Assembly (NCBI RefSeq): GCF_014946725.1 | Contig: NZ_JACFXY010000001.1 | Location: 620,001-684,000 of the forward strand | Length of the DNA stretch: 64,000 nucleotides | Reading direction: 5' to 3' | Source: Mixta mediterraneensis | GTDB taxonomy: Bacteria; Pseudomonadota; Gammaproteobacteria; Enterobacterales; Enterobacteriaceae | Shown: piece by piece, positions 1 to 64,000 of the stretch | How the letters are laid out: each line of letters begins with the position of its first letter | Numbering within the stretch: the first letter of the stretch is position 1 | The notes under the pieces: generated by a model | What the model saw: the letters and a program-made list of their open reading frames with translations, nothing else | Told to the model about the DNA's origin: nothing | Database searches by the model: none | Made by a program: the position numbers and the translations under genes

Positions 1-1389
1 TAACAGACGTTCATATTTGTGATTAACCGTCAGCGTGCGCATAGCGTGCTGATAGGCTTTGCGATGTTTACCTGAAAGCTTATGAAATAACCGGGTTTCA
101 ATGGGATGCTGACGTAAAAAGTCGTCATTAATCAGGGTGGTAAATGCCTCATAATTCAGTTGCATTAACGGCTGGTAAATCTCCAGTAATCCTTTAATTA
201 CCCGGTAGCCTTGTAATTCCAGCTGTTCAACTTCGGAATGATTAAATACCTGCTGACGAGCAACCGTTTTGAAAAGTTGTAATAGCCGCCCTTCTTCACC
301 GTCATCTTCTAATAATGCATGATTGAAACTGCCATCAAATATTGCGGGAAGGTTGTCAATAAAGCGTTTTACCGCGTAGGTGACCAGAACGTTTTGCACG
401 TTAACCCGTAGCGACATAAAGAACTGATCGCTGCGGCTGCGGCGTTTTTTGCTGCAGGCTTCACGCCACGCTTCACCGACTGTTCGGCTAAAGGCATCAT
501 TTGTTTTAATCGCTCCCCAGGCTTTGCTGAGAAATTCATACAAACTGTCTACATTAAATATCGCTTTTTCAACTGCATCATCCAGATCGGCGATGCAATA
601 AGAGATATCATCTGCAGCTTCCATAATATAAGTCAGTGGATACCGATGATGTTCTGCCATATTCGTCGCCGCACGCAGCTCGGCAATATACGCCTTCTCA
701 GATAAATAAAAGCCCGGCTTTTTCATCAGCACGCTATATTCCGCCGGTTTATCACCTTGCCACCATGCTGGCGCGGTATATTTTAAAATACAGGCAACCT
801 GCGAATAGCTGAGATTCAGTTGCAGCAGCGTATGCACCATACGAATTGCCTGCGCGTTGCCTTCAAAATGACACAAATCCTGACGAATCATTGCATTCAG
901 TTGATCAAATGCGCTGCGCTGCGCTTCGGTTTCCACGCCTGCAACGATAGGATCGACCAGGTTTGCGAGAAGATTATCTTCAAACCAGTCATTAATTGCC
1001 GCTTCACCAAAGTGACCAAACGGCGGATTGCCCACGTCATGCAGCAGACACGCCATCTCGACCAGGCTTTCGAACGCACCCTCTCGCTCATCCAGCCCGT
1101 ATTGCGCTAATCCGCCCTGCATTTTGAGAGCCTGCAGGATCTCTTTGCTGATATAGCGCCCGGTTTGTTGTACTTCGAGCGAATGCGTCAGGCGTGAACG
1201 TACCGCAGCATTACGCTCTAAAGGAAAAACCTGGGTTTTCTGTTGCAGACGACGAATGGCCGCCGAATTAATTATTCGCCCGCGGTCGCTCTCAAAGTGG
1301 CGGCTAATATAATATTCGCCTTCGGGATCTTTCCGACTGGTATAAGGGCGAGTAAAGCTGATCTTCGTCCTGAAATTGATCGCTGCCAT
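1..1389 (-). CDS. dgt: dGTP triphosphohydrolase Dgt (3' end outside window)
   Basis: HD-superfamily enzyme that hydrolyses dGTP to deoxyguanosine and tripolyphosphate. The frame is open from the ATG at 1389 to the window edge, giving 463 residues; the family is about 505, so roughly 40 C-terminal residues are missing. The N-terminus contains the family block [20 protein letters not shown], and the metal-binding HD pair is His117-Asp118 within [15 protein letters not shown], matching E. coli numbering. It is divergent from mtn, with about 95 bp between the two starts. I saw nothing unusual in the readable part. Confidence 0.95.
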
Positions 1390-1485
1390 TGATTACCCCT
1401 TATTTTTTCGTGAATTAATCCCCTGCCAGCCATGATAGACTATGCCTCAATTTCGTCGAAAACATCTACCTTAGCGAGACTCTTT

Positions 1486-2184
1486 ATGAAAGCAGGCATT
1501 ATTGGCGCGATTGAGCAGGAAGTTGCTCTGCTGCGTGACAAAATCGAAAACCGCCAAACCTTATCGCTGGCTGGTTGTGAAATTTACACTGGCACGCTGA
1601 ATAACGTTGAGGTTGCACTGCTGAAATCGGGCATCGGTAAAACTGCCGCCGCAATGGGCACTACGCTGCTGCTGCAGCTGTGCAAGCCGGATGTAATAAT
1701 TAACACGGGTTCTGCGGGTGGATTAGTCCCAACGCTGAACGTGGGCGATATTGTGGTATCCGAAGAGGTGCGTTATCACGATGCTGACGTTACCGCTTTT
1801 GGCTATGAGCCAGGTCAAATGGCCGGCTGCCCGGCGGCGTTTGTTGCCGATGCCACCCTGATTGCGCAAGCGGAAGCCTGCATTCAGCAGCTAGAACTGA
1901 ATGCGGTTCGCGGCCTGGTGGTCAGCGGTGATGCGTTTATCAACGGTGCTGAGCCGCTGGCACGCATCCGCAACACTTTCCCACAGGCCATTGCCGTTGA
2001 GATGGAAGCCAGCGCCATTGGTCACGTTTGCCATCAATTCCAGGTGCCTTTTGTGGTGGTGCGCGCCATTTCCGATGTCGCCGATCAGGAATCACACCTG
2101 AGCTTTGAGGAGTTTCTCAGCGTGGCGGCAAACCAGTCATCATTGATGGTTGAAAACCTGCTGGCGCGTCTGGCACGTGGCTAA
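1486..2184 (+). CDS. mtn: 5'-methylthioadenosine/S-adenosylhomocysteine nucleosidase
   Basis: Cleaves the glycosidic bond of methylthioadenosine, S-adenosylhomocysteine and 5'-deoxyadenosine in the cytosol, linking SAM-dependent reactions and polyamine synthesis to methionine salvage. The ATG at 1486 gives 232 residues, the E. coli length, with the start [13 protein letters not shown]; an upstream in-frame ATG at 1432 would add 18 residues that do not look family-like. Catalytic Glu12 and the VEMEAS and RAISDVAD motifs (the latter carrying the catalytic Asp) are present. The stop overlaps the btuF start, as expected for a translationally coupled mtn-btuF pair. Confidence 0.96.
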
Positions 2185-2974
2185 ACGTTTTCTGTTCTGC
2201 TGGCTGCTGCTGTTTAGCGGCAGTCTGTTTGCTTCCCCACCGCGCGTTATCACCCTTGCTCCCCATTTGACCGAGATGGCCTTTGCCGCAGGCATTACGC
2301 CAGTGGCGGTCAGTGCCTGGTCTGATTATCCGCCTGCGGCTAAAAAAATTGAGCAGGTCGCTAACTGGCAAGGCATTAAAGTTGAGCGTATTTTGCGGCT
2401 AAAACCGGATGTCGTGTTGGCGTGGCGGGGTGGCAATCCACAACGTCAGATTGATCAATTACAGCAGGCAGGCATAAAAGTTGTATGGATTGATCCCGCT
2501 AACCTGGCTGGCATGATCGATGCGCTGGCCTCGCTGGGCCAATGGAGTCCCCATCCAGACCAGGCGGCGAAAGCCGCACAGCAGCTACGCCAACAGGAAG
2601 CCGACCTTCGTCAGCGTTATCATACGCAAAAACCCATTCCGTTATTTTTGCAATTTGGTCAGCACCCGCTATTTACCTCTGCCAAAGCCACCCTGCAAAA
2701 TGACATCGTCAGGCTGTGCGGCGGTGAAAATATCTTTGCCGATAGCCGTGTCAGCTGGCCGCAGGTCAGCCGGGAACAGGTGCTGATGCGTCACCCGCAG
2801 GCGATTGTCATTGGCGGCGATGCGCAGCAGGCCAAAAACGTGCAGCAATTCTGGCAGCCGCAGCTTTATGTCCCGGTGATTGCGATTAACGATAACTGGC
2901 TTAGCCGTCCCGGTCCACGACTGCTGTTAGCAGCAAAACAGCTGTGTAACGCGCTACATCCAGCACAAAAATAA
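2177..2974 (+). CDS. btuF: Vitamin B12 periplasmic binding protein BtuF
   Basis: Periplasmic cobalamin-binding component of the BtuCDF ABC importer. I chose the GTG at 2177, inside the last codons of mtn, because it gives a VAKRFLF... start that aligns with E. coli MAKSLFR and a 265-residue product (E. coli 266). An ATG at 2150 would add nine unlike residues. A hydrophobic signal peptide ends near ASPPRVITL. The class III binding-protein pattern [18 protein letters not shown] and the conserved [14 protein letters not shown] segment are clear. btuC and btuD are not in the window. Confidence 0.93.
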
Positions 2975-3091
2975 CTTCTTCGATTAAAGAAAATCCCATC
3001 ATTGCCGTTGATCAATAAATGAGACGCGCAAGCCACGTATGCTCGTCGTCCTTTTGCGCTCAGGCGCTTTTGACTACACCAGGAACTAAAC

Positions 3092-3343
3092 ATGACCAGA
3101 ATAGTGATTCTGGCCATAGGGCTGATGATGGCTGGCATTACAACTGCGGGGTCACTCACCGGCGCTATCGCCGTTAAGCTGAATATTTTCTCACGCTGTG
3201 AATTCACTCGCGTCAGGCCCCAGGCCGCACCTCAGATAAACTGCGGAGGTCATTTCAGCGCACAGCCGCGCATAACGTATAGCGTACTAAAACGCGACTC
3301 CCGGCAGGAAAAAACCGCCCGGTTAGTGACCATTGAGTGGTAA
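3092..3343 (+). CDS. Small putative secreted or membrane protein, unknown function
   Basis: An 83-residue reading frame with an AGGAAC ribosome-binding site just before the ATG. Residues 1-30 are hydrophobic and rich in Gly, Ala and Ile, like a signal peptide or anchor; the rest is short, basic and has two cysteines (Cys36 and Cys51), which would suit a periplasmic disulfide. I do not recognise the family. It sits where E. coli carries yadS, but it does not look like a TRIC channel, which is far longer. The frame, start signal and position between btuF and erpA support a real gene moderately. Confidence 0.5.
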   Translation: MTRIVILAIGLMMAGITTAGSLTGAIAVKLNIFSRCEFTRVRPQAAPQINCGGHFSAQPRITYSVLKRDSRQEKTARLVTIEW

Positions 3344-3372
3344 ACGAGGCCGCCTGACAGCGGCCGGCGAAA

Positions 3373-3720
3373 TCAGATACTGAAGGAAGAACCGCAGCCG
3401 CAGGTGGTTTTGGCATTGGGATTGGTCACGATAAAACGTGAACCTTCCAGTCCTTCGGTGTAATCCACCGAACCACCCACCAGATATTGCAGACTCATTG
3501 GATCGACAACCAGCGCTACGCCCTGCTTCTCAATCGTCATATCACCGTCATTTATTTGGTCATCAAACGTGAAACCATACTGAAATCCGCTGCATCCCCC
3601 ACCGGTAATGTAAACGCGCAGCTTCAGCGCCGGGTTCTCTTCATCAGCAATCAGGTTCTTCACCTTGCTGGCTGCTGCATCGGTAAATTGCAACGGCAGT
3701 GCTGCTACTTCATCACTCAT
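3373..3720 (-). CDS. erpA: Iron-sulfur cluster insertion protein ErpA
   Basis: A-type carrier that delivers Fe-S clusters to essential apoproteins, including IspG and IspH. The product has 115 residues (E. coli 114). The three ligand cysteines are visible: Cys43 in GGGCSGF, and Cys107 and Cys109 in the C-terminal TTCGCGSSF. It is transcribed divergently from hemL across about 200 bp and ends close to the convergent small gene at 3092-3343. clcA, which lies between erpA and hemL in E. coli, is absent. Confidence 0.96.
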
Positions 3721-3924
3721 ATTTGACTCCAGTAAACGTCCAGGTCAGAAAACGACCTTAATTTCGCTATTATCTGCCAGCACTCCTGTGCAATCAAGTT
3801 TTGAGCTTCGCACTCTGTGCCGCCTTCGCAAAGGTTAGCCAGGTTACGGGCTGTTCCACCCTTTCGCCCACCGCGCCTCTTCCGTAGAATGGCGCAATAT
3901 TTTACTGAACTGCTGGAGCCGAAA

Positions 3925-5205
3925 ATGAGTAAGTCTGAAAACCTGTTCGCCGAGGCGCAACGCCTGATTCCTGGCGGCGTTAACTCGCCGGTACGTGCGT
4001 TTACCGGTGTGGGCGGCGCACCGCTGTTCATTGAACACGCTGACGGCGCATATCTTTATGATGCTGATGGCAACGCCTATATCGACTATGTCGGTTCGTG
4101 GGGTCCGATGGTGCTGGGCCATAACAACGCTGAAATTCGTAATGCGGTGATTGAAGCGGCACAGCGCAGCCTGAGTTTTGGCGCGCCCACCGAAATGGAA
4201 GTCACTATGGCGCAGCTGGTCTGCGAGCTGATGCCCTCCATGGAAATGGTGCGTATGGTGAACTCCGGCACCGAAGCAACAATGAGCGCGATTCGCCTGG
4301 CGCGCGGTTTCACCGGACGCGATAAAATCATCAAATTTGAAGGCTGCTATCACGGTCACGCCGATCACCTGCTGGTGAAAGCCGGTTCCGGCGCATTGAC
4401 GCTGGGCCAGCCAAATTCTCCGGGCGTGCCTGCTGACTTCGCAAAACATACGCTGACCTGTACGTATAATGACCTTGATTCGGTACGAGCGGCATTTGAA
4501 CGCTATCCGAACGCGATCGCCTGTATCATCGTTGAACCCGTAGCAGGCAACATGAACTGTATTCCGCCACAGCCAGATTTCCTGCCCGGCCTGCGCGCGC
4601 TGTGTGATGAGTTTGGTGCCTTGCTGATTATTGATGAAGTGATGACCGGTTTCCGCGTCGCGCTGGGTGGCGCGCAGGCGTATTACAATGTGTTGCCTGA
4701 TTTGACCTGCCTCGGCAAAATCATCGGCGGCGGTATGCCGGTGGGTGCGTTTGGCGGTCGTCGCGACGTGATGACCGCGCTGGCCCCAACCGGCCCGGTT
4801 TATCAGGCGGGAACCCTGTCCGGCAATCCCATTGCAATGGCGGCGGGTTATGCCTGTTTAAGCCAGATTGCTCAGCCGGGCATTCATCAAACGCTGACCG
4901 AACTGACCACCCGACTGGCTGAAGGTCTGCTGCATGCCGCACAACAGGAGAATATTCCGTTGGTAGTCAATCATGTCGGCGGTATGTTTGGCGTGTTCTT
5001 TACCGATGCGGAAAGGGTTACCTGTTACGCTGACGTCACAAAATGCGATATTGAACGCTTTAAGAAATTCTTCCACTTAATGCTGGAAGAAGGCGTTTAT
5101 CTTGCGCCATCAGCGTTTGAGGCTGGCTTTATGTCACTGGCGCATAGCCCAGAGGACATCCAGCGTACCATCGATGCGGCGCGTCGCTGTTTCGCGAAAC
5201 TGTAA
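3925..5205 (+). CDS. hemL: Glutamate-1-semialdehyde 2,1-aminomutase
   Basis: PLP enzyme that converts glutamate-1-semialdehyde to 5-aminolevulinate in C5 heme biosynthesis. The ATG at 3925 gives 426 residues, identical to the E. coli length, starting [22 protein letters not shown]; the frame stays open 36 codons upstream but those residues are not family-like. Lys265 in [17 protein letters not shown] is the Schiff-base lysine, and [12 protein letters not shown] carries the cofactor Asp. It is monocistronic, and its stop abuts the hairpin shared with the convergent fhu operon. Confidence 0.96.
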
Positions 5206-5208
5206 TAA

Positions 5209-5232
5209 AAAAGACCGGTGCGAGCCGGTCTT
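5209..5232 (-). terminator. Rho-independent terminator of the fhu operon
   Basis: Perfect inverted repeat AAGACCGG / CCGGTCTT with a short GCGAG-type loop. On the minus strand it is followed by a run of T residues, so it best terminates fhuACDB transcripts 19 bp after fhuB; read rightward it lacks a T-run and would stop hemL less well. Confidence 0.8.
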
Positions 5233-5250
5233 AACCGTTTCGATGAGGGC

Positions 5251-7230
5251 TTAACGCGATCGGCGCAATAGCCAAATGAAGTAAGGCGCGCCTAAAAACG
5301 TTGCCATCAAGCCTGCCGGTATCTGATCCGGAAATGCCAGCATCCGCCCACACCAGTCGGCACATACCATTAATCCCGCGCCCAGTAGGCCTGCCAGTAA
5401 CACCTGCGGTAACGCACGGCGGAAGCCCAACATGCGTGCGATATGCGGTGCCATCAGACCAATGAAGCTCAGCGGGCCGATAGTGAGGGTGGCCGTGGCC
5501 GTCAGCGCAGCCGCCAGCAGCAACAGGCTGAGACGTGATGGCGTCAGCGCCATTCCCGCCGAACGCGCCGTGGCGCTGCCAAGGGGCAGCAGCGTCAACC
5601 AACGACTTGCCAGCGGTGCCAGCGACACCAATACCAGCGCGCAAACCGCACTCTGTATCGCCTGCTTGCCGCTGATATTGTAGGTTGAACCCGAAATCCA
5701 GCTAAGCAAACCGCCCATGCGTGGATCACCGCTCGCCAGCAAAAGCATCAATAACGTCACAAAAGCGCTATTCAGCGCCATGCCGGCCAATAGCATGCGC
5801 TCCGGTGAAAAACCGCCGCGGCTGGCAACCAACATAATGATCAGCAAAGTAACGCCTGCGCCAATGACACCAGCGGGTAGCAGAAACGCCAGCGCATCGC
5901 CCGGCACAAAAAACAGCATGATCACGACGCCAAAAGCGGCGCCTGAACTGATACCTAAGACTTCCGGGCTGGCCATTGGGTTACCGGTCAAGCGCTGAAT
6001 CAAACTGCCCGCCACGCCCAGCATCAAACCCACTACCAGCGCCGCCAGCAAACGTGGCGTCCGCCACGGTATCAGCTGCTGAAACATCTCGCCGCTTGCC
6101 CAAATCCACCCTTGTCCATCCCGTCCAAACGCCAGACCAAACCACGCCAGCAGCGTTAACACCGCTAAAGCTATTAAACACCAGCGTCCGACTGCTTGCC
6201 GCTCGGCGGGTATCTTGTCGCCCTGATTCATCGCAGGCGGCACCGAACCGGTGCGCAGACGCGGCAGCAGCCACAGCAGAATCGGCACGCCCAGCAGTGC
6301 GGTAGCCGTGCCGGTTGAAACTTCGCGCCAGTGTGCGCTGAGCCACAATACGCAGGCGTCTGCCAGCCATAGCAGCAGCGCACCAATCAGCGGCGCGAGC
6401 AACATACGACTGAGTAAACGGCGCCCGCCCAGCAGTTTCGCCAGCAGCGGGGCAAACAGGCCGATAAAGCCAATAATGCCCGCAGCATTGACCAGCTGTG
6501 CGCTAAGCAAAATCGCCAGCGCCAGACCGCCCAACCTGGCCAGCGAAAGCGCAAGACCGAGGTTGCTGGCAACGCCATCATCCAGTCCCATCAACGTCAA
6601 TGGCCGTAGCAGCGCCAGCGCCACCACAAAGGCCAGCAGCAGGCGCGGCCACAGTTGACTGACGTTTTCCCAGCCCATTTGATTCAGTGAGCCGGTGCTC
6701 CACAGGAACATATTTTGTAGCTGATCGTGGTTAAAAACGGCAAAGATCTGATTCACCGCGCCGCTATACAGGCTTAGCACTAAACCCGCCAGGATGAGCG
6801 TAACCGGCGACAGGCGCTTGCCCCACGCAACGCCAAATACAATCGCGCCCACCAGTGCTGCGCCCCCTAACGCGGCAAACTGCTGCGTTAGGGCGCCGCC
6901 CGGCAGCTGCCACAGCGTTGCAACCGTAATGCCAAGCTGTGCGCCCGATGACACACCCAGCGTAGTCGGTTCCGCCAGTGGGTTGCGCAATACCTGCTGG
7001 AATAGCAAACCGGCTAATCCCAGCCCTGCTCCCACTAACAATGCCAATACCAGCCGCGACAGCAAACTATGGTGAAACACCATCTGCTGCATATTATCCG
7101 CATCTGGCGACCACAGCGCCTGTAACCATTGCGCCAGTGGCAATGCCTGGCGCAAATTAACCAGCGTTAACTCAAGCGCCAGCAAAAACAGCCCGCTCAA
7201 TAGCGCTGCGGGGAAAAGACGATGGCGCAT
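5251..7230 (-). CDS. fhuB: Ferrichrome ABC transporter permease FhuB
   Basis: Inner-membrane permease for Fe(III)-hydroxamate import, working with FhuC and FhuD. It is a fused double permease: residues 1-330 and 331-659 are homologous halves, each hydrophobic throughout, with the paired coupling motifs GFIGLFAPLLAKLLG and SFIGLMAPHIARMLG. The ATG at 7230 shares its A with the fhuD stop (ATGA overlap) and gives 659 residues (E. coli 660). The frame is open 42 codons upstream, but that part lies inside fhuD and is not permease-like. Last gene of fhuACDB. Confidence 0.96.
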   Translation of the reverse strand: MRHRLFPAALLSGLFLLALELTLVNLRQALPLAQWLQALWSPDADNMQQMVFHHSLLSRLVLALLVGAGLGLAGLLFQQVLRNPLAEPTTLGVSSGAQLGITVATLWQLPGGALTQQFAALGGAALVGAIVFGVAWGKRLSPVTLILAGLVLSLYSGAVNQIFAVFNHDQLQNMFLWSTGSLNQMGWENVSQLWPRLLLAFVVALALLRPLTLMGLDDGVASNLGLALSLARLGGLALAILLSAQLVNAAGIIGFIGLFAPLLAKLLGGRRLLSRMLLAPLIGALLLWLADACVLWLSAHWREVSTGTATALLGVPILLWLLPRLRTGSVPPAMNQGDKIPAERQAVGRWCLIALAVLTLLAWFGLAFGRDGQGWIWASGEMFQQLIPWRTPRLLAALVVGLMLGVAGSLIQRLTGNPMASPEVLGISSGAAFGVVIMLFFVPGDALAFLLPAGVIGAGVTLLIIMLVASRGGFSPERMLLAGMALNSAFVTLLMLLLASGDPRMGGLLSWISGSTYNISGKQAIQSAVCALVLVSLAPLASRWLTLLPLGSATARSAGMALTPSRLSLLLLAAALTATATLTIGPLSFIGLMAPHIARMLGFRRALPQVLLAGLLGAGLMVCADWCGRMLAFPDQIPAGLMATFLGAPYFIWLLRRSR

Positions 7231-8111
7231 CAGCGTGTCTCCAGCGCGCGTTCCAGCACGCGAACAAAATGCAGCGCCGACAGGGTCGCGCCGTAATACC
7301 ACACCGCCGGAACGCGTTGAAAACGGCCCGCACGAATAAACAGCAGCGATTGCCACAGTGGACTGCGCATCAACTGCTGCATATCGGCTTCATTGTCATG
7401 GTCGAAGCAGATCACCTCCACATCGCTGAACCCGGCCAGCCGTTCAATCCCTACTACTGCGCTGCCCCAGAAATTGGTTTCGCCTTGCCAGGCGCTTTTC
7501 AGGCCGAGAATAGTCATCACTTCAAGAAACAGGCTGTTTTTGCCAAAGGTGATGGCATGGCGGCTGTCAAGCAATGACATCAGCAGAATGGGTCGCGCCG
7601 CGTAAGGTGCCAGACGCTGACGCGCCGCTGCGAGTTGGGAATCGACAAATTTCAAATGCTTTTCGGCCTGCGCCTCACATCCAAGGCGTTTGCCTAATTC
7701 CTGCAGCGAGGTTCGCGCAGTACTGAACGGTTTGCCATCACCGCTGTTGAGATCAAAACCCATAATCGGCGCGATGCGTGTCAGCTTCTCTTTCGGCGGA
7801 CCATAGCCGTTGGAACACAGAATTAGCGAGGGTTGCATCTGCGTCATCAGTTCAAGATTGGGTTCGGTACGCAAACCAACGTCCACCACGCCCGCAGGCA
7901 GCGGCGGATCGCCGACCCAGACGTTGTAGTTATGCATATCAGCGACGCCGAGTGGCGTAACACCTAACGCCAACAGCAGTTCAGTAGGCAACCACTCCAG
8001 CGCAATAATACGCTGCGGATCCAAAGGTGCGGCAGGCAAAGGGAAGCTGCTGAGTAACGGCGACAACGCCATAGCCACCATCAAACGGCGGCGAAAAAGA
8101 TCGGGCATCAT
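7230..8111 (-). CDS. fhuD: Ferrichrome-binding periplasmic protein FhuD
   Basis: Periplasmic receptor that passes hydroxamate siderophores from FhuA to FhuBC. The N-terminus MMPDLFRRRLMVAMALSPLL has an arginine run before a hydrophobic core, like the Tat signal of E. coli FhuD. The binding-protein domain follows with DPQRIIALEWLPTELLLALG and the conserved ALRTEPNLE-like and NFWGSAVVGIERLAG segments. Adjacent ATGs at 8111 and 8108 share an AGGAAGAGG ribosome-binding site; either fits (about 292 residues). It begins 7 bp after fhuC and overlaps fhuB by one base. Confidence 0.95.
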   Translation of the reverse strand: MMPDLFRRRLMVAMALSPLLSSFPLPAAPLDPQRIIALEWLPTELLLALGVTPLGVADMHNYNVWVGDPPLPAGVVDVGLRTEPNLELMTQMQPSLILCSNGYGPPKEKLTRIAPIMGFDLNSGDGKPFSTARTSLQELGKRLGCEAQAEKHLKFVDSQLAAARQRLAPYAARPILLMSLLDSRHAITFGKNSLFLEVMTILGLKSAWQGETNFWGSAVVGIERLAGFSDVEVICFDHDNEADMQQLMRSPLWQSLLFIRAGRFQRVPAVWYYGATLSALHFVRVLERALETR

Positions 8112-8118
8112 CCTCTTC

Positions 8119-8913
8119 CTAATAAACAAAACTGACCGGTGCGCCGCCCTGCGGATGAGGCAAAATACCCATTGGAATCCCGTAAATCGCCGCCAGCACG
8201 TCGGCCTGCATGATAGTTTCCGGTCCACCTTCGGCAATCATCGAACCGTGACGTAACGCCACCAGATGATCGCAGTAACGCGCCGCCATATTAATGTCGT
8301 GTAATACCGCAATGACCGTTAAGCCACGATCGCGGCTGAGGTGCTGAATCAGCGCCAGCACGTCAACCTGATGTGCAATATCTAACGCTGAGGTCGGCTC
8401 GTCCAGCAATAAGCAGCGACTGTTTTGCGCCACCAGCATTGCCAGCCACGCACGCTGTCGCTCCCCACCGGACAGGCTGTCCACCAGTCGGCCAGCAAAG
8501 GGTTTGAGCCCAACCAGCGTAATCGCTTCATCAACGCGATGGCGATCTTCCTGGCCAAAACGGCCCAGCGCGCCATGCCACGGATAGCGGCCAATCGCCA
8601 CCAATTCGCGTACCGTCATGCCTTCAGCGGCGGGGAGCTGCTGTGGCAGGTAAGCCACCTGACGCGCAAAGGCTTTACCGTTCCAGCTTTCTACCGGCCG
8701 ATCGTTTAGTAAGACCTGACCATGGCTGGCGGCGTGATGGCGACCAAGCATCTTCAGCAGGGTCGATTTCCCCGATCCGTTATGCCCAATCAATGCGGTG
8801 ACTTTGCCAGGCGGAAAAGTAAGCGTGAGCGGATGAAGCAGCGTGCGGCCAGGCACGTGAAAGCTGACATCTTGCAGTGTAAAAGTAGCTTCTTCGGCGT
8901 GCTGATGCTGCAT
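8119..8913 (-). CDS. fhuC: Ferrichrome ABC transporter ATPase FhuC
   Basis: Cytoplasmic ATPase energising FhuB. The start at 8913, behind an AGGGA ribosome-binding site, gives 264 residues (E. coli 265); an upstream extension of 45 codons is an artefact running into fhuA. Walker A GHNGSGKST lies at about residues 43-51, followed by the ABC signature LSGGERQR, Walker B CLLLDEPTSALD and the switch histidine in AVLHDINMA. It lies 40 bp after fhuA in the operon. Confidence 0.97.
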   Translation of the reverse strand: MQHQHAEEATFTLQDVSFHVPGRTLLHPLTLTFPPGKVTALIGHNGSGKSTLLKMLGRHHAASHGQVLLNDRPVESWNGKAFARQVAYLPQQLPAAEGMTVRELVAIGRYPWHGALGRFGQEDRHRVDEAITLVGLKPFAGRLVDSLSGGERQRAWLAMLVAQNSRCLLLDEPTSALDIAHQVDVLALIQHLSRDRGLTVIAVLHDINMAARYCDHLVALRHGSMIAEGGPETIMQADVLAAIYGIPMGILPHPQGGAPVSFVY

Positions 8914-8953
8914 GAGAATCCCTGTAAAACGGGCGCCGAAGCGCCCAGGTAAG

Positions 8954-11161
8954 TCAGAATCTGAAAGTCGCGGTGCCGACAATCTGGCGTTCAGCGCCCC
9001 AGTAACATGCGTATTCGCGATAGCAGCTGGCGACGTATTCGCGATCAAACAGGTTGTTGACGTTAACCCCTATCGACGACCCTGGCAAACCGAAGCGGCC
9101 TAAATCGTACTTCAGCGCAGCATCAACCGTGGTGTAGCCAGAAACATCAAAGTTCTGATTAACGTTATCACCAGTGCTATACAAGCCTTTGCTCTTACCA
9201 ACATAACGCACACCTGCCCCGACGGTTACGCCAGAAAGTGCCGTTTCATGGAAGGTGTAATCACTCCAGAGTGATGCCATATGCTTCGGCACCTGAACCG
9301 GCGTTTTTCCTTTCAGCGCAGTATCTTTGGTATATTCCGCGTCAGTGTAGGAGTAAGAAGCGATCAGGTTGATATTGGCGTTTAGCGCTGCTTTGGCTTC
9401 CAGTTCAACACCGCGAGAACGGATTTCACCGCTCTGAACGCTGGCAAACGGATGGCTGGTATCCGGGTCAGCCGTCAGGTTTTTGGTTTTCGTCAGCTGA
9501 TAAACCGCCGCGGTCATCACAACCGGACGATCTTTGGGAACGTATTTCACACCCGCTTCGTATTGCTTAGCGCGAGACGGATCAAATGCCTGACCACTCC
9601 AGGTCGAGCCTGCATTAGGAATGAAGGATTCGCTGTAGCTGAAATACGGGGCAATGCCGTTATCAAATACGTAGTTCAGACCGCCGCGCCAGGTAAAAGC
9701 CTGATCATTTTGACGATCAACCGAATCGGCTACGCGGTCATAAACCGAGGTCATGGCGTAATCGTAACGTCCACCCAGGGTTAATACCCAACGCTCCCAC
9801 TCCATCTGATCCTGCGCGTACAAACCGGTTTGTCGCTGCTTATTGAGATGCTGATAAGGCTCATCAAACGGCACCGTGCTGTCGTCGCCATAGCGTGGAT
9901 GAACAGCATTCAGGCTTGAGGCTGAGCCGAACTGGGCATCAATATCATTGCGGGTACGCTGGAAATCTACACCTAACAGCAGCGTATGATCGAGTTGACC
10001 GGTCGCGAACTTAGCCTGTGCCTGATTATCCACCGCAAACTGATTTAGTTTCTCATTAGAAATGGCCGAACCACGGGTAATCTCCTGGGTAGCCGGCAAG
10101 TAACCGTTGCCATAAATGCTGCGATAGTCAGTGCGCAAGTCGGCGTAGCGCAGATTCTGGCGCACCGTCCAGGTCTCGCTGAAACTATGCTCAACGTTGT
10201 AACCGACCATTTTGGTGTTGCGCGAGATTTTGTTGCTGTCCTCGCCTTCATCAAAATCCGTCGGTAATTTGTACTTGCTGCCGTCAGCGCGAATAATCGG
10301 CACAACCGTACCCTGGCGCGGTAACCAGCCGTAATAGCCGGTTTCCGGTTCGTTCTGAAAATAGGTCAGTAAATCGAAGCGGGTGTTCTCATCAGGACGC
10401 CAGCTGAACGACGGCGCAATGGTATAGCGCTTCTCTTTGTTCATGTCCTGCTGCGCATCCTGGCTGCGCGCCAGCCCGGTCAGACGATAGCTGTACACGC
10501 CGTCGTCATCCAGCGAGCCGCCAAAGTCGAAGCCGGTAGAAAACAGATTGTCGCTGCCCATCTGGAATTGCACTTCACGCAGCGTTTCCTGGGTAGGTCG
10601 CTTGCTTACTAACGAAACCACGCCGCCCGGATTGCTTTTGCCATACAGCACCGAAACCGGGCCGCGCAGCAGCTCCGCCCGTTCAAGGAAATAAGGATCG
10701 ACAGCGAATTCCGAGTAGTTATCTCCCTGCAACTTCAGACCATCCAGATACTGGTTGGTATTGGTTTCGCTAAAACCACGAATGGACAGCGCATCGATCA
10801 CATCCGAGCTACCGCGATTGCCGGTTAAGACGCCAGGCGTGTAGTTAAATGCCCCTTTAACGCTGGTGACGTTGCGCAACTCCATCTCTTCACGCGTAAC
10901 CACGGAAACAGACTGCGGATTTTTTTCGATTGGCGTATCGGTCTTGGTGCCGGTAGCGCTGCGTTTCGCAGCAACCGTTGCAGCAGGCCCCCAGGCGCTT
11001 TCCTGTTCTACGCCCCCGCCGCCATCTGCTGACACAACCATTGTTTTATCGGCAAAAGCCGATGCATTCAGGCTACTGAGCGCGACGGCAAGCATCATGG
11101 CCAGAGGCCGACGCGGAAAAACACTGTTTTTGTAACAAGGAAAAGCCGTTCGCGCATGCAT
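8954..11161 (-). CDS. fhuA: TonB-dependent ferrichrome outer-membrane receptor FhuA
   Basis: Outer-membrane TonB-dependent barrel for ferrichrome and the first gene of fhuACDB. The ATG at 11161, with GGGAGAC upstream, gives 735 residues (E. coli 747). A signal peptide ends around ASAFADK, followed by a TonB-box-like DKTMVVSAD and the plug domain (TPIEKNPQSVSVVTREEM ... GPVSVLYGKSNPGG). The barrel ends with the canonical Phe in ATFRF. The C-terminal cysteine pair (ASCYREYACYW) is kept, but the region matching E. coli extracellular loop 4 is shorter and has no cysteines. The upstream Fur box implies iron repression. Confidence 0.95.
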   Translation of the reverse strand: MHARTAFPCYKNSVFPRRPLAMMLAVALSSLNASAFADKTMVVSADGGGGVEQESAWGPAATVAAKRSATGTKTDTPIEKNPQSVSVVTREEMELRNVTSVKGAFNYTPGVLTGNRGSSDVIDALSIRGFSETNTNQYLDGLKLQGDNYSEFAVDPYFLERAELLRGPVSVLYGKSNPGGVVSLVSKRPTQETLREVQFQMGSDNLFSTGFDFGGSLDDDGVYSYRLTGLARSQDAQQDMNKEKRYTIAPSFSWRPDENTRFDLLTYFQNEPETGYYGWLPRQGTVVPIIRADGSKYKLPTDFDEGEDSNKISRNTKMVGYNVEHSFSETWTVRQNLRYADLRTDYRSIYGNGYLPATQEITRGSAISNEKLNQFAVDNQAQAKFATGQLDHTLLLGVDFQRTRNDIDAQFGSASSLNAVHPRYGDDSTVPFDEPYQHLNKQRQTGLYAQDQMEWERWVLTLGGRYDYAMTSVYDRVADSVDRQNDQAFTWRGGLNYVFDNGIAPYFSYSESFIPNAGSTWSGQAFDPSRAKQYEAGVKYVPKDRPVVMTAAVYQLTKTKNLTADPDTSHPFASVQSGEIRSRGVELEAKAALNANINLIASYSYTDAEYTKDTALKGKTPVQVPKHMASLWSDYTFHETALSGVTVGAGVRYVGKSKGLYSTGDNVNQNFDVSGYTTVDAALKYDLGRFGLPGSSIGVNVNNLFDREYVASCYREYACYWGAERQIVGTATFRF

Positions 11162-11206
11162 AAAAATGTCTCCCGGATAGAAGTAACTGGGCAGGCGAAT
11201 CGAAAC

Positions 11207-11225
11207 GATAATGATTATTATAACG
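11207..11225 (-). promoter_or_regulatory. Fur box upstream of fhuA
   Basis: GATAATGATTATTATAAC lies 46-64 bp upstream of the fhuA ATG. It matches the 19-bp Fur consensus, with nine consecutive matches at the left and scattered matches on the right, and overlaps the expected promoter. This supports iron-dependent repression of fhuACDB. Confidence 0.8.
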
Positions 11226-11318
11226 GTCGGATAATATGCGAAACGCAACTGTCACTGCAAGCATAAATCCCAGTGCTGACGCCGTTTGCCGCGCATTTAA
11301 CCCTTGTGGATTTGGCAC

Positions 11319-11345
11319 AAAAAAGGGCGCTCCCGCGCCCTTTTT
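11319..11345. terminator. Bidirectional-type terminator downstream of mrcB
   Basis: GGGCGC-TCC-GCGCCC hairpin flanked by A-runs on the left and T-runs on the right, so it looks functional in both directions. It lies 18 bp beyond the mrcB stop (leftward transcription) and upstream of the fhuA promoter, insulating the two. Confidence 0.85.
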
Positions 11346-11362
11346 ACTTACCGCTGAATTCT

Positions 11363-13870
<2,508 letters not shown>

Positions 13871-13968
13871 TGGTTTCATTCTCCAGGCATAGCTTATGGC
13901 TGCGCCTTTACTCTAACGATTTTATCGCATCCCGCCTGGCAGAACCCTCTGAATTCGGTCCAGCGTTC

Positions 13969-16413
13969 TCAACCTTGCGGGGAATATTTTTTCGTGCGCC
14001 GGGTGGGTAAAGCGCTTGTTGGATCATCAGGCCAGGGATGTCTGGGATAGCGCCCTTTCATCTCCTTTTGCACTTCCGGGTACGCACCACGCCAGAACGC
14101 AGCGAGGTCGCGGGTAATCTGTAGCGGACGCTGCGCCGGAGATAGCAGTTCCAGCACCAGCGGCACGCGTCCTTCTGCCACAGTGGGATTGGTCGCTTCG
14201 CCAAACATCTCCTGGATCCGCACCGCCAGCGACGGAGGCTTATCCGCATGATAGCGAACAGGCAGACGGCTTCCGGTTGGCACAGTGTAATGAGTTGGCA
14301 GCACAGTATCCAGCCGCTGACGTTGTGACCATGTGAGCAAATGTAATAGCGCGCTAACCAGATCCACCGACTGCAAGCCTTTCAGATCGCGCACCGCGCT
14401 CATTTGCGGTAAGAGCCAGCTTTCCAGCGAATCAAGCAGTGCGGCATCATTCATTGCTGGCCAGTTCTCCGCGGGCAACCATTCGGCTGCACAGTGTAAA
14501 CGCAGACGTAGCTGTTCCGCCGCTGGCGACCAGCCCAGCACCGATAACCCTTTTTCAGCGACCCAGCGCAACATCGCCGCATGCAATACTTCAGGCTCAG
14601 GTCGCGCCAGCGGCTGCGTTTTCAATACCAGCGCGCCAATCTGCTCACGTTTAAAGGCACGCAACGTGCCTTTTTCATCATCCCATTCCACTTCGGTTCG
14701 CCATTCGATCAGCGCCGGGCGTTGCTGACACAGCGCCACAATATCGATCGGCAACGCCAGCAGTATGCGCGCGTCTGGCGCGGCGCTGCCTTGCAATAAC
14801 GCGGGGGCAATCAGCCATTCGTTACGCGTCAGGCTATCTTGATCGTCCAGTTTCGCCCCTAACCCGTTGGCGAGCTGATAGCGTCCACTGCGATCGCGAC
14901 GTCGTGCCAGACGATCGCTGAAGCCAGCGGCCAGTAAGGCAGCAAAGCGAGCTTCATCGACCCGTCCGCCACTGACTTTCAGCCGATGTTGCCACTGCCG
15001 GGCGCGACGTTGCCATTGCGGCTGCGGTCGATACAGCGCTTCTCTGAGATCGGCGCTGCCGCTGCGCGGCGGATCTTCCAGAACCGCCACCAGCAAGGCG
15101 GCACTGGCAACGGCATCGGCATCTTGTCCCGCTGCGATCAGGATGGCGCTCAACCGCGGATCGCTACCCAGCTGCGCCATGCGGCGCCCTTGCGCGTTGA
15201 GTAACCCGTTGTCATCCAGCGCGCCAAGCTGAGTGAGTTGCTGCTGCGCGGCACGCAGAGATTTGCCGGGCGGCGGATCAATCCATTGCAACTGCTCTGG
15301 CTGCGTGCAACCCCATTGCAGTAATTCCAGCCACAGCGACGATAAATCGCTGTGCAGGATTTCCGCTTCGCTATGCGCCGCCGCGCGTGCTGCCTGTTCT
15401 GACGAGATAAGATGTAAGCAGATACCTGGCATCAGGCGCCCGGCGCGTCCGGCGCGCTGGGTCATTGACGCCTGGCTGATACGTTGGGTTTGCAGCCGTG
15501 TGACACCCGTGCGAGCATCAAACAATGCGCGGCGCTCCAGCGCGCTATCGACCACCAGACGAATACCTTCAATGGTCAGGCTGGTTTCGGCGATATTAGT
15601 GGCAAGCACCACTTTGCGTCGCCCGGCTGGCGCAGGAAGAATCGCGCGCTGCTGAGCCGCTAACGACAACGCACCATATAAAGGTGCCAGATCGATGTCG
15701 TCGGCAACACGGGATTCAAGCTCACGCTTCACACGCTCAATTTCCGCTACGCTAGGTAAAAACAGCAGCAAAGAGCCGCTTTCATCGCGCAACAGTTGCA
15801 GGACTTCGCGCGCAACCGCCTCTTCAAAGCGAACAGAGGGATTGAGCGAAGCGTAACGTCGCTCAACCGGATAACTGCGTCCTGCAGAAATAATTAAAGT
15901 CGCATCCGGCAGCATTGCCGCCAGGCGGGCGTTGTCGAGGGTGGCCGACATCAGCAAAATTTTCAGGTCCTCGCGCAGACCTTGCTGTACATCCAGCAGC
16001 AGCGCCAGCGCCACATCGGCCTGCAGGCTACGTTCGTGAAATTCGTCAAGGATCACCAGCGACACGCCATCCAGCATGGGATCCTGCTGCAACATGCGGG
16101 TGAGAATACCCTCCGTGACCACTTCCAGCCGGGTCGTGGCGCTGACGCAGCTTTCCCCACGCATCCGATACCCGACCGTTTCGCCAGGCGGCTGATTGAG
16201 CTGTTCCGCCAGTCGCTGCGCCACGTTACGTGCAGCCAGGCGACGCGGCTCCAGCATAATGATGCGACCAGGCAGTATCGCCTGTTCCAGTAATTGCAGC
16301 GGCAGCCAGGTCGATTTGCCTGCGCCAGTAGGCGCGGCCAGCAAGATTTGTGAGGCGCTTTCAAGCGCCGCCAGGATGTCAGGCAGCACCGCGCTGACAG
16401 GTAAATCACTCAC
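13969..16413 (-). CDS. hrpB: ATP-dependent helicase HrpB (DEAH family)
   Basis: DEAH-box helicase of the HrpA/HrpB group; its cellular role is poorly defined. Walker A APTGAGKST, the DEFH box in VILDEFHERSL, MSATL (motif III) and QRAGRAGR (motif VI) are all present, followed by the HrpB C-terminal domain ending RRTKKYSPQG. I chose the GTG at 16413, behind an AGGAG, giving VSDLPVSAVLPDIL as in E. coli and 814 residues; ATG codons further upstream lie in the hrpB-thpR divergent promoter. Confidence 0.93.
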   Translation of the reverse strand: MSDLPVSAVLPDILAALESASQILLAAPTGAGKSTWLPLQLLEQAILPGRIIMLEPRRLAARNVAQRLAEQLNQPPGETVGYRMRGESCVSATTRLEVVTEGILTRMLQQDPMLDGVSLVILDEFHERSLQADVALALLLDVQQGLREDLKILLMSATLDNARLAAMLPDATLIISAGRSYPVERRYASLNPSVRFEEAVAREVLQLLRDESGSLLLFLPSVAEIERVKRELESRVADDIDLAPLYGALSLAAQQRAILPAPAGRRKVVLATNIAETSLTIEGIRLVVDSALERRALFDARTGVTRLQTQRISQASMTQRAGRAGRLMPGICLHLISSEQAARAAAHSEAEILHSDLSSLWLELLQWGCTQPEQLQWIDPPPGKSLRAAQQQLTQLGALDDNGLLNAQGRRMAQLGSDPRLSAILIAAGQDADAVASAALLVAVLEDPPRSGSADLREALYRPQPQWQRRARQWQHRLKVSGGRVDEARFAALLAAGFSDRLARRRDRSGRYQLANGLGAKLDDQDSLTRNEWLIAPALLQGSAAPDARILLALPIDIVALCQQRPALIEWRTEVEWDDEKGTLRAFKREQIGALVLKTQPLARPEPEVLHAAMLRWVAEKGLSVLGWSPAAEQLRLRLHCAAEWLPAENWPAMNDAALLDSLESWLLPQMSAVRDLKGLQSVDLVSALLHLLTWSQRQRLDTVLPTHYTVPTGSRLPVRYHADKPPSLAVRIQEMFGEATNPTVAEGRVPLVLELLSPAQRPLQITRDLAAFWRGAYPEVQKEMKGRYPRHPWPDDPTSALPTRRTKKYSPQG

Positions 16414-16488
16414 AGCAAACTCCTGTTCCGCCTGTGCTAAGATGGCGCGCATTGTAGCATTCATCCGTGAGGATTGCCGGAGACCGCC

Positions 16489-17016
16489 ATGGTGACACAA
16501 CGCTTATTCTTTGCCATCAGCCTGCCCTGCGAGCTTCAGCAACAGCTGGTGCGCTGGCGAGCGGAAAATTTTGCTGAAGATGCCGGGCGCCCCGTTGTGG
16601 CCGCCAGTCTGCATATCACCCTGGCGTTTTTAGGTGAGGTTTCCGCAGAAACTTCACAGCGTCTGCAAACGCTGGCAGCGCGTATTATCCAGCCTGGCTT
16701 TGATCTGGACCTTGATGATGCCGGACACTGGCCGCGTCCCGGCGTGGTATGGTTAGGCTGCCAGCGTCCGCCACGTGCTTTGCTGCAACTTGCCAGCCTG
16801 CTGCGCGCGCAGGCGGCGCGTCACGGCTGCGCGCAAAGTCCACAGCCGTTTCATCCACACATCACATTATTACGCCACGCCAGCCAACCCGTTGCGCTGC
16901 CACCGCGCGGCTTTCACTGGCGTTTTCGCGCCACGCAGTTTTCTCTTTATGCTTCAGCATTCGCTAAAGGCCGCACGCGTTATCGTGCGCTGGCAAGCTG
17001 GCCGCTGCAGCCCTGA
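16489..17016 (+). CDS. thpR: RNA 2',3'-cyclic phosphodiesterase (LigT-like)
   Basis: 2H phosphoesterase that opens 2',3'-cyclic phosphates; the E. coli protein also joins tRNA halves in vitro. The two HxT motifs are HITLAFLG and HPHITLLRH. The ATG at 16489 follows GGAG by six bases and gives 175 residues (E. coli 176); an ATG at 16474 lacks a comparable site. It is divergent from hrpB and leads a short cluster with sfsA, 11 bp downstream. Confidence 0.93.
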
Positions 17017-17027
17017 TCAGGAATCGT

Positions 17028-17732
17028 ATGCATTTTTCTCCGCCGCTCAAACCTGCCCGTTTACTTGCCCGTTACAAACGGTTTCTTGCCGATGTGCTCA
17101 CGCCGGAAGGTGAAACCCTGACGATTCATTGCGCAAACACCGGTGCGATGACCGGTTGCGCCACGCCAGGCGATACCGTGTGGTATTCCACATCGGACAG
17201 CCTGACGCGAAAATATCCGCACAGCTGGGAGATCACCGAAACACAAACCGGTCACTGGATCTGCGTTAACACGCTGCGCGCCAACCAGCTGGTACACGAA
17301 GCGCTGGAACAGCAGCGTATTCCAGAATTATCCGCTTACCCGCATTGCCAGGCTGAGGTGAAGTACGGCAGCGAAAATAGCCGAATTGATTTCCTGCTCA
17401 AGGCGAATGGCCTGCGCAACTGCTATATTGAGGTGAAATCCGTGACCCTTTTACATCAAGGAAAAGGCTACTTCCCGGATGCGGTGACGATTCGAGGCCA
17501 GAAGCATCTGCGTGAACTGAGCGCAGTTGCAGCAGAAGGTCATCGAGCCGTCTTGTTGTTTGCGGTTCTGCACTCGGGGATTGAGGACGTCTCCCCGGCG
17601 CGTCATATCGACGCCGCTTACGCAGAACAACTGGTCCAGGCGCAGCAGGAGGGCGTAGAAGTTTTGGCGTATCAGGCTGACTTATCGGTGACAGGAATGT
17701 GTCTGAAAACACCGCTTGCGGTAAGGTTGTAA
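17028..17732 (+). CDS. sfsA: DNA-binding protein SfsA (sugar fermentation stimulation)
   Basis: SfsA family protein of 234 residues, the same length as in E. coli, where overexpression stimulates maltose genes; it has an OB-like N-terminal part and a nuclease-like C-terminal part. Conserved blocks [41 protein letters not shown] and [10 protein letters not shown] are present; the last resembles a PD-(D/E)XK active site (Asp, Glu-Val-Lys). Probably cotranscribed with thpR. Function in the cell remains unclear even in E. coli. Confidence 0.93.
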
Positions 17733-17978
17733 TATCTTTAGCAATTATTTGTGCTAATTATGTTCTGAACAAGGCGCCAATTACGCTGTTCCTCACAGGC
17801 TTGTCAAGATGCGATCACGAATAATTGCCAACCTTGACTGCTTCTGTTATTTATAGCGGCCTGTTTTTTTCCCCGTTGGGGGATCGATGTACCCGAGAGA
17901 TGTCAAGAGCAGGCAAGCAGCAACGCACCTGCTGCAATAAGTTGAAGGGTATAGTGCGTGTTATCCAGGAGAAACAAC

Positions 17979-18434
17979 ATGCAAGAAGGGCAAAACCGTA
18001 AAACATCGTCCCTGAGTATTCTCGCCATCGCTGGGGTGGAGCCTTATCAGGAGAAACCGGGCGAAGAGTATATGAATGACGCCCAGCTGACCCATTTTCG
18101 TAAGATTCTGGAAGCCTGGCGTAATCAACTTCGGGACGAAGTTGATCGCACCGTATCGCACATGCAGGATGAAGCTGCTAACTTCCCGGACCCGGTTGAC
18201 CGTGCCGCGCAGGAAGAGGAGTTCAGCCTGGAGCTGCGTAACCGCGATCGCGAACGTAAACTGATTAAAAAAATCGAGAAAACGCTGAAGAAAGTTGAAG
18301 ACGACGACTTCGGCTATTGCGATTCCTGTGGCGTTGAGATCGGCATTCGCCGTCTCGAAGCCCGTCCTACCGCCGATTTATGCATCGACTGTAAGACGTT
18401 AGCAGAAATCCGCGAGAAACAAATGGCTGGCTAA
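17979..18434 (+). CDS. dksA: RNA polymerase-binding transcription factor DksA
   Basis: Cofactor of ppGpp that binds the RNA polymerase secondary channel. The ATG at 17979, preceded by AGGAGAAAC, gives 151 residues (E. coli 151) starting [11 protein letters not shown]. It has the coiled coil (about 33-108) whose tip carries the DPVDRA acidic motif, and a C-terminal zinc finger with CDSCG and CIDC. The 246 bp upstream contain no gene and presumably hold its promoter. gluQ follows after 73 bp, as in E. coli. Confidence 0.97.
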
Positions 18435-18507
18435 TGCCGCAGCCAATACATTGCCGCGCGGCGGGAGAACAACAGATTTTCTCGTTGCGCGGTAATTTCT
18501 AACGCAC

Positions 18508-19437
18508 ATGTTGACTTCATCTTGCATCGGGCGCTTCGCCCCCTCCCCTTCCGGTGAACTTCATTTTGGCTCGCTGATAGCAGCCTTAGGCAGTTACCTG
18601 AGCGCGCGTGCGCAAAACGGCCGCTGGCTGGTGCGCATTGAAGATATTGATCCACCGCGTGAAGTTCCGGGTGCCGCTACGCGTATTTTGCAGCAGCTTG
18701 AGCAATTTGGTTTGCATTGGGATGGCGAAGTCCTGTGGCAATCGCAACGCCATGACGCTTATCGTGAGGCACTGTCCTGGCTGCAACAGCATCGTCAGAG
18801 TTATTTTTGTACCTGTTCTCGCAGCCGTATTCAGCAGACAGGCGGCTTTTACGATGGTCATTGTCGCGATTTGCAGCAAGGCGCGGAAAATGCCGCATTA
18901 CGCCTGCGTCAGCATACCCCGGTTTTCGCTTTCAACGACTGCCTCCGTGGCACCTTACAGGTCGATCCACGCCTGGCGCAGGAAGATTTTATTATTCATC
19001 GCCGCGATGGTTTGTTCGCCTATAACCTGGCGGTGGTGGTTGATGATCATTTTCAGGGTGTTACGGAGATCGTGCGCGGGGCCGATTTAATTGAGCCAAC
19101 AGTGCGACAGATTGCGCTTTATCAACAGTTTGGATGGCCAGTGCCGGTCTATCTGCATCTGCCGCTGGCTATCAATCCTGATGGCAATAAGTTGTCGAAG
19201 CAAAATCATGCTCCCCCGCTGCCAGAAGGGGATGCGCGACCGTTGCTGGTACAGGCGTTACGCTTTCTTGGTCAGCAGGTTGATGAAAACTGGCAGGACG
19301 AAACGCAGGAGAAACTGCTGTCTCGCGCGGTGTCACAGTGGAATATCGCTTTGATCCCCCAGGACAACGCCCTGAAACCAGATGCCAGGACAACGGCATT
19401 CTCAAATGGTTCGCAACAGGCTATGATTAGCCGCTGA
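18508..19437 (+). CDS. gluQ: Glutamyl-Q tRNA(Asp) synthetase
   Basis: Truncated class I glutamyl-tRNA synthetase paralogue that attaches glutamate to the queuosine base of tRNA-Asp. It keeps the catalytic half only: [15 protein letters not shown] (HIGH-like) near the N-terminus, the zinc-site YFCTCSR ... YDGHCRD and KLSKQN (KMSKS-like). It has 309 residues, within the family range of about 290-310, and lacks the anticodon-binding domain of GltX. It sits between dksA and pcnB as in E. coli. Confidence 0.94.
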
Positions 19438-19476
19438 TTTTACCACACCCTTTTTATGTCACTGTCGAGGTGTCCC

Positions 19477-20895
19477 ATTTTTACCCGAGTAGCTAATTTT
19501 TGCAGGAAAGTCCTTAAGCGTGACGACGAGGAGGCGCCAGCAGAGGTTGAACCAGAGCGTCTTATGACTATCATCCCTCGTGAAAGCCATACCATCTCAC
19601 GCAAAGACATCAGCGAAAATGCCCTCAAAGTGCTGTATCGCCTGAATAAAGCCGGTTATGAAGCCTATCTGGTAGGCGGCGGCGTGCGCGATTTGCTGCT
19701 GGGGCAAAAGCCGAAGGACTTCGACGTGACCACTAACGCCACGCCAGAGCAGATGCGTAAGTTGTTCCGCAACTGCCGTTTGGTAGGACGTCGCTTCCGT
19801 CTGGCCCATGTGATGTTTGGCCCGGAAGTGATCGAGGTGGCAACCTTCCGCGGTCACCATCAGGTTGCAGAGAACGCTGACGATCGCAATACTTCACAGC
19901 GTGCCCAGAGCGGTATGCTGCTGCGCGATAATATCTTTGGCACGATTGAAGATGATGCTCAACGCCGCGATCTCACCATCAACAGCCTGTATTACAGCGT
20001 GGCTGATTTTAGCGTGCGTGATTACGTTGGCGGCCTGCATGATTTGCAGGAAGGCATTATTCGTCTGATTGGCGATCCGGAAACGCGCTACCGCGAAGAT
20101 CCGGTACGAATGCTGCGCGTGGCGCGTTTTGCCGCCAGATTGAATATGCGCATAGCTCCTGAAACCGCTGAGCCGATTCCGCGTCTGGCCACGCTGCTGC
20201 GGGATATTCCGCCAGCGCGCCTGTTTGAAGAGTCGCTTAAGCTATTGCAGACCGGTTATGGCTACAGCACCTGGCTTAAACTGTGTGAATATCAACTGTT
20301 CCAGCCGCTATTTCCAACCTTAGCGCGTAATTTCACCGAAAAGGGTGACAGCTCAATGGAGCGGATGCTGGCACAGGTGCTGAAAAATACGGATACCCGC
20401 ATTCAGAATGATATGCGCGTTAACCCGGCGTTTCTGTTTGCCGCCATGTTCTGGTATCCACAGCTGGAAGCTGCAGAACAGATCGCGCAGGAAAGTGGCC
20501 TGACGTATTACGATGCCTTCGCGATGGCCATGAACGATACGCTGGACGAAGCCTGCCGCGCGTTGGCGATTCCAAAACGCATCACGTCGCTGATTCGCGA
20601 TATTTGGCAGTTACAGCTGCGTATGTCACGCCGCCACGGTAAACGTGCCTGGAAGCTAATGGAACATCCGAAATTCCGTGCAGCCTATGACCTGCTGGCG
20701 CTACGCGCTGACGTCGAGAACAACCCGGAACTGCTTCGCCTGAGTAAATGGTGGGGCGAATTCCAGGCTGCTGCGCCGCCACAGCAGAAAACCATGCTCA
20801 ACACGCTGGGGGACGATCCTGCGCCGCGGCATAAGTCACGCCGTCGTCCCCGTCGCTCGCCTGCTCCGCGTCGTGATAATCAAAACGCCTCATGA
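19477..20895 (+). CDS. pcnB: Poly(A) polymerase I
   Basis: Adds poly(A) tails to RNA and so promotes decay; it also affects ColE1-type plasmid copy number. I place the start at the ATT codon at 19477: GAGG lies six bases upstream, and ATT-TTT-ACC-CGA-GTA encodes the N-terminus (M)[12 protein letters not shown] of E. coli PcnB, which is known to begin at AUU. This gives 472 residues. The nucleotidyltransferase motif [10 protein letters not shown] is followed by Asp81 and Asp83 in KDFDVTT; the tail is Arg/Lys rich. The stop overlaps folK by ATGA. Confidence 0.93.
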
Positions 20896-21377
20896 CCCGC
20901 GTTTACCTTGCGTTAGGTAGCAACCTCGCCGATCCGCTGCATCAGGTGGATGCAGCTCTGGCGGCGCTGGATGCGTTGCCGGCTACGCAACGTATCGCCA
21001 CCTCAGCCTTTTATCGCACCCCGCCTTATGGTCCGCCGGATCAGCCGGATTATCTGAATGCTGCCGTCGCGCTTGAAACGCAGCTCACGCCAGGAAGCCT
21101 GCTCGATCACACCCAGCGCATTGAGCTGGAACATGGCCGCGTGCGTAAAGCTGAGCGCTGGGGCCCGCGCACGCTGGATATTGATGTAATGCTGTTTGGG
21201 GCTGCGGTGATCAACACCGAGCGCCTTATCGTGCCCCATTACGATCTGCTCAACCGTGCATTTATGCTGCTGCCGTTACTCGACATTGCCCCCGAGGCAA
21301 CCTTGCCGGATGGCCGCGCGCTCAGGTCGATTCTGGCAACGCTGGATACCAGCAGCATTCGTCTCTGGCATACCTGA
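20892..21377 (+). CDS. folK: 6-hydroxymethyl-7,8-dihydropterin pyrophosphokinase
   Basis: Transfers pyrophosphate from ATP to hydroxymethyl-dihydropterin in folate synthesis. 161 residues (E. coli 159). The HPPK signature [15 protein letters not shown] with its two Mg-binding Asp residues is intact, as is the N-terminal YLALGSNL. The ATG overlaps the pcnB stop by four bases, indicating translational coupling. Confidence 0.96.
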
Positions 21378-21462
21378 GCCACACAATAGCACTTCTTTCA
21401 TTGCGCTCCCTGCCGCTATCCAGTAAACTTCGCCCATCAGAAATCCCTGAGTTGAGAATGTT

Positions 21463-22257
21463 ATGAAACCCACCACGATTTCCCATTTGCGTCAGTGGAA
21501 AGCGAGCGGTAAAAAATTCGCCACTCTGACCGCGTATGATTTCAGTTTTGCCCGCTTGTTTGCCAACGAAGGCATTCAGGTACTGTTAGTTGGTGACTCG
21601 CTTGGCATGACGGTTCAAGGCCACGATTCGACCTTGCCGGTCACCGTTAGCGATATTGCTTATCACACCGCTGCGGTGCGCCGTGGCGCGCCGCAATCGC
21701 TGCTGCTTGCCGACCTGCCTTTCATGAGCTATGCCACGCCAGAACAGACCTTCGATAACGCCGCACAGCTGATGCGCGCCGGCGCCAATATGATAAAAAT
21801 TGAAGGCGGCGAATGGCTGGCGGACACCGTGTGTATGCTCGCGGATCGGGCGGTGCCGGTTTGTGGACACCTGGGACTAACGCCTCAATCGGTGAACATC
21901 TTTGGTGGTTACAAAGTCCAGGGGCGTGATGAAGCGGGTGCAGAACGCGTCCTGGCTGATGCGCTGGCGCTGGAAGCTGCCGGTGCACAGTTGATGGTGC
22001 TGGAGTGTGTGCCGGTGTCGCTGGCAAAGCGTATTACCGAAGCGTTGACCATTCCGGTCATCGGCATTGGCGCCGGTAATGCCACTGACGGTCAGATCCT
22101 GGTGATGCATGACGCCTTTGGGATTACCGGCGGCCATATCCCGAAATTCGCTAAAAACTTCCTCGCCGAGACCGGCGATATTCGTGCAGCGATTCGCCAC
22201 TATATTGCCGAAGTGGAAGCTGGAACCTATCCAGCCGCTGAACACAGTTTCCAGTAA
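21463..22257 (+). CDS. panB: 3-methyl-2-oxobutanoate hydroxymethyltransferase
   Basis: First committed enzyme of pantothenate synthesis, making ketopantoate from ketoisovalerate and methylene-tetrahydrofolate. 264 residues, the E. coli length. Conserved blocks [36 protein letters not shown] (with the Mg-binding Asp) and [17 protein letters not shown] are present. It is followed 15 bp later by panC; panB, panC and panD form one cluster here, without the yadD gene that separates panC from panD in E. coli. Confidence 0.97.
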
Positions 22258-22272
22258 CTCAGGAGAATTACT

Positions 22273-23133
22273 GTGCTGATCATTGAAACGCTGCCGCTGC
22301 TGCGTCGTGAAGTTCGTCGCTGGCGTCAGGAAGGCAAACGTATTGCACTAGTACCGACCATGGGCAATCTGCACGAAGGACATCTCAGACTGGTCGATGA
22401 AGCGCGCGAGCGTGGCGACATCGTGATTGTGTCGATCTTCGTTAACCCGATGCAGTTTGATCGTGCCGACGATTTAGCGCGTTATCCACGCACCCTGCAG
22501 GAAGATTGCGAGAAGCTGAACCGGCGTGGTGTTGACGTTGTATTCGCGCCTTCACCGGTAGAAGTGTACCCGCAGGGTTTGAAAAATCAGACCTTCGTTG
22601 AGGTGCCGGTACTCTCCTCTCTACTGGAAGGCGCCAGCCGCCCCGGCCATTTTCGCGGCGTCGCCACTATCGTGAGCAAACTGTTTAACCTGGTGCAGCC
22701 GGACATCGCGTGCTTTGGCGAGAAGGACTTTCAGCAATTAGCCGTTATCCGCAAAATGGTTACGGATATGGGCTTCGATATTGAAATTGTTGGCGTGCCC
22801 ACCATGCGTGCCAAAGATGGCCTGGCGCTGAGCTCGCGCAACGGTTATCTCACCGCCGATGAACGCAAGCTAGCGCCTGCTGTCAGCCAGGTTATGAACG
22901 AGATGGCAAAGCGACTGGCAAATGGCGAGCGCCACGTTGATGAAATTATTGACGCCGCGAACCAGTCGCTGCTGGAAAAAGGTTTGCGCCCCGACGGGCT
23001 GGCCATTTGCGACGCCGACACATTGCAACCGCTTACCGTTGACAGCGACAGCCAGTGCGCGGTAGTATTAATGGCTGCGTGGCTTGGCAATGCGCGCTTA
23101 ATCGATAACAAACAGGTTGATCTCACCCAGTAA
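22273..23133 (+). CDS. panC: Pantothenate synthetase
   Basis: ATP-dependent ligase joining pantoate and beta-alanine. The start is a GTG at 22273, 8 bases after an AGGAG, encoding (M)[13 protein letters not shown] as in E. coli; 286 residues (E. coli 283, with a few extra C-terminal residues here). [11 protein letters not shown] carries the HIGH-like motif and LSSRNGYL the KMSKS-like motif of this class I-like fold. Confidence 0.96.
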
Positions 23134-23172
23134 ACGGCTGTAGCGGGGAGACAGACATAAAAGGTTTTGGCT

Positions 23173-23553
23173 ATGATTCGTACCGTTCTACAAGGTAAGC
23201 TACATCGCGTGAAAGTAACGCAAGCAGACCTGAATTATGAAGGTTCCTGCGCCATCGATCAGGATTTTCTTGATGCTTCGGGCATCCTGCAATACGAAGC
23301 CATTGATATTTACAACGTGACCAATGGCCAGCGTTTTTCCACCTACGCCATCGCCGCCGAGCGCGGCTCGAAAATTATTTCGGTAAATGGTGCCGCAGCG
23401 CGGTGTGCCTGCGAAGGTGATATTCTGATTATCTGTTCTTATGTACAGGTTGAAGATGCTGAAGCGCGCCAGTGGCAGCCTAAAGTGGCTTATTTTGACG
23501 ATAATAATCACATGAAGCGTCTGGCAAAAGCGCTGCCGGTACAGGTAGCCTGA
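23173..23553 (+). CDS. panD: Aspartate 1-decarboxylase proenzyme
   Basis: Pyruvoyl enzyme producing beta-alanine from aspartate for PanC. The ATG at 23173 gives 126 residues (E. coli 126); a TTG two codons upstream is in frame but not needed. Self-cleavage is expected at Gly24-Ser25 in YEGSCAID, and Tyr58 lies in [12 protein letters not shown]. It ends before a strong bidirectional terminator. Confidence 0.97.
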
Positions 23554-23565
23554 TTCGCTTTACAT

Positions 23566-23604
23566 AAAAAACATCCTGCATTAACGCTTGCAGGATGTTT
23601 TTCT
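23566..23604. terminator. Bidirectional terminator between panD and the acyltransferase gene
   Basis: Ten-base perfect stem ACATCCTGCA / TGCAGGATGT with an eight-base loop, A-run on the left and T-run on the right. It lies between the convergent panD and the leftward acyltransferase gene and can serve both. Confidence 0.9.
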
Positions 23605-23607
23605 TTT

Positions 23608-24621
23608 TTAAACCGCTTTTTCCTGAAGAGGCTTCGCGCTCTTTTTCAGCGTAAATAAGAAATTCAACCAGCCACGACTACGCATCAGACAAATCGTCCA
23701 GGGCAGTGCCAGCGCGGCTAAGAAGGCTGCGATGAATTTTATATCATTCATCCACGGGGAAGCGCTTTCAAATTTAACCAACTTACTAAATACCTGTATT
23801 GCCAGGTAATGTGACAGATAGAACACAATGGAATGCGTGCCAATATAATAGACAATACGGGATGACAGATGCGCAGCAATCCAGACAAAAAATGGCACGG
23901 ATAATAACGCTAACGGAGAGAGGAATGCCTCCGGCGCCCCCTGCACGATAAAAAGATTAAGACATGACAGCAGAGCGAAACTGGCTAATGAAAGACCGAT
24001 TACCGATGTTTTCTTAACCCGCTCAGCCAAATCAATCTGTTTCCTGACGACGTAATCTCCCAGATAGAAGAACACGAACAAATAGAAAGATTTATTAATA
24101 TGACTGTTATCAAAGCTGGCAAATATGCTGTCTGGCTTAATGGCTGGCAGCGCCCAGCTGGCAAACATACAGACAAGGAAAACAACGTAAAAAGGTAACT
24201 TACGCGCCACTAAAATCATTAAAAAGAAGATAAAAAGTGAATGTAAGAACCAGGTCATATCGCCACCACCAGTAAGGTGGGAGAGAATGATGTTTAATGG
24301 CGACTGAGGCGTGTTAGCCATTGAGCTAAACACAATTTTTAGCCCACCATAAATAGCGACCCACACAATAAAGGGATAAAGGATACTTTTAATTTTATTA
24401 TTAATGAACGGCCCTAATCCTTTCTTTAAGCCGACATCAACAAACAGCCCCGATACAAAGAACATAAGTCCTAAACGTACCGGCGCTAACATTTCATTCA
24501 TCGTGTTACTTATCAGCGTGAAATGCCCAGCATTATTGTGTACTGCAATAGTGCTGTGTAAAAAAATGATCGCAAGGATACTTAATCCCCGCAGATTATC
24601 TACCCACGTAATACGATTCAT
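23608..24621 (-). CDS. Acyltransferase family 3 membrane protein
   Basis: Multi-pass membrane protein of 337 residues of the acyltransferase-3 type (OafA/WecH/fucose O-acetylase-like), which move acyl groups onto surface sugars. The start MNRITWVDNLRGLSILAIIFLHS contains the expected Arg and the catalytic-type His of the first helix; about ten hydrophobic segments follow and the C-terminus is basic. The substrate cannot be read from sequence. The DNA is visibly more A+T-rich than panD and it borders an IS1 copy, so it is probably acquired. It occupies the place of yadE/yadD in E. coli. Confidence 0.82.
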   Translation of the reverse strand: MNRITWVDNLRGLSILAIIFLHSTIAVHNNAGHFTLISNTMNEMLAPVRLGLMFFVSGLFVDVGLKKGLGPFINNKIKSILYPFIVWVAIYGGLKIVFSSMANTPQSPLNIILSHLTGGGDMTWFLHSLFIFFLMILVARKLPFYVVFLVCMFASWALPAIKPDSIFASFDNSHINKSFYLFVFFYLGDYVVRKQIDLAERVKKTSVIGLSLASFALLSCLNLFIVQGAPEAFLSPLALLSVPFFVWIAAHLSSRIVYYIGTHSIVFYLSHYLAIQVFSKLVKFESASPWMNDIKFIAAFLAALALPWTICLMRSRGWLNFLFTLKKSAKPLQEKAV

Positions 24622-25061
24622 GGTTTCCCCTGCTCTTGATTAAAGCTGACGCTATTAACTGCGCCGTCAATTTTTGTTCAGTTTGTAAGCCATCCTGTCT
24701 CGTCCATGCGGGATGGTAAAGCGTGCCTACGGGCTAGTTTGATAAGTTAAAAACGGTGGTAATGACTCCAACTTACTGATAGTGTTTTATGTTCAGATAA
24801 TGTCCGATGACCTTGTCATGCAGCTCCACCGATTTTGAGAACGACAGTGACTTCCGTCCCAGCCTTGCCAGATGTTGTCTCAGATTCAGGTTATGTCGCT
24901 CAATGCGCTGAGTGTAACGCTTGCTGATAACGTGCAGCTTTCCCTTCAGGCGTGATTCATACAGCGGCCAGCCATCCGTCATCCATACCACGACCTCAAA
25001 GGCCGACAGCAGGCTCAGAAGACGCTCCAGTGTGGCCAGAGTGCGTTCACCGAAGACGTGT

Positions 25062-25113
25062 TGTCGCTACCGATGTAAAACTGGCCCACCTGCCGATGTA
25101 AATCTGACCCACC
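25062..25113 (+). repeat. IS21 left end with internal terminal repeats
   Basis: Two spaced copies of a GATGTAAA-CTG(G/A)CCCACC block follow the terminal TGT. The right end (26971-27023) carries the same blocks in inverted orientation. These are the expected transposase-binding repeats. Confidence 0.8.
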
Positions 25114-25146
25114 TAGGGTAAAAATGGCAGTTTTAAGGCACTGCCA

Positions 25147-26960
<1,814 letters not shown>

Positions 26961-26970
26961 TTCAAAGGGG

Positions 26971-27023
26971 GTGGGTCAGTTTTACTTTGGCAGGGTGGGT
27001 CAGAATTCGATCGGTATTGACAA
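26971..27023 (-). repeat. IS21 right end with internal terminal repeats
   Basis: Inverted counterpart of the left end: GGTGGGTCAG blocks at 26971 and about 26994 followed by the terminal ...TATTGACA. It defines the right boundary before the ACGTGT duplication. Confidence 0.8.
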
Positions 27024-27161
27024 CGTGTGCCACAACCGTCCTCCGTATCCTGTCATACGCGTAAAACAGCCAGCGCTGACGTGATTTAGCACCGACGTAG
27101 CCCCACTGTTCGTCCATTTCAGCGCAGACAATCACATCACTGCCCGGTTGTATGCGCGAGG

Positions 27162-27437
27162 TTACCGACTGCGGCCTGAGTTTTTTAAGTGACGTAAAAC
27201 CGTGTTGAGGCCAATGCCCATAATGCGTGCACTGGCGCGACATCCGACGCCATTCATGGCCATATCAATGATTGTCTGGTGCGTACCGGGCTGAGAGGCG
27301 GTGTAAGTGAACTGTAGTTGCCATGTTTTACGGCAATGAGAGCAGAGATAGCGCTGATGTCCGGCAGTGCTTTTGCCGTTACGCACCACGCCTTCAGTAG
27401 CGGAGCAGGAAGGACATCTGATGGAAATGGAAGCCAC
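27162..27437 (-). CDS. insA: IS1 regulatory/DNA-binding protein InsA
   Basis: 91-residue InsA, complete. It starts [21 protein letters not shown] and has the zinc-finger cysteines (CPSC ... CSHC) and a helix-turn-helix in [22 protein letters not shown]. In IS1 it binds the ends and represses transposition, and it is fused to InsB' by frameshifting. Here only the InsA half of that fusion remains possible. Confidence 0.92.
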
Positions 27438-27733
27438 GCAAGCACCTCAAAATCACCATCATACACTAAATCAGTAAGTTGGGAGCATTACCAAAAACGG
27501 TTAGACAATAAGATAACGGCTTATAAAAATCTTAAAATTAGCAAAAACAAGGTGATAGGGTGCAAATATAAATAAATTTAGGAGAAATGCCATATTGAGA
27601 TAAATGGCGGGAAGAGATAGGGGCTGCTTTAAATAAGCCTGCAAAAAGGCAAAGGGTAATAATATTAAAAAATGGCCTGCCTGTTTCATTCAGCCAGCCT
27701 AAATAGGAATTATCTTGTTAATTAAAATAATAG

Positions 27734-27767
27734 TATTAAAAACGCAGCCGACGCTGCGTTTTTAATA
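27734..27767. terminator. Long perfect hairpin terminator downstream of yadH
   Basis: Fifteen-base perfect arms TATTAAAAACGCAGC / GCTGCGTTTTTAATA around a CGAC loop, with A- and T-runs inside the arms. It lies 10 bp beyond the yadH stop and can terminate in either direction. The 230 bp between IS1 and this hairpin are A+T-rich with no supportable gene. Confidence 0.9.
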
Positions 27768-27777
27768 CACAGGACGG

Positions 27778-28548
27778 CTAAGTACGTAAGCCGCGTCCGC
27801 GCTGAATCAAGGTATATGCCAGCATATAAAACACCACGATAAACGCGATCAGTACCGACATGGTAAACACCAACGGTACGTCATTGATGCCGAGGAAACC
27901 GTAACGGAAACCGCTGATCATATAGACCACCGGATTCAGCTTTGACACCATTTGCCAAAACGGCGGCAGCAGCGTCAGCGAATAGAATACGCCGCCGAGG
28001 TAGGTCAACGGGGTGAGCACAAAGGTCGGGATCAGGCTGATGTCGTCAAAGGTGCGGGCAAAGACAGCATTCAGCAGGCCAGCCAGTGAGAACAGAATCG
28101 CTGTCAGTAAGAGCGTTACGGCCACCATCGTCCAGGAATGAACGTGAAACGGCACAAAAAATAACGAGATTGCCGTCACTAAAATGCCAACGCACACGCC
28201 ACGCGCCACGCCGCCCCCAACGTATCCGGCAATAATAATGTGAGTGGGCACCGGCGCGACCAGCAACTCTTCTATGTTACGCTGAAACTTGGCGCTAAAG
28301 AAAGAGGAAGCCACGTTAGCATAAGCATTCGTGATCACGGCCATCATGATTAACCCCGGCACGATAAATTGCACATAGCTGAAGCCATGCATATCACCAA
28401 TACGTGAGCCAATCAGGTTGCCGAAGATAATAAAGTAAAGCGTCATCGTGATCACTGGCGGTACCAGCGTCTGGATCCAGATACGGGCAAAACGGTTAAT
28501 TTCCTTGCTCCAGATGCTTTTCAGCGCCACCCAGTACAAATGTGTCAT
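27778..28548 (-). CDS. yadH: ABC-2 type transporter permease YadH
   Basis: 256-residue inner-membrane permease with six hydrophobic segments, ABC-2 superfamily; presumed exporter with YadG, substrate unknown. Conserved segments include SLAGLLNAVFARTFDDISLIPTF and GGVFYSLTLLPPFW. The ATG overlaps the yadG stop by four bases, so the pair is translationally coupled. Confidence 0.93.
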   Translation of the reverse strand: MTHLYWVALKSIWSKEINRFARIWIQTLVPPVITMTLYFIIFGNLIGSRIGDMHGFSYVQFIVPGLIMMAVITNAYANVASSFFSAKFQRNIEELLVAPVPTHIIIAGYVGGGVARGVCVGILVTAISLFFVPFHVHSWTMVAVTLLLTAILFSLAGLLNAVFARTFDDISLIPTFVLTPLTYLGGVFYSLTLLPPFWQMVSKLNPVVYMISGFRYGFLGINDVPLVFTMSVLIAFIVVFYMLAYTLIQRGRGLRT

Positions 28549-29471
28549 GCTTTTGCTCCTGTTTTTCCCTGCACCAGGTCAACAAATAATTCTTCCAGAC
28601 GGTTGGCTTTGTTACGCATACTCAGCACCTGCACACCCTGCGCGCTGAGCTGACTGAATACACTGTTTAAGCCCTGCTCACGCATCACTTCTACTTCCAG
28701 CGTTGAGGTATCGACCAGACGATACTGAAAACCCTCCAGCGCAGGCAGCGGACTCCGCGGCGCTAAATCGAGAATAAAGGTTTCAGATTTCAGTTTGGAC
28801 AGCAGTCCTTTCATCGAGGTATTTTCCACCAGCTCACCGCTCTGAATAATACCGATGTTACGACACAACATTTCGGCTTCTTCCAGATAGTGCGTTGTCA
28901 GAATAATCGTCGTGCCTTTGGCGTTAAGATCTTTGAGAAATACCCACATCGAACGGCGTAATTCGATGTCCACACCGGCCGTGGGTTCGTCAAGGATCAG
29001 CAGTTTGGGTTCATGCATTAGCGCACGCGCAATCATCAAACGCCGCTTCATGCCGCCAGAAAGCATCCGCGCGCGTTCATTACGTTTTCCCCATAAATCG
29101 AGCTGTTGCAGATACTTTTTAGCGCGTTCATTCGCTTCCCGACGCTCGACGCCATAATAACCCGCCTGGTTCACCACAATCTGCATCACGGTTTCAAACG
29201 GATTAAAGTTGAACTCCTGCGGCACCAGTCCGAGCTGGCGTTTGGCATTGACCATATCTTTTTCCAGGTCGTAGCCAAATACCCGCACGCTGCCGTCGGA
29301 TTTATTCACCAGCGAGCTGATAATGCCGATAGTAGTAGATTTACCGGCACCGTTCGGTCCCAGAAGCGCATAAAAATCGCCGGCCTCAACGTTAAGATCA
29401 ATCCCCTTCAACGCCTGCACGCCGCCGGGATAGGTCTTGGTCAGCCGGGAAAGTTCCAGTGCATAAGTCAT
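28545..29471 (-). CDS. yadG: ABC transporter ATP-binding protein YadG
   Basis: 308-residue ATPase (E. coli 308) of the ABC-2 exporter group. Walker [10 protein letters not shown] (about 38-46), Q-loop in [12 protein letters not shown], signature LSGGMKRRL, Walker [13 protein letters not shown] and switch His in TTHYLEEAE are intact. It is divergent from can, with about 108 bp between the start codons. Confidence 0.95.
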
Positions 29472-29579
29472 TACGAATCCATACCCTGTTTTGATGGCAA
29501 TTTAATGCCGTTTGAAATAGCTAAGCCTTCGCCTATAGTACGTCCACGCACAATGCGCAGTAACAGGTCGCTCAACGTC

Positions 29580-30242
29580 ATGACAGATATCGATACCCTG
29601 ATCAGTAATAATCACCAATGGTCTGCATTACTGGTCAAAGAAGATCCCGGCTTTTTTGAGCGGCTCGCCCAGGCACAAAAACCCCGCTTCCTGTGGATTG
29701 GCTGTTCAGACAGCCGCGTCCCCGCTGAGCGCCTCACCGGGCTTGAACCTGGCGAGCTGTTTGTGCATCGCAACGTGGCAAACCTGGTGGTACACACCGA
29801 TCTGAATTGCCTTTCCGTCGTGCAATATGCCGTCGAAGTGCTGGAAGTTGAGCACATCATCGTATGTGGCCATTACGGTTGCGGTGGCGTACAAGCGGCG
29901 ATGGACAACCCGGAGTTGGGTTTGATCAACAACTGGCTGCTGCATATCCGCGATCTCTGGTACAAGCATAGCGTGTTGTTAGGGGAACTCCCGCCGGATA
30001 AGCGTCTCGATAAACTGTGCGAAATCAACGTTATTGAGCAAGTTTATAATCTCGGCCACTCTACCATTCTGCAATCAGCATGGAAACGCGGTAAAAATGT
30101 TTCGCTACACGGTTGGGTGTATGGTATTCAGGACGGCTGCCTGCGTAACCTCAACGTCACCGCCAACAGCCGGGAGATCCTGGAGCAGCGTTATCGCCAC
30201 GGCATTGCCAGACTGCTGGTCAACACTGACAGTCCAGCTTAA
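29580..30242 (+). CDS. can: Beta-class carbonic anhydrase
   Basis: Interconverts CO2 and bicarbonate for carboxylation reactions. The ATG at 29580 gives 220 residues, the E. coli Can length; the same frame is open far upstream through yadG DNA, which is an artefact. Zinc ligands Cys42 and Asp44 lie in [12 protein letters not shown], and the His and Cys of VCGHYGCGG complete the site. Confidence 0.96.
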
Positions 30243-30300
30243 AGCGCCAGACAGCCTACACTAAGCAAGCTGCCTCAGCCCTGGAAGAATGTGCGGTGGG

Positions 30301-30837
30301 TTATGCTTCGAGTGGAACCACTTTGCCAATGTAAGGCAGATGACGGTAGTGCTGCGCATAGTCAATGCCGAAGCCAACCACGAACTCATCCGGAATGGCA
30401 AAGCCAACATATTCGACATTCACTTCCACTTCACGGCGTTCTGGTTTATCCAGCAGGGTACAAATCGCCAGCGATTTAGGCTGGCGTAGTTGCAGGATCT
30501 CCCGCACTTTGCTCAGCGTGTTACCCGAGTCGATGATGTCTTCCACAATCAACACATCTTTACCGCGAATATCTTCATCCAGATCTTTAAGGATTTTTAC
30601 GTCACGGGTGCTGGACATGCCGCTGCCATAACTGGACGCAGTCATAAAATCAACTTCGTGTGGCACATCGATTTCACGGCACAGATCGGCCATAAACATA
30701 AACGAGCCGCGCAGCAGCCCGACTAATACCATATCACTGCCGCTGTCGCGGTAATGTTCAGTAATTTCTTTGCCCAGTTCGGCGATGCGCGCGGCAATTG
30801 CCTGCTTAGGGATCATCACTTCAACAGTGTGTTTCAT
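30301..30837 (-). CDS. hpt: Hypoxanthine phosphoribosyltransferase
   Basis: Purine salvage enzyme making IMP from hypoxanthine and PRPP. 178 residues, as in E. coli. The PRPP-binding motif [14 protein letters not shown] and the flexible-loop region SSYGSGM are present. It is divergent from the PLP enzyme gene, and a PurR-like box lies 75 bp upstream of its ATG. In E. coli gcd is the divergent neighbour; gcd is missing here. Confidence 0.96.
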
Positions 30838-30911
30838 TGCGTTCAGCCTGGTTACGTCAGAAAGCCACGCAGTCTACCATAGTCGAAACGGCCACTGCTG
30901 CCGTGCGCTAA

Positions 30912-30927
30912 AGGCAAACGTTATCGT
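30912..30927. promoter_or_regulatory. Candidate PurR operator between hpt and the PLP enzyme gene
   Basis: AGGCAAACGTTATCGT matches the 16-bp PurR consensus ACGCAAACGTTTTCGT at 14 positions, including the central CAAACGTT. It lies 75 bp upstream of hpt and 76 bp upstream of the divergent gene, so it could control either. This is a prediction from sequence only. Confidence 0.5.
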
Positions 30928-31002
30928 GGCGAAAAATGTCACCGTGGCGTTAACTGTATGTACAGCATGCTGCTCGTTAACCCACGGTTAGCCGGAGATT
31001 TC

Positions 31003-32286
31003 ATGGCTTCTTCATCCAGTAAAAAAACGCATATCGGTGCGCGCCCACTCCACCCGGAAACGCAAATGCTTAATTACGGCTTTGATCCGCGTCTGCCGGA
31101 AGGAGCCGTCAAACCGCCCGTATTCCTGACGTCCACCTTTGTGTTTAACAGCGCGGAAGAGGGACGAGATTTTTTTGATTACGTCTCAGGGCGACGTGAA
31201 CCCCCGACAGGCAAAAGCGGGGGACTGGTGTATTCCCGCTTCAATCATCCCAACAGTGAAATTGTTGAAGATCGACTGGCCATTTATGAACAGGCAGAAA
31301 GCTGCGCGTTGTTTGCTTCCGGCATGGCGGCAATTTCGACCACGCTGCTAACCTTCTCCCGCCCCGGCGACGTGATTTTGCATTCGCAACCGCTGTACAG
31401 CGGCACTGAAACTTTACTGAGTAAGACGCTGCATAATCTGGCTATTCAGGCCGTCGGTTTTAGCGATGGCAATGATGAAACTAAAGTACGTGATGCCGCG
31501 CAACGGGCGATGGCGCAAGGGCGAGTCGCGATAATCCTGGTTGAAACCCCGGCTAATCCTACGAACAGCCTGGTGAATATTGCGCTGATGGCACGTGTTG
31601 CCGATGAGATCGAGCAGCAGCAAGGCTCGCGTCCCCTTGTCGCCTGTGACAATACGCTGCTTGGCCCGCTGTTTCAGCATCCTTTAACGCTGGGCGCTGA
31701 TTTGTCGCTTTATTCGCTGACTAAATACGTTGGTGGGCATTCAGACTTAATTGCCGGTGCGGTGATGGGCAACAAAACGTTAATGGCCAGCATTCGTGCG
31801 CTACGCAGCGCCATCGGTACCCAGCTCGATCCGCACTCCAGCTGGATGATCGGCCGCTCGCTGGAGACCTTGTCGCTGCGTATGGAGAAAGCCTGGCATA
31901 ACGCTGAAAAGGTGGCGGCGTTTTTACGCGATCACCCGAAAGTGACAAAACTGTATTGGCTACCGTTTCTGGATGAAAAAAGTGCGGAGGGCAAAACTTA
32001 TCGTGAACAATGTCGCGGCGCAGGTTCAACCTTCTCGTTTGATATTGCCGGGGGCCAACCCGTTGCGTTTCGTTTCCTTAACGGATTAGCGCTGTTTAAA
32101 CAAGCCGTTAGCCTCGGCGGCACCGAATCGCTGGCCAGCCATCCCGGCAGCACCACCCATTCCGGGGTGCCGGAAGCGGTGCGTCAGCGCATTGGCATCA
32201 CTGACGCGACGGTGCGCTTGTCGATCGGCATTGAAAATGCCGGTGATTTGATTGAGGACATCAGGCTGGCGCTTGAGAATGCCTGA
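31003..32286 (+). CDS. Cystathionine gamma-synthase/methionine gamma-lyase family PLP enzyme
   Basis: 427-residue member of the Cys/Met-metabolism PLP family (aspartate aminotransferase fold). The ATG at 31003 follows GGAGATTTC; an ATG at 30958 is further upstream without such a site. Seen: [30 protein letters not shown] for phosphate binding, ACDNTLLGP with the cofactor Asp, and the Schiff-base Lys in [16 protein letters not shown]. The C-terminal [20 protein letters not shown] is typical. The exact reaction (synthase, gamma-lyase or beta-lyase) cannot be told from sequence. It is convergent with cueO, with 2 bp between the stop codons. Confidence 0.85.
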
Positions 32287-32288
32287 CG

Positions 32289-33884
32289 TCAGGTTACGGT
32301 AAAACCCAGCATCATGCCGGTATCTTCATGTTCCAGCAGATGACAGTGCGCCATGTAAGCCTGTTCAGCGTTAGCAACATAATTAAAACGCACCAGCACC
32401 TCACTGCGCCAGCCGTCGACATTTACCATATCTTTCCAGCCCTGACGATGCGGCGCAGGCGGCTTGCCGTTCTCAGACAGAATGCGAAACTGCGTACCGT
32501 GGATATGGAAAGGATGCAGCATACTGTCGCCTTCGCCAGAAATAGTCCACTTCTCTACTGCGCCCAGCGCCACGTTAAACATCGGCTTGTTCATGTTAAA
32601 CGCTTCGCCGTTAATTTTATTGCCGTTATGGAAGTCATAACCGGCGGCCGGTTTTGCCATGTCGTGCGCGCTGTGATCCATGGCGTGCTCCCCTGCAGCC
32701 ATCTTTATGTTGTGATCGCCGTGGGTCATGTTCATCCCATGCTGACCTTTGCCCATCGCTTTCTCGCCATAACGCTGCATCAGCGCCTGCATGCCTTGCT
32801 GATCGAGTTGCGGATCCATCATCAGTTGCAGCCAGCGCGTATTCAAATCCTGGGTGTTCGGTAGGGCTGGCAAGGAGGCCAACGCATCCGGCAGCGTGGC
32901 ACTGGCCATCACCCGCAATGGCAGGATATGCACCAGCGGCAGCGGCTTCCCGAACGGTTCCAGCGTCATCCCTATTTGCTCAACAGGTAAAGTAACCATA
33001 TCGAAAGGTTTACCGTCTGAAGTTTCAACCATCACTTCAAAACGCTCACCTGGCAATAAAAGTAATGAGTCGATTTTTACCGGTTCGGACAATAAACCGC
33101 CATCGCTGGCAATCACATAGAGCGGACGCTGGTCACTGGTGGCAATATGCAACGAGCGGGCGTTGCAGCCGTTCAGCAAGCGTAAGCGTATCCAGCCGCG
33201 CGGCACTGCGTGTTGCGGATATTGCACGCCATTGGTCAACATCATGTCACCAAACCAGCCTACGGCAGCACGCATGACATCGAGCTGGTAATCGATGCGA
33301 TCGCCCTGCTTCGTCAGCAATTTATCCTGAAAAATCAGTGGAACATCATCGGCTCCCCATTGCGTGGGCAGACGCAGCTTGCCGGACTCCGCATCGTCTA
33401 ACAGCACCAGTCCCGCCAGCCCCTGCGCGACCTGATGGCCGGTTTTGCCATGCAGATGCGGATGATACCAGCAGGTCGCTGCCGGTTGATCCGGGGTAAA
33501 GGTGACCTGACGTGTCGCACCAGGTGCGATGCTGGCCTGCGGCCCGCCGTCCACCGCGCCTGGAATTTCCAGGCCATGCCAGTGCAGCGTTGTCGCTTCC
33601 CTGAGTCGGTTATGCAGGTTGACCGTTGCCGTCTTGCCACGTTGTAACATCAGTGCCGGCCCCAGCAGATTGCCGTTGTAGCCCCAGGTTGGTACCGCTT
33701 TGCCATTCCATTGTGTGCTTCCCTGCATTGCGGTGAGGTTATAATGCCCTCTGGCATCGGGTTCTAACAGAGAAGGAACCGGTAACAGCGGACGTTCAGC
33801 CGCCATCAACGAACGGCTCCAGAGCGGCAGCGCACCGGCCGCAGTGAGCGCAGCGGTAAGTTTGAGGAAGTGGCGACGTTGCAT
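32289..33884 (-). CDS. cueO: Multicopper oxidase CueO
   Basis: Periplasmic cuprous oxidase protecting against copper. The ATG at 33884, with AAGGA eight bases upstream, gives 531 residues beginning [22 protein letters not shown], a twin-arginine signal like E. coli CueO. Copper ligands: [24 protein letters not shown] and [14 protein letters not shown]. Before the third cupredoxin motif set lies a Met/His-rich stretch ([16 protein letters not shown] and onward) that in E. coli covers the T1 site and binds extra Cu(I). A CueR-type promoter precedes it. Confidence 0.96.
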
Positions 33885-33914
33885 GGTAATCATCCTTGTG
33901 ACAAGAGAGTGCAC

Positions 33915-33945
33915 AGCCTAAACCTTTACCTGATGGGAAGGTCAA
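33915..33945 (-). promoter_or_regulatory. CueR-type copper-responsive promoter of cueO
   Basis: On the minus strand TTGACC (-35, 33940-33945) and TAGGCT (-10, 33915-33920) are separated by 19 bp, the overlong spacer typical of MerR-family promoters. The spacer holds the dyad ACCTTCCC...GTAAAGGT, close to the known cueO operator with CCTTCC/GGAAGG arms. This supports activation by CueR and Cu(I). Confidence 0.85.
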
Positions 33946-34063
33946 GCTTTCGTACCAGAATCCCCTGAAAAAATGCAGCCATTCGTGGCGGCGGGTAAAT
34001 TAATCGAAAACCTGCTGGCAACTGTGCTAAAGTCAACAAGATTATCCCCTGAAGAGAATGACT

Positions 34064-34411
34064 ATGAAGAAAAGCATCAAGATCCTGCTGTTGTCAGGAC
34101 TCCTTGGCTTCTCCTCCACCAGCTTTGCCTTAAGTGAATCCGAAGCCGAAGATCTGGCCGATCTGACGGCGGTGTTCGTTTATCTAAAGAATGACTGCGG
34201 CTATCAGGATCTGCCGGATGCGCAAATTCGTAAAGCGCTGGTGTTTTTTGCTCAGCAAAACCGCTGGGATTTAAGCAACTACAGCAGCTACAACATGAAA
34301 GCGCTTGGCGAAGACAGCTATCGTGACTTAAGCGGTATTGCTATCACCAACGATAAAAAATGTAAGTCTCTGGCTCGTGACTCATTGAGCCTGCTTGCCT
34401 ACGTTAAATAA
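34064..34411 (+). CDS. yacC: YacC family periplasmic protein (PulS/OutS pilotin-like)
   Basis: Small exported protein of 115 residues, equal to E. coli YacC. A signal peptide ends at SFALSESEA; the mature part has Cys residues in NDCGYQ and KKCKSLA that can pair, and ends RDSLSLLAYVK. The family resembles pilotins of type II secretion, but no secretion genes are in the window and its role is unproven. I chose the ATG at 34064 over that at 34058 for spacing to GAAGAGA and for length. Confidence 0.88.
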   Translation: MKKSIKILLLSGLLGFSSTSFALSESEAEDLADLTAVFVYLKNDCGYQDLPDAQIRKALVFFAQQNRWDLSNYSSYNMKALGEDSYRDLSGIAITNDKKCKSLARDSLSLLAYVK

Positions 34412-34521
34412 CCCGCCGCATACCGCTCTCCTGCTGAACATTTGACCGTGCAACCACGGTCAGAGTTAGCTATGATGTGCCGCCCATTTTCATGGCGATG
34501 TCATTAAAGGAGAGCCCCACC

Positions 34522-35391
34522 ATGGCCCAAAATGAAATGTGGTATGAAACCCTTCATGCCGGTTTTGGACAATATTTCACGGTTGATAAACAGCTCTATC
34601 GGGAAAAAACAGCGCATCAGGACTTAATCATCTTCGAAAATGCGGAGATGGGTCGCGTGATGGCGTTGGATGGTGTGGTACAAACCACCGAACGTGATGA
34701 ATTTATCTATCATGAGATGATGACGCATGTGCCAATTCTGGCGCACGGTGCGGCCAAAAGCGTGTTGATTATCGGCGGTGGGGATGGTGCGATGCTGCGT
34801 GAAGTGTCGCGTCATTCGCAGATTGAAAAGATCACCATGGGAGAAATTGATGCGGGGGTCGTGACGTTCTGCCGTCAATACTTGCCGAATCACAGCGCCG
34901 GTGCGCATGACGATCCGCGCTTTACCCTGGTGATTGATGACGGCGTAAACTTCGTTAACCAGACTAATGAAAAGTTCGATGTGATCATTTCCGACTGTAC
35001 CGATCCCATCGGTCCGGGCGAAAGTCTGTTCACTTCAGAATTTTATGCTGGCTGTAAGCAAGCCCTTCATGAAAACGGCATCTTCGTCGCGCAAAATGGC
35101 GTTTGCTTTCTGCAACAAGACGAAGCGATTAACAGCCATCGCAAACTCAGCCACTATTTTGCTGATGTCAGCTTTTACCAGGCAGCGATTCCAACCTATT
35201 ACGGCGGCATCATGACATTTGCCTGGGCAAGCGACAATCCGGCTCTGCGCCAGCTCGACGCGGCAACCCTACAGGCGCGTTATGAGGCCGCAGGCCTGAA
35301 CTGCCGCTATTACAACGCGGCGATCCATACTGGCAGCTTTGCCCTGCCGCAATATCTGTTGAATGCTTTGTCACACACACAGCATTTATAA
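34522..35391 (+). CDS. speE: Spermidine synthase
   Basis: Aminopropyltransferase making spermidine from putrescine and decarboxylated SAM. The ATG at 34522, with GGAGAG upstream, gives 289 residues (E. coli 288). Conserved segments [14 protein letters not shown] (SAM-binding loop) and [18 protein letters not shown] (catalytic Asp) are present. speD follows 14 bp later; the mtn gene earlier in the window removes the methylthioadenosine by-product. Confidence 0.96.
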
Positions 35392-35405
35392 GGGGGTGAA
35401 CAAAA

Positions 35406-36215
35406 TTGCAAAAGCTAAAACTACATGGCTTCAACAACCTGACTAAAAGCCTGAGTTTTTGTATTTACGATATTTGCTATGCAAATACGGAAGCTGAACG
35501 CGATGGCTACATCGCTTATATCGATGAGCAATATAACGCGAACCGTCTGACTGAAATCCTGACGGAGACCTGTTCGATCATCGGGGCCAATGTGCTGAAC
35601 ATTGCGCGCCAGGATTATGAACCGCAGGGCGCGAGCGTGACTATTTTGGTCAGTGAAGAGCCGATTGATCCGAAAGATATTGATAATTCGGAGCACCCAG
35701 GCCCGCTGCCAAACTCGGTGGTTGCCCATCTCGATAAAAGCCATATCTGCGTGCATACCTACCCGGAGAGCCACCCGGAAGGCGGACTTTGCACTTTCCG
35801 CGCCGATATTGAAGTATCAACCTGTGGCGTAATTTCGCCGTTAAAAGCCCTGAATTACCTGATTCATCAACTCGAATCAGACATTGTCACCGTGGATTAT
35901 CGCGTGCGGGGTTTCACCCGTGACGTGAACGGCGTAAAACATTTTATCGATCACGAAATCAACTCAATTCAGAACTTTATGTCAGATGACATGAAAGCGA
36001 TGTATGACATGGTGGATGTTAACGTCTATCAGGAGAACATCTTCCATACCAAGATGTTGCTGAAAGAGTTCGAACTTAAGCATTACCTGTTTAATACCCG
36101 ACCAGAAGATCTCAGCCCGCAAGAGCACAAACGCATTACTGACCTGCTGTGGAAAGAGATGCGTGAGATTTACTACGGAAGGAATATCCCTTCGGTGGGT
36201 TTAAAAACGCTGTAA
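35406..36215 (+). CDS. speD: S-adenosylmethionine decarboxylase proenzyme
   Basis: Pyruvoyl enzyme supplying decarboxylated SAM to SpeE. The start is a TTG at 35406, seven bases after GGGGGTGA, encoding (M)[15 protein letters not shown], the family N-terminus; no ATG or GTG fits. Self-cleavage is expected at Lys111-Ser112 in [19 protein letters not shown], the same numbering as E. coli. 269 residues (E. coli 264), with a few extra C-terminal residues (VGLKTL). Confidence 0.95.
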
Positions 36216-36233
36216 GTTGCCATCCTGTCAAAG

Positions 36234-36262
36234 AAAGGGGCATCTCGCGGGATGCCCTTTTT
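36234..36262. terminator. Terminator between speD and the deoR-family gene
   Basis: GGGCATC / GATGCCC stem with a TCGCGG loop, followed by five T residues and preceded by an A-rich run. It lies about 20 bp after speD and 14 bp beyond the stop of the convergent regulator gene, so it can serve both. Confidence 0.8.
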
Positions 36263-36275
36263 GATCTGCTAAGCG

Positions 36276-37037
36276 CTAATTTGTCAGCTGTAGCGCAATA
36301 CCTCGTTCGCGTAATTCCCATTTGACCCCGTCATCCAGCCGGTTATCCGTTACCACATCAGTCAGGGTTTCCAGCGGTGCGGCGCAAAACAGCGACCAGG
36401 AGCCGTATTTACTGCTGTCAGCCAGCAAAACACGTCGACCGGCATTAGCCAGCAAATCATGCTTCAGTCCGGCTTTTTCTTCGGTAGGCGTGGTGATGCC
36501 ACGCGCCAGGCTCCACGAGTTACAGCTAACAAAAGCAATATCAGGGTTAATGCTGCGCAGCAGGCGACGGCCATGCTCGCCAATGCAGGACTGGCTGGAA
36601 TCATCGATACGTCCACCAATAATGGTCACTTCAATCTGTTTGAATTCAGAAAGAAACAGCGCGATATGTAAATCGGCGGTAATCACCCGCAGCGGCAGAT
36701 GCGTCAACTGTCGAGCCAGCTCCAGCATGGTGGTGCCTGCATCCAGTACCACTGCATCGCCCGAGCGCACAAAGCTGGCAGCCTGCTCGGCAATCGCCTG
36801 CTTTTCAGCTAAATTACGCTGCATTTTTTCCAGCGTCGTCGGCTGGCTTGGAATAAATCGATTTAAGGTCACACCACCGTGGCTACGGCTGATCACGCCC
36901 TCTTTGTCCAGCTTGATTAAATCACGCCGGATGGTGGCCGGTGAGGCAGAAATCGCGCTCACTAACTGCTCTACAGTCACCAGATTATGGCTTTTCAGAT
37001 AATCCATAATCTGATCAAGACGACTTTGTCCCTTCAT
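36276..37037 (-). CDS. DeoR-family transcriptional regulator
   Basis: 253-residue DeoR repressor. The N-terminal winged helix is [36 protein letters not shown] (about 21-56); the C-terminal sensor domain has the sugar-phosphate-binding pattern [14 protein letters not shown]. It lies 6 bp after pdxA2 at the end of the dtnK-pdxA2-deoR operon and probably controls both arms of the island. Phosphorylated pathway intermediates are the usual effectors in this family; the specific one is unknown here. Confidence 0.88.
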
Positions 37038-37043
37038 ATTTCC

Positions 37044-38024
37044 CTATGCGAGCTGCATCGCGAGTTTGATGGAGATCGTCATGCTCTCAGACTTCGCTTT
37101 ACCTGTCCAGGCGATATCAAATGCCGTGCCGTGGTCTGCCGAAGTGCGAATAAACGGCAGCCCAGCAGTGATATTCACCCCATCATAAAAGCCCAGCAGT
37201 TTTAACGGAATATGTCCCTGATCGTGGTACATCGCTACCACCATATCGTATTGCCCTTCCTGACATTGCAGAAACACGGTATCCGGTGGGCAAGGGCCAT
37301 ATACGTCAATACCCTGCTCTTTCATCGCGTTGATTGCTGGCGCGACGGTCGTGATCTCTTCGTCGCCAAACAGCCCGTTTTCACCCGCGTGGGGATTAAC
37401 GCCTGCCACTGCGATACGCGGCTTTTCAAACCCGACGCGGCGCAGAAAGGTATCCGCCATGCCAATCACCGTTTCAATGCGGGTACGGTTCAATGTATCG
37501 AGAAATTTACGCAGCGCAATGTGCGTGGTGACATGGATCACCTTCAGCTTATCGGTGTACAGCACCATTGCGTAATCTTTGGTATGGGTCAGGTGCGCCA
37601 GCAGTTCGGTGTGACCGGGGTAGATATGACCCGCTGAGTGCAGCGCCTCTTTATTCAGCGGCGCCGTCGCGATGGCCTGCACCTCTCCCGCTAACGCCAG
37701 CCCGGTGGCGCGTTTAATACAGCGCCAGGCCAGGTCACCCGCTTCTTTCTGCACCACGCCAGGCTTCAACGTTTCAGGATTGGCTAGCGGTTCATCAATC
37801 ACATTAATGATGCCTGGCGCAAAATATGCGTCCTTTATGCTGTCGAGCACGCGCAGTTCAGCTTGAGGGGTGATATTCATAGCCAGGATACGGCGCAGGG
37901 TGCTGGCGCATCCCACCACGACCGCTGGCGCGCCATTCAGATCCCCTTCGGACAGTGACTTGATGATGATTTCCGGGCTAATGCCCGCCGGATCGCCCAT
38001 CGTTACCGCAATAACCTTATTCAC
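37044..38024 (-). CDS. pdxA2: PdxA2-type 4-phospho-threonate/erythronate dehydrogenase
   Basis: 326-residue PdxA family oxidoreductase. It begins VIAVTMGDPAGISPEI and has metal-ligand histidines in YPGHTELLAHL, NPHAGENGLFGDEE and AMYHDQGHIPLK. True PdxA acts in pyridoxine synthesis, but the PdxA2 branch pairs with DUF1537 kinases and oxidatively decarboxylates 4-phospho-D-threonate to dihydroxyacetone phosphate. The overlap of its start with the DUF1537 gene (8 bp) places it in that catabolic branch. Assignment to D-threonate rather than another tetronate is inference. Confidence 0.88.
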   Translation of the reverse strand: MNKVIAVTMGDPAGISPEIIIKSLSEGDLNGAPAVVVGCASTLRRILAMNITPQAELRVLDSIKDAYFAPGIINVIDEPLANPETLKPGVVQKEAGDLAWRCIKRATGLALAGEVQAIATAPLNKEALHSAGHIYPGHTELLAHLTHTKDYAMVLYTDKLKVIHVTTHIALRKFLDTLNRTRIETVIGMADTFLRRVGFEKPRIAVAGVNPHAGENGLFGDEEITTVAPAINAMKEQGIDVYGPCPPDTVFLQCQEGQYDMVVAMYHDQGHIPLKLLGFYDGVNITAGLPFIRTSADHGTAFDIAWTGKAKSESMTISIKLAMQLA

Positions 38025-39270
38025 TCAACGTCTCCTCAATAAAACGAATGGCTGCTACCAGGGTGTTTTCGTCGCCAAAGCCACCCGCTTTGGTCATCAC
38101 CGGCAAGTTAAATTCACTGTTAAGCAGAACCCCGTGCGGCACACAGCCTGCTACCAGGCCCTGAATTTGAAATCCGCTGGCTCCAAGCGCCTGAGCGACG
38201 GCAATCGCCACATCGCCGCCAGAGAGATAAAGCGCATCTGGCTGGTATTGGTGCAATAACCGACGGGTTAATTCACCTAAAAACTGGCAGATCGCCTCAC
38301 CCAGTTGCTGACGCGTCAGGTTTTGCTGCTGACAAAGTTGATCAATTTCGTGCCGCTGCTGTGCGTGCTGACAGGTGCGAATGACGGTGTGCTGACCGGC
38401 ACGCAACGCCGTCACGCTTTGCGCAATCCAGCCTGACGCTGAGGGCCAGACGGGTGACTGAAACAGCTGACGAACATCGATGTCGATCAGCGCTATGTCG
38501 CGCTGTTGCGCCAGCGTGCTGATTTGCTGCTGCGCACTGTTGCTCATCGATCCCACCACCGCTAATACCGCTTTGGCCGGTCGGGTAGAAAGGTGCGCAG
38601 CGAGCGCGTCACTCAAGCCTGCCGCGCCGACTAACAACGGCTTTTCCGCTAAACGCGCCGCCGCCTGCATCAGACGGGCAATGTCGGCGTCCTGTTCGGC
38701 ATCCACCACCACCACCCCGCCTAATTCAGCCAGCACGGCATCCAGGTGCTCGCTGCGCAGCGTGGCGAGATCAATCTGTGTGCCCGGCAGCTGGAGCTGC
38801 TGTAAAACATGGGCGCTGAGGATAGGCGTTTTGGGATCGCTGGCAAATTCGGTATCGGTTAACAACACATCGTTAAGATAAACCGCGCCGTTGCGCGTAG
38901 TGCGCCCCAGTCGCGGTACAGCGGGCACCACCAGTGCCAGTTGTCTGCCGCTGGCCGTCAGCACCGCCATGATTTCGGCCCCGACATTGCCGCGCAGCGT
39001 TGAATCGATCTTTTTATATAACCAGCCCTGAAGCGGTTGATATTGCTTCACCACCTGGGTGATGCGCTCTGCCGCCTGCCCGGCGCTGATAGCCCGGCTG
39101 TCTGTGCTGATTACCCATACGTCTGCCGCTTCACTGTCATGCAGCGTATCGTTGCTGAACAGCACATGGACGCGAGCACCCGCCTGGGCAAATCCACTGC
39201 CCGCATCGTTTGCGCCAGTGAAGTCATCGGCAATCACTAGTACCGGCGTTTTCCATGACGATTGCGTCAT
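38017..39270 (-). CDS. dtnK: Four-carbon acid sugar kinase (DUF1537), DtnK-like
   Basis: 417-residue kinase of the DUF1537 family, which phosphorylates four-carbon sugar acids. The ATG at 39270 follows AGGAGAGACA; 17 in-frame codons upstream belong to the regulatory region. Visible motifs are VIADDFTGANDAGSGFAQAG (acid-sugar domain), KKIDSTLRGNVGAE, and in the C-terminal ATP domain LYLSGGDVA and CVPHGVL. It heads the leftward operon with pdxA2 and deoR. The same trio occurs at the speD locus of Salmonella by memory, which is why I use dtnK; substrate stereochemistry is not readable. Confidence 0.82.
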   Translation of the reverse strand: MTQSSWKTPVLVIADDFTGANDAGSGFAQAGARVHVLFSNDTLHDSEAADVWVISTDSRAISAGQAAERITQVVKQYQPLQGWLYKKIDSTLRGNVGAEIMAVLTASGRQLALVVPAVPRLGRTTRNGAVYLNDVLLTDTEFASDPKTPILSAHVLQQLQLPGTQIDLATLRSEHLDAVLAELGGVVVVDAEQDADIARLMQAAARLAEKPLLVGAAGLSDALAAHLSTRPAKAVLAVVGSMSNSAQQQISTLAQQRDIALIDIDVRQLFQSPVWPSASGWIAQSVTALRAGQHTVIRTCQHAQQRHEIDQLCQQQNLTRQQLGEAICQFLGELTRRLLHQYQPDALYLSGGDVAIAVAQALGASGFQIQGLVAGCVPHGVLLNSEFNLPVMTKAGGFGDENTLVAAIRFIEETLSE

Positions 39271-39313
39271 TGTCTCTCCTGTCTCGGTTGTTTGCCGCTG
39301 AGGATGATTATAT

Positions 39314-39363
39314 TCAATCACTATTGATTATATGTGAGCAAGATCAAATTAATCGAAATCAAT
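39314..39363. promoter_or_regulatory. Divergent regulatory region with CRP-like site and ATTGATT repeats
   Basis: The 189 bp between dtnK and the alcohol dehydrogenase gene hold a CRP-like site TGTGA-N6-TCAAA (39333-39348) and repeated ATTGATT/AATCAAT half-sites: the palindrome TCAAT-N4-ATTGA at 39314-39327 and inverted copies at 39323-39329 and 39357-39363. The half-sites are candidate operators for the local DeoR regulator. Both assignments are predictions. Confidence 0.5.
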
Positions 39364-39459
39364 ATGCCCTATAAATTGAGCCACAGTAAGTGACTGCACT
39401 CGCACTGACATGAGCAAAAGCAATCATTCAGGTCAGAGACACAGTAATAAGGGTATGAA

Positions 39460-40623
39460 ATGAATATCAACAGCACGGTTATTAGCAGTTACCAGGCGCT
39501 AAACGACATAAGGTATCTGCTGAACGGTAAGACGAAAGCATTGTTGGTTACCGATAAGAATATTGAGAGTATTCCGGCCGTTAAGACGCTCATCGCGCAA
39601 CTGAAGCAGCAGATTGCTACCGTCAGCGTGGTAAACAACGTGCCGCCAGAGCCGAGCCAGCACGATGTGGCTGCCATTCTTAGCGCATTGCCTGCGCGTG
39701 ACGTCGAGCTGGTGATTGGCGTTGGCGGCGGCAGCGTGCTAGACGTTGCTAAACTGCTGTCGGTGCTGTGTGTGGAGAACGCGCCTTCGCTGGACGCGCT
39801 GCTGGCGGGCGAAAAGCCGCTGCATCGCACCACGTCGCTGCTGATTCCTACCACCGCCGGAACCGGCTCCGAAGCGACGCCAAACGCCATTCTGGCGATC
39901 CCGGAAAATGCCACTAAAGTTGGCATCATTTCGCCCGTCATGCTGCCCGACGTTGTGGCGCTGGTGCCTGAACTCACTACCAGCATGCCTGCGCACATCG
40001 CTTCGTCTACCGGCATTGATGCGCTGTGCCACCTGATCGAATGTTTCACCGCTACCGTGTCGAATCCGGTGAGCGATAACTATGCACTGACTGGCATGAA
40101 GAAGCTGTTCGCAAACCTTGAAACCACCCTTAGCGAGCCGGGAAATTTGCAGGCGCGCCTCGAAATGTTGTGGGCGTCTTATTATGGCGGTGCGGCCATT
40201 GCCCACGCCGGGACGCATCTGGTGCACGCTATGTCTTATCCGCTGGGCGGTAAATATCACCTGCCGCATGGCGTTGCTAACGCCATTTTGCTGGCGCCGT
40301 GCATGCGTTTTGTCCGCCCTGCCGCAGTGAAAAAATTTGCTCAGGTTTACGATTTGTTGCCTGACGCGGATACGACGCTTGATCACGACGCGAAATCGCA
40401 CGCGTTAGTGGATTACTTCACCGCCCTGGTGAAACGCCTGCAATTACCCGCCAGCCTGGAAGAGCTGGGCATTAGCCCGGATCACTTGCCTTATTTAGTA
40501 GAAGCCGCGCTGGATGTGCAACGCCTGATGAAAAATGTCCCGATGGCCGTTTCTGCCAACGATGTGCGTGACGTTTATCTGACGCTGTTTCCTTCACACC
40601 AGGAACAACGAGGAGTCGTATGA
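39460..40623 (+). CDS. Iron-containing alcohol dehydrogenase
   Basis: 387-residue group III (iron-type) alcohol dehydrogenase. The NAD-binding GGGSVLDVAK and TTAGTGSEAT are present; metal ligands are the Asp and His of GIDALCHLIECF, then His in GTHLVHAMSYPLGGKYHLPHG and the His further along that segment. It leads the rightward operon and overlaps the aldolase gene by four bases (ATGA). It probably oxidises a hydroxy acid or reduces the aldehyde released by the aldolase; the substrate is unknown. Confidence 0.88.
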   Translation: MNINSTVISSYQALNDIRYLLNGKTKALLVTDKNIESIPAVKTLIAQLKQQIATVSVVNNVPPEPSQHDVAAILSALPARDVELVIGVGGGSVLDVAKLLSVLCVENAPSLDALLAGEKPLHRTTSLLIPTTAGTGSEATPNAILAIPENATKVGIISPVMLPDVVALVPELTTSMPAHIASSTGIDALCHLIECFTATVSNPVSDNYALTGMKKLFANLETTLSEPGNLQARLEMLWASYYGGAAIAHAGTHLVHAMSYPLGGKYHLPHGVANAILLAPCMRFVRPAAVKKFAQVYDLLPDADTTLDHDAKSHALVDYFTALVKRLQLPASLEELGISPDHLPYLVEAALDVQRLMKNVPMAVSANDVRDVYLTLFPSHQEQRGVV

Positions 40624-41504
40624 GCAAGAAAATAGCTGGCGTATTAACCGCCATCGTCACCACTTTTGATCGCGATGGCGCATTTAATCCTGTCACCCAA
40701 CGCGAACAGATAAAACGCCAGCTCAGCGCGGGCAACGGCATCTTCTGCGGTGGTACTAACGGCGAGTTTTTTGTACTGAACGAGCAGGAAAAAATCGCCG
40801 TTACGGAAACCTGTGTGGATGAAGTGAATGGCAGCGCGCCGGTTGTCGCGCACATTGGTGAAATTTCTACCCGCGAAACTATCCGTCTCGGCAAGCAAAT
40901 CGCCAGGCTGGGCGTTGATGCGGTATCGGTAATTACGCCTTATTTCGTGCCGCTGAAGCAGGAAGAACTGATTTATCACTACCAAACGGTGGCCGACGCG
41001 CTCGATGTGCCGCTGTTTCTTTACAACATTCCGGCGCGTACCGGTAACACCCTGCAGCCCGATACGGTGCGTAAGCTGGCGTCGCATCCGAACATCATCG
41101 GTATTAAAGACTCGGCAGGCAGCGATGAAAGCCTGAGCGGTTTCCTGAAAGCGGTACAGGATATTGAGAATTTCGATGTACTGAACGGCCCGGACTCGCT
41201 GATTCATCAGGGTTTCGTTGACGGTTGCTCTGCCTGCATCTCCGGGCTCGCCAACGTTGCGCCGAAAGAGATTAACGCTATCTGGGCCCGCTTTCATGCG
41301 GGTGATGTGGAAGGTTCACGTCTGGCGCAAGAAAGCGTAACTGGCCTGCGTACCGATCTGTACAGCGTGGGTTTCTCACCGGCTGCAGTGAAAAAAGCCG
41401 TCACGCTGCTCGGCTACGATGTGGGCGAAAGCCGCTATGCGGTGCACTTCAGCCCCGACGACGTGCAAAAGATTCGCCAGATTGTGAATCAGTACCTGCA
41501 GTAA
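40620..41504 (+). CDS. DapA/NanA-family pyruvate-dependent aldolase
   Basis: 294-residue class I aldolase/dehydratase of the dihydrodipicolinate synthase superfamily. Schiff-base Lys is in IIGIKDSAGSDE, the proton-relay Tyr in FLYNIPARTGN, and the pyruvate-binding loop is GGTNGEFF (family pattern G-T-T/N-G-E). True DapA is housekeeping and elsewhere, and operon context with a kinase, dehydrogenases and a transporter points to a catabolic 2-keto-3-deoxy acid aldolase. A 213-bp gap with a small hairpin (CAGGGCA/TGCCCTG at 41512-41530) follows. Confidence 0.88.
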   Translation: MSKKIAGVLTAIVTTFDRDGAFNPVTQREQIKRQLSAGNGIFCGGTNGEFFVLNEQEKIAVTETCVDEVNGSAPVVAHIGEISTRETIRLGKQIARLGVDAVSVITPYFVPLKQEELIYHYQTVADALDVPLFLYNIPARTGNTLQPDTVRKLASHPNIIGIKDSAGSDESLSGFLKAVQDIENFDVLNGPDSLIHQGFVDGCSACISGLANVAPKEINAIWARFHAGDVEGSRLAQESVTGLRTDLYSVGFSPAAVKKAVTLLGYDVGESRYAVHFSPDDVQKIRQIVNQYLQ

Positions 41505-41717
41505 TGGCCGTCAGGGCAGCTTTTGCCCTGGTCCCAACGGGGCGCGTGATGACGCCCTGACCTGACACCGCATACTCCCGCGTGTGGCATTGATCGTTCA
41601 TCACCTGAATTACGCATTGTTCGCCTGTCCAGACAAGGCATCGAATATCACCTTTGAATCCTACCGGCTGGATGAGAACGAACCCGATGGTCGCCATCCA
41701 CCCGAATTATCGAGGTC

Positions 41718-43136
41718 ATGATGAATGCATTTTCAACGGAGAGTACCCTGCTGATCGTCGGCATGGTTGTCGCTTACATTCTGTTTACCACCTGGCTTAC
41801 ATGGCGGCTGCGTAGCAAAAGCAGCGGTGACTTTATGGAAGGATCGCGCGCCATGCCAGCGTTTATCGTTGGTATTATGCTGATGTCGGAATACATCGGC
41901 GCCAAATCAACCATCGGCACGGCGCAAGCGGCGTTTGAAGATGGTTTCGCCGCCTCCTGGTCAGTGATTGGCGCGGCGATTGGCTTCCCGCTATTTGGTC
42001 TGATTCTGGTGAAGCGCATCTACAATACCGGCAAAATCACCATTTCTGGCGCAATTGCCGAGAAGTACGGTAATTCAACCAAAAACATCATTTCGCTCAT
42101 CATGATTTATGCGCTGCTGCTGGTAAACGTAGGCAATTACATCAGCGGTGCAGCGGCCATTTCAACCGTGTTGAAAATCGATCTGACGCAAGCCGCTTTT
42201 ATCACCGCAGTGGTCAGTACCTTTTACTTTGCCTTTGGCGGTATGAAGGGTGTCGCCTGGGTTACCTTACTGCACAGCGCCCTGAAGTATGCCGGCATTC
42301 TGATTATCCTTTACGTGGCGCTACACATGACCGGCGGTATTGCGCCGATGATGCAAAAAATGCCTGATTTTTACTGGACGTGGGACGGTCACGTGGGTGC
42401 CAGCACCATTGTGGCGTGGTTGATTGGTACTATCGGCTCGCTCTTCTGTACCCAGTTTGTTATTCAGGCCATCTCGTCAACCAAAGATGTGAAATCGGCG
42501 AAGCGTGCGACCTGGGTGGCCTTCTTCTTCTGTCTGCCGATTGGTCTGGCGATGGCATTGATTGGCGTGGCGGCGAAGTTTGCCCACCCTGACATTAAGA
42601 GCCTGTATGCGCTGCCGGTGTTTCTGCAGGACATGTCGCCATGGCTGGCGGTCATTGTGACCACATCGCTGGTGGCGTCGATCTTTGTCAGCGTCGGCAC
42701 CGTGGCGCTGGCGGTTGCCTCGCTGGTGGTAAAAGATTTTTATGTGCCGTACCGCAATCCCACGCCAGAACGTGAATTCAAAATGACGCGCTGGATCTCT
42801 ATCGCCATCGGCTTTTTCCCGCTGCTGTTTGTGCTGTTCTTCCCGGAAGTGCTGAAGCTGTCGTTTTTCACCCGCGCGATTCGTCTGTCGATTACCGTGG
42901 TGGCAATCATGGCGTTCTATCTGCCGTGGTTTAAGAGTACGCGTGGTGCAAATGCCGGTCTGATTGGTGCCTGCGTGGTGACGTCTGTGTGGTTCATCCT
43001 CGGTAACCCGTTTGGCATCAACAATATGTACGTCGCGCTGACTACGCCGGCGATCATCATGGTGATCGATCGCTGCATCCCGTCACGTCAGTCGCAGCAC
43101 AACACGCAACATAATGCACAAAAAAGTGGAGCTTAA
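41718..43136 (+). CDS. Sodium/solute symporter (SSS family)
   Basis: 472-residue inner-membrane symporter with about 13 hydrophobic helices. The region SGDFMEGSRAMPAFIVGIMLMSEYIGAKSTIGTAQAAFEDG is typical of SSS transporters, as is the second-half sequence with KSAKRATWVAFFFCLPIG. SSS members carry sugars, sialic acids, proline, pantothenate and others; this one is most likely the importer for the island's substrate. An A-rich, hydrophilic C-terminus ends 1 bp before the next start codon. Confidence 0.88.
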   Translation: MMNAFSTESTLLIVGMVVAYILFTTWLTWRLRSKSSGDFMEGSRAMPAFIVGIMLMSEYIGAKSTIGTAQAAFEDGFAASWSVIGAAIGFPLFGLILVKRIYNTGKITISGAIAEKYGNSTKNIISLIMIYALLLVNVGNYISGAAAISTVLKIDLTQAAFITAVVSTFYFAFGGMKGVAWVTLLHSALKYAGILIILYVALHMTGGIAPMMQKMPDFYWTWDGHVGASTIVAWLIGTIGSLFCTQFVIQAISSTKDVKSAKRATWVAFFFCLPIGLAMALIGVAAKFAHPDIKSLYALPVFLQDMSPWLAVIVTTSLVASIFVSVGTVALAVASLVVKDFYVPYRNPTPEREFKMTRWISIAIGFFPLLFVLFFPEVLKLSFFTRAIRLSITVVAIMAFYLPWFKSTRGANAGLIGACVVTSVWFILGNPFGINNMYVALTTPAIIMVIDRCIPSRQSQHNTQHNAQKSGA

Positions 43137-43137
43137 A

Positions 43138-44334
43138 ATGACTCAGGAAACCGTCACCGTAGAGCGCACCGGCCAGGTCGCACCCCATCCGCAGGATGCC
43201 GCGCAGCAGGTCGCGATGCTGCCTTCACACTGCGTACAAAATCATGCTGCAAATTTGTTGCCACTGCCGAATGGCGATCTGCTTTGCGTCTGGTTTGGTG
43301 GCACTCAGGAAGGGATTGCGGATATTTCAGTGTGGTGTTCGCGGTTGGTCAATGGCAGCAAACAGTGGAGTGATGCTGAAAAGCTGTCGGACGATCCCAG
43401 CCGATCAGAGCAAAATCCCGTACTGTTCCTCGATCCTGATCAGGTGTTGTGGCTAATGTGGACGGCACAAAAATCGGGCAATCAGGACACCGCGATCGTG
43501 CGTTATCGCCAGTCACGTGACTTTGGTCGCAGCTGGGGCGCCATTGACACGCTGCTGAATAAACCCGGCACCTTTATCCGTCAGCCAATGATCGTGCTGC
43601 CTAATGGCAACTGGCTGCTGCCAGTGTTTTACTGCCTGACACAGCCGGGCGAAAAATGGGTGGGCAGTTATGACGTCAGCGCCGTGAAGATTTCTGAGGA
43701 TAAAGGCCAGACCTGGCGTGATGTTGCCGTACCTGACAGTATCGGCTGCGTGCACATGAACGTTACATTACTGGATGACGGTTCGCTGCTGGCGCTGTAT
43801 CGCAGCCGCTGGGCCGATCATATTTATCAAAGCCGTTCTGTCGATCATGGCGAAAGCTGGAGCGCGCCACAGCCGCTGTCATTGCCCAACAACAACTCAT
43901 CGATTCAGGTTACCACCCTGCGCAACGGCCATCTGGCGCTGGTATTCAACGCCATGAGCGCCGAAGGAGCCAGCGAGCGTCGCCTGTCGCTGTATGACGA
44001 GATCGAAGATGATGACGATGATGTTGCCGTAGCGGTGGCCGTTGAACCGGTGGTGCGTTCCGGTCGCAGCGCGTTCTGGGGAGCGCCGCGTGCGCCAATG
44101 ACGCTGGCGATCTCTCGCGATGGCGGTAAAAGCTGGCCGTTGCAGCGCAATCTGGATGAGGGCGATGGCTATTGCATGACTAACAATTCGCAGCAGAAGT
44201 TAAACCGTGAGTTCTCATACCCCAGTATCAAACAGGGCGCAGACGGCGAGTTGCATATCGCTTACACCTATTTCCGCCAGGCGATTAAATATGTGCGTGT
44301 GAAGGAGTCCTGGGTACAAGGCGGTGACGCGTGA
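43138..44334 (+). CDS. Sialidase-fold (BNR/Asp-box) protein, probably cytosolic
   Basis: 398-residue six-bladed propeller-type protein. Four Asp-box motifs S-x-D-x-G-x-(S/T)-W are visible: SRDFGRSWG, SEDKGQTWR, SVDHGESWS and SRDGGKSWP. The ATG at 43138 follows GGAG by seven bases. No signal peptide is present, so it should act inside the cell on an imported compound. At the N-terminus, where sialidases have an Arg in R-I-P, I see NHAANLLPLPNG instead; FIRQP comes later. An insert DDDDDVAVAVAV is odd. The predicted-neuraminidase label fits the fold, not the reaction. Confidence 0.82.
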   Translation: MTQETVTVERTGQVAPHPQDAAQQVAMLPSHCVQNHAANLLPLPNGDLLCVWFGGTQEGIADISVWCSRLVNGSKQWSDAEKLSDDPSRSEQNPVLFLDPDQVLWLMWTAQKSGNQDTAIVRYRQSRDFGRSWGAIDTLLNKPGTFIRQPMIVLPNGNWLLPVFYCLTQPGEKWVGSYDVSAVKISEDKGQTWRDVAVPDSIGCVHMNVTLLDDGSLLALYRSRWADHIYQSRSVDHGESWSAPQPLSLPNNNSSIQVTTLRNGHLALVFNAMSAEGASERRLSLYDEIEDDDDDVAVAVAVEPVVRSGRSAFWGAPRAPMTLAISRDGGKSWPLQRNLDEGDGYCMTNNSQQKLNREFSYPSIKQGADGELHIAYTYFRQAIKYVRVKESWVQGGDA

Positions 44335-45014
44335 TGGCTAAAACGGCGCTGGTCACCGGCGCCAGCTCGGGCATCGGTCAGGCAATTGCTAGCACGTTGC
44401 TGGCACAGGGCTGGCAAGTGATCGGCCTGAGCCGTTCGGCGATTCAGCACGAGCATCCGGCGCTACGCACTTATCAGGTAGATATTAGTGACGCCACAGC
44501 GCTGCAGACGTTACTGGCACAGCTGCCTGTACCGCAAGCCGTGGTTCATGCTGCTGGAATGATGCAGGCCGCACCGCTGGGCGAACTGGATTTGAACGCC
44601 AGCGCGCGATTGTGGCAGTTACATATCGCGGCGGCGGAACAGCTGGCGAACCATTACGCTCCGCAAATGCAGCCAGGCGGCAGGATGGTACTGCTCGGCA
44701 GCCGCACCTCACGTGGTGCGGCCGGTCGAAGCCAGTATGTTGCCACCAAGTCGGCGATGGTGGGCATGGTACGGAGCTGGGCGGCAGAACTGGCGCCGCG
44801 CGGCGTTACGGCAAATATTGTGGCGCCGGGCGCAACGGAAACGTCGATGCTAAAACAGCCGGGACGAGAGAGCTCGCCGCCCAAATTGCCGCCGATTGGT
44901 CGCTATATCCAGCCGCAGGAAGTGGCTGAAGTGGTGAGTTTTTTATTGTCGCCCGCTGCGGCAGCGATTACCGGTCAGGAGCTGGTGATATGCGGCGGCG
45001 CATCGCTCCTCTGA
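44334..45014 (+). CDS. Short-chain dehydrogenase/reductase
   Basis: 226-residue classical SDR. Cofactor motif TGASSGIG at about residues 8-15, NAG-like motif VHAAGMM, catalytic Ser in LLGSRTSRG and YxxxK in SQYVATKSA. The ATG shares bases with the sialidase-like stop (TGATG), so it is coupled; a GTG three bases upstream is also in frame. Last gene of the rightward operon. Likely an NAD(P)-dependent oxidation or reduction of a sugar acid; substrate unknown. Confidence 0.88.
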   Translation: MAKTALVTGASSGIGQAIASTLLAQGWQVIGLSRSAIQHEHPALRTYQVDISDATALQTLLAQLPVPQAVVHAAGMMQAAPLGELDLNASARLWQLHIAAAEQLANHYAPQMQPGGRMVLLGSRTSRGAAGRSQYVATKSAMVGMVRSWAAELAPRGVTANIVAPGATETSMLKQPGRESSPPKLPPIGRYIQPQEVAEVVSFLLSPAAAAITGQELVICGGASLL

Positions 45015-45036
45015 ATGCAGGGGCGGTGCAAGCCGC

Positions 45037-45411
45037 TCAGTTTTTGCTGCCGTATTGCTGCAAAAACTGACGATAAGCGGCGATCACCGCCAGAAAATCT
45101 TCGACGCCACAGAATGACAGGCTCTCTTCGTCGTAATAATTCATGCCCTCTTCCATGCCGTCATCTTCCAGCGCCAGCAGGTTGGCACGAATCATCACCT
45201 CTTCTTCATCCAGCAAAAGCGTGTATTCGCTGCCGATGCGCTGCCATTGCCGCACGCTTCCCTTTACATCCTCAGCGGCGGCCTCGACTTCATCCAGTAA
45301 GCCGGGATCATTTCGGACCTCTTCATTGAACCAGTGACCGACCGCTTCGTGATCCATCGACATGCGCACCTTTATCTGGCCCGTCACATCGCGTAAGAAC
45401 TCATATTCCAT
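45037..45411 (-). CDS. yacL: YacL family protein
   Basis: 124-residue acidic cytosolic protein of unknown function, matching E. coli YacL (120 residues) in [30 protein letters not shown] and [21 protein letters not shown]. It lies downstream of acnB in the same orientation, with a strong terminator between, so it probably has its own promoter. It marks the right border of the island. Confidence 0.92.
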
Positions 45412-45557
45412 CGCCTTTTCCTCTCAACGTTGTTGCGTCACGTTGCTTTCTCTGAGTGTTAACGCTGACTCAGCAACAAAGTGTGACAAGGCGCGCATTA
45501 TTACAGGCTATGCGGCGAAATCCAGTTTTTCCTGGCGATACCCCGCCTGCTCTGGAC

Positions 45558-45588
45558 GAAAAAAAGGGGCGAATCGTCGCCCCTTTTT
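45558..45588. terminator. Bidirectional terminator downstream of acnB
   Basis: Twelve-base perfect arms AAAAAGGGGCGA / TCGCCCCTTTTT with an ATCG loop, 16 bp after the acnB stop in the leftward direction. A- and T-runs within the arms make it active in either orientation. Confidence 0.9.
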
Positions 45589-45603
45589 GCTTCCTGTGAG
45601 GGA

Positions 45604-48201
45604 TCAAACCGCAGTCTGGAAAATCACACCGTCGGCTTTTTCAGTGTACTGATTTAACTGGTCGAAGTTGAGGTAGCGGTATGTGTCGCTGGCAGTTTTA
45701 TCCACCTGCGCCATGAACTGCTGATATTCGTCCGGGGTAGGCAATTTACCTAACAGTGACGATACCGCAGCCAGCTCTGCTGACGCCAGGAAGACGTTCG
45801 CGCCGGTGCCCAGACGGTTCGGGAAGTTACGGGTGGAAGTCGATACCACCGTTGCGCCATCCGCTACACGCGCCTGGTTACCCATGCACAGTGAACAGCC
45901 GGGGATCTCGATACGCGCGCCGCTCTTACCAAACACGCTGTAATAGCCCTCTTCTGTCAGCTGAGCCGCATCCATTTTAGTTGGCGGAGCCACCCAAAGA
46001 CGCGTCGGCAACTGACCTTTATGGCTGTCGAGCAATTTACCCGCCGCACGGAAGTGACCAATGTTGGTCATACACGAACCGATGAACACTTCGTCAATTT
46101 TCTCGCCCTGTACGTCGGACAACCAACGCGCGTCGTCAGGATCGTTTGGTGCACACAGAATCGGCTCTTTGATCTCAGCCAGATCGATGTCGATAATGGC
46201 GGCGTATTCGGCATCCGCATCGGCTTCGAGCAGCTGTGGTTCGTCCAGCCATTTCTGCATACCTTCGATACGACGCTCCAGCGTGCGACGATCGCCGTAG
46301 CCTTCTGCAATCATCCACTTCAACAGCACGATATTAGAGCTCAGATATTCCTTGATCGGTGCCTGATCCAGCTTGATGGTACAGCCAGCGGCAGAACGTT
46401 CGGCTGACGCATCGGTCAGTTCAAACGCCTGCTCAACTTTCAGGTCCGGTAAACCTTCGATTTCGAGGATGCGACCAGAGAAGATGTTTTTCTTACCTTT
46501 CTTCTCAACGGTCAGCAAACCTTGCTTGATCGCGTACAGCGGGATCGCATGTACCAGATCGCGCAGAGTAATACCCGGTTCCATTTTACCTTTGAAACGC
46601 ACCAGCACTGATTCCGGCATATCGAGCGGCATTACGCCAGTCGCAGCCGCAAATGCTACCAGGCCAGAACCCGCCGGGAACGAAATACCAATGGGGAAAC
46701 GCGTATGGGAATCACCACCTGTGCCGACGGTATCAGGCAGCAGCATACGGTTCAGCCATGAGTGGATCACGCCGTCGCCAGGACGCAGCGAAACGCCGCC
46801 ACGGTTCATAATGAAGTCTGGCAGCGTATGGTGAGTATTGACGTCAACCGGTTTCGGGTAAGCAGCGGTGTGGCAGAACGACTGCATCACCAAATCGGCA
46901 GAGAAGCCAAGGCACGCCAGATCCTTCAGTTCATCACGGGTCATTGGCCCGGTGGTGTCCTGCGAACCCACTGACGTCATTTTTGGTTCACAATAGGCAC
47001 CAGGACGGACGCCTTCAGTACCACAAGCACGGCCTACCATTTTTTGCGCCAGCGAGTAACCGCGAGTGCTTTTCACCACGTCCTTCGCCTGACGGAACAG
47101 AGTGCTGTGTGGCAAACCAAGCGACTCACGCGCTTTGCTGGTCAGGCCGCGACCGATAATCAGCGGAATACGGCCACCAGCGCGTACTTCATCAATCAGC
47201 ACGTCCGTTTTCAGCTCGAAGCTGGCCAGCAGGTCGCCGGTTTCGTGGTTACGCACTTCGCCTTTGTATGGATAGATGTCGATAACATCACCCATATTCA
47301 TTTCGTTAACATCGACTTCAATTGGCAGCGCACCCGCATCTTCCATGGTGTTGAAGAAGATAGGTGCGATTTTGCCGCCCAGCACCACGCCGCCGCCTTT
47401 TTTATTTGGCACGTTCGGGATGTCGTCACCCATAAACCACAGCACCGAGTTGGTGGCGGATTTACGCGATGAACCGGTACCGACAACGTCACCAACATAA
47501 GCCAGCGGGAAACCTTTGGCCTGCAGCGCTTCAATCTGTTTGATGGGGCCGATATTGCCTGCTTCATCCGGCTCAATGCCTTCACGGGCATTTTTCAGCA
47601 TCGCTAATGCGTGCAGGGGAATGTCTGGACGTGACCAGGCATCCGGGGCCGGAGACAGATCATCCGTGTTGGTTTCACCCGTCACTTTGAAAACCGTCAC
47701 GGTGATTTTTTCTGCCAGTTCCGGGCGAGACAGATACCATTCAGCATCAGCCCAGGATTGCATCACCTGCTTAGCATATTCGTTGCCCGCTTTAGCTTTC
47801 TCTTCAACATCGTAGAAGCTGTCGAACATTAGCAGCGTGTGCGAAAGTTCTTTCGCGGCGACAGGGGCCAGTTTGGCATCATCAAGGGCTTCAATCAGCG
47901 GATGGATGTTGTAACCGCCTTGCATGGTGCCAAGCAGTTCAACCGCTTTTTCAGGGGATACCAGAGGAGAGGTTGCTTCACCCTTAGCGACAGCCGCCAG
48001 GAATCCAGCCTTAACATACGCCGCTTCATCGACGCCGGGTGGGACACGGTTGACCAACAGATCGATCAAAAATTCTTCTTCACCCGCAGGTGGGGTTTTT
48101 AGCAGTTCAACCAGCGCGGCCATTTGGGAAGCATCTAAAGGCTTAGGTACGATCCCCTGGGCTGCACGCTCAGCAACGTGCTTACGGTATTCTTCTAGCA
48201 C
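45604..48201 (-). CDS. acnB: Aconitate hydratase B
   Basis: TCA-cycle aconitase, also 2-methylisocitrate dehydratase. The GTG at 48201, behind GAGGAG, encodes (M)[16 protein letters not shown] and gives 865 residues, the E. coli length; ATG codons further upstream are not used in the family. Order: HEAT-like domain, swivel domain, then catalytic domains. Fe-S cysteines are in [11 protein letters not shown] and [12 protein letters not shown], with [16 protein letters not shown] for substrate contacts. Confidence 0.97.
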
Positions 48202-48851
48202 GACGTTCTCCTCGCTCTCATTGTATGGGTTTCCGGTGCACCCTAATGACAAAGCATTCCGTGAGTAGGGTAAGGTGCCCGGTTCCGCGTGGGGCAGCAT
48301 AGCAGGATTTCGCTCGATTGTTAATCTGTTTACAAAAAAGCAACATTGCTAGCTTCTGCAGCAGAATGAACTGGAAAACGCGGCTGAAACAAAAAAAAGC
48401 AAGGCAGGACATTTCCGCGTTTTTCGCTGTCACTGACGAAATTAGAGATGAATGGCTTCCCCGACTGTCGCAAGGAGATGGCGTGCAGCCTGACGCTTTT
48501 CTCGTCAGGCTGAGCAGCATTCATCGGATGCAGCATAACATCGGTTGCCGCGCGGTGAGCTTTCAGAGGATAAAGCTGGCTGGCAACTGAGCGGTTAAGC
48601 GACCACCGCCCTGGGCTAAAACCGGCACCCATGCCCTGTCTGCTGTGGGAGTATCATAACTTCGCGCCATCCCAGTCCGTTTATTCACTAACTTCTGGTT
48701 ATGCTCTGCGGGCTGGGACCGGAAATGCCGGGAAGACCAGCAAACGCTTAAGCCAAGACTGAGGCCGCTCAGGCACACTTTTATTTATTCTGTGAAAAGT
48801 TATATAAAAAACGGCCCCTTACGGAGCCGTTAATTTACAGGCTAAAAGCGC
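48202..48851. other. 650-bp acnB-lpd intergenic region without a supported gene
   Basis: Holds the acnB promoter side, a hairpin CAGCCTGACG / CGTCAGGCTG (48486-48495 and 48503-48512, loop of seven, no T-run) and the lpd terminator. Short open frames here lack start signals and family resemblance. E. coli carries yacH in this interval; no yacH remnant is recognisable. Confidence 0.6.
48804..48832 (-). terminator. Terminator of lpd
   Basis: On the minus strand AACGGCTCC / GGGGCCGTT with a GTAA loop is followed by a T-run, 20 bp beyond the lpd stop. Confidence 0.8.
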
Positions 48852-50276
48852 TTATTTCTTTTTCGCTTTTGCATTTGGCAAGTCGGTGATGCTGCCTTCA
48901 AACATTTCTGCCGCCAGACCGACAGATTCATGCAGCGTTGGGTGAGCATGGATGGTCAGAGCAATATCTTCTGCATCGCAGCCCATCTCAATCGCCAGAC
49001 CGATTTCGCCTAACAGCTCGCCGCCGTTCGTCCCGACAATCGCGCCACCAATCACGCGGTGCGTTTCTTTGTCGAAAATCAGCTTGGTGATACCGTCTGC
49101 ACAATCAGAAGCGATAGCGCGGCCAGAAGCAGCCCACGGGAACGTGGCGGTTTCATAGCTGATGCCTTTCTCTTTCGCTTCTTTCTCGGTCAGGCCAACC
49201 CAGGCAACTTCCGGCTCGGTGTAGGCAATAGACGGGATCACTTTCGGATCGAAGTAATGCTTCAGACCTGAAATCACTTCTGCCGCCACATGACCTTCAT
49301 GGACGCCTTTATGCGCCAGCATCGGTTGACCCACAATATCGCCGATAGCGTAGATATGCGGCACGTTAGTACGCATTTGCTTATCAACGCGGATAAAGCC
49401 ACGGTCATCGACTTCCACGCCCGCTTTACCAGCATCAAGGCCTTTACCGTTCGGTACGCGACCAATCGCCACCAGCACGGCGTCGTAACGCTGGGCATCA
49501 GCCGGTGCTTTTTTCCCTTCCATAGAAACGTAAACGCCGTCGTCTTTTGCTTCGACAGCCGTCACTTTGGTTTCCAGCATCAGGTTAAACTGTTTGCTAA
49601 TACGTTTGGTAAAGACTTTTACCACGTCTTTATCAGCGGCAGGAATAACCTGATCGAACATCTCGACCACGTCAATTTTTGAACCCAGTGCGTGATAAAC
49701 GGTGGCCATTTCCAGACCGATGATACCGCCGCCCATTACCAGCAGACGCTTAGGCACCTCTTTCAATGCCAGCGCATCGGTTGAATCCCACACGCGTGGA
49801 TCGTCATGAGGAATAAATGGCAGTTCGATTGGACGTGAACCCGCAGCAATAATGGCGTTATCAAAGTTAATGGTGGTTGCGCCACCCTCACCTTCTACTA
49901 CCAGCGTGTTGGCACCGGTGAATTTACCCAGGCCATTTACCACTTTGACTTTACGCCCCTTCGCCATGCCCGCGAGGCCGCCAGTCAACTGGTTGATAAC
50001 TTTATCTTTCCAGCTGCGAATTTTGTTAATATCAGTAGATGGCTGACCAAACACGATGCCGTGTTCTTCGAGCGCTTTCGCCTCTTCGATCACTTTCGCG
50101 ACGTGCAGCAGCGCTTTAGACGGGATACAGCCTACGTTCAGACAAACACCGCCGAGGGTGTTGTAACGTTCGACCAGTACGGTTTCCAGACCTAAATCAG
50201 CGCAACGGAAGGCTGCAGAGTAACCTGCAGGACCAGCCCCAAGTACCACGACTTGAGTTTTAATCTCTGTACTCAT
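48852..50276 (-). CDS. lpd: Dihydrolipoyl dehydrogenase
   Basis: FAD enzyme (E3) shared by pyruvate and 2-oxoglutarate dehydrogenases and the glycine cleavage system. The ATG at 50276 gives 474 residues (E. coli 474); an adjacent ATG at 50279 is too close to GAGG. The redox disulfide is Cys45/Cys50 in GGVCLNVGCIPSK, the FAD-binding LGAGPAGYSAA is N-terminal, the NAD site is GGGIIGLEMA, and His-Pro of HAHPTLHE completes the active site. It lies 304 bp after aceF, with a palindromic repeat between. Confidence 0.97.
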   Translation of the reverse strand: MSTEIKTQVVVLGAGPAGYSAAFRCADLGLETVLVERYNTLGGVCLNVGCIPSKALLHVAKVIEEAKALEEHGIVFGQPSTDINKIRSWKDKVINQLTGGLAGMAKGRKVKVVNGLGKFTGANTLVVEGEGGATTINFDNAIIAAGSRPIELPFIPHDDPRVWDSTDALALKEVPKRLLVMGGGIIGLEMATVYHALGSKIDVVEMFDQVIPAADKDVVKVFTKRISKQFNLMLETKVTAVEAKDDGVYVSMEGKKAPADAQRYDAVLVAIGRVPNGKGLDAGKAGVEVDDRGFIRVDKQMRTNVPHIYAIGDIVGQPMLAHKGVHEGHVAAEVISGLKHYFDPKVIPSIAYTEPEVAWVGLTEKEAKEKGISYETATFPWAASGRAIASDCADGITKLIFDKETHRVIGGAIVGTNGGELLGEIGLAIEMGCDAEDIALTIHAHPTLHESVGLAAEMFEGSITDLPNAKAKKK

Positions 50277-50312
50277 CATGACCTCTTATTAGATTTCCGG
50301 CGGGTCAGACGT

Positions 50313-50458
50313 TGAGCCTATCCCATTAGGCGAGTTCACTGGCCATTTTGCGAACGGGCAGTACTCAAACACCTCACGTACATCCAGTACGGTGCGGAGC
50401 CTGAGCGCAGGCCTGCCACAAACTGACTGCGCCAGTTACGCCTAATGGAATAGGCTCA
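50313..50458. repeat. 146-bp palindromic intergenic repeat (MITE-like)
   Basis: Ends are TGAGCCTATCCCATTAGGC and its inverted near-copy (one mismatch), with an inner dyad (CACGTAC...GTACGGTG) about the centre, so the whole stretch can fold into a long hairpin. It has no reading frame of note. The tips resemble the GAACCTATCCCA tips of the IS5-family element at 59675-60543. No target duplication is obvious, suggesting an old insertion. Confidence 0.7.
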
Positions 50459-50549
50459 GAATGCCCTTCTTCCACCGGGACACTTTCACCGCAAGAGTTT
50501 ACAGAATTGTTAACAAACTGCCAACCGCGGTGCCACGAATGCCTACAAG

Positions 50550-50575
50550 AAGGCCGGCATCAGCCGGCCTTTTTT
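50550..50575. terminator. Hairpin between aceF and lpd
   Basis: AAGGCCGGC / GCCGGCCTT with an ATCA loop. The T-run is on the rightward side; in the leftward direction of aceF it is followed only by TTCTTGT, so it may attenuate rather than stop read-through into lpd. Confidence 0.6.
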
Positions 50576-50579
50576 ATCT

Positions 50580-52460
50580 TTACATTACCAGACGACGAAT
50601 GTCTGACAGCATATTGCCGATAATGGTGATGAAACGCGCACCATCAGCACCGTCAATCACGCGGTGATCAAAGGAAAGAGAGATTGGCATCATCAGACGA
50701 GGCATAAACTCTTTACCATTCCACACCGGCTCCATCGCAGATTTGGAAACGCCAAGGATAGCCACTTCCGGCGCATTAACAATCGGCGCAAAGTGCGTCG
50801 TTCCCAGGCCGCCCAGGCTGGAAATAGTGAAGCATCCGCCCTGCATATCCCCCGCCGTCAGCTTGCCGTCACGCGCTTTTTTCGAGGTTGCCATCAGCTC
50901 ACGCGACAGCTCGGTGATGCCTTTTTTGTTCACATCTTTAAAGACGGGAACAACCAGTCCATTTGGCGTATCAACCGCCACCCCGATATTGATGTATTTT
51001 TTCAGCGTCAGTTTCTGCGCATCTTCCGACAGTGAACTATTGAAGCGTGGCATCTGCTCAAGAGCAGCCGCAACCGCTTTCATGATAAACACCACAGGGG
51101 TGTATTTCACATCCAGCTTACGCTTCTCAGCTTCGGCGTTCTGTTGCTTACGGAAAGCTTCCAGATCGGTAATATCGGTTTTGTCGAAATGCGTAACGTG
51201 CGGAATGACCACCCAGTTACGGCTCAGATTCGCTCCCGAAATTTTCTGGATACGACCCAGTTCCACTTCTTCGATTTCGCCAAACTTGCTGAAGTCTACC
51301 TTCGGCCATGGCAGCATACCGGGCAATCCGCCACCGCTGGTCGCGGTCGGTGCGGCTTCGGCGCGTTTCACCGCATCTTTAACGTAAGACTGCACGTCCT
51401 CTTTCAGGATGCGGCCTTTGCGGCCCGTGCCTTTGACTTTTGCCAGGTTAACGCCGAACTCACGTGCCAGACGGCGGATAACCGGCGTGGCATGGACGTA
51501 AGCATCGTTCTCAGCGAATTCGCCTTTGGCTTCTGTTGGCGCTGGTGCCGCTGCTGCCGGTTTAGCTTCCGTTTTCGCAGGGGCTGCGGCTTCCTGTTTC
51601 GCTGCCGCAGGGGCTGCGCCTTCCACTTCAAACACCATGATAAGTGAGCCGGTGCTGACTTTATCGCCCGTCGCCACTTTCAGTTCTTTCACTGTGCCGG
51701 CGAACGGAGCAGGGACCTCCATCGACGCCTTGTCGCCTTCAACCACAATCAGTGATTGCTCAGCTTCAATTTTGTCGCCAACTTTTACCAGCACTTCGGT
51801 CACTTCAACTTCATCGCCGCCAATATCTGGCACGTTAACGTCTTTTGCGCCCGCTGCGGCGGCGGGTGCCGTCGCGGCTTCCTCTGTCACTTCTGGCCTG
51901 GCCGCCGCGGCTGGTGCTGCGCCTTCAGCTTCAAATACCATAATGTGAGAGCCGGTATTCACTTTGTCGCCGGTAGCGATTTTAATCTCTTTTACCACCC
52001 CGGCGAACGGAGCCGGAACTTCCATTGACGCTTTGTCACCTTCAACGACGATCAGCGATTGTTCGGCTTCAACTTTGTCCCCGACCTTCACCAGAATCTC
52101 GGTGACTTCAACTTCATCACCGCCAATATCAGGCACATTGACGTCTTTGCTGGCAGTTGAAGCAGCAGGTGCCGGTGCGGCTTCGGCTTTTTTCTCTTCT
52201 GCTGGCGCCGGTGCCGCTTCCGCTGCACCTTCGGCATCAAACATCATGATCAGCGAGCCGGTTTCGACTTTATCGCCGGTAGCGATTTTAATCTCTTTTA
52301 CCACGCCAGCCTGCGGTGAAGGCACTTCCATCGAAGCTTTGTCGCCTTCCACAGTAATCAGTGACTGCTCGGCTTCTACCTTATCGCCAATTTTGACCAG
52401 AATCTCGGTGACTTCAACTTCATCAGACCCGATGTCCGGTACCTTAATTTCTATAGCCAT
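50580..52460 (-). CDS. aceF: Pyruvate dehydrogenase E2, dihydrolipoyl acetyltransferase
   Basis: Core of the pyruvate dehydrogenase complex, 626 residues (E. coli 630). Three tandem lipoyl domains each carry [11 protein letters not shown], with lipoyl lysines at 41, 143 and 244, joined by Ala/Pro-rich linkers. A peripheral-subunit-binding domain ([29 protein letters not shown], about 335-370) and a catalytic domain with [14 protein letters not shown] follow. It starts 14 bp after aceE. The near-identical lipoyl repeats could recombine. Confidence 0.97.
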
Positions 52461-52474
52461 TACTCTTTTACCTC

Positions 52475-55141
52475 TTAAGCCAGACGCGGGTTAACTTTAT
52501 CGGCATCGATATTGAACTTAACGATGGCTTCCGCTACTGCTTTTTTATCAACTTCGCCACGTTTAGCCAGTTCACCCAGTGCCGCAACCACCACGTAAGA
52601 AGCATCCACTTCGAAGTGATGACGCAGGTTCTCACGGCTGTCCGAACGGCCAAAGCCGTCGGTGCCCAGCACGCGATAATCGCTGGCTGGTATATAGCTG
52701 CGAACCTGCTCAGCAAACAGCTTCATATAGTCGGTAGACGCAACCGCTGGCGCATCGTTCATGACCTGTGCGATATAAGGCACACGTGCCTCTTCAGTCG
52801 GATGCAGCATATTCCAGCGTTCACAATCCTGGCCATCACGCGCCAGTTCGGTGAATGAGGTTACGCTGTAGACGTCAGAACAGATGCCATAGTCTTTCGC
52901 CAGGATCTGCGCCGCCTCACGTACATGACGCAGGATTGAACCTGAACCCAGCAGCTGAACTTTACCTTTGCTGCCTTCCACTGTCTCCAGCTTGTAGATA
53001 CCTTTGCGGATGCCCTCTTCAGCACCTTTCGGCATCGCCGGCATATGGTAGTTTTCGTTCAGCGTGGTGATGTAGTAGTAAATATTTTCCTGCGCTTCGC
53101 CATACATGCGAGTCAGGCCGTCTTGCATGATAACTGCCACTTCGTAGGCGTAAGACGGATCGTAAGAAATACAGTTCGGGATAGTCAGCGACTGAATGTG
53201 GCTGTGACCATCTTCGTGCTGCAAACCTTCACCATTCAGCGTAGTACGTCCAGACGTGCCACCAACCAGGAAACCGCGTGCCTGTTGGTCGCCCGCCAGC
53301 CACATCAAATCACCAATACGCTGGAAACCAAACATTGAGTAATAGATGTAGAACGGGATCATCGGCAGGTTATTCGTGCTGTAAGAGGTCGCCGCCGCCA
53401 GCCAGGATGAACCTGCACCCAGCTCGTTGATGCCTTCCTGCAGAATCTGACCTTTCTCGTCTTCTTTATAATAAGCAACCTGCTCGCGGTCCTGCGGCGT
53501 ATACTGCTGACCGTTCGGGCTATAAATACCAATCTGACGGAACAGACCTTCCATACCAAAGGTACGCGCTTCGTCCGCCAGGATCGGAACCAGACGATCT
53601 TTGATCGATTTGTGCTTCAGCATCACGTTCAGCGCACGCACGAAAGCAATCGTGGTAGAAATTTCTTTGTTCTGCTCTTCCAGCAGCGCACCGAAATCTT
53701 CCAGCGTCGGCATTTCCAGCTTCTCTGTAAATTTCGCCTGGCGTGTAGGCAGATAACCACCCAGTTTTTCACGCTGGCCATGGAGATAGCTGTACTCTTC
53801 GGAGCCTTTTTCAAATGTCACATAAGGCAGATTTTCAATCTTGTCATCGGCCACCGGTACATTGAAGCGATCGCGGATGTAACGCACACCGTCCATATTC
53901 ATCTTTTTCACCTGGTGGGCAATGTTTTTGCCTTCCGCGGTGTCGCCCATACCATAACCTTTGATGGTGTGCGCCAGAATCAGAACCGGTTTACCTTTGG
54001 TTTCCTGCGCCTTTTTCAGCGCCGCGTAGATTTTCTTCGGATCGTGACCGCCACGGTTCAGTGCCCAGATTTCATCATCGGACATGTCTTTAACCAGCTC
54101 GGCAGTTTCGGGATATTTACCGAAGAAGTGCTCACGCACATAGGCACCGTCGCGTGACTTGAAGGTCTGATAGTCGCCGTCAACGGTTTCATTCATCAGC
54201 TGGATCAGTTTACCGCTGGTGTCTTTACGCAGCAGCTCATCCCAGCGGCCCCCCCAAATAACCTTGATAACTTCCCAGCCAGCACCAGCAAAGATGCCTT
54301 CCAGTTCATTGATAATTTTGCCATTACCAGTAACCGGACCATCCAGACGCTGCAGGTTGCAGTTGATGATGAACACCAGGTTATCCAGTTTTTCACGGGT
54401 AGCAATGGTAATTGCACCTTTAGATTCTGGCTCATCCATCTCACCATCACCCAAGAAGGCGTAAACGGTTTGCGCTGAGGTGTCTTTCAGGCCGCGATGT
54501 TCCAGATATTTCAGGAATTTCGCCTGATAGATTGCCGACAGTGGGCCAAGGCCCATGGAAACGGTTGGGAACTGCCAGAATTCCGGCATCAGTTTCGGAT
54601 GCGGATAGGATGACAGGCCATTGCCATGTACTTCCTGGCGGAAGTTGTTCATCTGCTCTTCGGTCAAACGCCCTTCGAGGAACGCACGCGCATAGATGCC
54701 CGGTGAAATATGGCCCTGGAAGTAAACCAGGTCACCGCCGTCTTTGTCATTGCGCGCGCGGAAGAAGTGGTTAAAACACACTTCAAAGATAGTGGCAGAA
54801 GACTGAAAAGAAGAGAGATGGCCGCCCAGCTCCAGATCTTTTTTCGATGCGCGCAGCACCGACATGATGGCGTTCCAGCGGATTGCGGAACGGATACGAC
54901 GCTCAAGAGAGGTATTGCCCGGATAATCCGGTTCATCTTCAACGGCAATAGAGTTGATGTAGTTGCTGATTGCAGATGAACCGGCAGCAACTTTCACGCC
55001 GCCTTTGCGGGCTGCACCCAGTACCTGATCAATCAGGTACTGCGCACGTTCTACACCTTCTTCACGGATGACCGATTCGATCGCCTGTAGCCAGTCACGA
55101 GTTTCAATCGGATCCACGTCATTGTGTAAACGTTCTGACAT
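52475..55141 (-). CDS. aceE: Pyruvate dehydrogenase E1
   Basis: Thiamine diphosphate-dependent decarboxylase of the pyruvate dehydrogenase complex. 888 residues (E. coli 887), starting [19 protein letters not shown]. The ThDP/Mg motif begins [14 protein letters not shown] and ends with [11 protein letters not shown]; the active-site histidine loop RGGHDPKKI and [21 protein letters not shown] are intact. First structural gene after pdhR. Confidence 0.97.
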
Positions 55142-55243
55142 GGGTGTGTTCCTTATCTGTGTCTAATACGTTGAATAATCGGGAGCCTGTGAAGCAAAAA
55201 GAGACAGGCTCGTCGCACATGTCCGCACGATCTTTGTCGCACG

Positions 55244-56008
55244 TTATTCCTTACGTTGCTGTAAACGACGTAGGGAGCGTTCTCGACGGCTCTGCTCCCG
55301 ACTTCTGTCCAGCAAGATTTCCTCAATGAACGCCAGGTGACGGTGTGAAGCCTCGCGTGCTTGTTCCGGCTCACGAGCCACAATCGCCTCAAATATTCTG
55401 GCGCGGTGACCACTCACTTTCGCCAGCATTTCCCGACGCGAGTAGAGTAATTCAAAATTCTGGCGGACGTTTTTTTCCAGCATAGGACCCATGGAGCGTA
55501 GCAAATGCAAAAGCACGACATTATGGGCCGCTTCTGTGACAGCGATCTGATACTGCATTACTGCGTCCGCTTCGGCGTCTAAATCGCCGCTTTCTTGCGC
55601 CTGCTGAATCTGAATATGACAGACACGAATACGCTGTATATCTTCTTCCGTGCCACGTAGCGCCGCGTAATAAGCAGCAATACCTTCAAGCGCGTGACGC
55701 GTTTCCAGCAGGTCAAACTGTGATTCCGGATGGTCGGCGAGAAGCTCAACGAGCGGATCGCTCATGCTTTGCCAGAGATGTTCCTGTACAAACGTCCCGC
55801 CGCCCTGACGACGCAGCAACAATCCTTTCGCTTCTAAACGCTGGATAGCTTCGCGGAGCGATGGACGTGAGACATCGAATTGTTTGGCGAGTTCGCGCTC
55901 GGGGAGCAGCTTCTCCCCCGGATGCAGGGTCCCTTCCATAATCAGGGATTCAAGCTGTTGCTCAATTGCATCGGAGAGCTTGGGTTGGCGAATCTTACTG
56001 TAAGCCAT
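55244..56008 (-). CDS. pdhR: Pyruvate-responsive GntR-family repressor PdhR
   Basis: Represses pdhR-aceEF-lpd unless pyruvate is present. 254 residues, equal to E. coli. The N-terminal winged helix contains [37 protein letters not shown]; the FadR-type C-terminal domain has [16 protein letters not shown] and the metal-site histidines of [13 protein letters not shown] perfect operator lies 35 bp upstream of the ATG, consistent with autoregulation. Confidence 0.96.
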
Positions 56009-56042
56009 CTTCCCTTCTTATCTATGCCAATCGTCCGGAGTA

Positions 56043-56059
56043 AATTGGTAATACCAATT
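56043..56059. promoter_or_regulatory. PdhR operator
   Basis: AATTGGTAATACCAATT is a perfect 17-bp palindrome (19 bp with flanking A/T) and matches the known PdhR site ATTGGTnnnACCAAT. Its position just upstream of pdhR fits repression of the pdhR-aceE-aceF transcript. Confidence 0.9.
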
Positions 56060-56439
56060 TCAAAATGGAGTGCGTAAAGTAACAAAGTATTCACCTTGTG
56101 TCTATATGGGAACGGGCGCCAAAAATCCCGCGAGTGCGCGCTCTGACGCTAACTTAGCGTTAAAAATATGAAAAATTGCTGTCGCGGGAAATGTTAAATT
56201 TTTTCGCTTTTATCACATTTTACGCGCGATTAGCGGTTCCAGATACGGTTTACCATAAGGCAATCGTATGCGTATGAAATGTTTTCTCGTGGCAAAAAAT
56301 TTGCCCGCTTTGATCGCAGCGCTACGGTGTTTTTTCAGTCAACTCTCAGCACGCAAAGCGAAAGCAGGTGCAAAGCGATGCGCTTATCACTATTCTTGTC
56401 GCCAGGGTAGCAATGGGCAACATACAGCACGCCTGATAC

Positions 56440-56479
56440 CGTAAAAAAATCAATACGTTAATGTAACCACTTCCTTACA
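56440..56479. promoter_or_regulatory. Candidate TyrR boxes upstream of aroP
   Basis: TGTAACCACTTCCTTACA (56462-56479) fits TGTAAA-N6-TTTACA with one mismatch per arm. A weaker partner CGTAAA-N6-AATACG (56440-56457) is centred 22 bp upstream, the spacing used by TyrR dimers binding as a hexamer. E. coli aroP is TyrR-repressed. The sites end about 46 bp before the aroP start. Confidence 0.55.
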
Positions 56480-56525
56480 GCGAATTTGCGCTGCAAACGA
56501 AGAATAAAAACATCATGAGGTTTGT

Positions 56526-57881
56526 ATGGAACAACAGCACGGCGACACGCTGAAGCGCGGGCTTAAGAACCGCCATATTCAGCTGATCGCGCTGGGTGGC
56601 GCGGTAGGAACCGGCCTGTTTCTGGGCAGCGCATCAGTCATTAAGTCCGCCGGACCGGCCGTTATTCTGGGTTATGCCATTGCCGGCTTTATCGCTTTTC
56701 TTATCATGCGTCAGTTAGGAGAAATGGCGGTTGAAGAGCCGGTCGCCGGTAGCTTTAGCCATTTTGCCTATAAGTACTGGGGTAACTTCGCCGGTTTCGC
56801 TTCAGGCTGGAATTACTGGGTTCTGTATGTGCTGGTTGCGATGGCCGAGCTCACCGCAGTCGGCAAATACATTCAGTTCTGGTGGCCTGATTTTCCCACC
56901 TGGGCTTCTGCGGCCATCTTCTTCGTGATGATTAATGCCATCAACCTGACTAACGTCAAAGTATTTGGCGAGATGGAGTTCTGGTTTGCCATCATTAAAG
57001 TTATCGCGGTGATTGGCATGATCCTGTTTGGGGGCTGGCTGTTGTTTAGCGGCCACGGCGGTCCACAAGCCACAGTCAGGAACCTGTGGGAGCAAGGCGG
57101 ATTCTTCCCGAACGGTCTGAGTGGATTGGTGATGGTGATAGCGATCATCATGTTCTCGTTTGGTGGGCTGGAGTTGGTTGGCATAACGGCAGCAGAAGCC
57201 GACAACCCGGAAACCAGCATTCCGAAAGCAACTAACCAGGTCTTGTGGCGTATTCTGATTTTTTATATCGGTTCGCTGGCAGTATTGCTGTCGCTGATGC
57301 CGTGGACCCGTGTTACCGCTGAAACCAGCCCGTTCGTTTTTATCTTCCATGAGCTGGGCGATGCAACGGTGGCTAATGCTCTGAACGTGGTGATCCTGAC
57401 GGCGGCGTTATCGGTCTATAACAGCTGCGTTTACTGCAACAGCCGTATGCTGTTTGGTCTGGCACAGCAAGGCAATGCGCCGAAAGCGCTGCTTAACGTT
57501 AACCGTCAAGGCGTGCCGGTGATGACGATTCTGGTGTCTGCGGTTGCCACCGCGCTGTGTGTATTAATCAACTATCTGATGCCGGGAGAAGCTTTTGGCT
57601 TGCTGATGTCGCTGGTAGTCTCAGCGCTGGTAATTAACTGGGCAATGATCAGTCTGGCGCACCTGAAATTCCGTAAAAAGAAAGATCAGCAAGGCGTAAC
57701 GACGCGCTTCAGGGCGCTGTTTTATCCGGTGGGAAACTGGGTTTGCCTGGTATTCCTGGCGGGTATTTTAGCCCTGATGGCCATCACGCCAGGTATGGCT
57801 ATTTCTGTCTGGTTGATTCCGGTCTGGCTGGTCATTCTGGGTATAGGTTATATGGTTAAGAAACAAACACAGAAAGCCTGA
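56526..57881 (+). CDS. aroP: Aromatic amino acid permease AroP
   Basis: APC-family proton symporter for Phe, Tyr and Trp. 451 residues (E. coli 457), about 12 membrane helices. N-terminal KRGLKNRHIQLIALGGAVGTGLFLGSA, FSHFAYKYWGNFAGFASGWNYW and FSFGGLELVGITAAEADNPE are family signatures. GAGG precedes the ATG by five bases. The 517 bp separating it from divergent pdhR hold only regulatory sites as far as I can see. Confidence 0.95.
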   Translation: MEQQHGDTLKRGLKNRHIQLIALGGAVGTGLFLGSASVIKSAGPAVILGYAIAGFIAFLIMRQLGEMAVEEPVAGSFSHFAYKYWGNFAGFASGWNYWVLYVLVAMAELTAVGKYIQFWWPDFPTWASAAIFFVMINAINLTNVKVFGEMEFWFAIIKVIAVIGMILFGGWLLFSGHGGPQATVRNLWEQGGFFPNGLSGLVMVIAIIMFSFGGLELVGITAAEADNPETSIPKATNQVLWRILIFYIGSLAVLLSLMPWTRVTAETSPFVFIFHELGDATVANALNVVILTAALSVYNSCVYCNSRMLFGLAQQGNAPKALLNVNRQGVPVMTILVSAVATALCVLINYLMPGEAFGLLMSLVVSALVINWAMISLAHLKFRKKKDQQGVTTRFRALFYPVGNWVCLVFLAGILALMAITPGMAISVWLIPVWLVILGIGYMVKKQTQKA

Positions 57882-57887
57882 CCCCTT

Positions 57888-57925
57888 ACCCGCCGCTGGC
57901 GTTTAGCCGGCGGCGGGTGCTCTTT
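57888..57925 (+). terminator. Probable aroP terminator
   Basis: ACCCGCCGC / GCGGCGGGT stem with an imperfect inner part, followed by GCTCTTTC. The T-run is weak but the stem is strong and lies 6 bp after the aroP stop. Confidence 0.6.
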
Positions 57926-58291
57926 CAGCGACCTCAGCTACACGTCTCTCCACACATACCCAGCCCAGTTTCCTGACAAATTAATCCTCTTCATCTTTGC
58001 CGTTCTGACAGACAAGGCGGAACGTTTAAGTCCCTTCTGCATTCAGTTTATAAGCTGCCCATAGCCCCGATGGAACGCCTATTCCTGACAGGGAGATTGC
58101 CTAAAGATGAGGATATGACGGGTAAAAGACCGTTCGCTGCTTTGATGTCATGATAAATATATGCGAAGGCTTTTTAAATATAATTTAAAGCCGAAGGATA
58201 TGGCACTCGCTTTTTAGTATACTGCACACATGTTTTTGACAACGAATTAGTTTAAAATGAAAAATGTAATTGGGTATTCTATGGTGGCAGC
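57926..58291. other. Intergenic region leading into the A+T-rich restriction-modification locus
   Basis: No gene is supported. Base composition shifts from mixed to clearly A+T-rich around 58140, which probably marks the left edge of the acquired segment. The last 100 bp should contain the methylase promoter; no CRISPR, tRNA or attachment repeat is visible. Confidence 0.55.
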
Positions 58292-59371
58292 ATGAGCTTG
58301 GATTTGATGGATTTATTCTCGGGGGAGCCGTTTCAGTCAGGAATTTTTCCTAAAACACGCTATCAAGGTAGCAAATATAAACTAACAAAATGGATTGCGG
58401 ATTGCTTAGGGCATCTGGATTTTGAGACTGTACTTGATGCTTTTTCTGGCACCTCCTCTATAGCATATATGTTTAAGGCCATGGGTAAAACTGTCATTGC
58501 TAATGACAAAATGCACTTCAATTATCAAATAGCAAAAGCTTTCATTGAAAATAACGCCATTACAATTAATGAGGAAGATATAAATTTTGTCTTGCGCAAA
58601 GATCCTTCTTATTTATATAAGAATATTATAAGTGATCACTTCGAAGGGATATATTATCTTCATGATGAAGATATATGGCTAGACATGGTAACGCAAAACA
58701 TACATCGGATGCATAATGAATATAAAAGAGCCATCATGTTTTGGGCCTTATTCCAGTCATGCCTTTCTAAAAGGCCTTATAATCTATTTCACAGAAATAA
58801 CCTTAACGTCAGAACGGCAGATGTAAAAAGAAGTTTTGGTAATAAAGCAACCTGGGATAAGCCATTCGAGCAGCATTTTTTAAAATTTATCAAAGAGGCG
58901 AACCTCGCTATATTTGATAACAAAAAGCCCAATAAAGCCATTAACAGTGATATTGCACATATCGCTTATGATGAAGTCAATGCCGATTTGGTATATTTCG
59001 ATCCGCCTTATGTTCCTGTAAAAGGCAGCTTAACAATGTACATGGATTTCTATCATTTCCTGGAAGGCCTGGCGAATTATGATAACTGGGAGTCTAAAAT
59101 AGATTTCAATAGCAAAAATAAGGCGATGTTAAAAACTAAATCTCCATGGGAAGACAGGAAGTTTATATCACAGGAATTTTTTAAATGTATATCCGCCTTT
59201 AAGAACAGCAAGATTGCTATCTCTTATAGAGAAGACGGCATTCCCAGCATTGATGAAATCACCGCTTTTTTACAGTTAATAGGTAAGCGTGTTGAAGTTA
59301 ATTATGTTAATTATAAGTACGCACTATCTAAAAAAACAAAAGTCAGAGAAGTTCTGATTACAGGGGTGTAA
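58292..59371 (+). CDS. D12-class DNA N6-adenine methyltransferase
   Basis: 359-residue adenine methylase, Dam/M.EcoRV-like class. The SAM-binding motif X is TRYQGSKYKLTKWI (about 22-35), motif I is VLDAFSGTSS (Asp49), and the catalytic motif IV DPPY is at residues 237-240 in LVYFDPPYVPVKG. It is immediately followed (one base after the stop) by an EcoRV-like endonuclease gene, so it should protect that enzyme's site. DNA is A+T-rich relative to aroP and ampE, a sign of transfer. It appears intact and should still be expressed. Confidence 0.88.
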   Translation: MSLDLMDLFSGEPFQSGIFPKTRYQGSKYKLTKWIADCLGHLDFETVLDAFSGTSSIAYMFKAMGKTVIANDKMHFNYQIAKAFIENNAITINEEDINFVLRKDPSYLYKNIISDHFEGIYYLHDEDIWLDMVTQNIHRMHNEYKRAIMFWALFQSCLSKRPYNLFHRNNLNVRTADVKRSFGNKATWDKPFEQHFLKFIKEANLAIFDNKKPNKAINSDIAHIAYDEVNADLVYFDPPYVPVKGSLTMYMDFYHFLEGLANYDNWESKIDFNSKNKAMLKTKSPWEDRKFISQEFFKCISAFKNSKIAISYREDGIPSIDEITAFLQLIGKRVEVNYVNYKYALSKKTKVREVLITGV

Positions 59372-59678
59372 AATGGATTTTCATCAAAAGCTTATAAATT
59401 TCTTACCACACTTAAAAAATGCTTTAACAGTCCCAGGGAGTAAAGACTGGTCTGTGAAAGGATTTATTGATACTTACAGAAATATTTACTCTATTACCAC
59501 TGACACCAAGGTCATATCGAAAGTTTTAGAAATTATGATATTTCCTCACCTGCTGGAGTTTGCCAGGAAAAATAACTTAACGATCAGGCTCCCTCCCCAT
59601 CAAAACTATTATCCTGATGTGACCTTTATAGATTCAGAAGGCAAAAAGTATGCGATTGATTTAAAGACAACTTAGAAC

Positions 59679-60179
59679 CTATCCCAAAAGGATTTTATTC
59701 CAGACAATGATGCTGCAAGCAAAATGCAGCATCGCCTCGTAGTTTTCGACTTTCTTCTCCCATCGCGTCAGTATGCGGCGAAAGCGATTCATCCAGCTAT
59801 GCGTTCTTTCCACAACCCAACGATGAGCCCTGAACTCGCTGTTTTTAATTGCCTCAGACTCCTCTTTCCCCGACTGGATATGAGGTTCATAACGACGAGC
59901 TTTCAAACAAATTTCCACCCATTCAGCCTCATAGCCTTTGTCCATACACAGATGCAGCCTGCGACCCGGCCTGCCGGTCTGTAGCGCGTCCAGCGTATCT
60001 TCAACCAGTTTTATGTCGTGGGTATTTGCCCCTGCGACAGCCAGCGAGAGCGGAAGCCCGTTCCCGTCGGTCATCAGGCTCCGCTTTACTCCCTGCTTCC
60101 CCCTGTCAGTCGGGTTGCGACCTGTTTTTTTGAGCCTGCAAGGGGCGATTTTGTCATGCAGCCATCCATCGACAACCAT
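59679..60179 (-). CDS. IS5-family transposase, second frame (OrfB)
   Basis: 166 residues with the DDE catalytic residues: LHLCMDKGYEAE (second Asp) and HRWVVERTHSWMNRFRR (Glu with the Y/R-type spacing). The first Asp is in VVDGWLHDK, shared with the overlap of the first frame. It is probably made mainly as a fusion to OrfA through -1 frameshifting at the A7 run at 60125-60131, although an ATG at 60179 exists. Confidence 0.88.
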   Translation of the reverse strand: MVVDGWLHDKIAPCRLKKTGRNPTDRGKQGVKRSLMTDGNGLPLSLAVAGANTHDIKLVEDTLDALQTGRPGRRLHLCMDKGYEAEWVEICLKARRYEPHIQSGKEESEAIKNSEFRAHRWVVERTHSWMNRFRRILTRWEKKVENYEAMLHFACSIIVWNKILLG

Positions 60180-60484
60180 GACCAGTCAATGGCATCCCGC
60201 TTCTCGCAGGCAAGCAGCCCGTTTTGCCAGAAGCGTTCAAATACTCCAGCATCCCGCCATTCCTGAAAGCGGCGGTGGGCTGAGCTGGATGAGCAAATAT
60301 CCGTGGCATTCAGGGCATTCCATTGGCAACCGGTTCTGAGCACAAAGAAAATGGCGTTCATTGCGGCACGATTATCAACACGTCTACGATGCGTGCCCAG
60401 CGGATGGTGGGTTTTATGTTCCGGGAGAAGTGGAGCCATTTTCTCCCAGAGTTCATCGCTGATCTGCCACTTGTTGCCCGCCAT
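60086..60484 (-). CDS. IS5-family transposase, first frame (OrfA)
   Basis: 132 residues, starting MAGNKWQISDELWEKMAPLLPEH, the usual N-terminal helical domain of this subgroup, with RVDNRAAMNAIFFVLRTGCQWNAL. It runs 94 bp into OrfB in another frame. At the slippery A7, a -1 shift joins ...AGSKK to TGRNPTDRG of OrfB and restores a full-length transposase. Confidence 0.88.
   Translation of the reverse strand: MAGNKWQISDELWEKMAPLLPEHKTHHPLGTHRRRVDNRAAMNAIFFVLRTGCQWNALNATDICSSSSAHRRFQEWRDAGVFERFWQNGLLACEKRDAIDWSWLSMDGCMTKSPLAGSKKQVATRLTGGSRE
60125..60131 (-). promoter_or_regulatory. Putative -1 frameshift site in the IS5-family transposase
   Basis: Seven consecutive A residues on the coding strand (TCA-AAA-AAA-C in the first frame). 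Slipping back one base changes the next codon from CAG to ACA and enters the second frame. The inference rests on the position of the run in the overlap and the fit of the fused protein. Confidence 0.7.
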
Positions 60485-61250
60485 ACTTCGCCCTCAAAAA
60501 TTGCCATTATTTACGATCTGACAATTCCTTTTGGGATAGGTTCTTACAGAATCACTGAGAATTCCGTTAATGGTATGACTTTAGGCGCTTTTACGGGCTA
60601 TTTTAGAAACCGCTCATCTTATAAAAATGCGCTCTTTCCCTACGAACATTATGAAAAACACTATGTTTTAGGCGTTATTTATTCACGTAGTGATATTGAC
60701 AGCATAACCCAGTTACTCACGGCGCAGGGCTTTAAGCTAACCGCAGCCAAACGTAAACTTCTGATAACATACATGAATAATGCAAGCGATGAAAACTGGG
60801 AATTGCTGACTGGTGCTTACCATGAAGATGTAGCCGATTATCGACTGGAAATAGATTCGTATTTAGTTGATGAGCTAGAGTCATACAATTTAGATAATTT
60901 TGAAAGCATCGTTTCTGTTGCGCGGAATTTTGAATTCTTTGTCCAGGAAAAATGGCGACTGGCTGTGGACAGGCCCGGAAGTGGCAATACCAAAAATATT
61001 GGCTCTGAAACCCTTGTTCGACGACTGTTAAATGAAGAGGGCCTGTTTTTTAGAGAGTACGGAGCCAATGGCGAAGCTGAGTTCGATAAATACTGGATGC
61101 AGTATCAAACAAAAGATATGGCCAGAGCACTGGAGCAAGACGAACCTATCTACCGGAACTTACATACCTTCAGGCAGTGGCTGGCGTCCCTACAAAATAA
61201 TAAATAATTTGTCGGTTTCTGACTCAGGAAGATGAACCGTCAGTTCAGAA

Positions 61251-61288
61251 TAAACGGGAATGGCACGCTTCCCGTTTAAATTTTTTGT
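61251..61288 (+). terminator. Terminator after the EcoRV-like gene
   Basis: Ten-base perfect stem TAAACGGGAA / TTCCCGTTTA around TGGCACGC, followed by AATTTTTTG. It lies about 45 bp after the endonuclease stop and probably closes the methylase-endonuclease transcript. Confidence 0.85.
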
Positions 61289-61317
61289 GCGTCTGTTGTC
61301 GATACGTATGGGCGGAA

Positions 61318-61464
61318 ATGGCTGAATTTAGCGTTGAGGAAGCATGCGACGGGCTGGCGTGCCGTGTCCGAAATCATACTAAACGTGAAGGCGATCCGTT
61401 ATGGATCGCCAGACGCCATGCAAGCCTGAGATTAGCCGAATGGCGTAAAAGACTGTGCGCCTGA
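61318..61464 (+). CDS. Possible 48-residue basic protein, unknown
   Basis: An ATG at 61318 opens a frame reading MAEFSVEEACDGLACRVRN and ending WRKRLCA. It is Arg/Lys-rich and compact, composed more like the host core genes than the A+T-rich locus next door. I recognise no family, and the ribosome-binding site (GGCGGA immediately before) is poorly spaced. It could be a fragment of a mobile gene left at the right edge of the insertion. Confidence 0.3.
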   Translation: MAEFSVEEACDGLACRVRNHTKREGDPLWIARRHASLRLAEWRKRLCA

Positions 61465-61485
61465 TTCTGACGTACCGCCTGCCGA

Positions 61486-62340
61486 TTACACTAACGTGCC
61501 ATAAATCGTTAACAGCGCGACCACCACAACCAACACCAGCGAAATACGCTTCGCTAACGCGACCGCAATGCGTGGCGTTTCAACTTTATCGGTATGCGGA
61601 TCGCGTTCCAGTGAGAACTGCGCCAGGCTGGTCAGCACCTGATATTGTGAGCGATGGCGATCGGTGAGCGAGGCAAACCAGGCTGGCAATGCTTTTTCCC
61701 CATGACCCAACAGCGCATAGGCCACACCCGCCAGCCGGACCGGAACCCAGTCCACCACGTGCAAAATGCCATCTACACCTGATTGTGCTCGCGCTATTGG
61801 CGTTTGATGCTTCGCCAGCCAGCTTTGCCAGGCCCGTAGAAACGCGTAACCCACCAGCAAAACGGGTCCCCACGGCCCCCCGATCACGAACCAAAACAGC
61901 GGCGCAAGGTAAAAACGAAAGTTAATCCAGATCAGCGCGTTTTGCAGTTCACGGAGATATTCGCGCTCACTGCATTCAACCGGCACGCCGTGGATCAGGG
62001 TTAATTCAGCCGCCATCGCCTGATGCGCCGCAGCATCATCATGGCTGGCCGCTTTCAGATAGCTGTGATAATGCAATCGCACTGAGCCTGCACCAATACA
62101 TAGCAATCCCGTCATGATCCAAAACAGCAACTGCACCACGCCAAACAGCACCCCTTTCAGGCTCCATATCACCAGCGTAGTAATTGCCATCGCCAGTACC
62201 ATCATCAATAGCGTACGTATCATTGAGAAATGCCGACGATGAAGGAAAACGGATTCAAGCCGGTGATCGAGCTGCCAGTGCTCGCCCAGTTTAAACAGGC
62301 GTTCCCAGCCTAAAACTAATAACAAGGTAAATAACGTCAT
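61486..62340 (-). CDS. ampE: Membrane protein AmpE (beta-lactamase regulation)
   Basis: 284-residue inner-membrane protein, same length as E. coli AmpE, with about four to five hydrophobic segments and a cytosolic loop containing [11 protein letters not shown]. AmpE affects AmpC induction signalling in the ampDE operon; its biochemical role is not settled. It follows ampD by 24 bp. In E. coli the next gene on this side is aroP; here the restriction-modification locus separates them. Confidence 0.94.
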
Positions 62341-62364
62341 ACAGACTCCGAATCATTCAGAATT

Positions 62365-62907
62365 TTATCGCGTTAACAGCTGCTTATAATAATGCCAGTC
62401 AAAGGCCGGACCGGGATCGGTTTTCCGTTCCGGAGCAATATCGCTGTGTCCGGTTATACGCGATAGTGTAAGCGGATAACTCTGCATCAATAACTGCGTA
62501 ATCCGTTGTAATGACTGATATTGCGCCTCGGTGTACGGCTCAACATCGGTCCCCTCAAGCTCAATGCCAATCGAATAATCGTTGCAGTTATCACGTCCTT
62601 CAAACTGTGAGACACCCGCATGCCAGGCTCGTTTATCAAACGGCACATATTGAACGATTTCGCCATCACGACGAATTAAACAATGCGCCGCCACACGTAA
62701 GTGCGCAATATCGGCAAAATAGGGATGCGCATCAGCAGGCAAGGCCCCCGTAAAAAGCTGATCAATCCACGGTCCACCAAATTCGCCCGGCGGTAAGCTG
62801 ATATTGTGGATAATCAGTAGCGAAGGTACTTCCTCATCAGGCCGATCGTTGCAGTGCGGAGAAGGCACCTGACGCACGCCGCTTAGCCAACCTTGTTCAA
62901 TTTTCAT
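62365..62907 (-). CDS. ampD: 1,6-anhydro-N-acetylmuramyl-L-alanine amidase AmpD
   Basis: Cytosolic zinc amidase that recycles muropeptides and thereby represses ampC induction. 180 residues (E. coli 183). Zinc ligands are His34 (LLIIHNISLP), His154 (ITGHSDIAP) and Asp164 (KTDPGPAF), identical numbering to E. coli. It is divergent from nadC across about 200 bp and leads ampDE. No ampC or ampR is in the window. Confidence 0.96.
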   Translation of the reverse strand: MKIEQGWLSGVRQVPSPHCNDRPDEEVPSLLIIHNISLPPGEFGGPWIDQLFTGALPADAHPYFADIAHLRVAAHCLIRRDGEIVQYVPFDKRAWHAGVSQFEGRDNCNDYSIGIELEGTDVEPYTEAQYQSLQRITQLLMQSYPLTLSRITGHSDIAPERKTDPGPAFDWHYYKQLLTR

Positions 62908-63003
62908 GCCGACTCCCTTATCCAGACCTGGCTGAGAATAGCATGAATTTAAAGGGCTTCTTGCGCCTTAATGCGTCACGGTAAAGGTGAATAATCGGTG
63001 TAA

Positions 63004-64000
<997 letters not shown>

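What the first reader, a model, noticed from the sequence alone, without database searches (positions are those of the whole stretch)
36276..45014. Eight-gene catabolic island between speD and yacL with an unrecognised gene combination
A DUF1537 kinase/PdxA2/DeoR operon (tetronate to dihydroxyacetone phosphate by family knowledge) faces an operon with iron alcohol dehydrogenase, DapA/NanA-like aldolase, SSS importer, cytosolic sialidase-fold protein and SDR. A coherent reading: an imported glycoside or ulosonic acid derivative is opened by the sialidase-like protein, oxidised or reduced, split by the aldolase into pyruvate plus a C4 unit, then channelled through threonate/erythronate. I do not know a described pathway with this set.
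Basis: partly seen in the sequence, partly recalled or inferred. Interest (0 to 1): 0.85.

Follow-up and report, generated by a model that had tools for sequence, protein, structure and literature searches.

The report
Predicted Dha pectin-sugar catabolic regulon
Two back-to-back operons that share a conserved regulatory sequence and recur together in many bacteria, among them plant-associated genera and part of E. coli, likely form one pathway that would break down Dha, a rare sugar acid of plant pectin, into pyruvate and a glycolysis intermediate.

Summary
In 17 of 17 Pantoea-group genomes where bnr sits elsewhere, dapA and pdxA2 are still present, and in 16 of them one composite site (TGATTN6AATCA plus a CRP-like half) occurs exactly twice, at the core and upstream of sss. 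Three core-only genomes have one site; two genomes lacking both have none. I read this as one regulon. DtnK and PdxA2 pass D-threonate equivalog cut-offs. The aldolase keeps the DHDPS-type Arg that suits a carboxylated C4 aldehyde; relatives add a YhcH-family (anomerase-type) gene and swap transporters. Of the ulosonic acids I considered, only Dha (3-deoxy-D-lyxo-2-heptulosarate of pectic RG-II) gives pyruvate plus a C4 aldehyde acid that reduces to D-threonate. Prediction: Dha -> pyruvate + D-threonate -> DHAP + CO2. The substrate is inferred, not shown. The gene set is already in print, without a pathway, as E. coli region GR 6. The 'sialidase' has the fold but appears to lack two hallmark residues.

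The parts
36276..37037 (-). DeoR/GlpR-family regulator, likely repressor of the regulon
   Evidence: PF00455/PF08220; no NCBIfam equivalog cut-off met
36238..36257 (-). terminator-like hairpin after deoR
   Evidence: consensus match only, not above the shuffled level
37044..38024 (-). pdxA2, D-threonate 4-phosphate dehydrogenase
   Evidence: NF002891 665.7 bits against cut-off 583
38017..39273 (-). dtnK, D-threonate kinase (DUF1537); listed ORF opens at GTG 39321, likely true start ATG 39273
   Evidence: NF047819 533.5 bits against cut-off 450; start inferred from the palindrome position
39305..39320 (.). conserved palindrome TGATTATATTCAATCA, likely operator of the DeoR protein
   Evidence: part of the only composite match in genome G000; exact form in 49 of 62 divergent intergenic regions, shuffled mean 0.08 (the window's own copy lay outside the stretch scanned there)
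39333..39348 (.). CRP-like site TGTGAGCAAGATCAAA between the divergent operons
   Evidence: exact in 33 of 62, within one mismatch in 61 of 62 regions; CRP consensus recalled
39460..40623 (+). iron-containing alcohol dehydrogenase, predicted to reduce the C4 aldehyde acid to D-threonate
   Evidence: PF00465/PF25137; nearest NCBIfam models ErcA, 4-hydroxybutyrate DH, lactaldehyde reductase, all below cut-off
40620..41504 (+). DapA/NanA-type class I aldolase, predicted to cut Dha into pyruvate and C4
   Evidence: PF00701; Lys163, Tyr135, Arg140, GTNGE conserved; below the DapA and NanA cut-offs
41718..43136 (+). SSS-family symporter, predicted importer
   Evidence: PF00474; sss found in 72 of 80 named loci (counted from the table), other importers in the rest and beyond
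43138..44334 (+). BNR_2 protein of sialidase fold, predicted cytosolic hydrolase of a Dha glycoside (ORF opens at 43114)
44331..45014 (+). SDR-family oxidoreductase, step unknown; not found in the DASS-type Klebsiella/Escherichia loci
   Evidence: PF13561/PF00106; 5 of 80 loci with yhcH and DASS lack it, as does L136
45021..45038 (+). terminator-like hairpin after sdr
   Evidence: consensus match only, not above the shuffled level

Best explanation
[quoted passage not shown] Predicted steps: the SSS symporter imports Dha or a small Dha glycoside; the BNR_2 protein would free Dha inside the cell; the open-chain form (helped in relatives by a YhcH-family anomerase) is cut by the DapA-type aldolase into pyruvate and a C4 aldehyde acid; the Fe-ADH reduces that to D-threonate; DtnK phosphorylates it and PdxA2 oxidises it to dihydroxyacetone phosphate plus CO2. 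Shown here: gene families, conservation, co-occurrence, the shared site and the D-threonate equivalog scores. Inferred: every catalytic step upstream of D-threonate, the substrate, and that DeoR and CRP bind the sites.
For: End of the pathway: DtnK and PdxA2 exceed curated D-threonate cut-offs. A solved DUF1537 kinase (PDB 4xfm) is 98.8% identical to the dtnK of the same cluster in L122. One unit: 59 of 80 named bnr loci have all four core genes; 17 of 17 genomes with unlinked bnr have dapA and pdxA2 elsewhere. Composite site: two hits in 16 of those 17, one in 3 of 3 core-only genomes, none in 2 of 2 lacking both, reversed control none in 25 of 25. Nested versions: dtnK-pdxA2 with a KdgT permease alone (L143); core plus yhcH and TRAP without bnr (L141); full set. 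Ulosonic acid: yhcH in 60 of 80 loci; E. coli YhcH supplies open-form Neu5Ac to its aldolase (PMC8141875, abstract and passages). C4 aldehyde acid: the aldolase keeps the DHDPS-type Arg, whereas a paralogue beside a pentulose kinase does not (L120). Dianion: CitMHS/DASS-type permease in 5 of 80 loci and in the E. coli locus read, TRAP-TAXI in 2 Vibrio loci. Stereochemistry: cutting and reducing the D-lyxo acid gives D-threonate; 2 of 8 stereoisomers do.
Against: No call shows Dha as substrate. I noticed no RG-II depolymerase among the ORFs read and no KdgR-like box in the intergenic regions printed, but searched for neither. A cytosolic glycosidase needs an imported glycoside, yet DASS and TRAP importers suggest import of free acid. 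BNR_2 lacks the Glu and apparently the first Arg of true sialidases. Four other-class loci (L113-L116) use another DapA (about 27% identity) without the Arg, and in L113, the one scanned, kinase and PdxA are below the D-threonate cut-offs, so they may act on another substrate. Kinases of L137, L092 and L138 also fall below the DtnK cut-off (433, 383 and 243 against 450 bits), and the PdxA of L138 below its own. dtnK was not detected in L058, L059 and L093; L043 has dapA and sss in pieces; L139 keeps only bnr and an Fe-ADH piece. Roles of the SDR and of the D-2-hydroxyacid dehydrogenase found in relatives are unexplained. The window genome has no DUF386 (YhcH) gene.
Confidence: 0.5

Rival explanations
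1. One regulon, but for a different ulosonic or 2-keto-3-deoxy acid: the same route acts on another C7 diacid such as the D-xylo epimer, or a lactone or anhydro form, or the aldolase product is processed differently before D-threonate.
For: The D-xylo isomer would also give D-threonate; other-class versions differ in aldolase and kinase; extra modules with a D-2-hydroxyacid dehydrogenase and MFS, or a PF04199 cyclase, suggest further inputs.
Against: Dha is a known natural C7 ulosaric acid of plants (PMC12168206, passages) and of Tetraselmis walls (PMC7693365, passage); no natural D-xylo isomer is known to me (recalled).
Confidence: 0.25
2. Two co-regulated but chemically separate systems: D-threonate is eaten as such, and the aldolase/BNR_2 operon handles an unrelated compound whose products do not become D-threonate.
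For: deoR-pdxA2-dtnK occurs without the aldolase, with its own KdgT-type permease, in L143; feADH-dapA stand without a detected dtnK in L058, L059 and L093; the nearest named Fe-ADH families are aldehyde reductases and alcohol dehydrogenases of several kinds.
Against: The five core genes recur together with shuffled order in other families of the order and in other classes; one composite site serves core and bnr module.
Confidence: 0.12
3. A sialic-acid (nan-type) system: BNR_2 is a sialidase, the aldolase is NanA and the transporter imports Neu5Ac.
For: Sialidase fold, DapA/NanA family aldolase, SSS transporter, YhcH-family gene in relatives.
Against: NanA models far below cut-off (147 against 281, 119 against 382); the YhcH relatives are below the Neu5Ac anomerase cut-off (97-108 against 160); hallmark sialidase residues appear replaced; none of the eight genes is a NanE- or NanK-type gene.
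Confidence: 0.05
4. A vitamin B6 salvage route in which DUF1537 and PdxA2 make a PLP precursor, as suggested for E. coli GR 6.
For: Suggested in PMC12928451, citing Thiaville 2016 (passage; Thiaville not read).
Against: The window genome has two other PdxA homologues (3 in all); curated models name both enzymes as D-threonate enzymes; it does not explain the aldolase, the transporter swaps or the CRP-like site.
Confidence: 0.04

Closest known systems
D-threonate pathway (DtnK, D-threonate 4-phosphate dehydrogenase PdxA2)
   Same: Both enzymes exceed the curated equivalog cut-offs; this is the terminal part
   Different: Here it is joined to an aldolase/reductase/BNR_2 operon; the published source of D-threonate is open as far as I recall (Zhang 2016 not held)
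N-acetylneuraminate catabolism (NanA aldolase with YhcH/NanQ anomerase)
   Same: Pyruvate-releasing DapA/NanA-family aldolase, YhcH-family gene (in relatives) and sialidase-fold protein in one system
   Different: No ManNAc kinase or epimerase among the eight genes; aldolase has Arg where NanA has Leu (NanA residue recalled); nan-specific models below cut-off
Galactarate/glucarate pathway (GarL aldolase, GarR reductase, GarK kinase; recalled)
   Same: Same logic one carbon shorter: keto-deoxy-diacid cut to pyruvate plus aldehyde acid, reduced, phosphorylated
   Different: GarL is an HpaI-type aldolase; the C3 product is tartronate semialdehyde, not a C4 aldehyde acid
E. coli genomic region GR 6 (nagE-glnS), PMC12928451
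   Same: Same genes: permease, EbgC/NanQ-like, COG4692, DapA, Fe-ADH, OtnK/DtnK, PdxA2, GlpR-like
   Different: Listed there as uncharacterised sugar metabolism; no pathway or regulon in the passages read; SLC13 permease in place of SSS and no SDR
GH33 sialidases
   Same: Sialidase beta-propeller fold, Asp boxes, Tyr and two Arg conserved
   Different: Glu partner is His214 and the first Arg of the triad appears to be His44, invariant in 80 of 80 named loci
RG-II degradation by Bacteroides thetaiotaomicron (GH143 Dha hydrolase; recalled, paper not held)
   Same: Would release Dha outside the cell
   Different: Extracytoplasmic polysaccharide utilisation; the fate of Dha inside cells was not described in any passage I read

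Membership tests
D-threonate catabolic pathway | D-threonate kinase equivalog NF047819 over its cut-off | tested here: met
   533.5 against 450 bits
D-threonate catabolic pathway | D-threonate 4-phosphate dehydrogenase equivalog NF002891 over its cut-off | tested here: met
   665.7 against 583 bits
D-threonate catabolic pathway | measured activity on D-threonate | not testable with these tools
   needs enzyme assay; 4xfm is 98.8% identical to the kinase of the same cluster in L122, its activity recalled only
GH33 sialidase | sialidase beta-propeller fold with Asp boxes | tested here: met
GH33 sialidase | complete Arg triad | tested here: inconclusive
   R230 and R326 kept; first Arg appears to be H44 in 80 of 80, but that position was mapped by motif spacing, not by a tool alignment
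GH33 sialidase | Tyr nucleophile with Glu partner | tested here: not met
   Y369 kept; the Glu position, 16 before the second Arg in the profile alignment to NanC, is H214 in 80 of 80; the catalytic role of that Glu is recalled
Neu5Ac (nan) catabolism | NanA equivalog over cut-off | tested here: not met
   147.2 against 281 and 118.6 against 382
DHDPS (lysine biosynthesis DapA) | TIGR00674 over cut-off | tested here: not met
   177.5 against 206.15; the genome has a better DHDPS match at C28:321691
Pyruvate-releasing class I aldolase (DapA/NanA superfamily) | Schiff-base Lys and active-site Tyr | tested here: met
   K163 and Y135 conserved in all sequences aligned (81, 15)
YhcH/NanQ anomerase (relatives only) | YhcH/YjgK/YiaL family TIGR00022 over cut-off | tested here: met
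   91.8-104.9 against 45.5 bits in L030, L057, L092; absent from the window genome
YhcH/NanQ anomerase (relatives only) | N-acetylneuraminate anomerase equivalog NF040884 | tested here: not met
   97-108 against 160 bits
Dha catabolic pathway (proposed) | growth on Dha and aldolase activity on Dha | not testable with these tools
   bench work needed

The most novel reading that the evidence does not exclude
This is the first catabolic pathway for Dha, one of the two ulosonic acids of rhamnogalacturonan II: a CRP- and DeoR-controlled regulon of plant- and gut-associated bacteria that turns the C7 diacid into pyruvate, DHAP and CO2 through D-threonate, so that D-threonate is an internal intermediate rather than the food. 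It uses a new sialidase-fold enzyme class with a His-substituted active site; a paralogous BNR_2/DapA/pentulose-kinase cluster (L120) would be the matching Kdo pathway.
Probability: 0.45. Interest if true: 0.87.

Novelty: new variant of a known kind. Interest (0 to 1): 0.72.

Why it matters
RG-II is conserved across all plants (PMC12168206, abstract) and is in human food, yet I saw no description of what bacteria do with its rarest sugar, Dha, after release. The BNR_2 gene of this cluster is in 1043 of 5426 complete E. coli genomes and in many plant-associated genera, so a substrate would explain a common metabolic difference between strains. It would also give D-threonate, an enzyme substrate in search of a source (recalled), a metabolic origin, and give a function to a sialidase-fold family now named as sialidases.

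Tried and rejected
Sialidase or nan reading: rejected on curated cut-offs and active-site residues. PLP salvage: rejected as main role. Solved relatives of BNR_2 by sequence: a single sequence gave none; the profile matched pieces of sialidases and a few unrelated chains. B. thetaiotaomicron BT_1020 was not among the 50 rows shown of the fold searches, which proves nothing. A second, Arg-bearing aldolase beyond the other-class clusters: none in the three downstream stretches (G341, G201, G353; L145-L147) and one upstream stretch (G341; L148) read; L115 (G138) was not extended. A pectin link by position: a GH28 polygalacturonase/ABC operon lies near the unlinked sss-bnr module in 7 of 10 Pantoea loci, but as a separate operon and in none of the other loci held then, so I do not count it. 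Of five order-level genomes with weaker BNR_2 (E about 1e-65) I read two: G642 has the full divergent core, G624 only bnr and an Fe-ADH piece; G541, G615 and G652 were not read. pdxA2 without bnr was found in 5 of 12 order-level genomes (G023, G457, G630, G641, G661), of which G641 was not read. Literature: no listed title or abstract deals with bacterial Dha catabolism, but the listings were capped (20 of 155, 20 of 24, 20 of 48 and 20 of 34 papers shown), the library lacks most subscription journals, and Ndeh 2017 and Zhang 2016 were not held.
Full report
What is there. Between speD and yacL sit two divergent operons: deoR-pdxA2-dtnK on the minus strand and feADH-dapA-sss-bnr-sdr on the plus strand. 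DtnK and PdxA2 exceed the curated D-threonate cut-offs (533.5 against 450; 665.7 against 583 bits; PdxA2 also passes the general PdxA model). The aldolase is below the DapA (177.5 against 206.15) and NanA (147.2 against 281) cut-offs, the Fe-ADH below all listed models, and BNR_2 has no NCBIfam match.

Do the operons belong together? In 59 of 80, pdxA2, dtnK, feADH and dapA are all on the same fetched stretch; 6 have part of the set and 15 none (presence judged by BLAST score, and one of the 59, L043, has dapA and sss in pieces). Of the partial ones, L022, L032 and L090 run off the stretch or contig, while in L058, L059 and L093 dtnK was not detected. Of the 15, two (L054, L063) start 525 bases before bnr at a contig end; 13 are a separate sss-bnr-(yhcH)-sdr module. 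I therefore asked whether such genomes keep the core elsewhere: in 17 of 17 bnr-positive genomes with an unlinked module, orthologues of dapA (84-90% identity) and pdxA2 (86-92%) are present. In the three of these that I read (L129, L132, L135) they form deoR-pdxA2-dtnK/feADH-dapA-D2HADH-MFS beside yacL or speD. In 295 genomes spread over the order, 8 have a strong BNR_2 match; 7 of them have dapA and pdxA2 over threshold, and the eighth (G610) carries divergent versions next to bnr. The converse is looser: dapA without bnr in 3 of 10, pdxA2 without bnr in 5 of 12 genomes of that sample.

One regulatory signal. Sixty-two divergent dtnK-feADH intergenic regions share a palindrome TGATTN6AATCA (exact in 49, within one mismatch in 56; block-shuffled mean 0.08 and 1.5) and a CRP-like site (exact in 33, within one mismatch in 61; shuffled 0.14 and 2.9). 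Related species are not independent, so these counts overstate the number of events. The stronger test is the unlinked module: the palindrome is within 300 bases upstream of sss in 12 of 13 such loci (13 of 13 with one mismatch; shuffled mean 0.02 and 0.16) and the CRP-like site in 10 of 13. The gap between dapA and sss in the window holds neither. The composite site, searched over 25 whole genomes, gives exactly one hit in the window genome (window 39305-39339), two hits (core and upstream of sss) in 16 of 17 genomes with the unlinked module, one in the 17th (G034), one in each of three core-only genomes (G003, G023, G032) and in each of two further genomes with the linked set (G311, G422), none in two genomes without core or bnr (G001, G057), and none for the reversed control pattern in all 25. 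I read this as one regulon; that the DeoR protein binds the palindrome and CRP the half-site is inference. The hit also moves the likely dtnK start to ATG 39273.

What the chemistry should be. The end is D-threonate to DHAP. The step before must make D-threonate. The DapA-type protein keeps the class I aldolase residues Lys163 and Tyr135, and Arg140 at the place of the DHDPS Arg (E. coli Arg138, role recalled) that holds the carboxylate of aspartate semialdehyde, a C4 aldehyde acid; it is marked by GTNGE. Relatives carry a YhcH-family gene (60 of 80 loci; TIGR00022 over cut-off, NanQ equivalog not, three scanned). E. coli YhcH gives Neu5Ac aldolase the open form of its substrate (PMC8141875, abstract and passages). 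So the substrate should be a ring-forming ulosonic acid whose aldol product is a C4 aldehyde acid. [quoted passage not shown] Cleaving Dha between C3 and C4 gives pyruvate and a C4 aldehyde acid whose reduction yields D-threonate; the D-lyxo and D-xylo forms among 8 stereoisomers do. Kdo, Neu5Ac and Kdn would give neutral sugars instead (recalled chemistry). This elimination is the heart of the case and is an inference.

Transporters. The importer differs by group: SSS in 72 of 80 loci, a CitMHS/DASS-type permease in 5 (Klebsiella, Escherichia, Pseudocitrobacter), TRAP-TAXI in 2 (Vibrio), and in 6 Erwinia and Pantoea loci an extra MFS (nearest model D-galactonate transporter, below cut-off) with a D-2-hydroxyacid dehydrogenase. 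The other-class loci have genes that look like Opp-type ABC transporters (named by eye). A swap of unrelated importers around a fixed enzyme core is usual for a catabolic pathway; the divalent-anion types fit a diacid.

Breadth and prior record. The BNR_2 gene matches in 1043 of 5426 complete E. coli genomes; in the one record read, the cluster lies between glnS and nagE. K-12 MG1655 has nothing at that site. PMC12928451 (passages) lists the set as region GR 6 among uncharacterised sugar-metabolism features, notes a similar cluster in Sinorhizobium meliloti and points to PLP synthesis. Hence the gene set is not new to print; a pathway, substrate and regulon for it were not found in the capped listings. 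A parallel: in L120 a 28% BNR_2 paralogue lies with a DapA lacking the Arg, a pentulose kinase over its subfamily cut-off (549 against 408.7), a protein with a weak, below-cut-off sugar-isomerase match and genes that look like a TTT transporter (by eye), the set one would expect for Kdo (pyruvate plus D-arabinose). This is one locus only, and the isomerase-like protein has no match among solved structures.

Verdict. I hold one regulon ending in D-threonate at about 0.85 and Dha as its substrate at about 0.5.

Noticed in passing
L120:5630-13925 (genome G290): Paralogous cluster: FGGY pentulose kinase, a protein with a weak sugar-isomerase match, DapA without the Arg, BNR_2 (28%), TTT-like transporter and LacI-like regulator; would fit Kdo catabolism.
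   Followed up: partly
window 39273-39321: The GTG start listed for dtnK overlaps the conserved palindrome; ATG at 39273 is the likelier start.
   Followed up: yes
L057:9207-9968, L136:11142-11900: A TerC-family membrane protein sits inside the Klebsiella and E. coli versions of the cluster; L137:10977-11939 has a Na/Ca exchanger-family gene beside it.
   Followed up: no
L030:6109-8471, L129, L130, L142: A D-2-hydroxyacid dehydrogenase and an MFS gene follow dapA in several core loci, suggesting a second input to the same aldolase; in L130, L131, L133 and L135 a second MFS and a cyclase-like gene (PF04199 in L130) follow.
   Followed up: partly
L020:1649-6253: ABC transporter plus GH28 polygalacturonase-family operon near the unlinked sss-bnr-sdr module in 7 of 10 Pantoea loci.
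   Followed up: partly
L143:7755-11771 (genome G457): deoR-pdxA2-dtnK with a KdgT-family permease at the same speD-yacL site, probably a D-threonate uptake version.
   Followed up: no
L134 (genome G005), G040, G055: Cluster genes broken by stops in some Pantoea-group genomes, and dtnK not detected in L058 and L059: the pathway seems to decay in some lineages.
   Followed up: no
L136 (E. coli NZ_CP128875.1): Cluster between glnS and nagE of E. coli; 1043 of 5426 complete genomes match its BNR_2 gene, while K-12 MG1655 has nothing at that site.
   Followed up: partly
L118:9533-10801, L121:9177-10403: More distant BNR_2 paralogues lie among genes that look like membrane and glycosyltransferase genes, not catabolic ones; same His44, Arg, Arg, Tyr pattern.
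   Followed up: no
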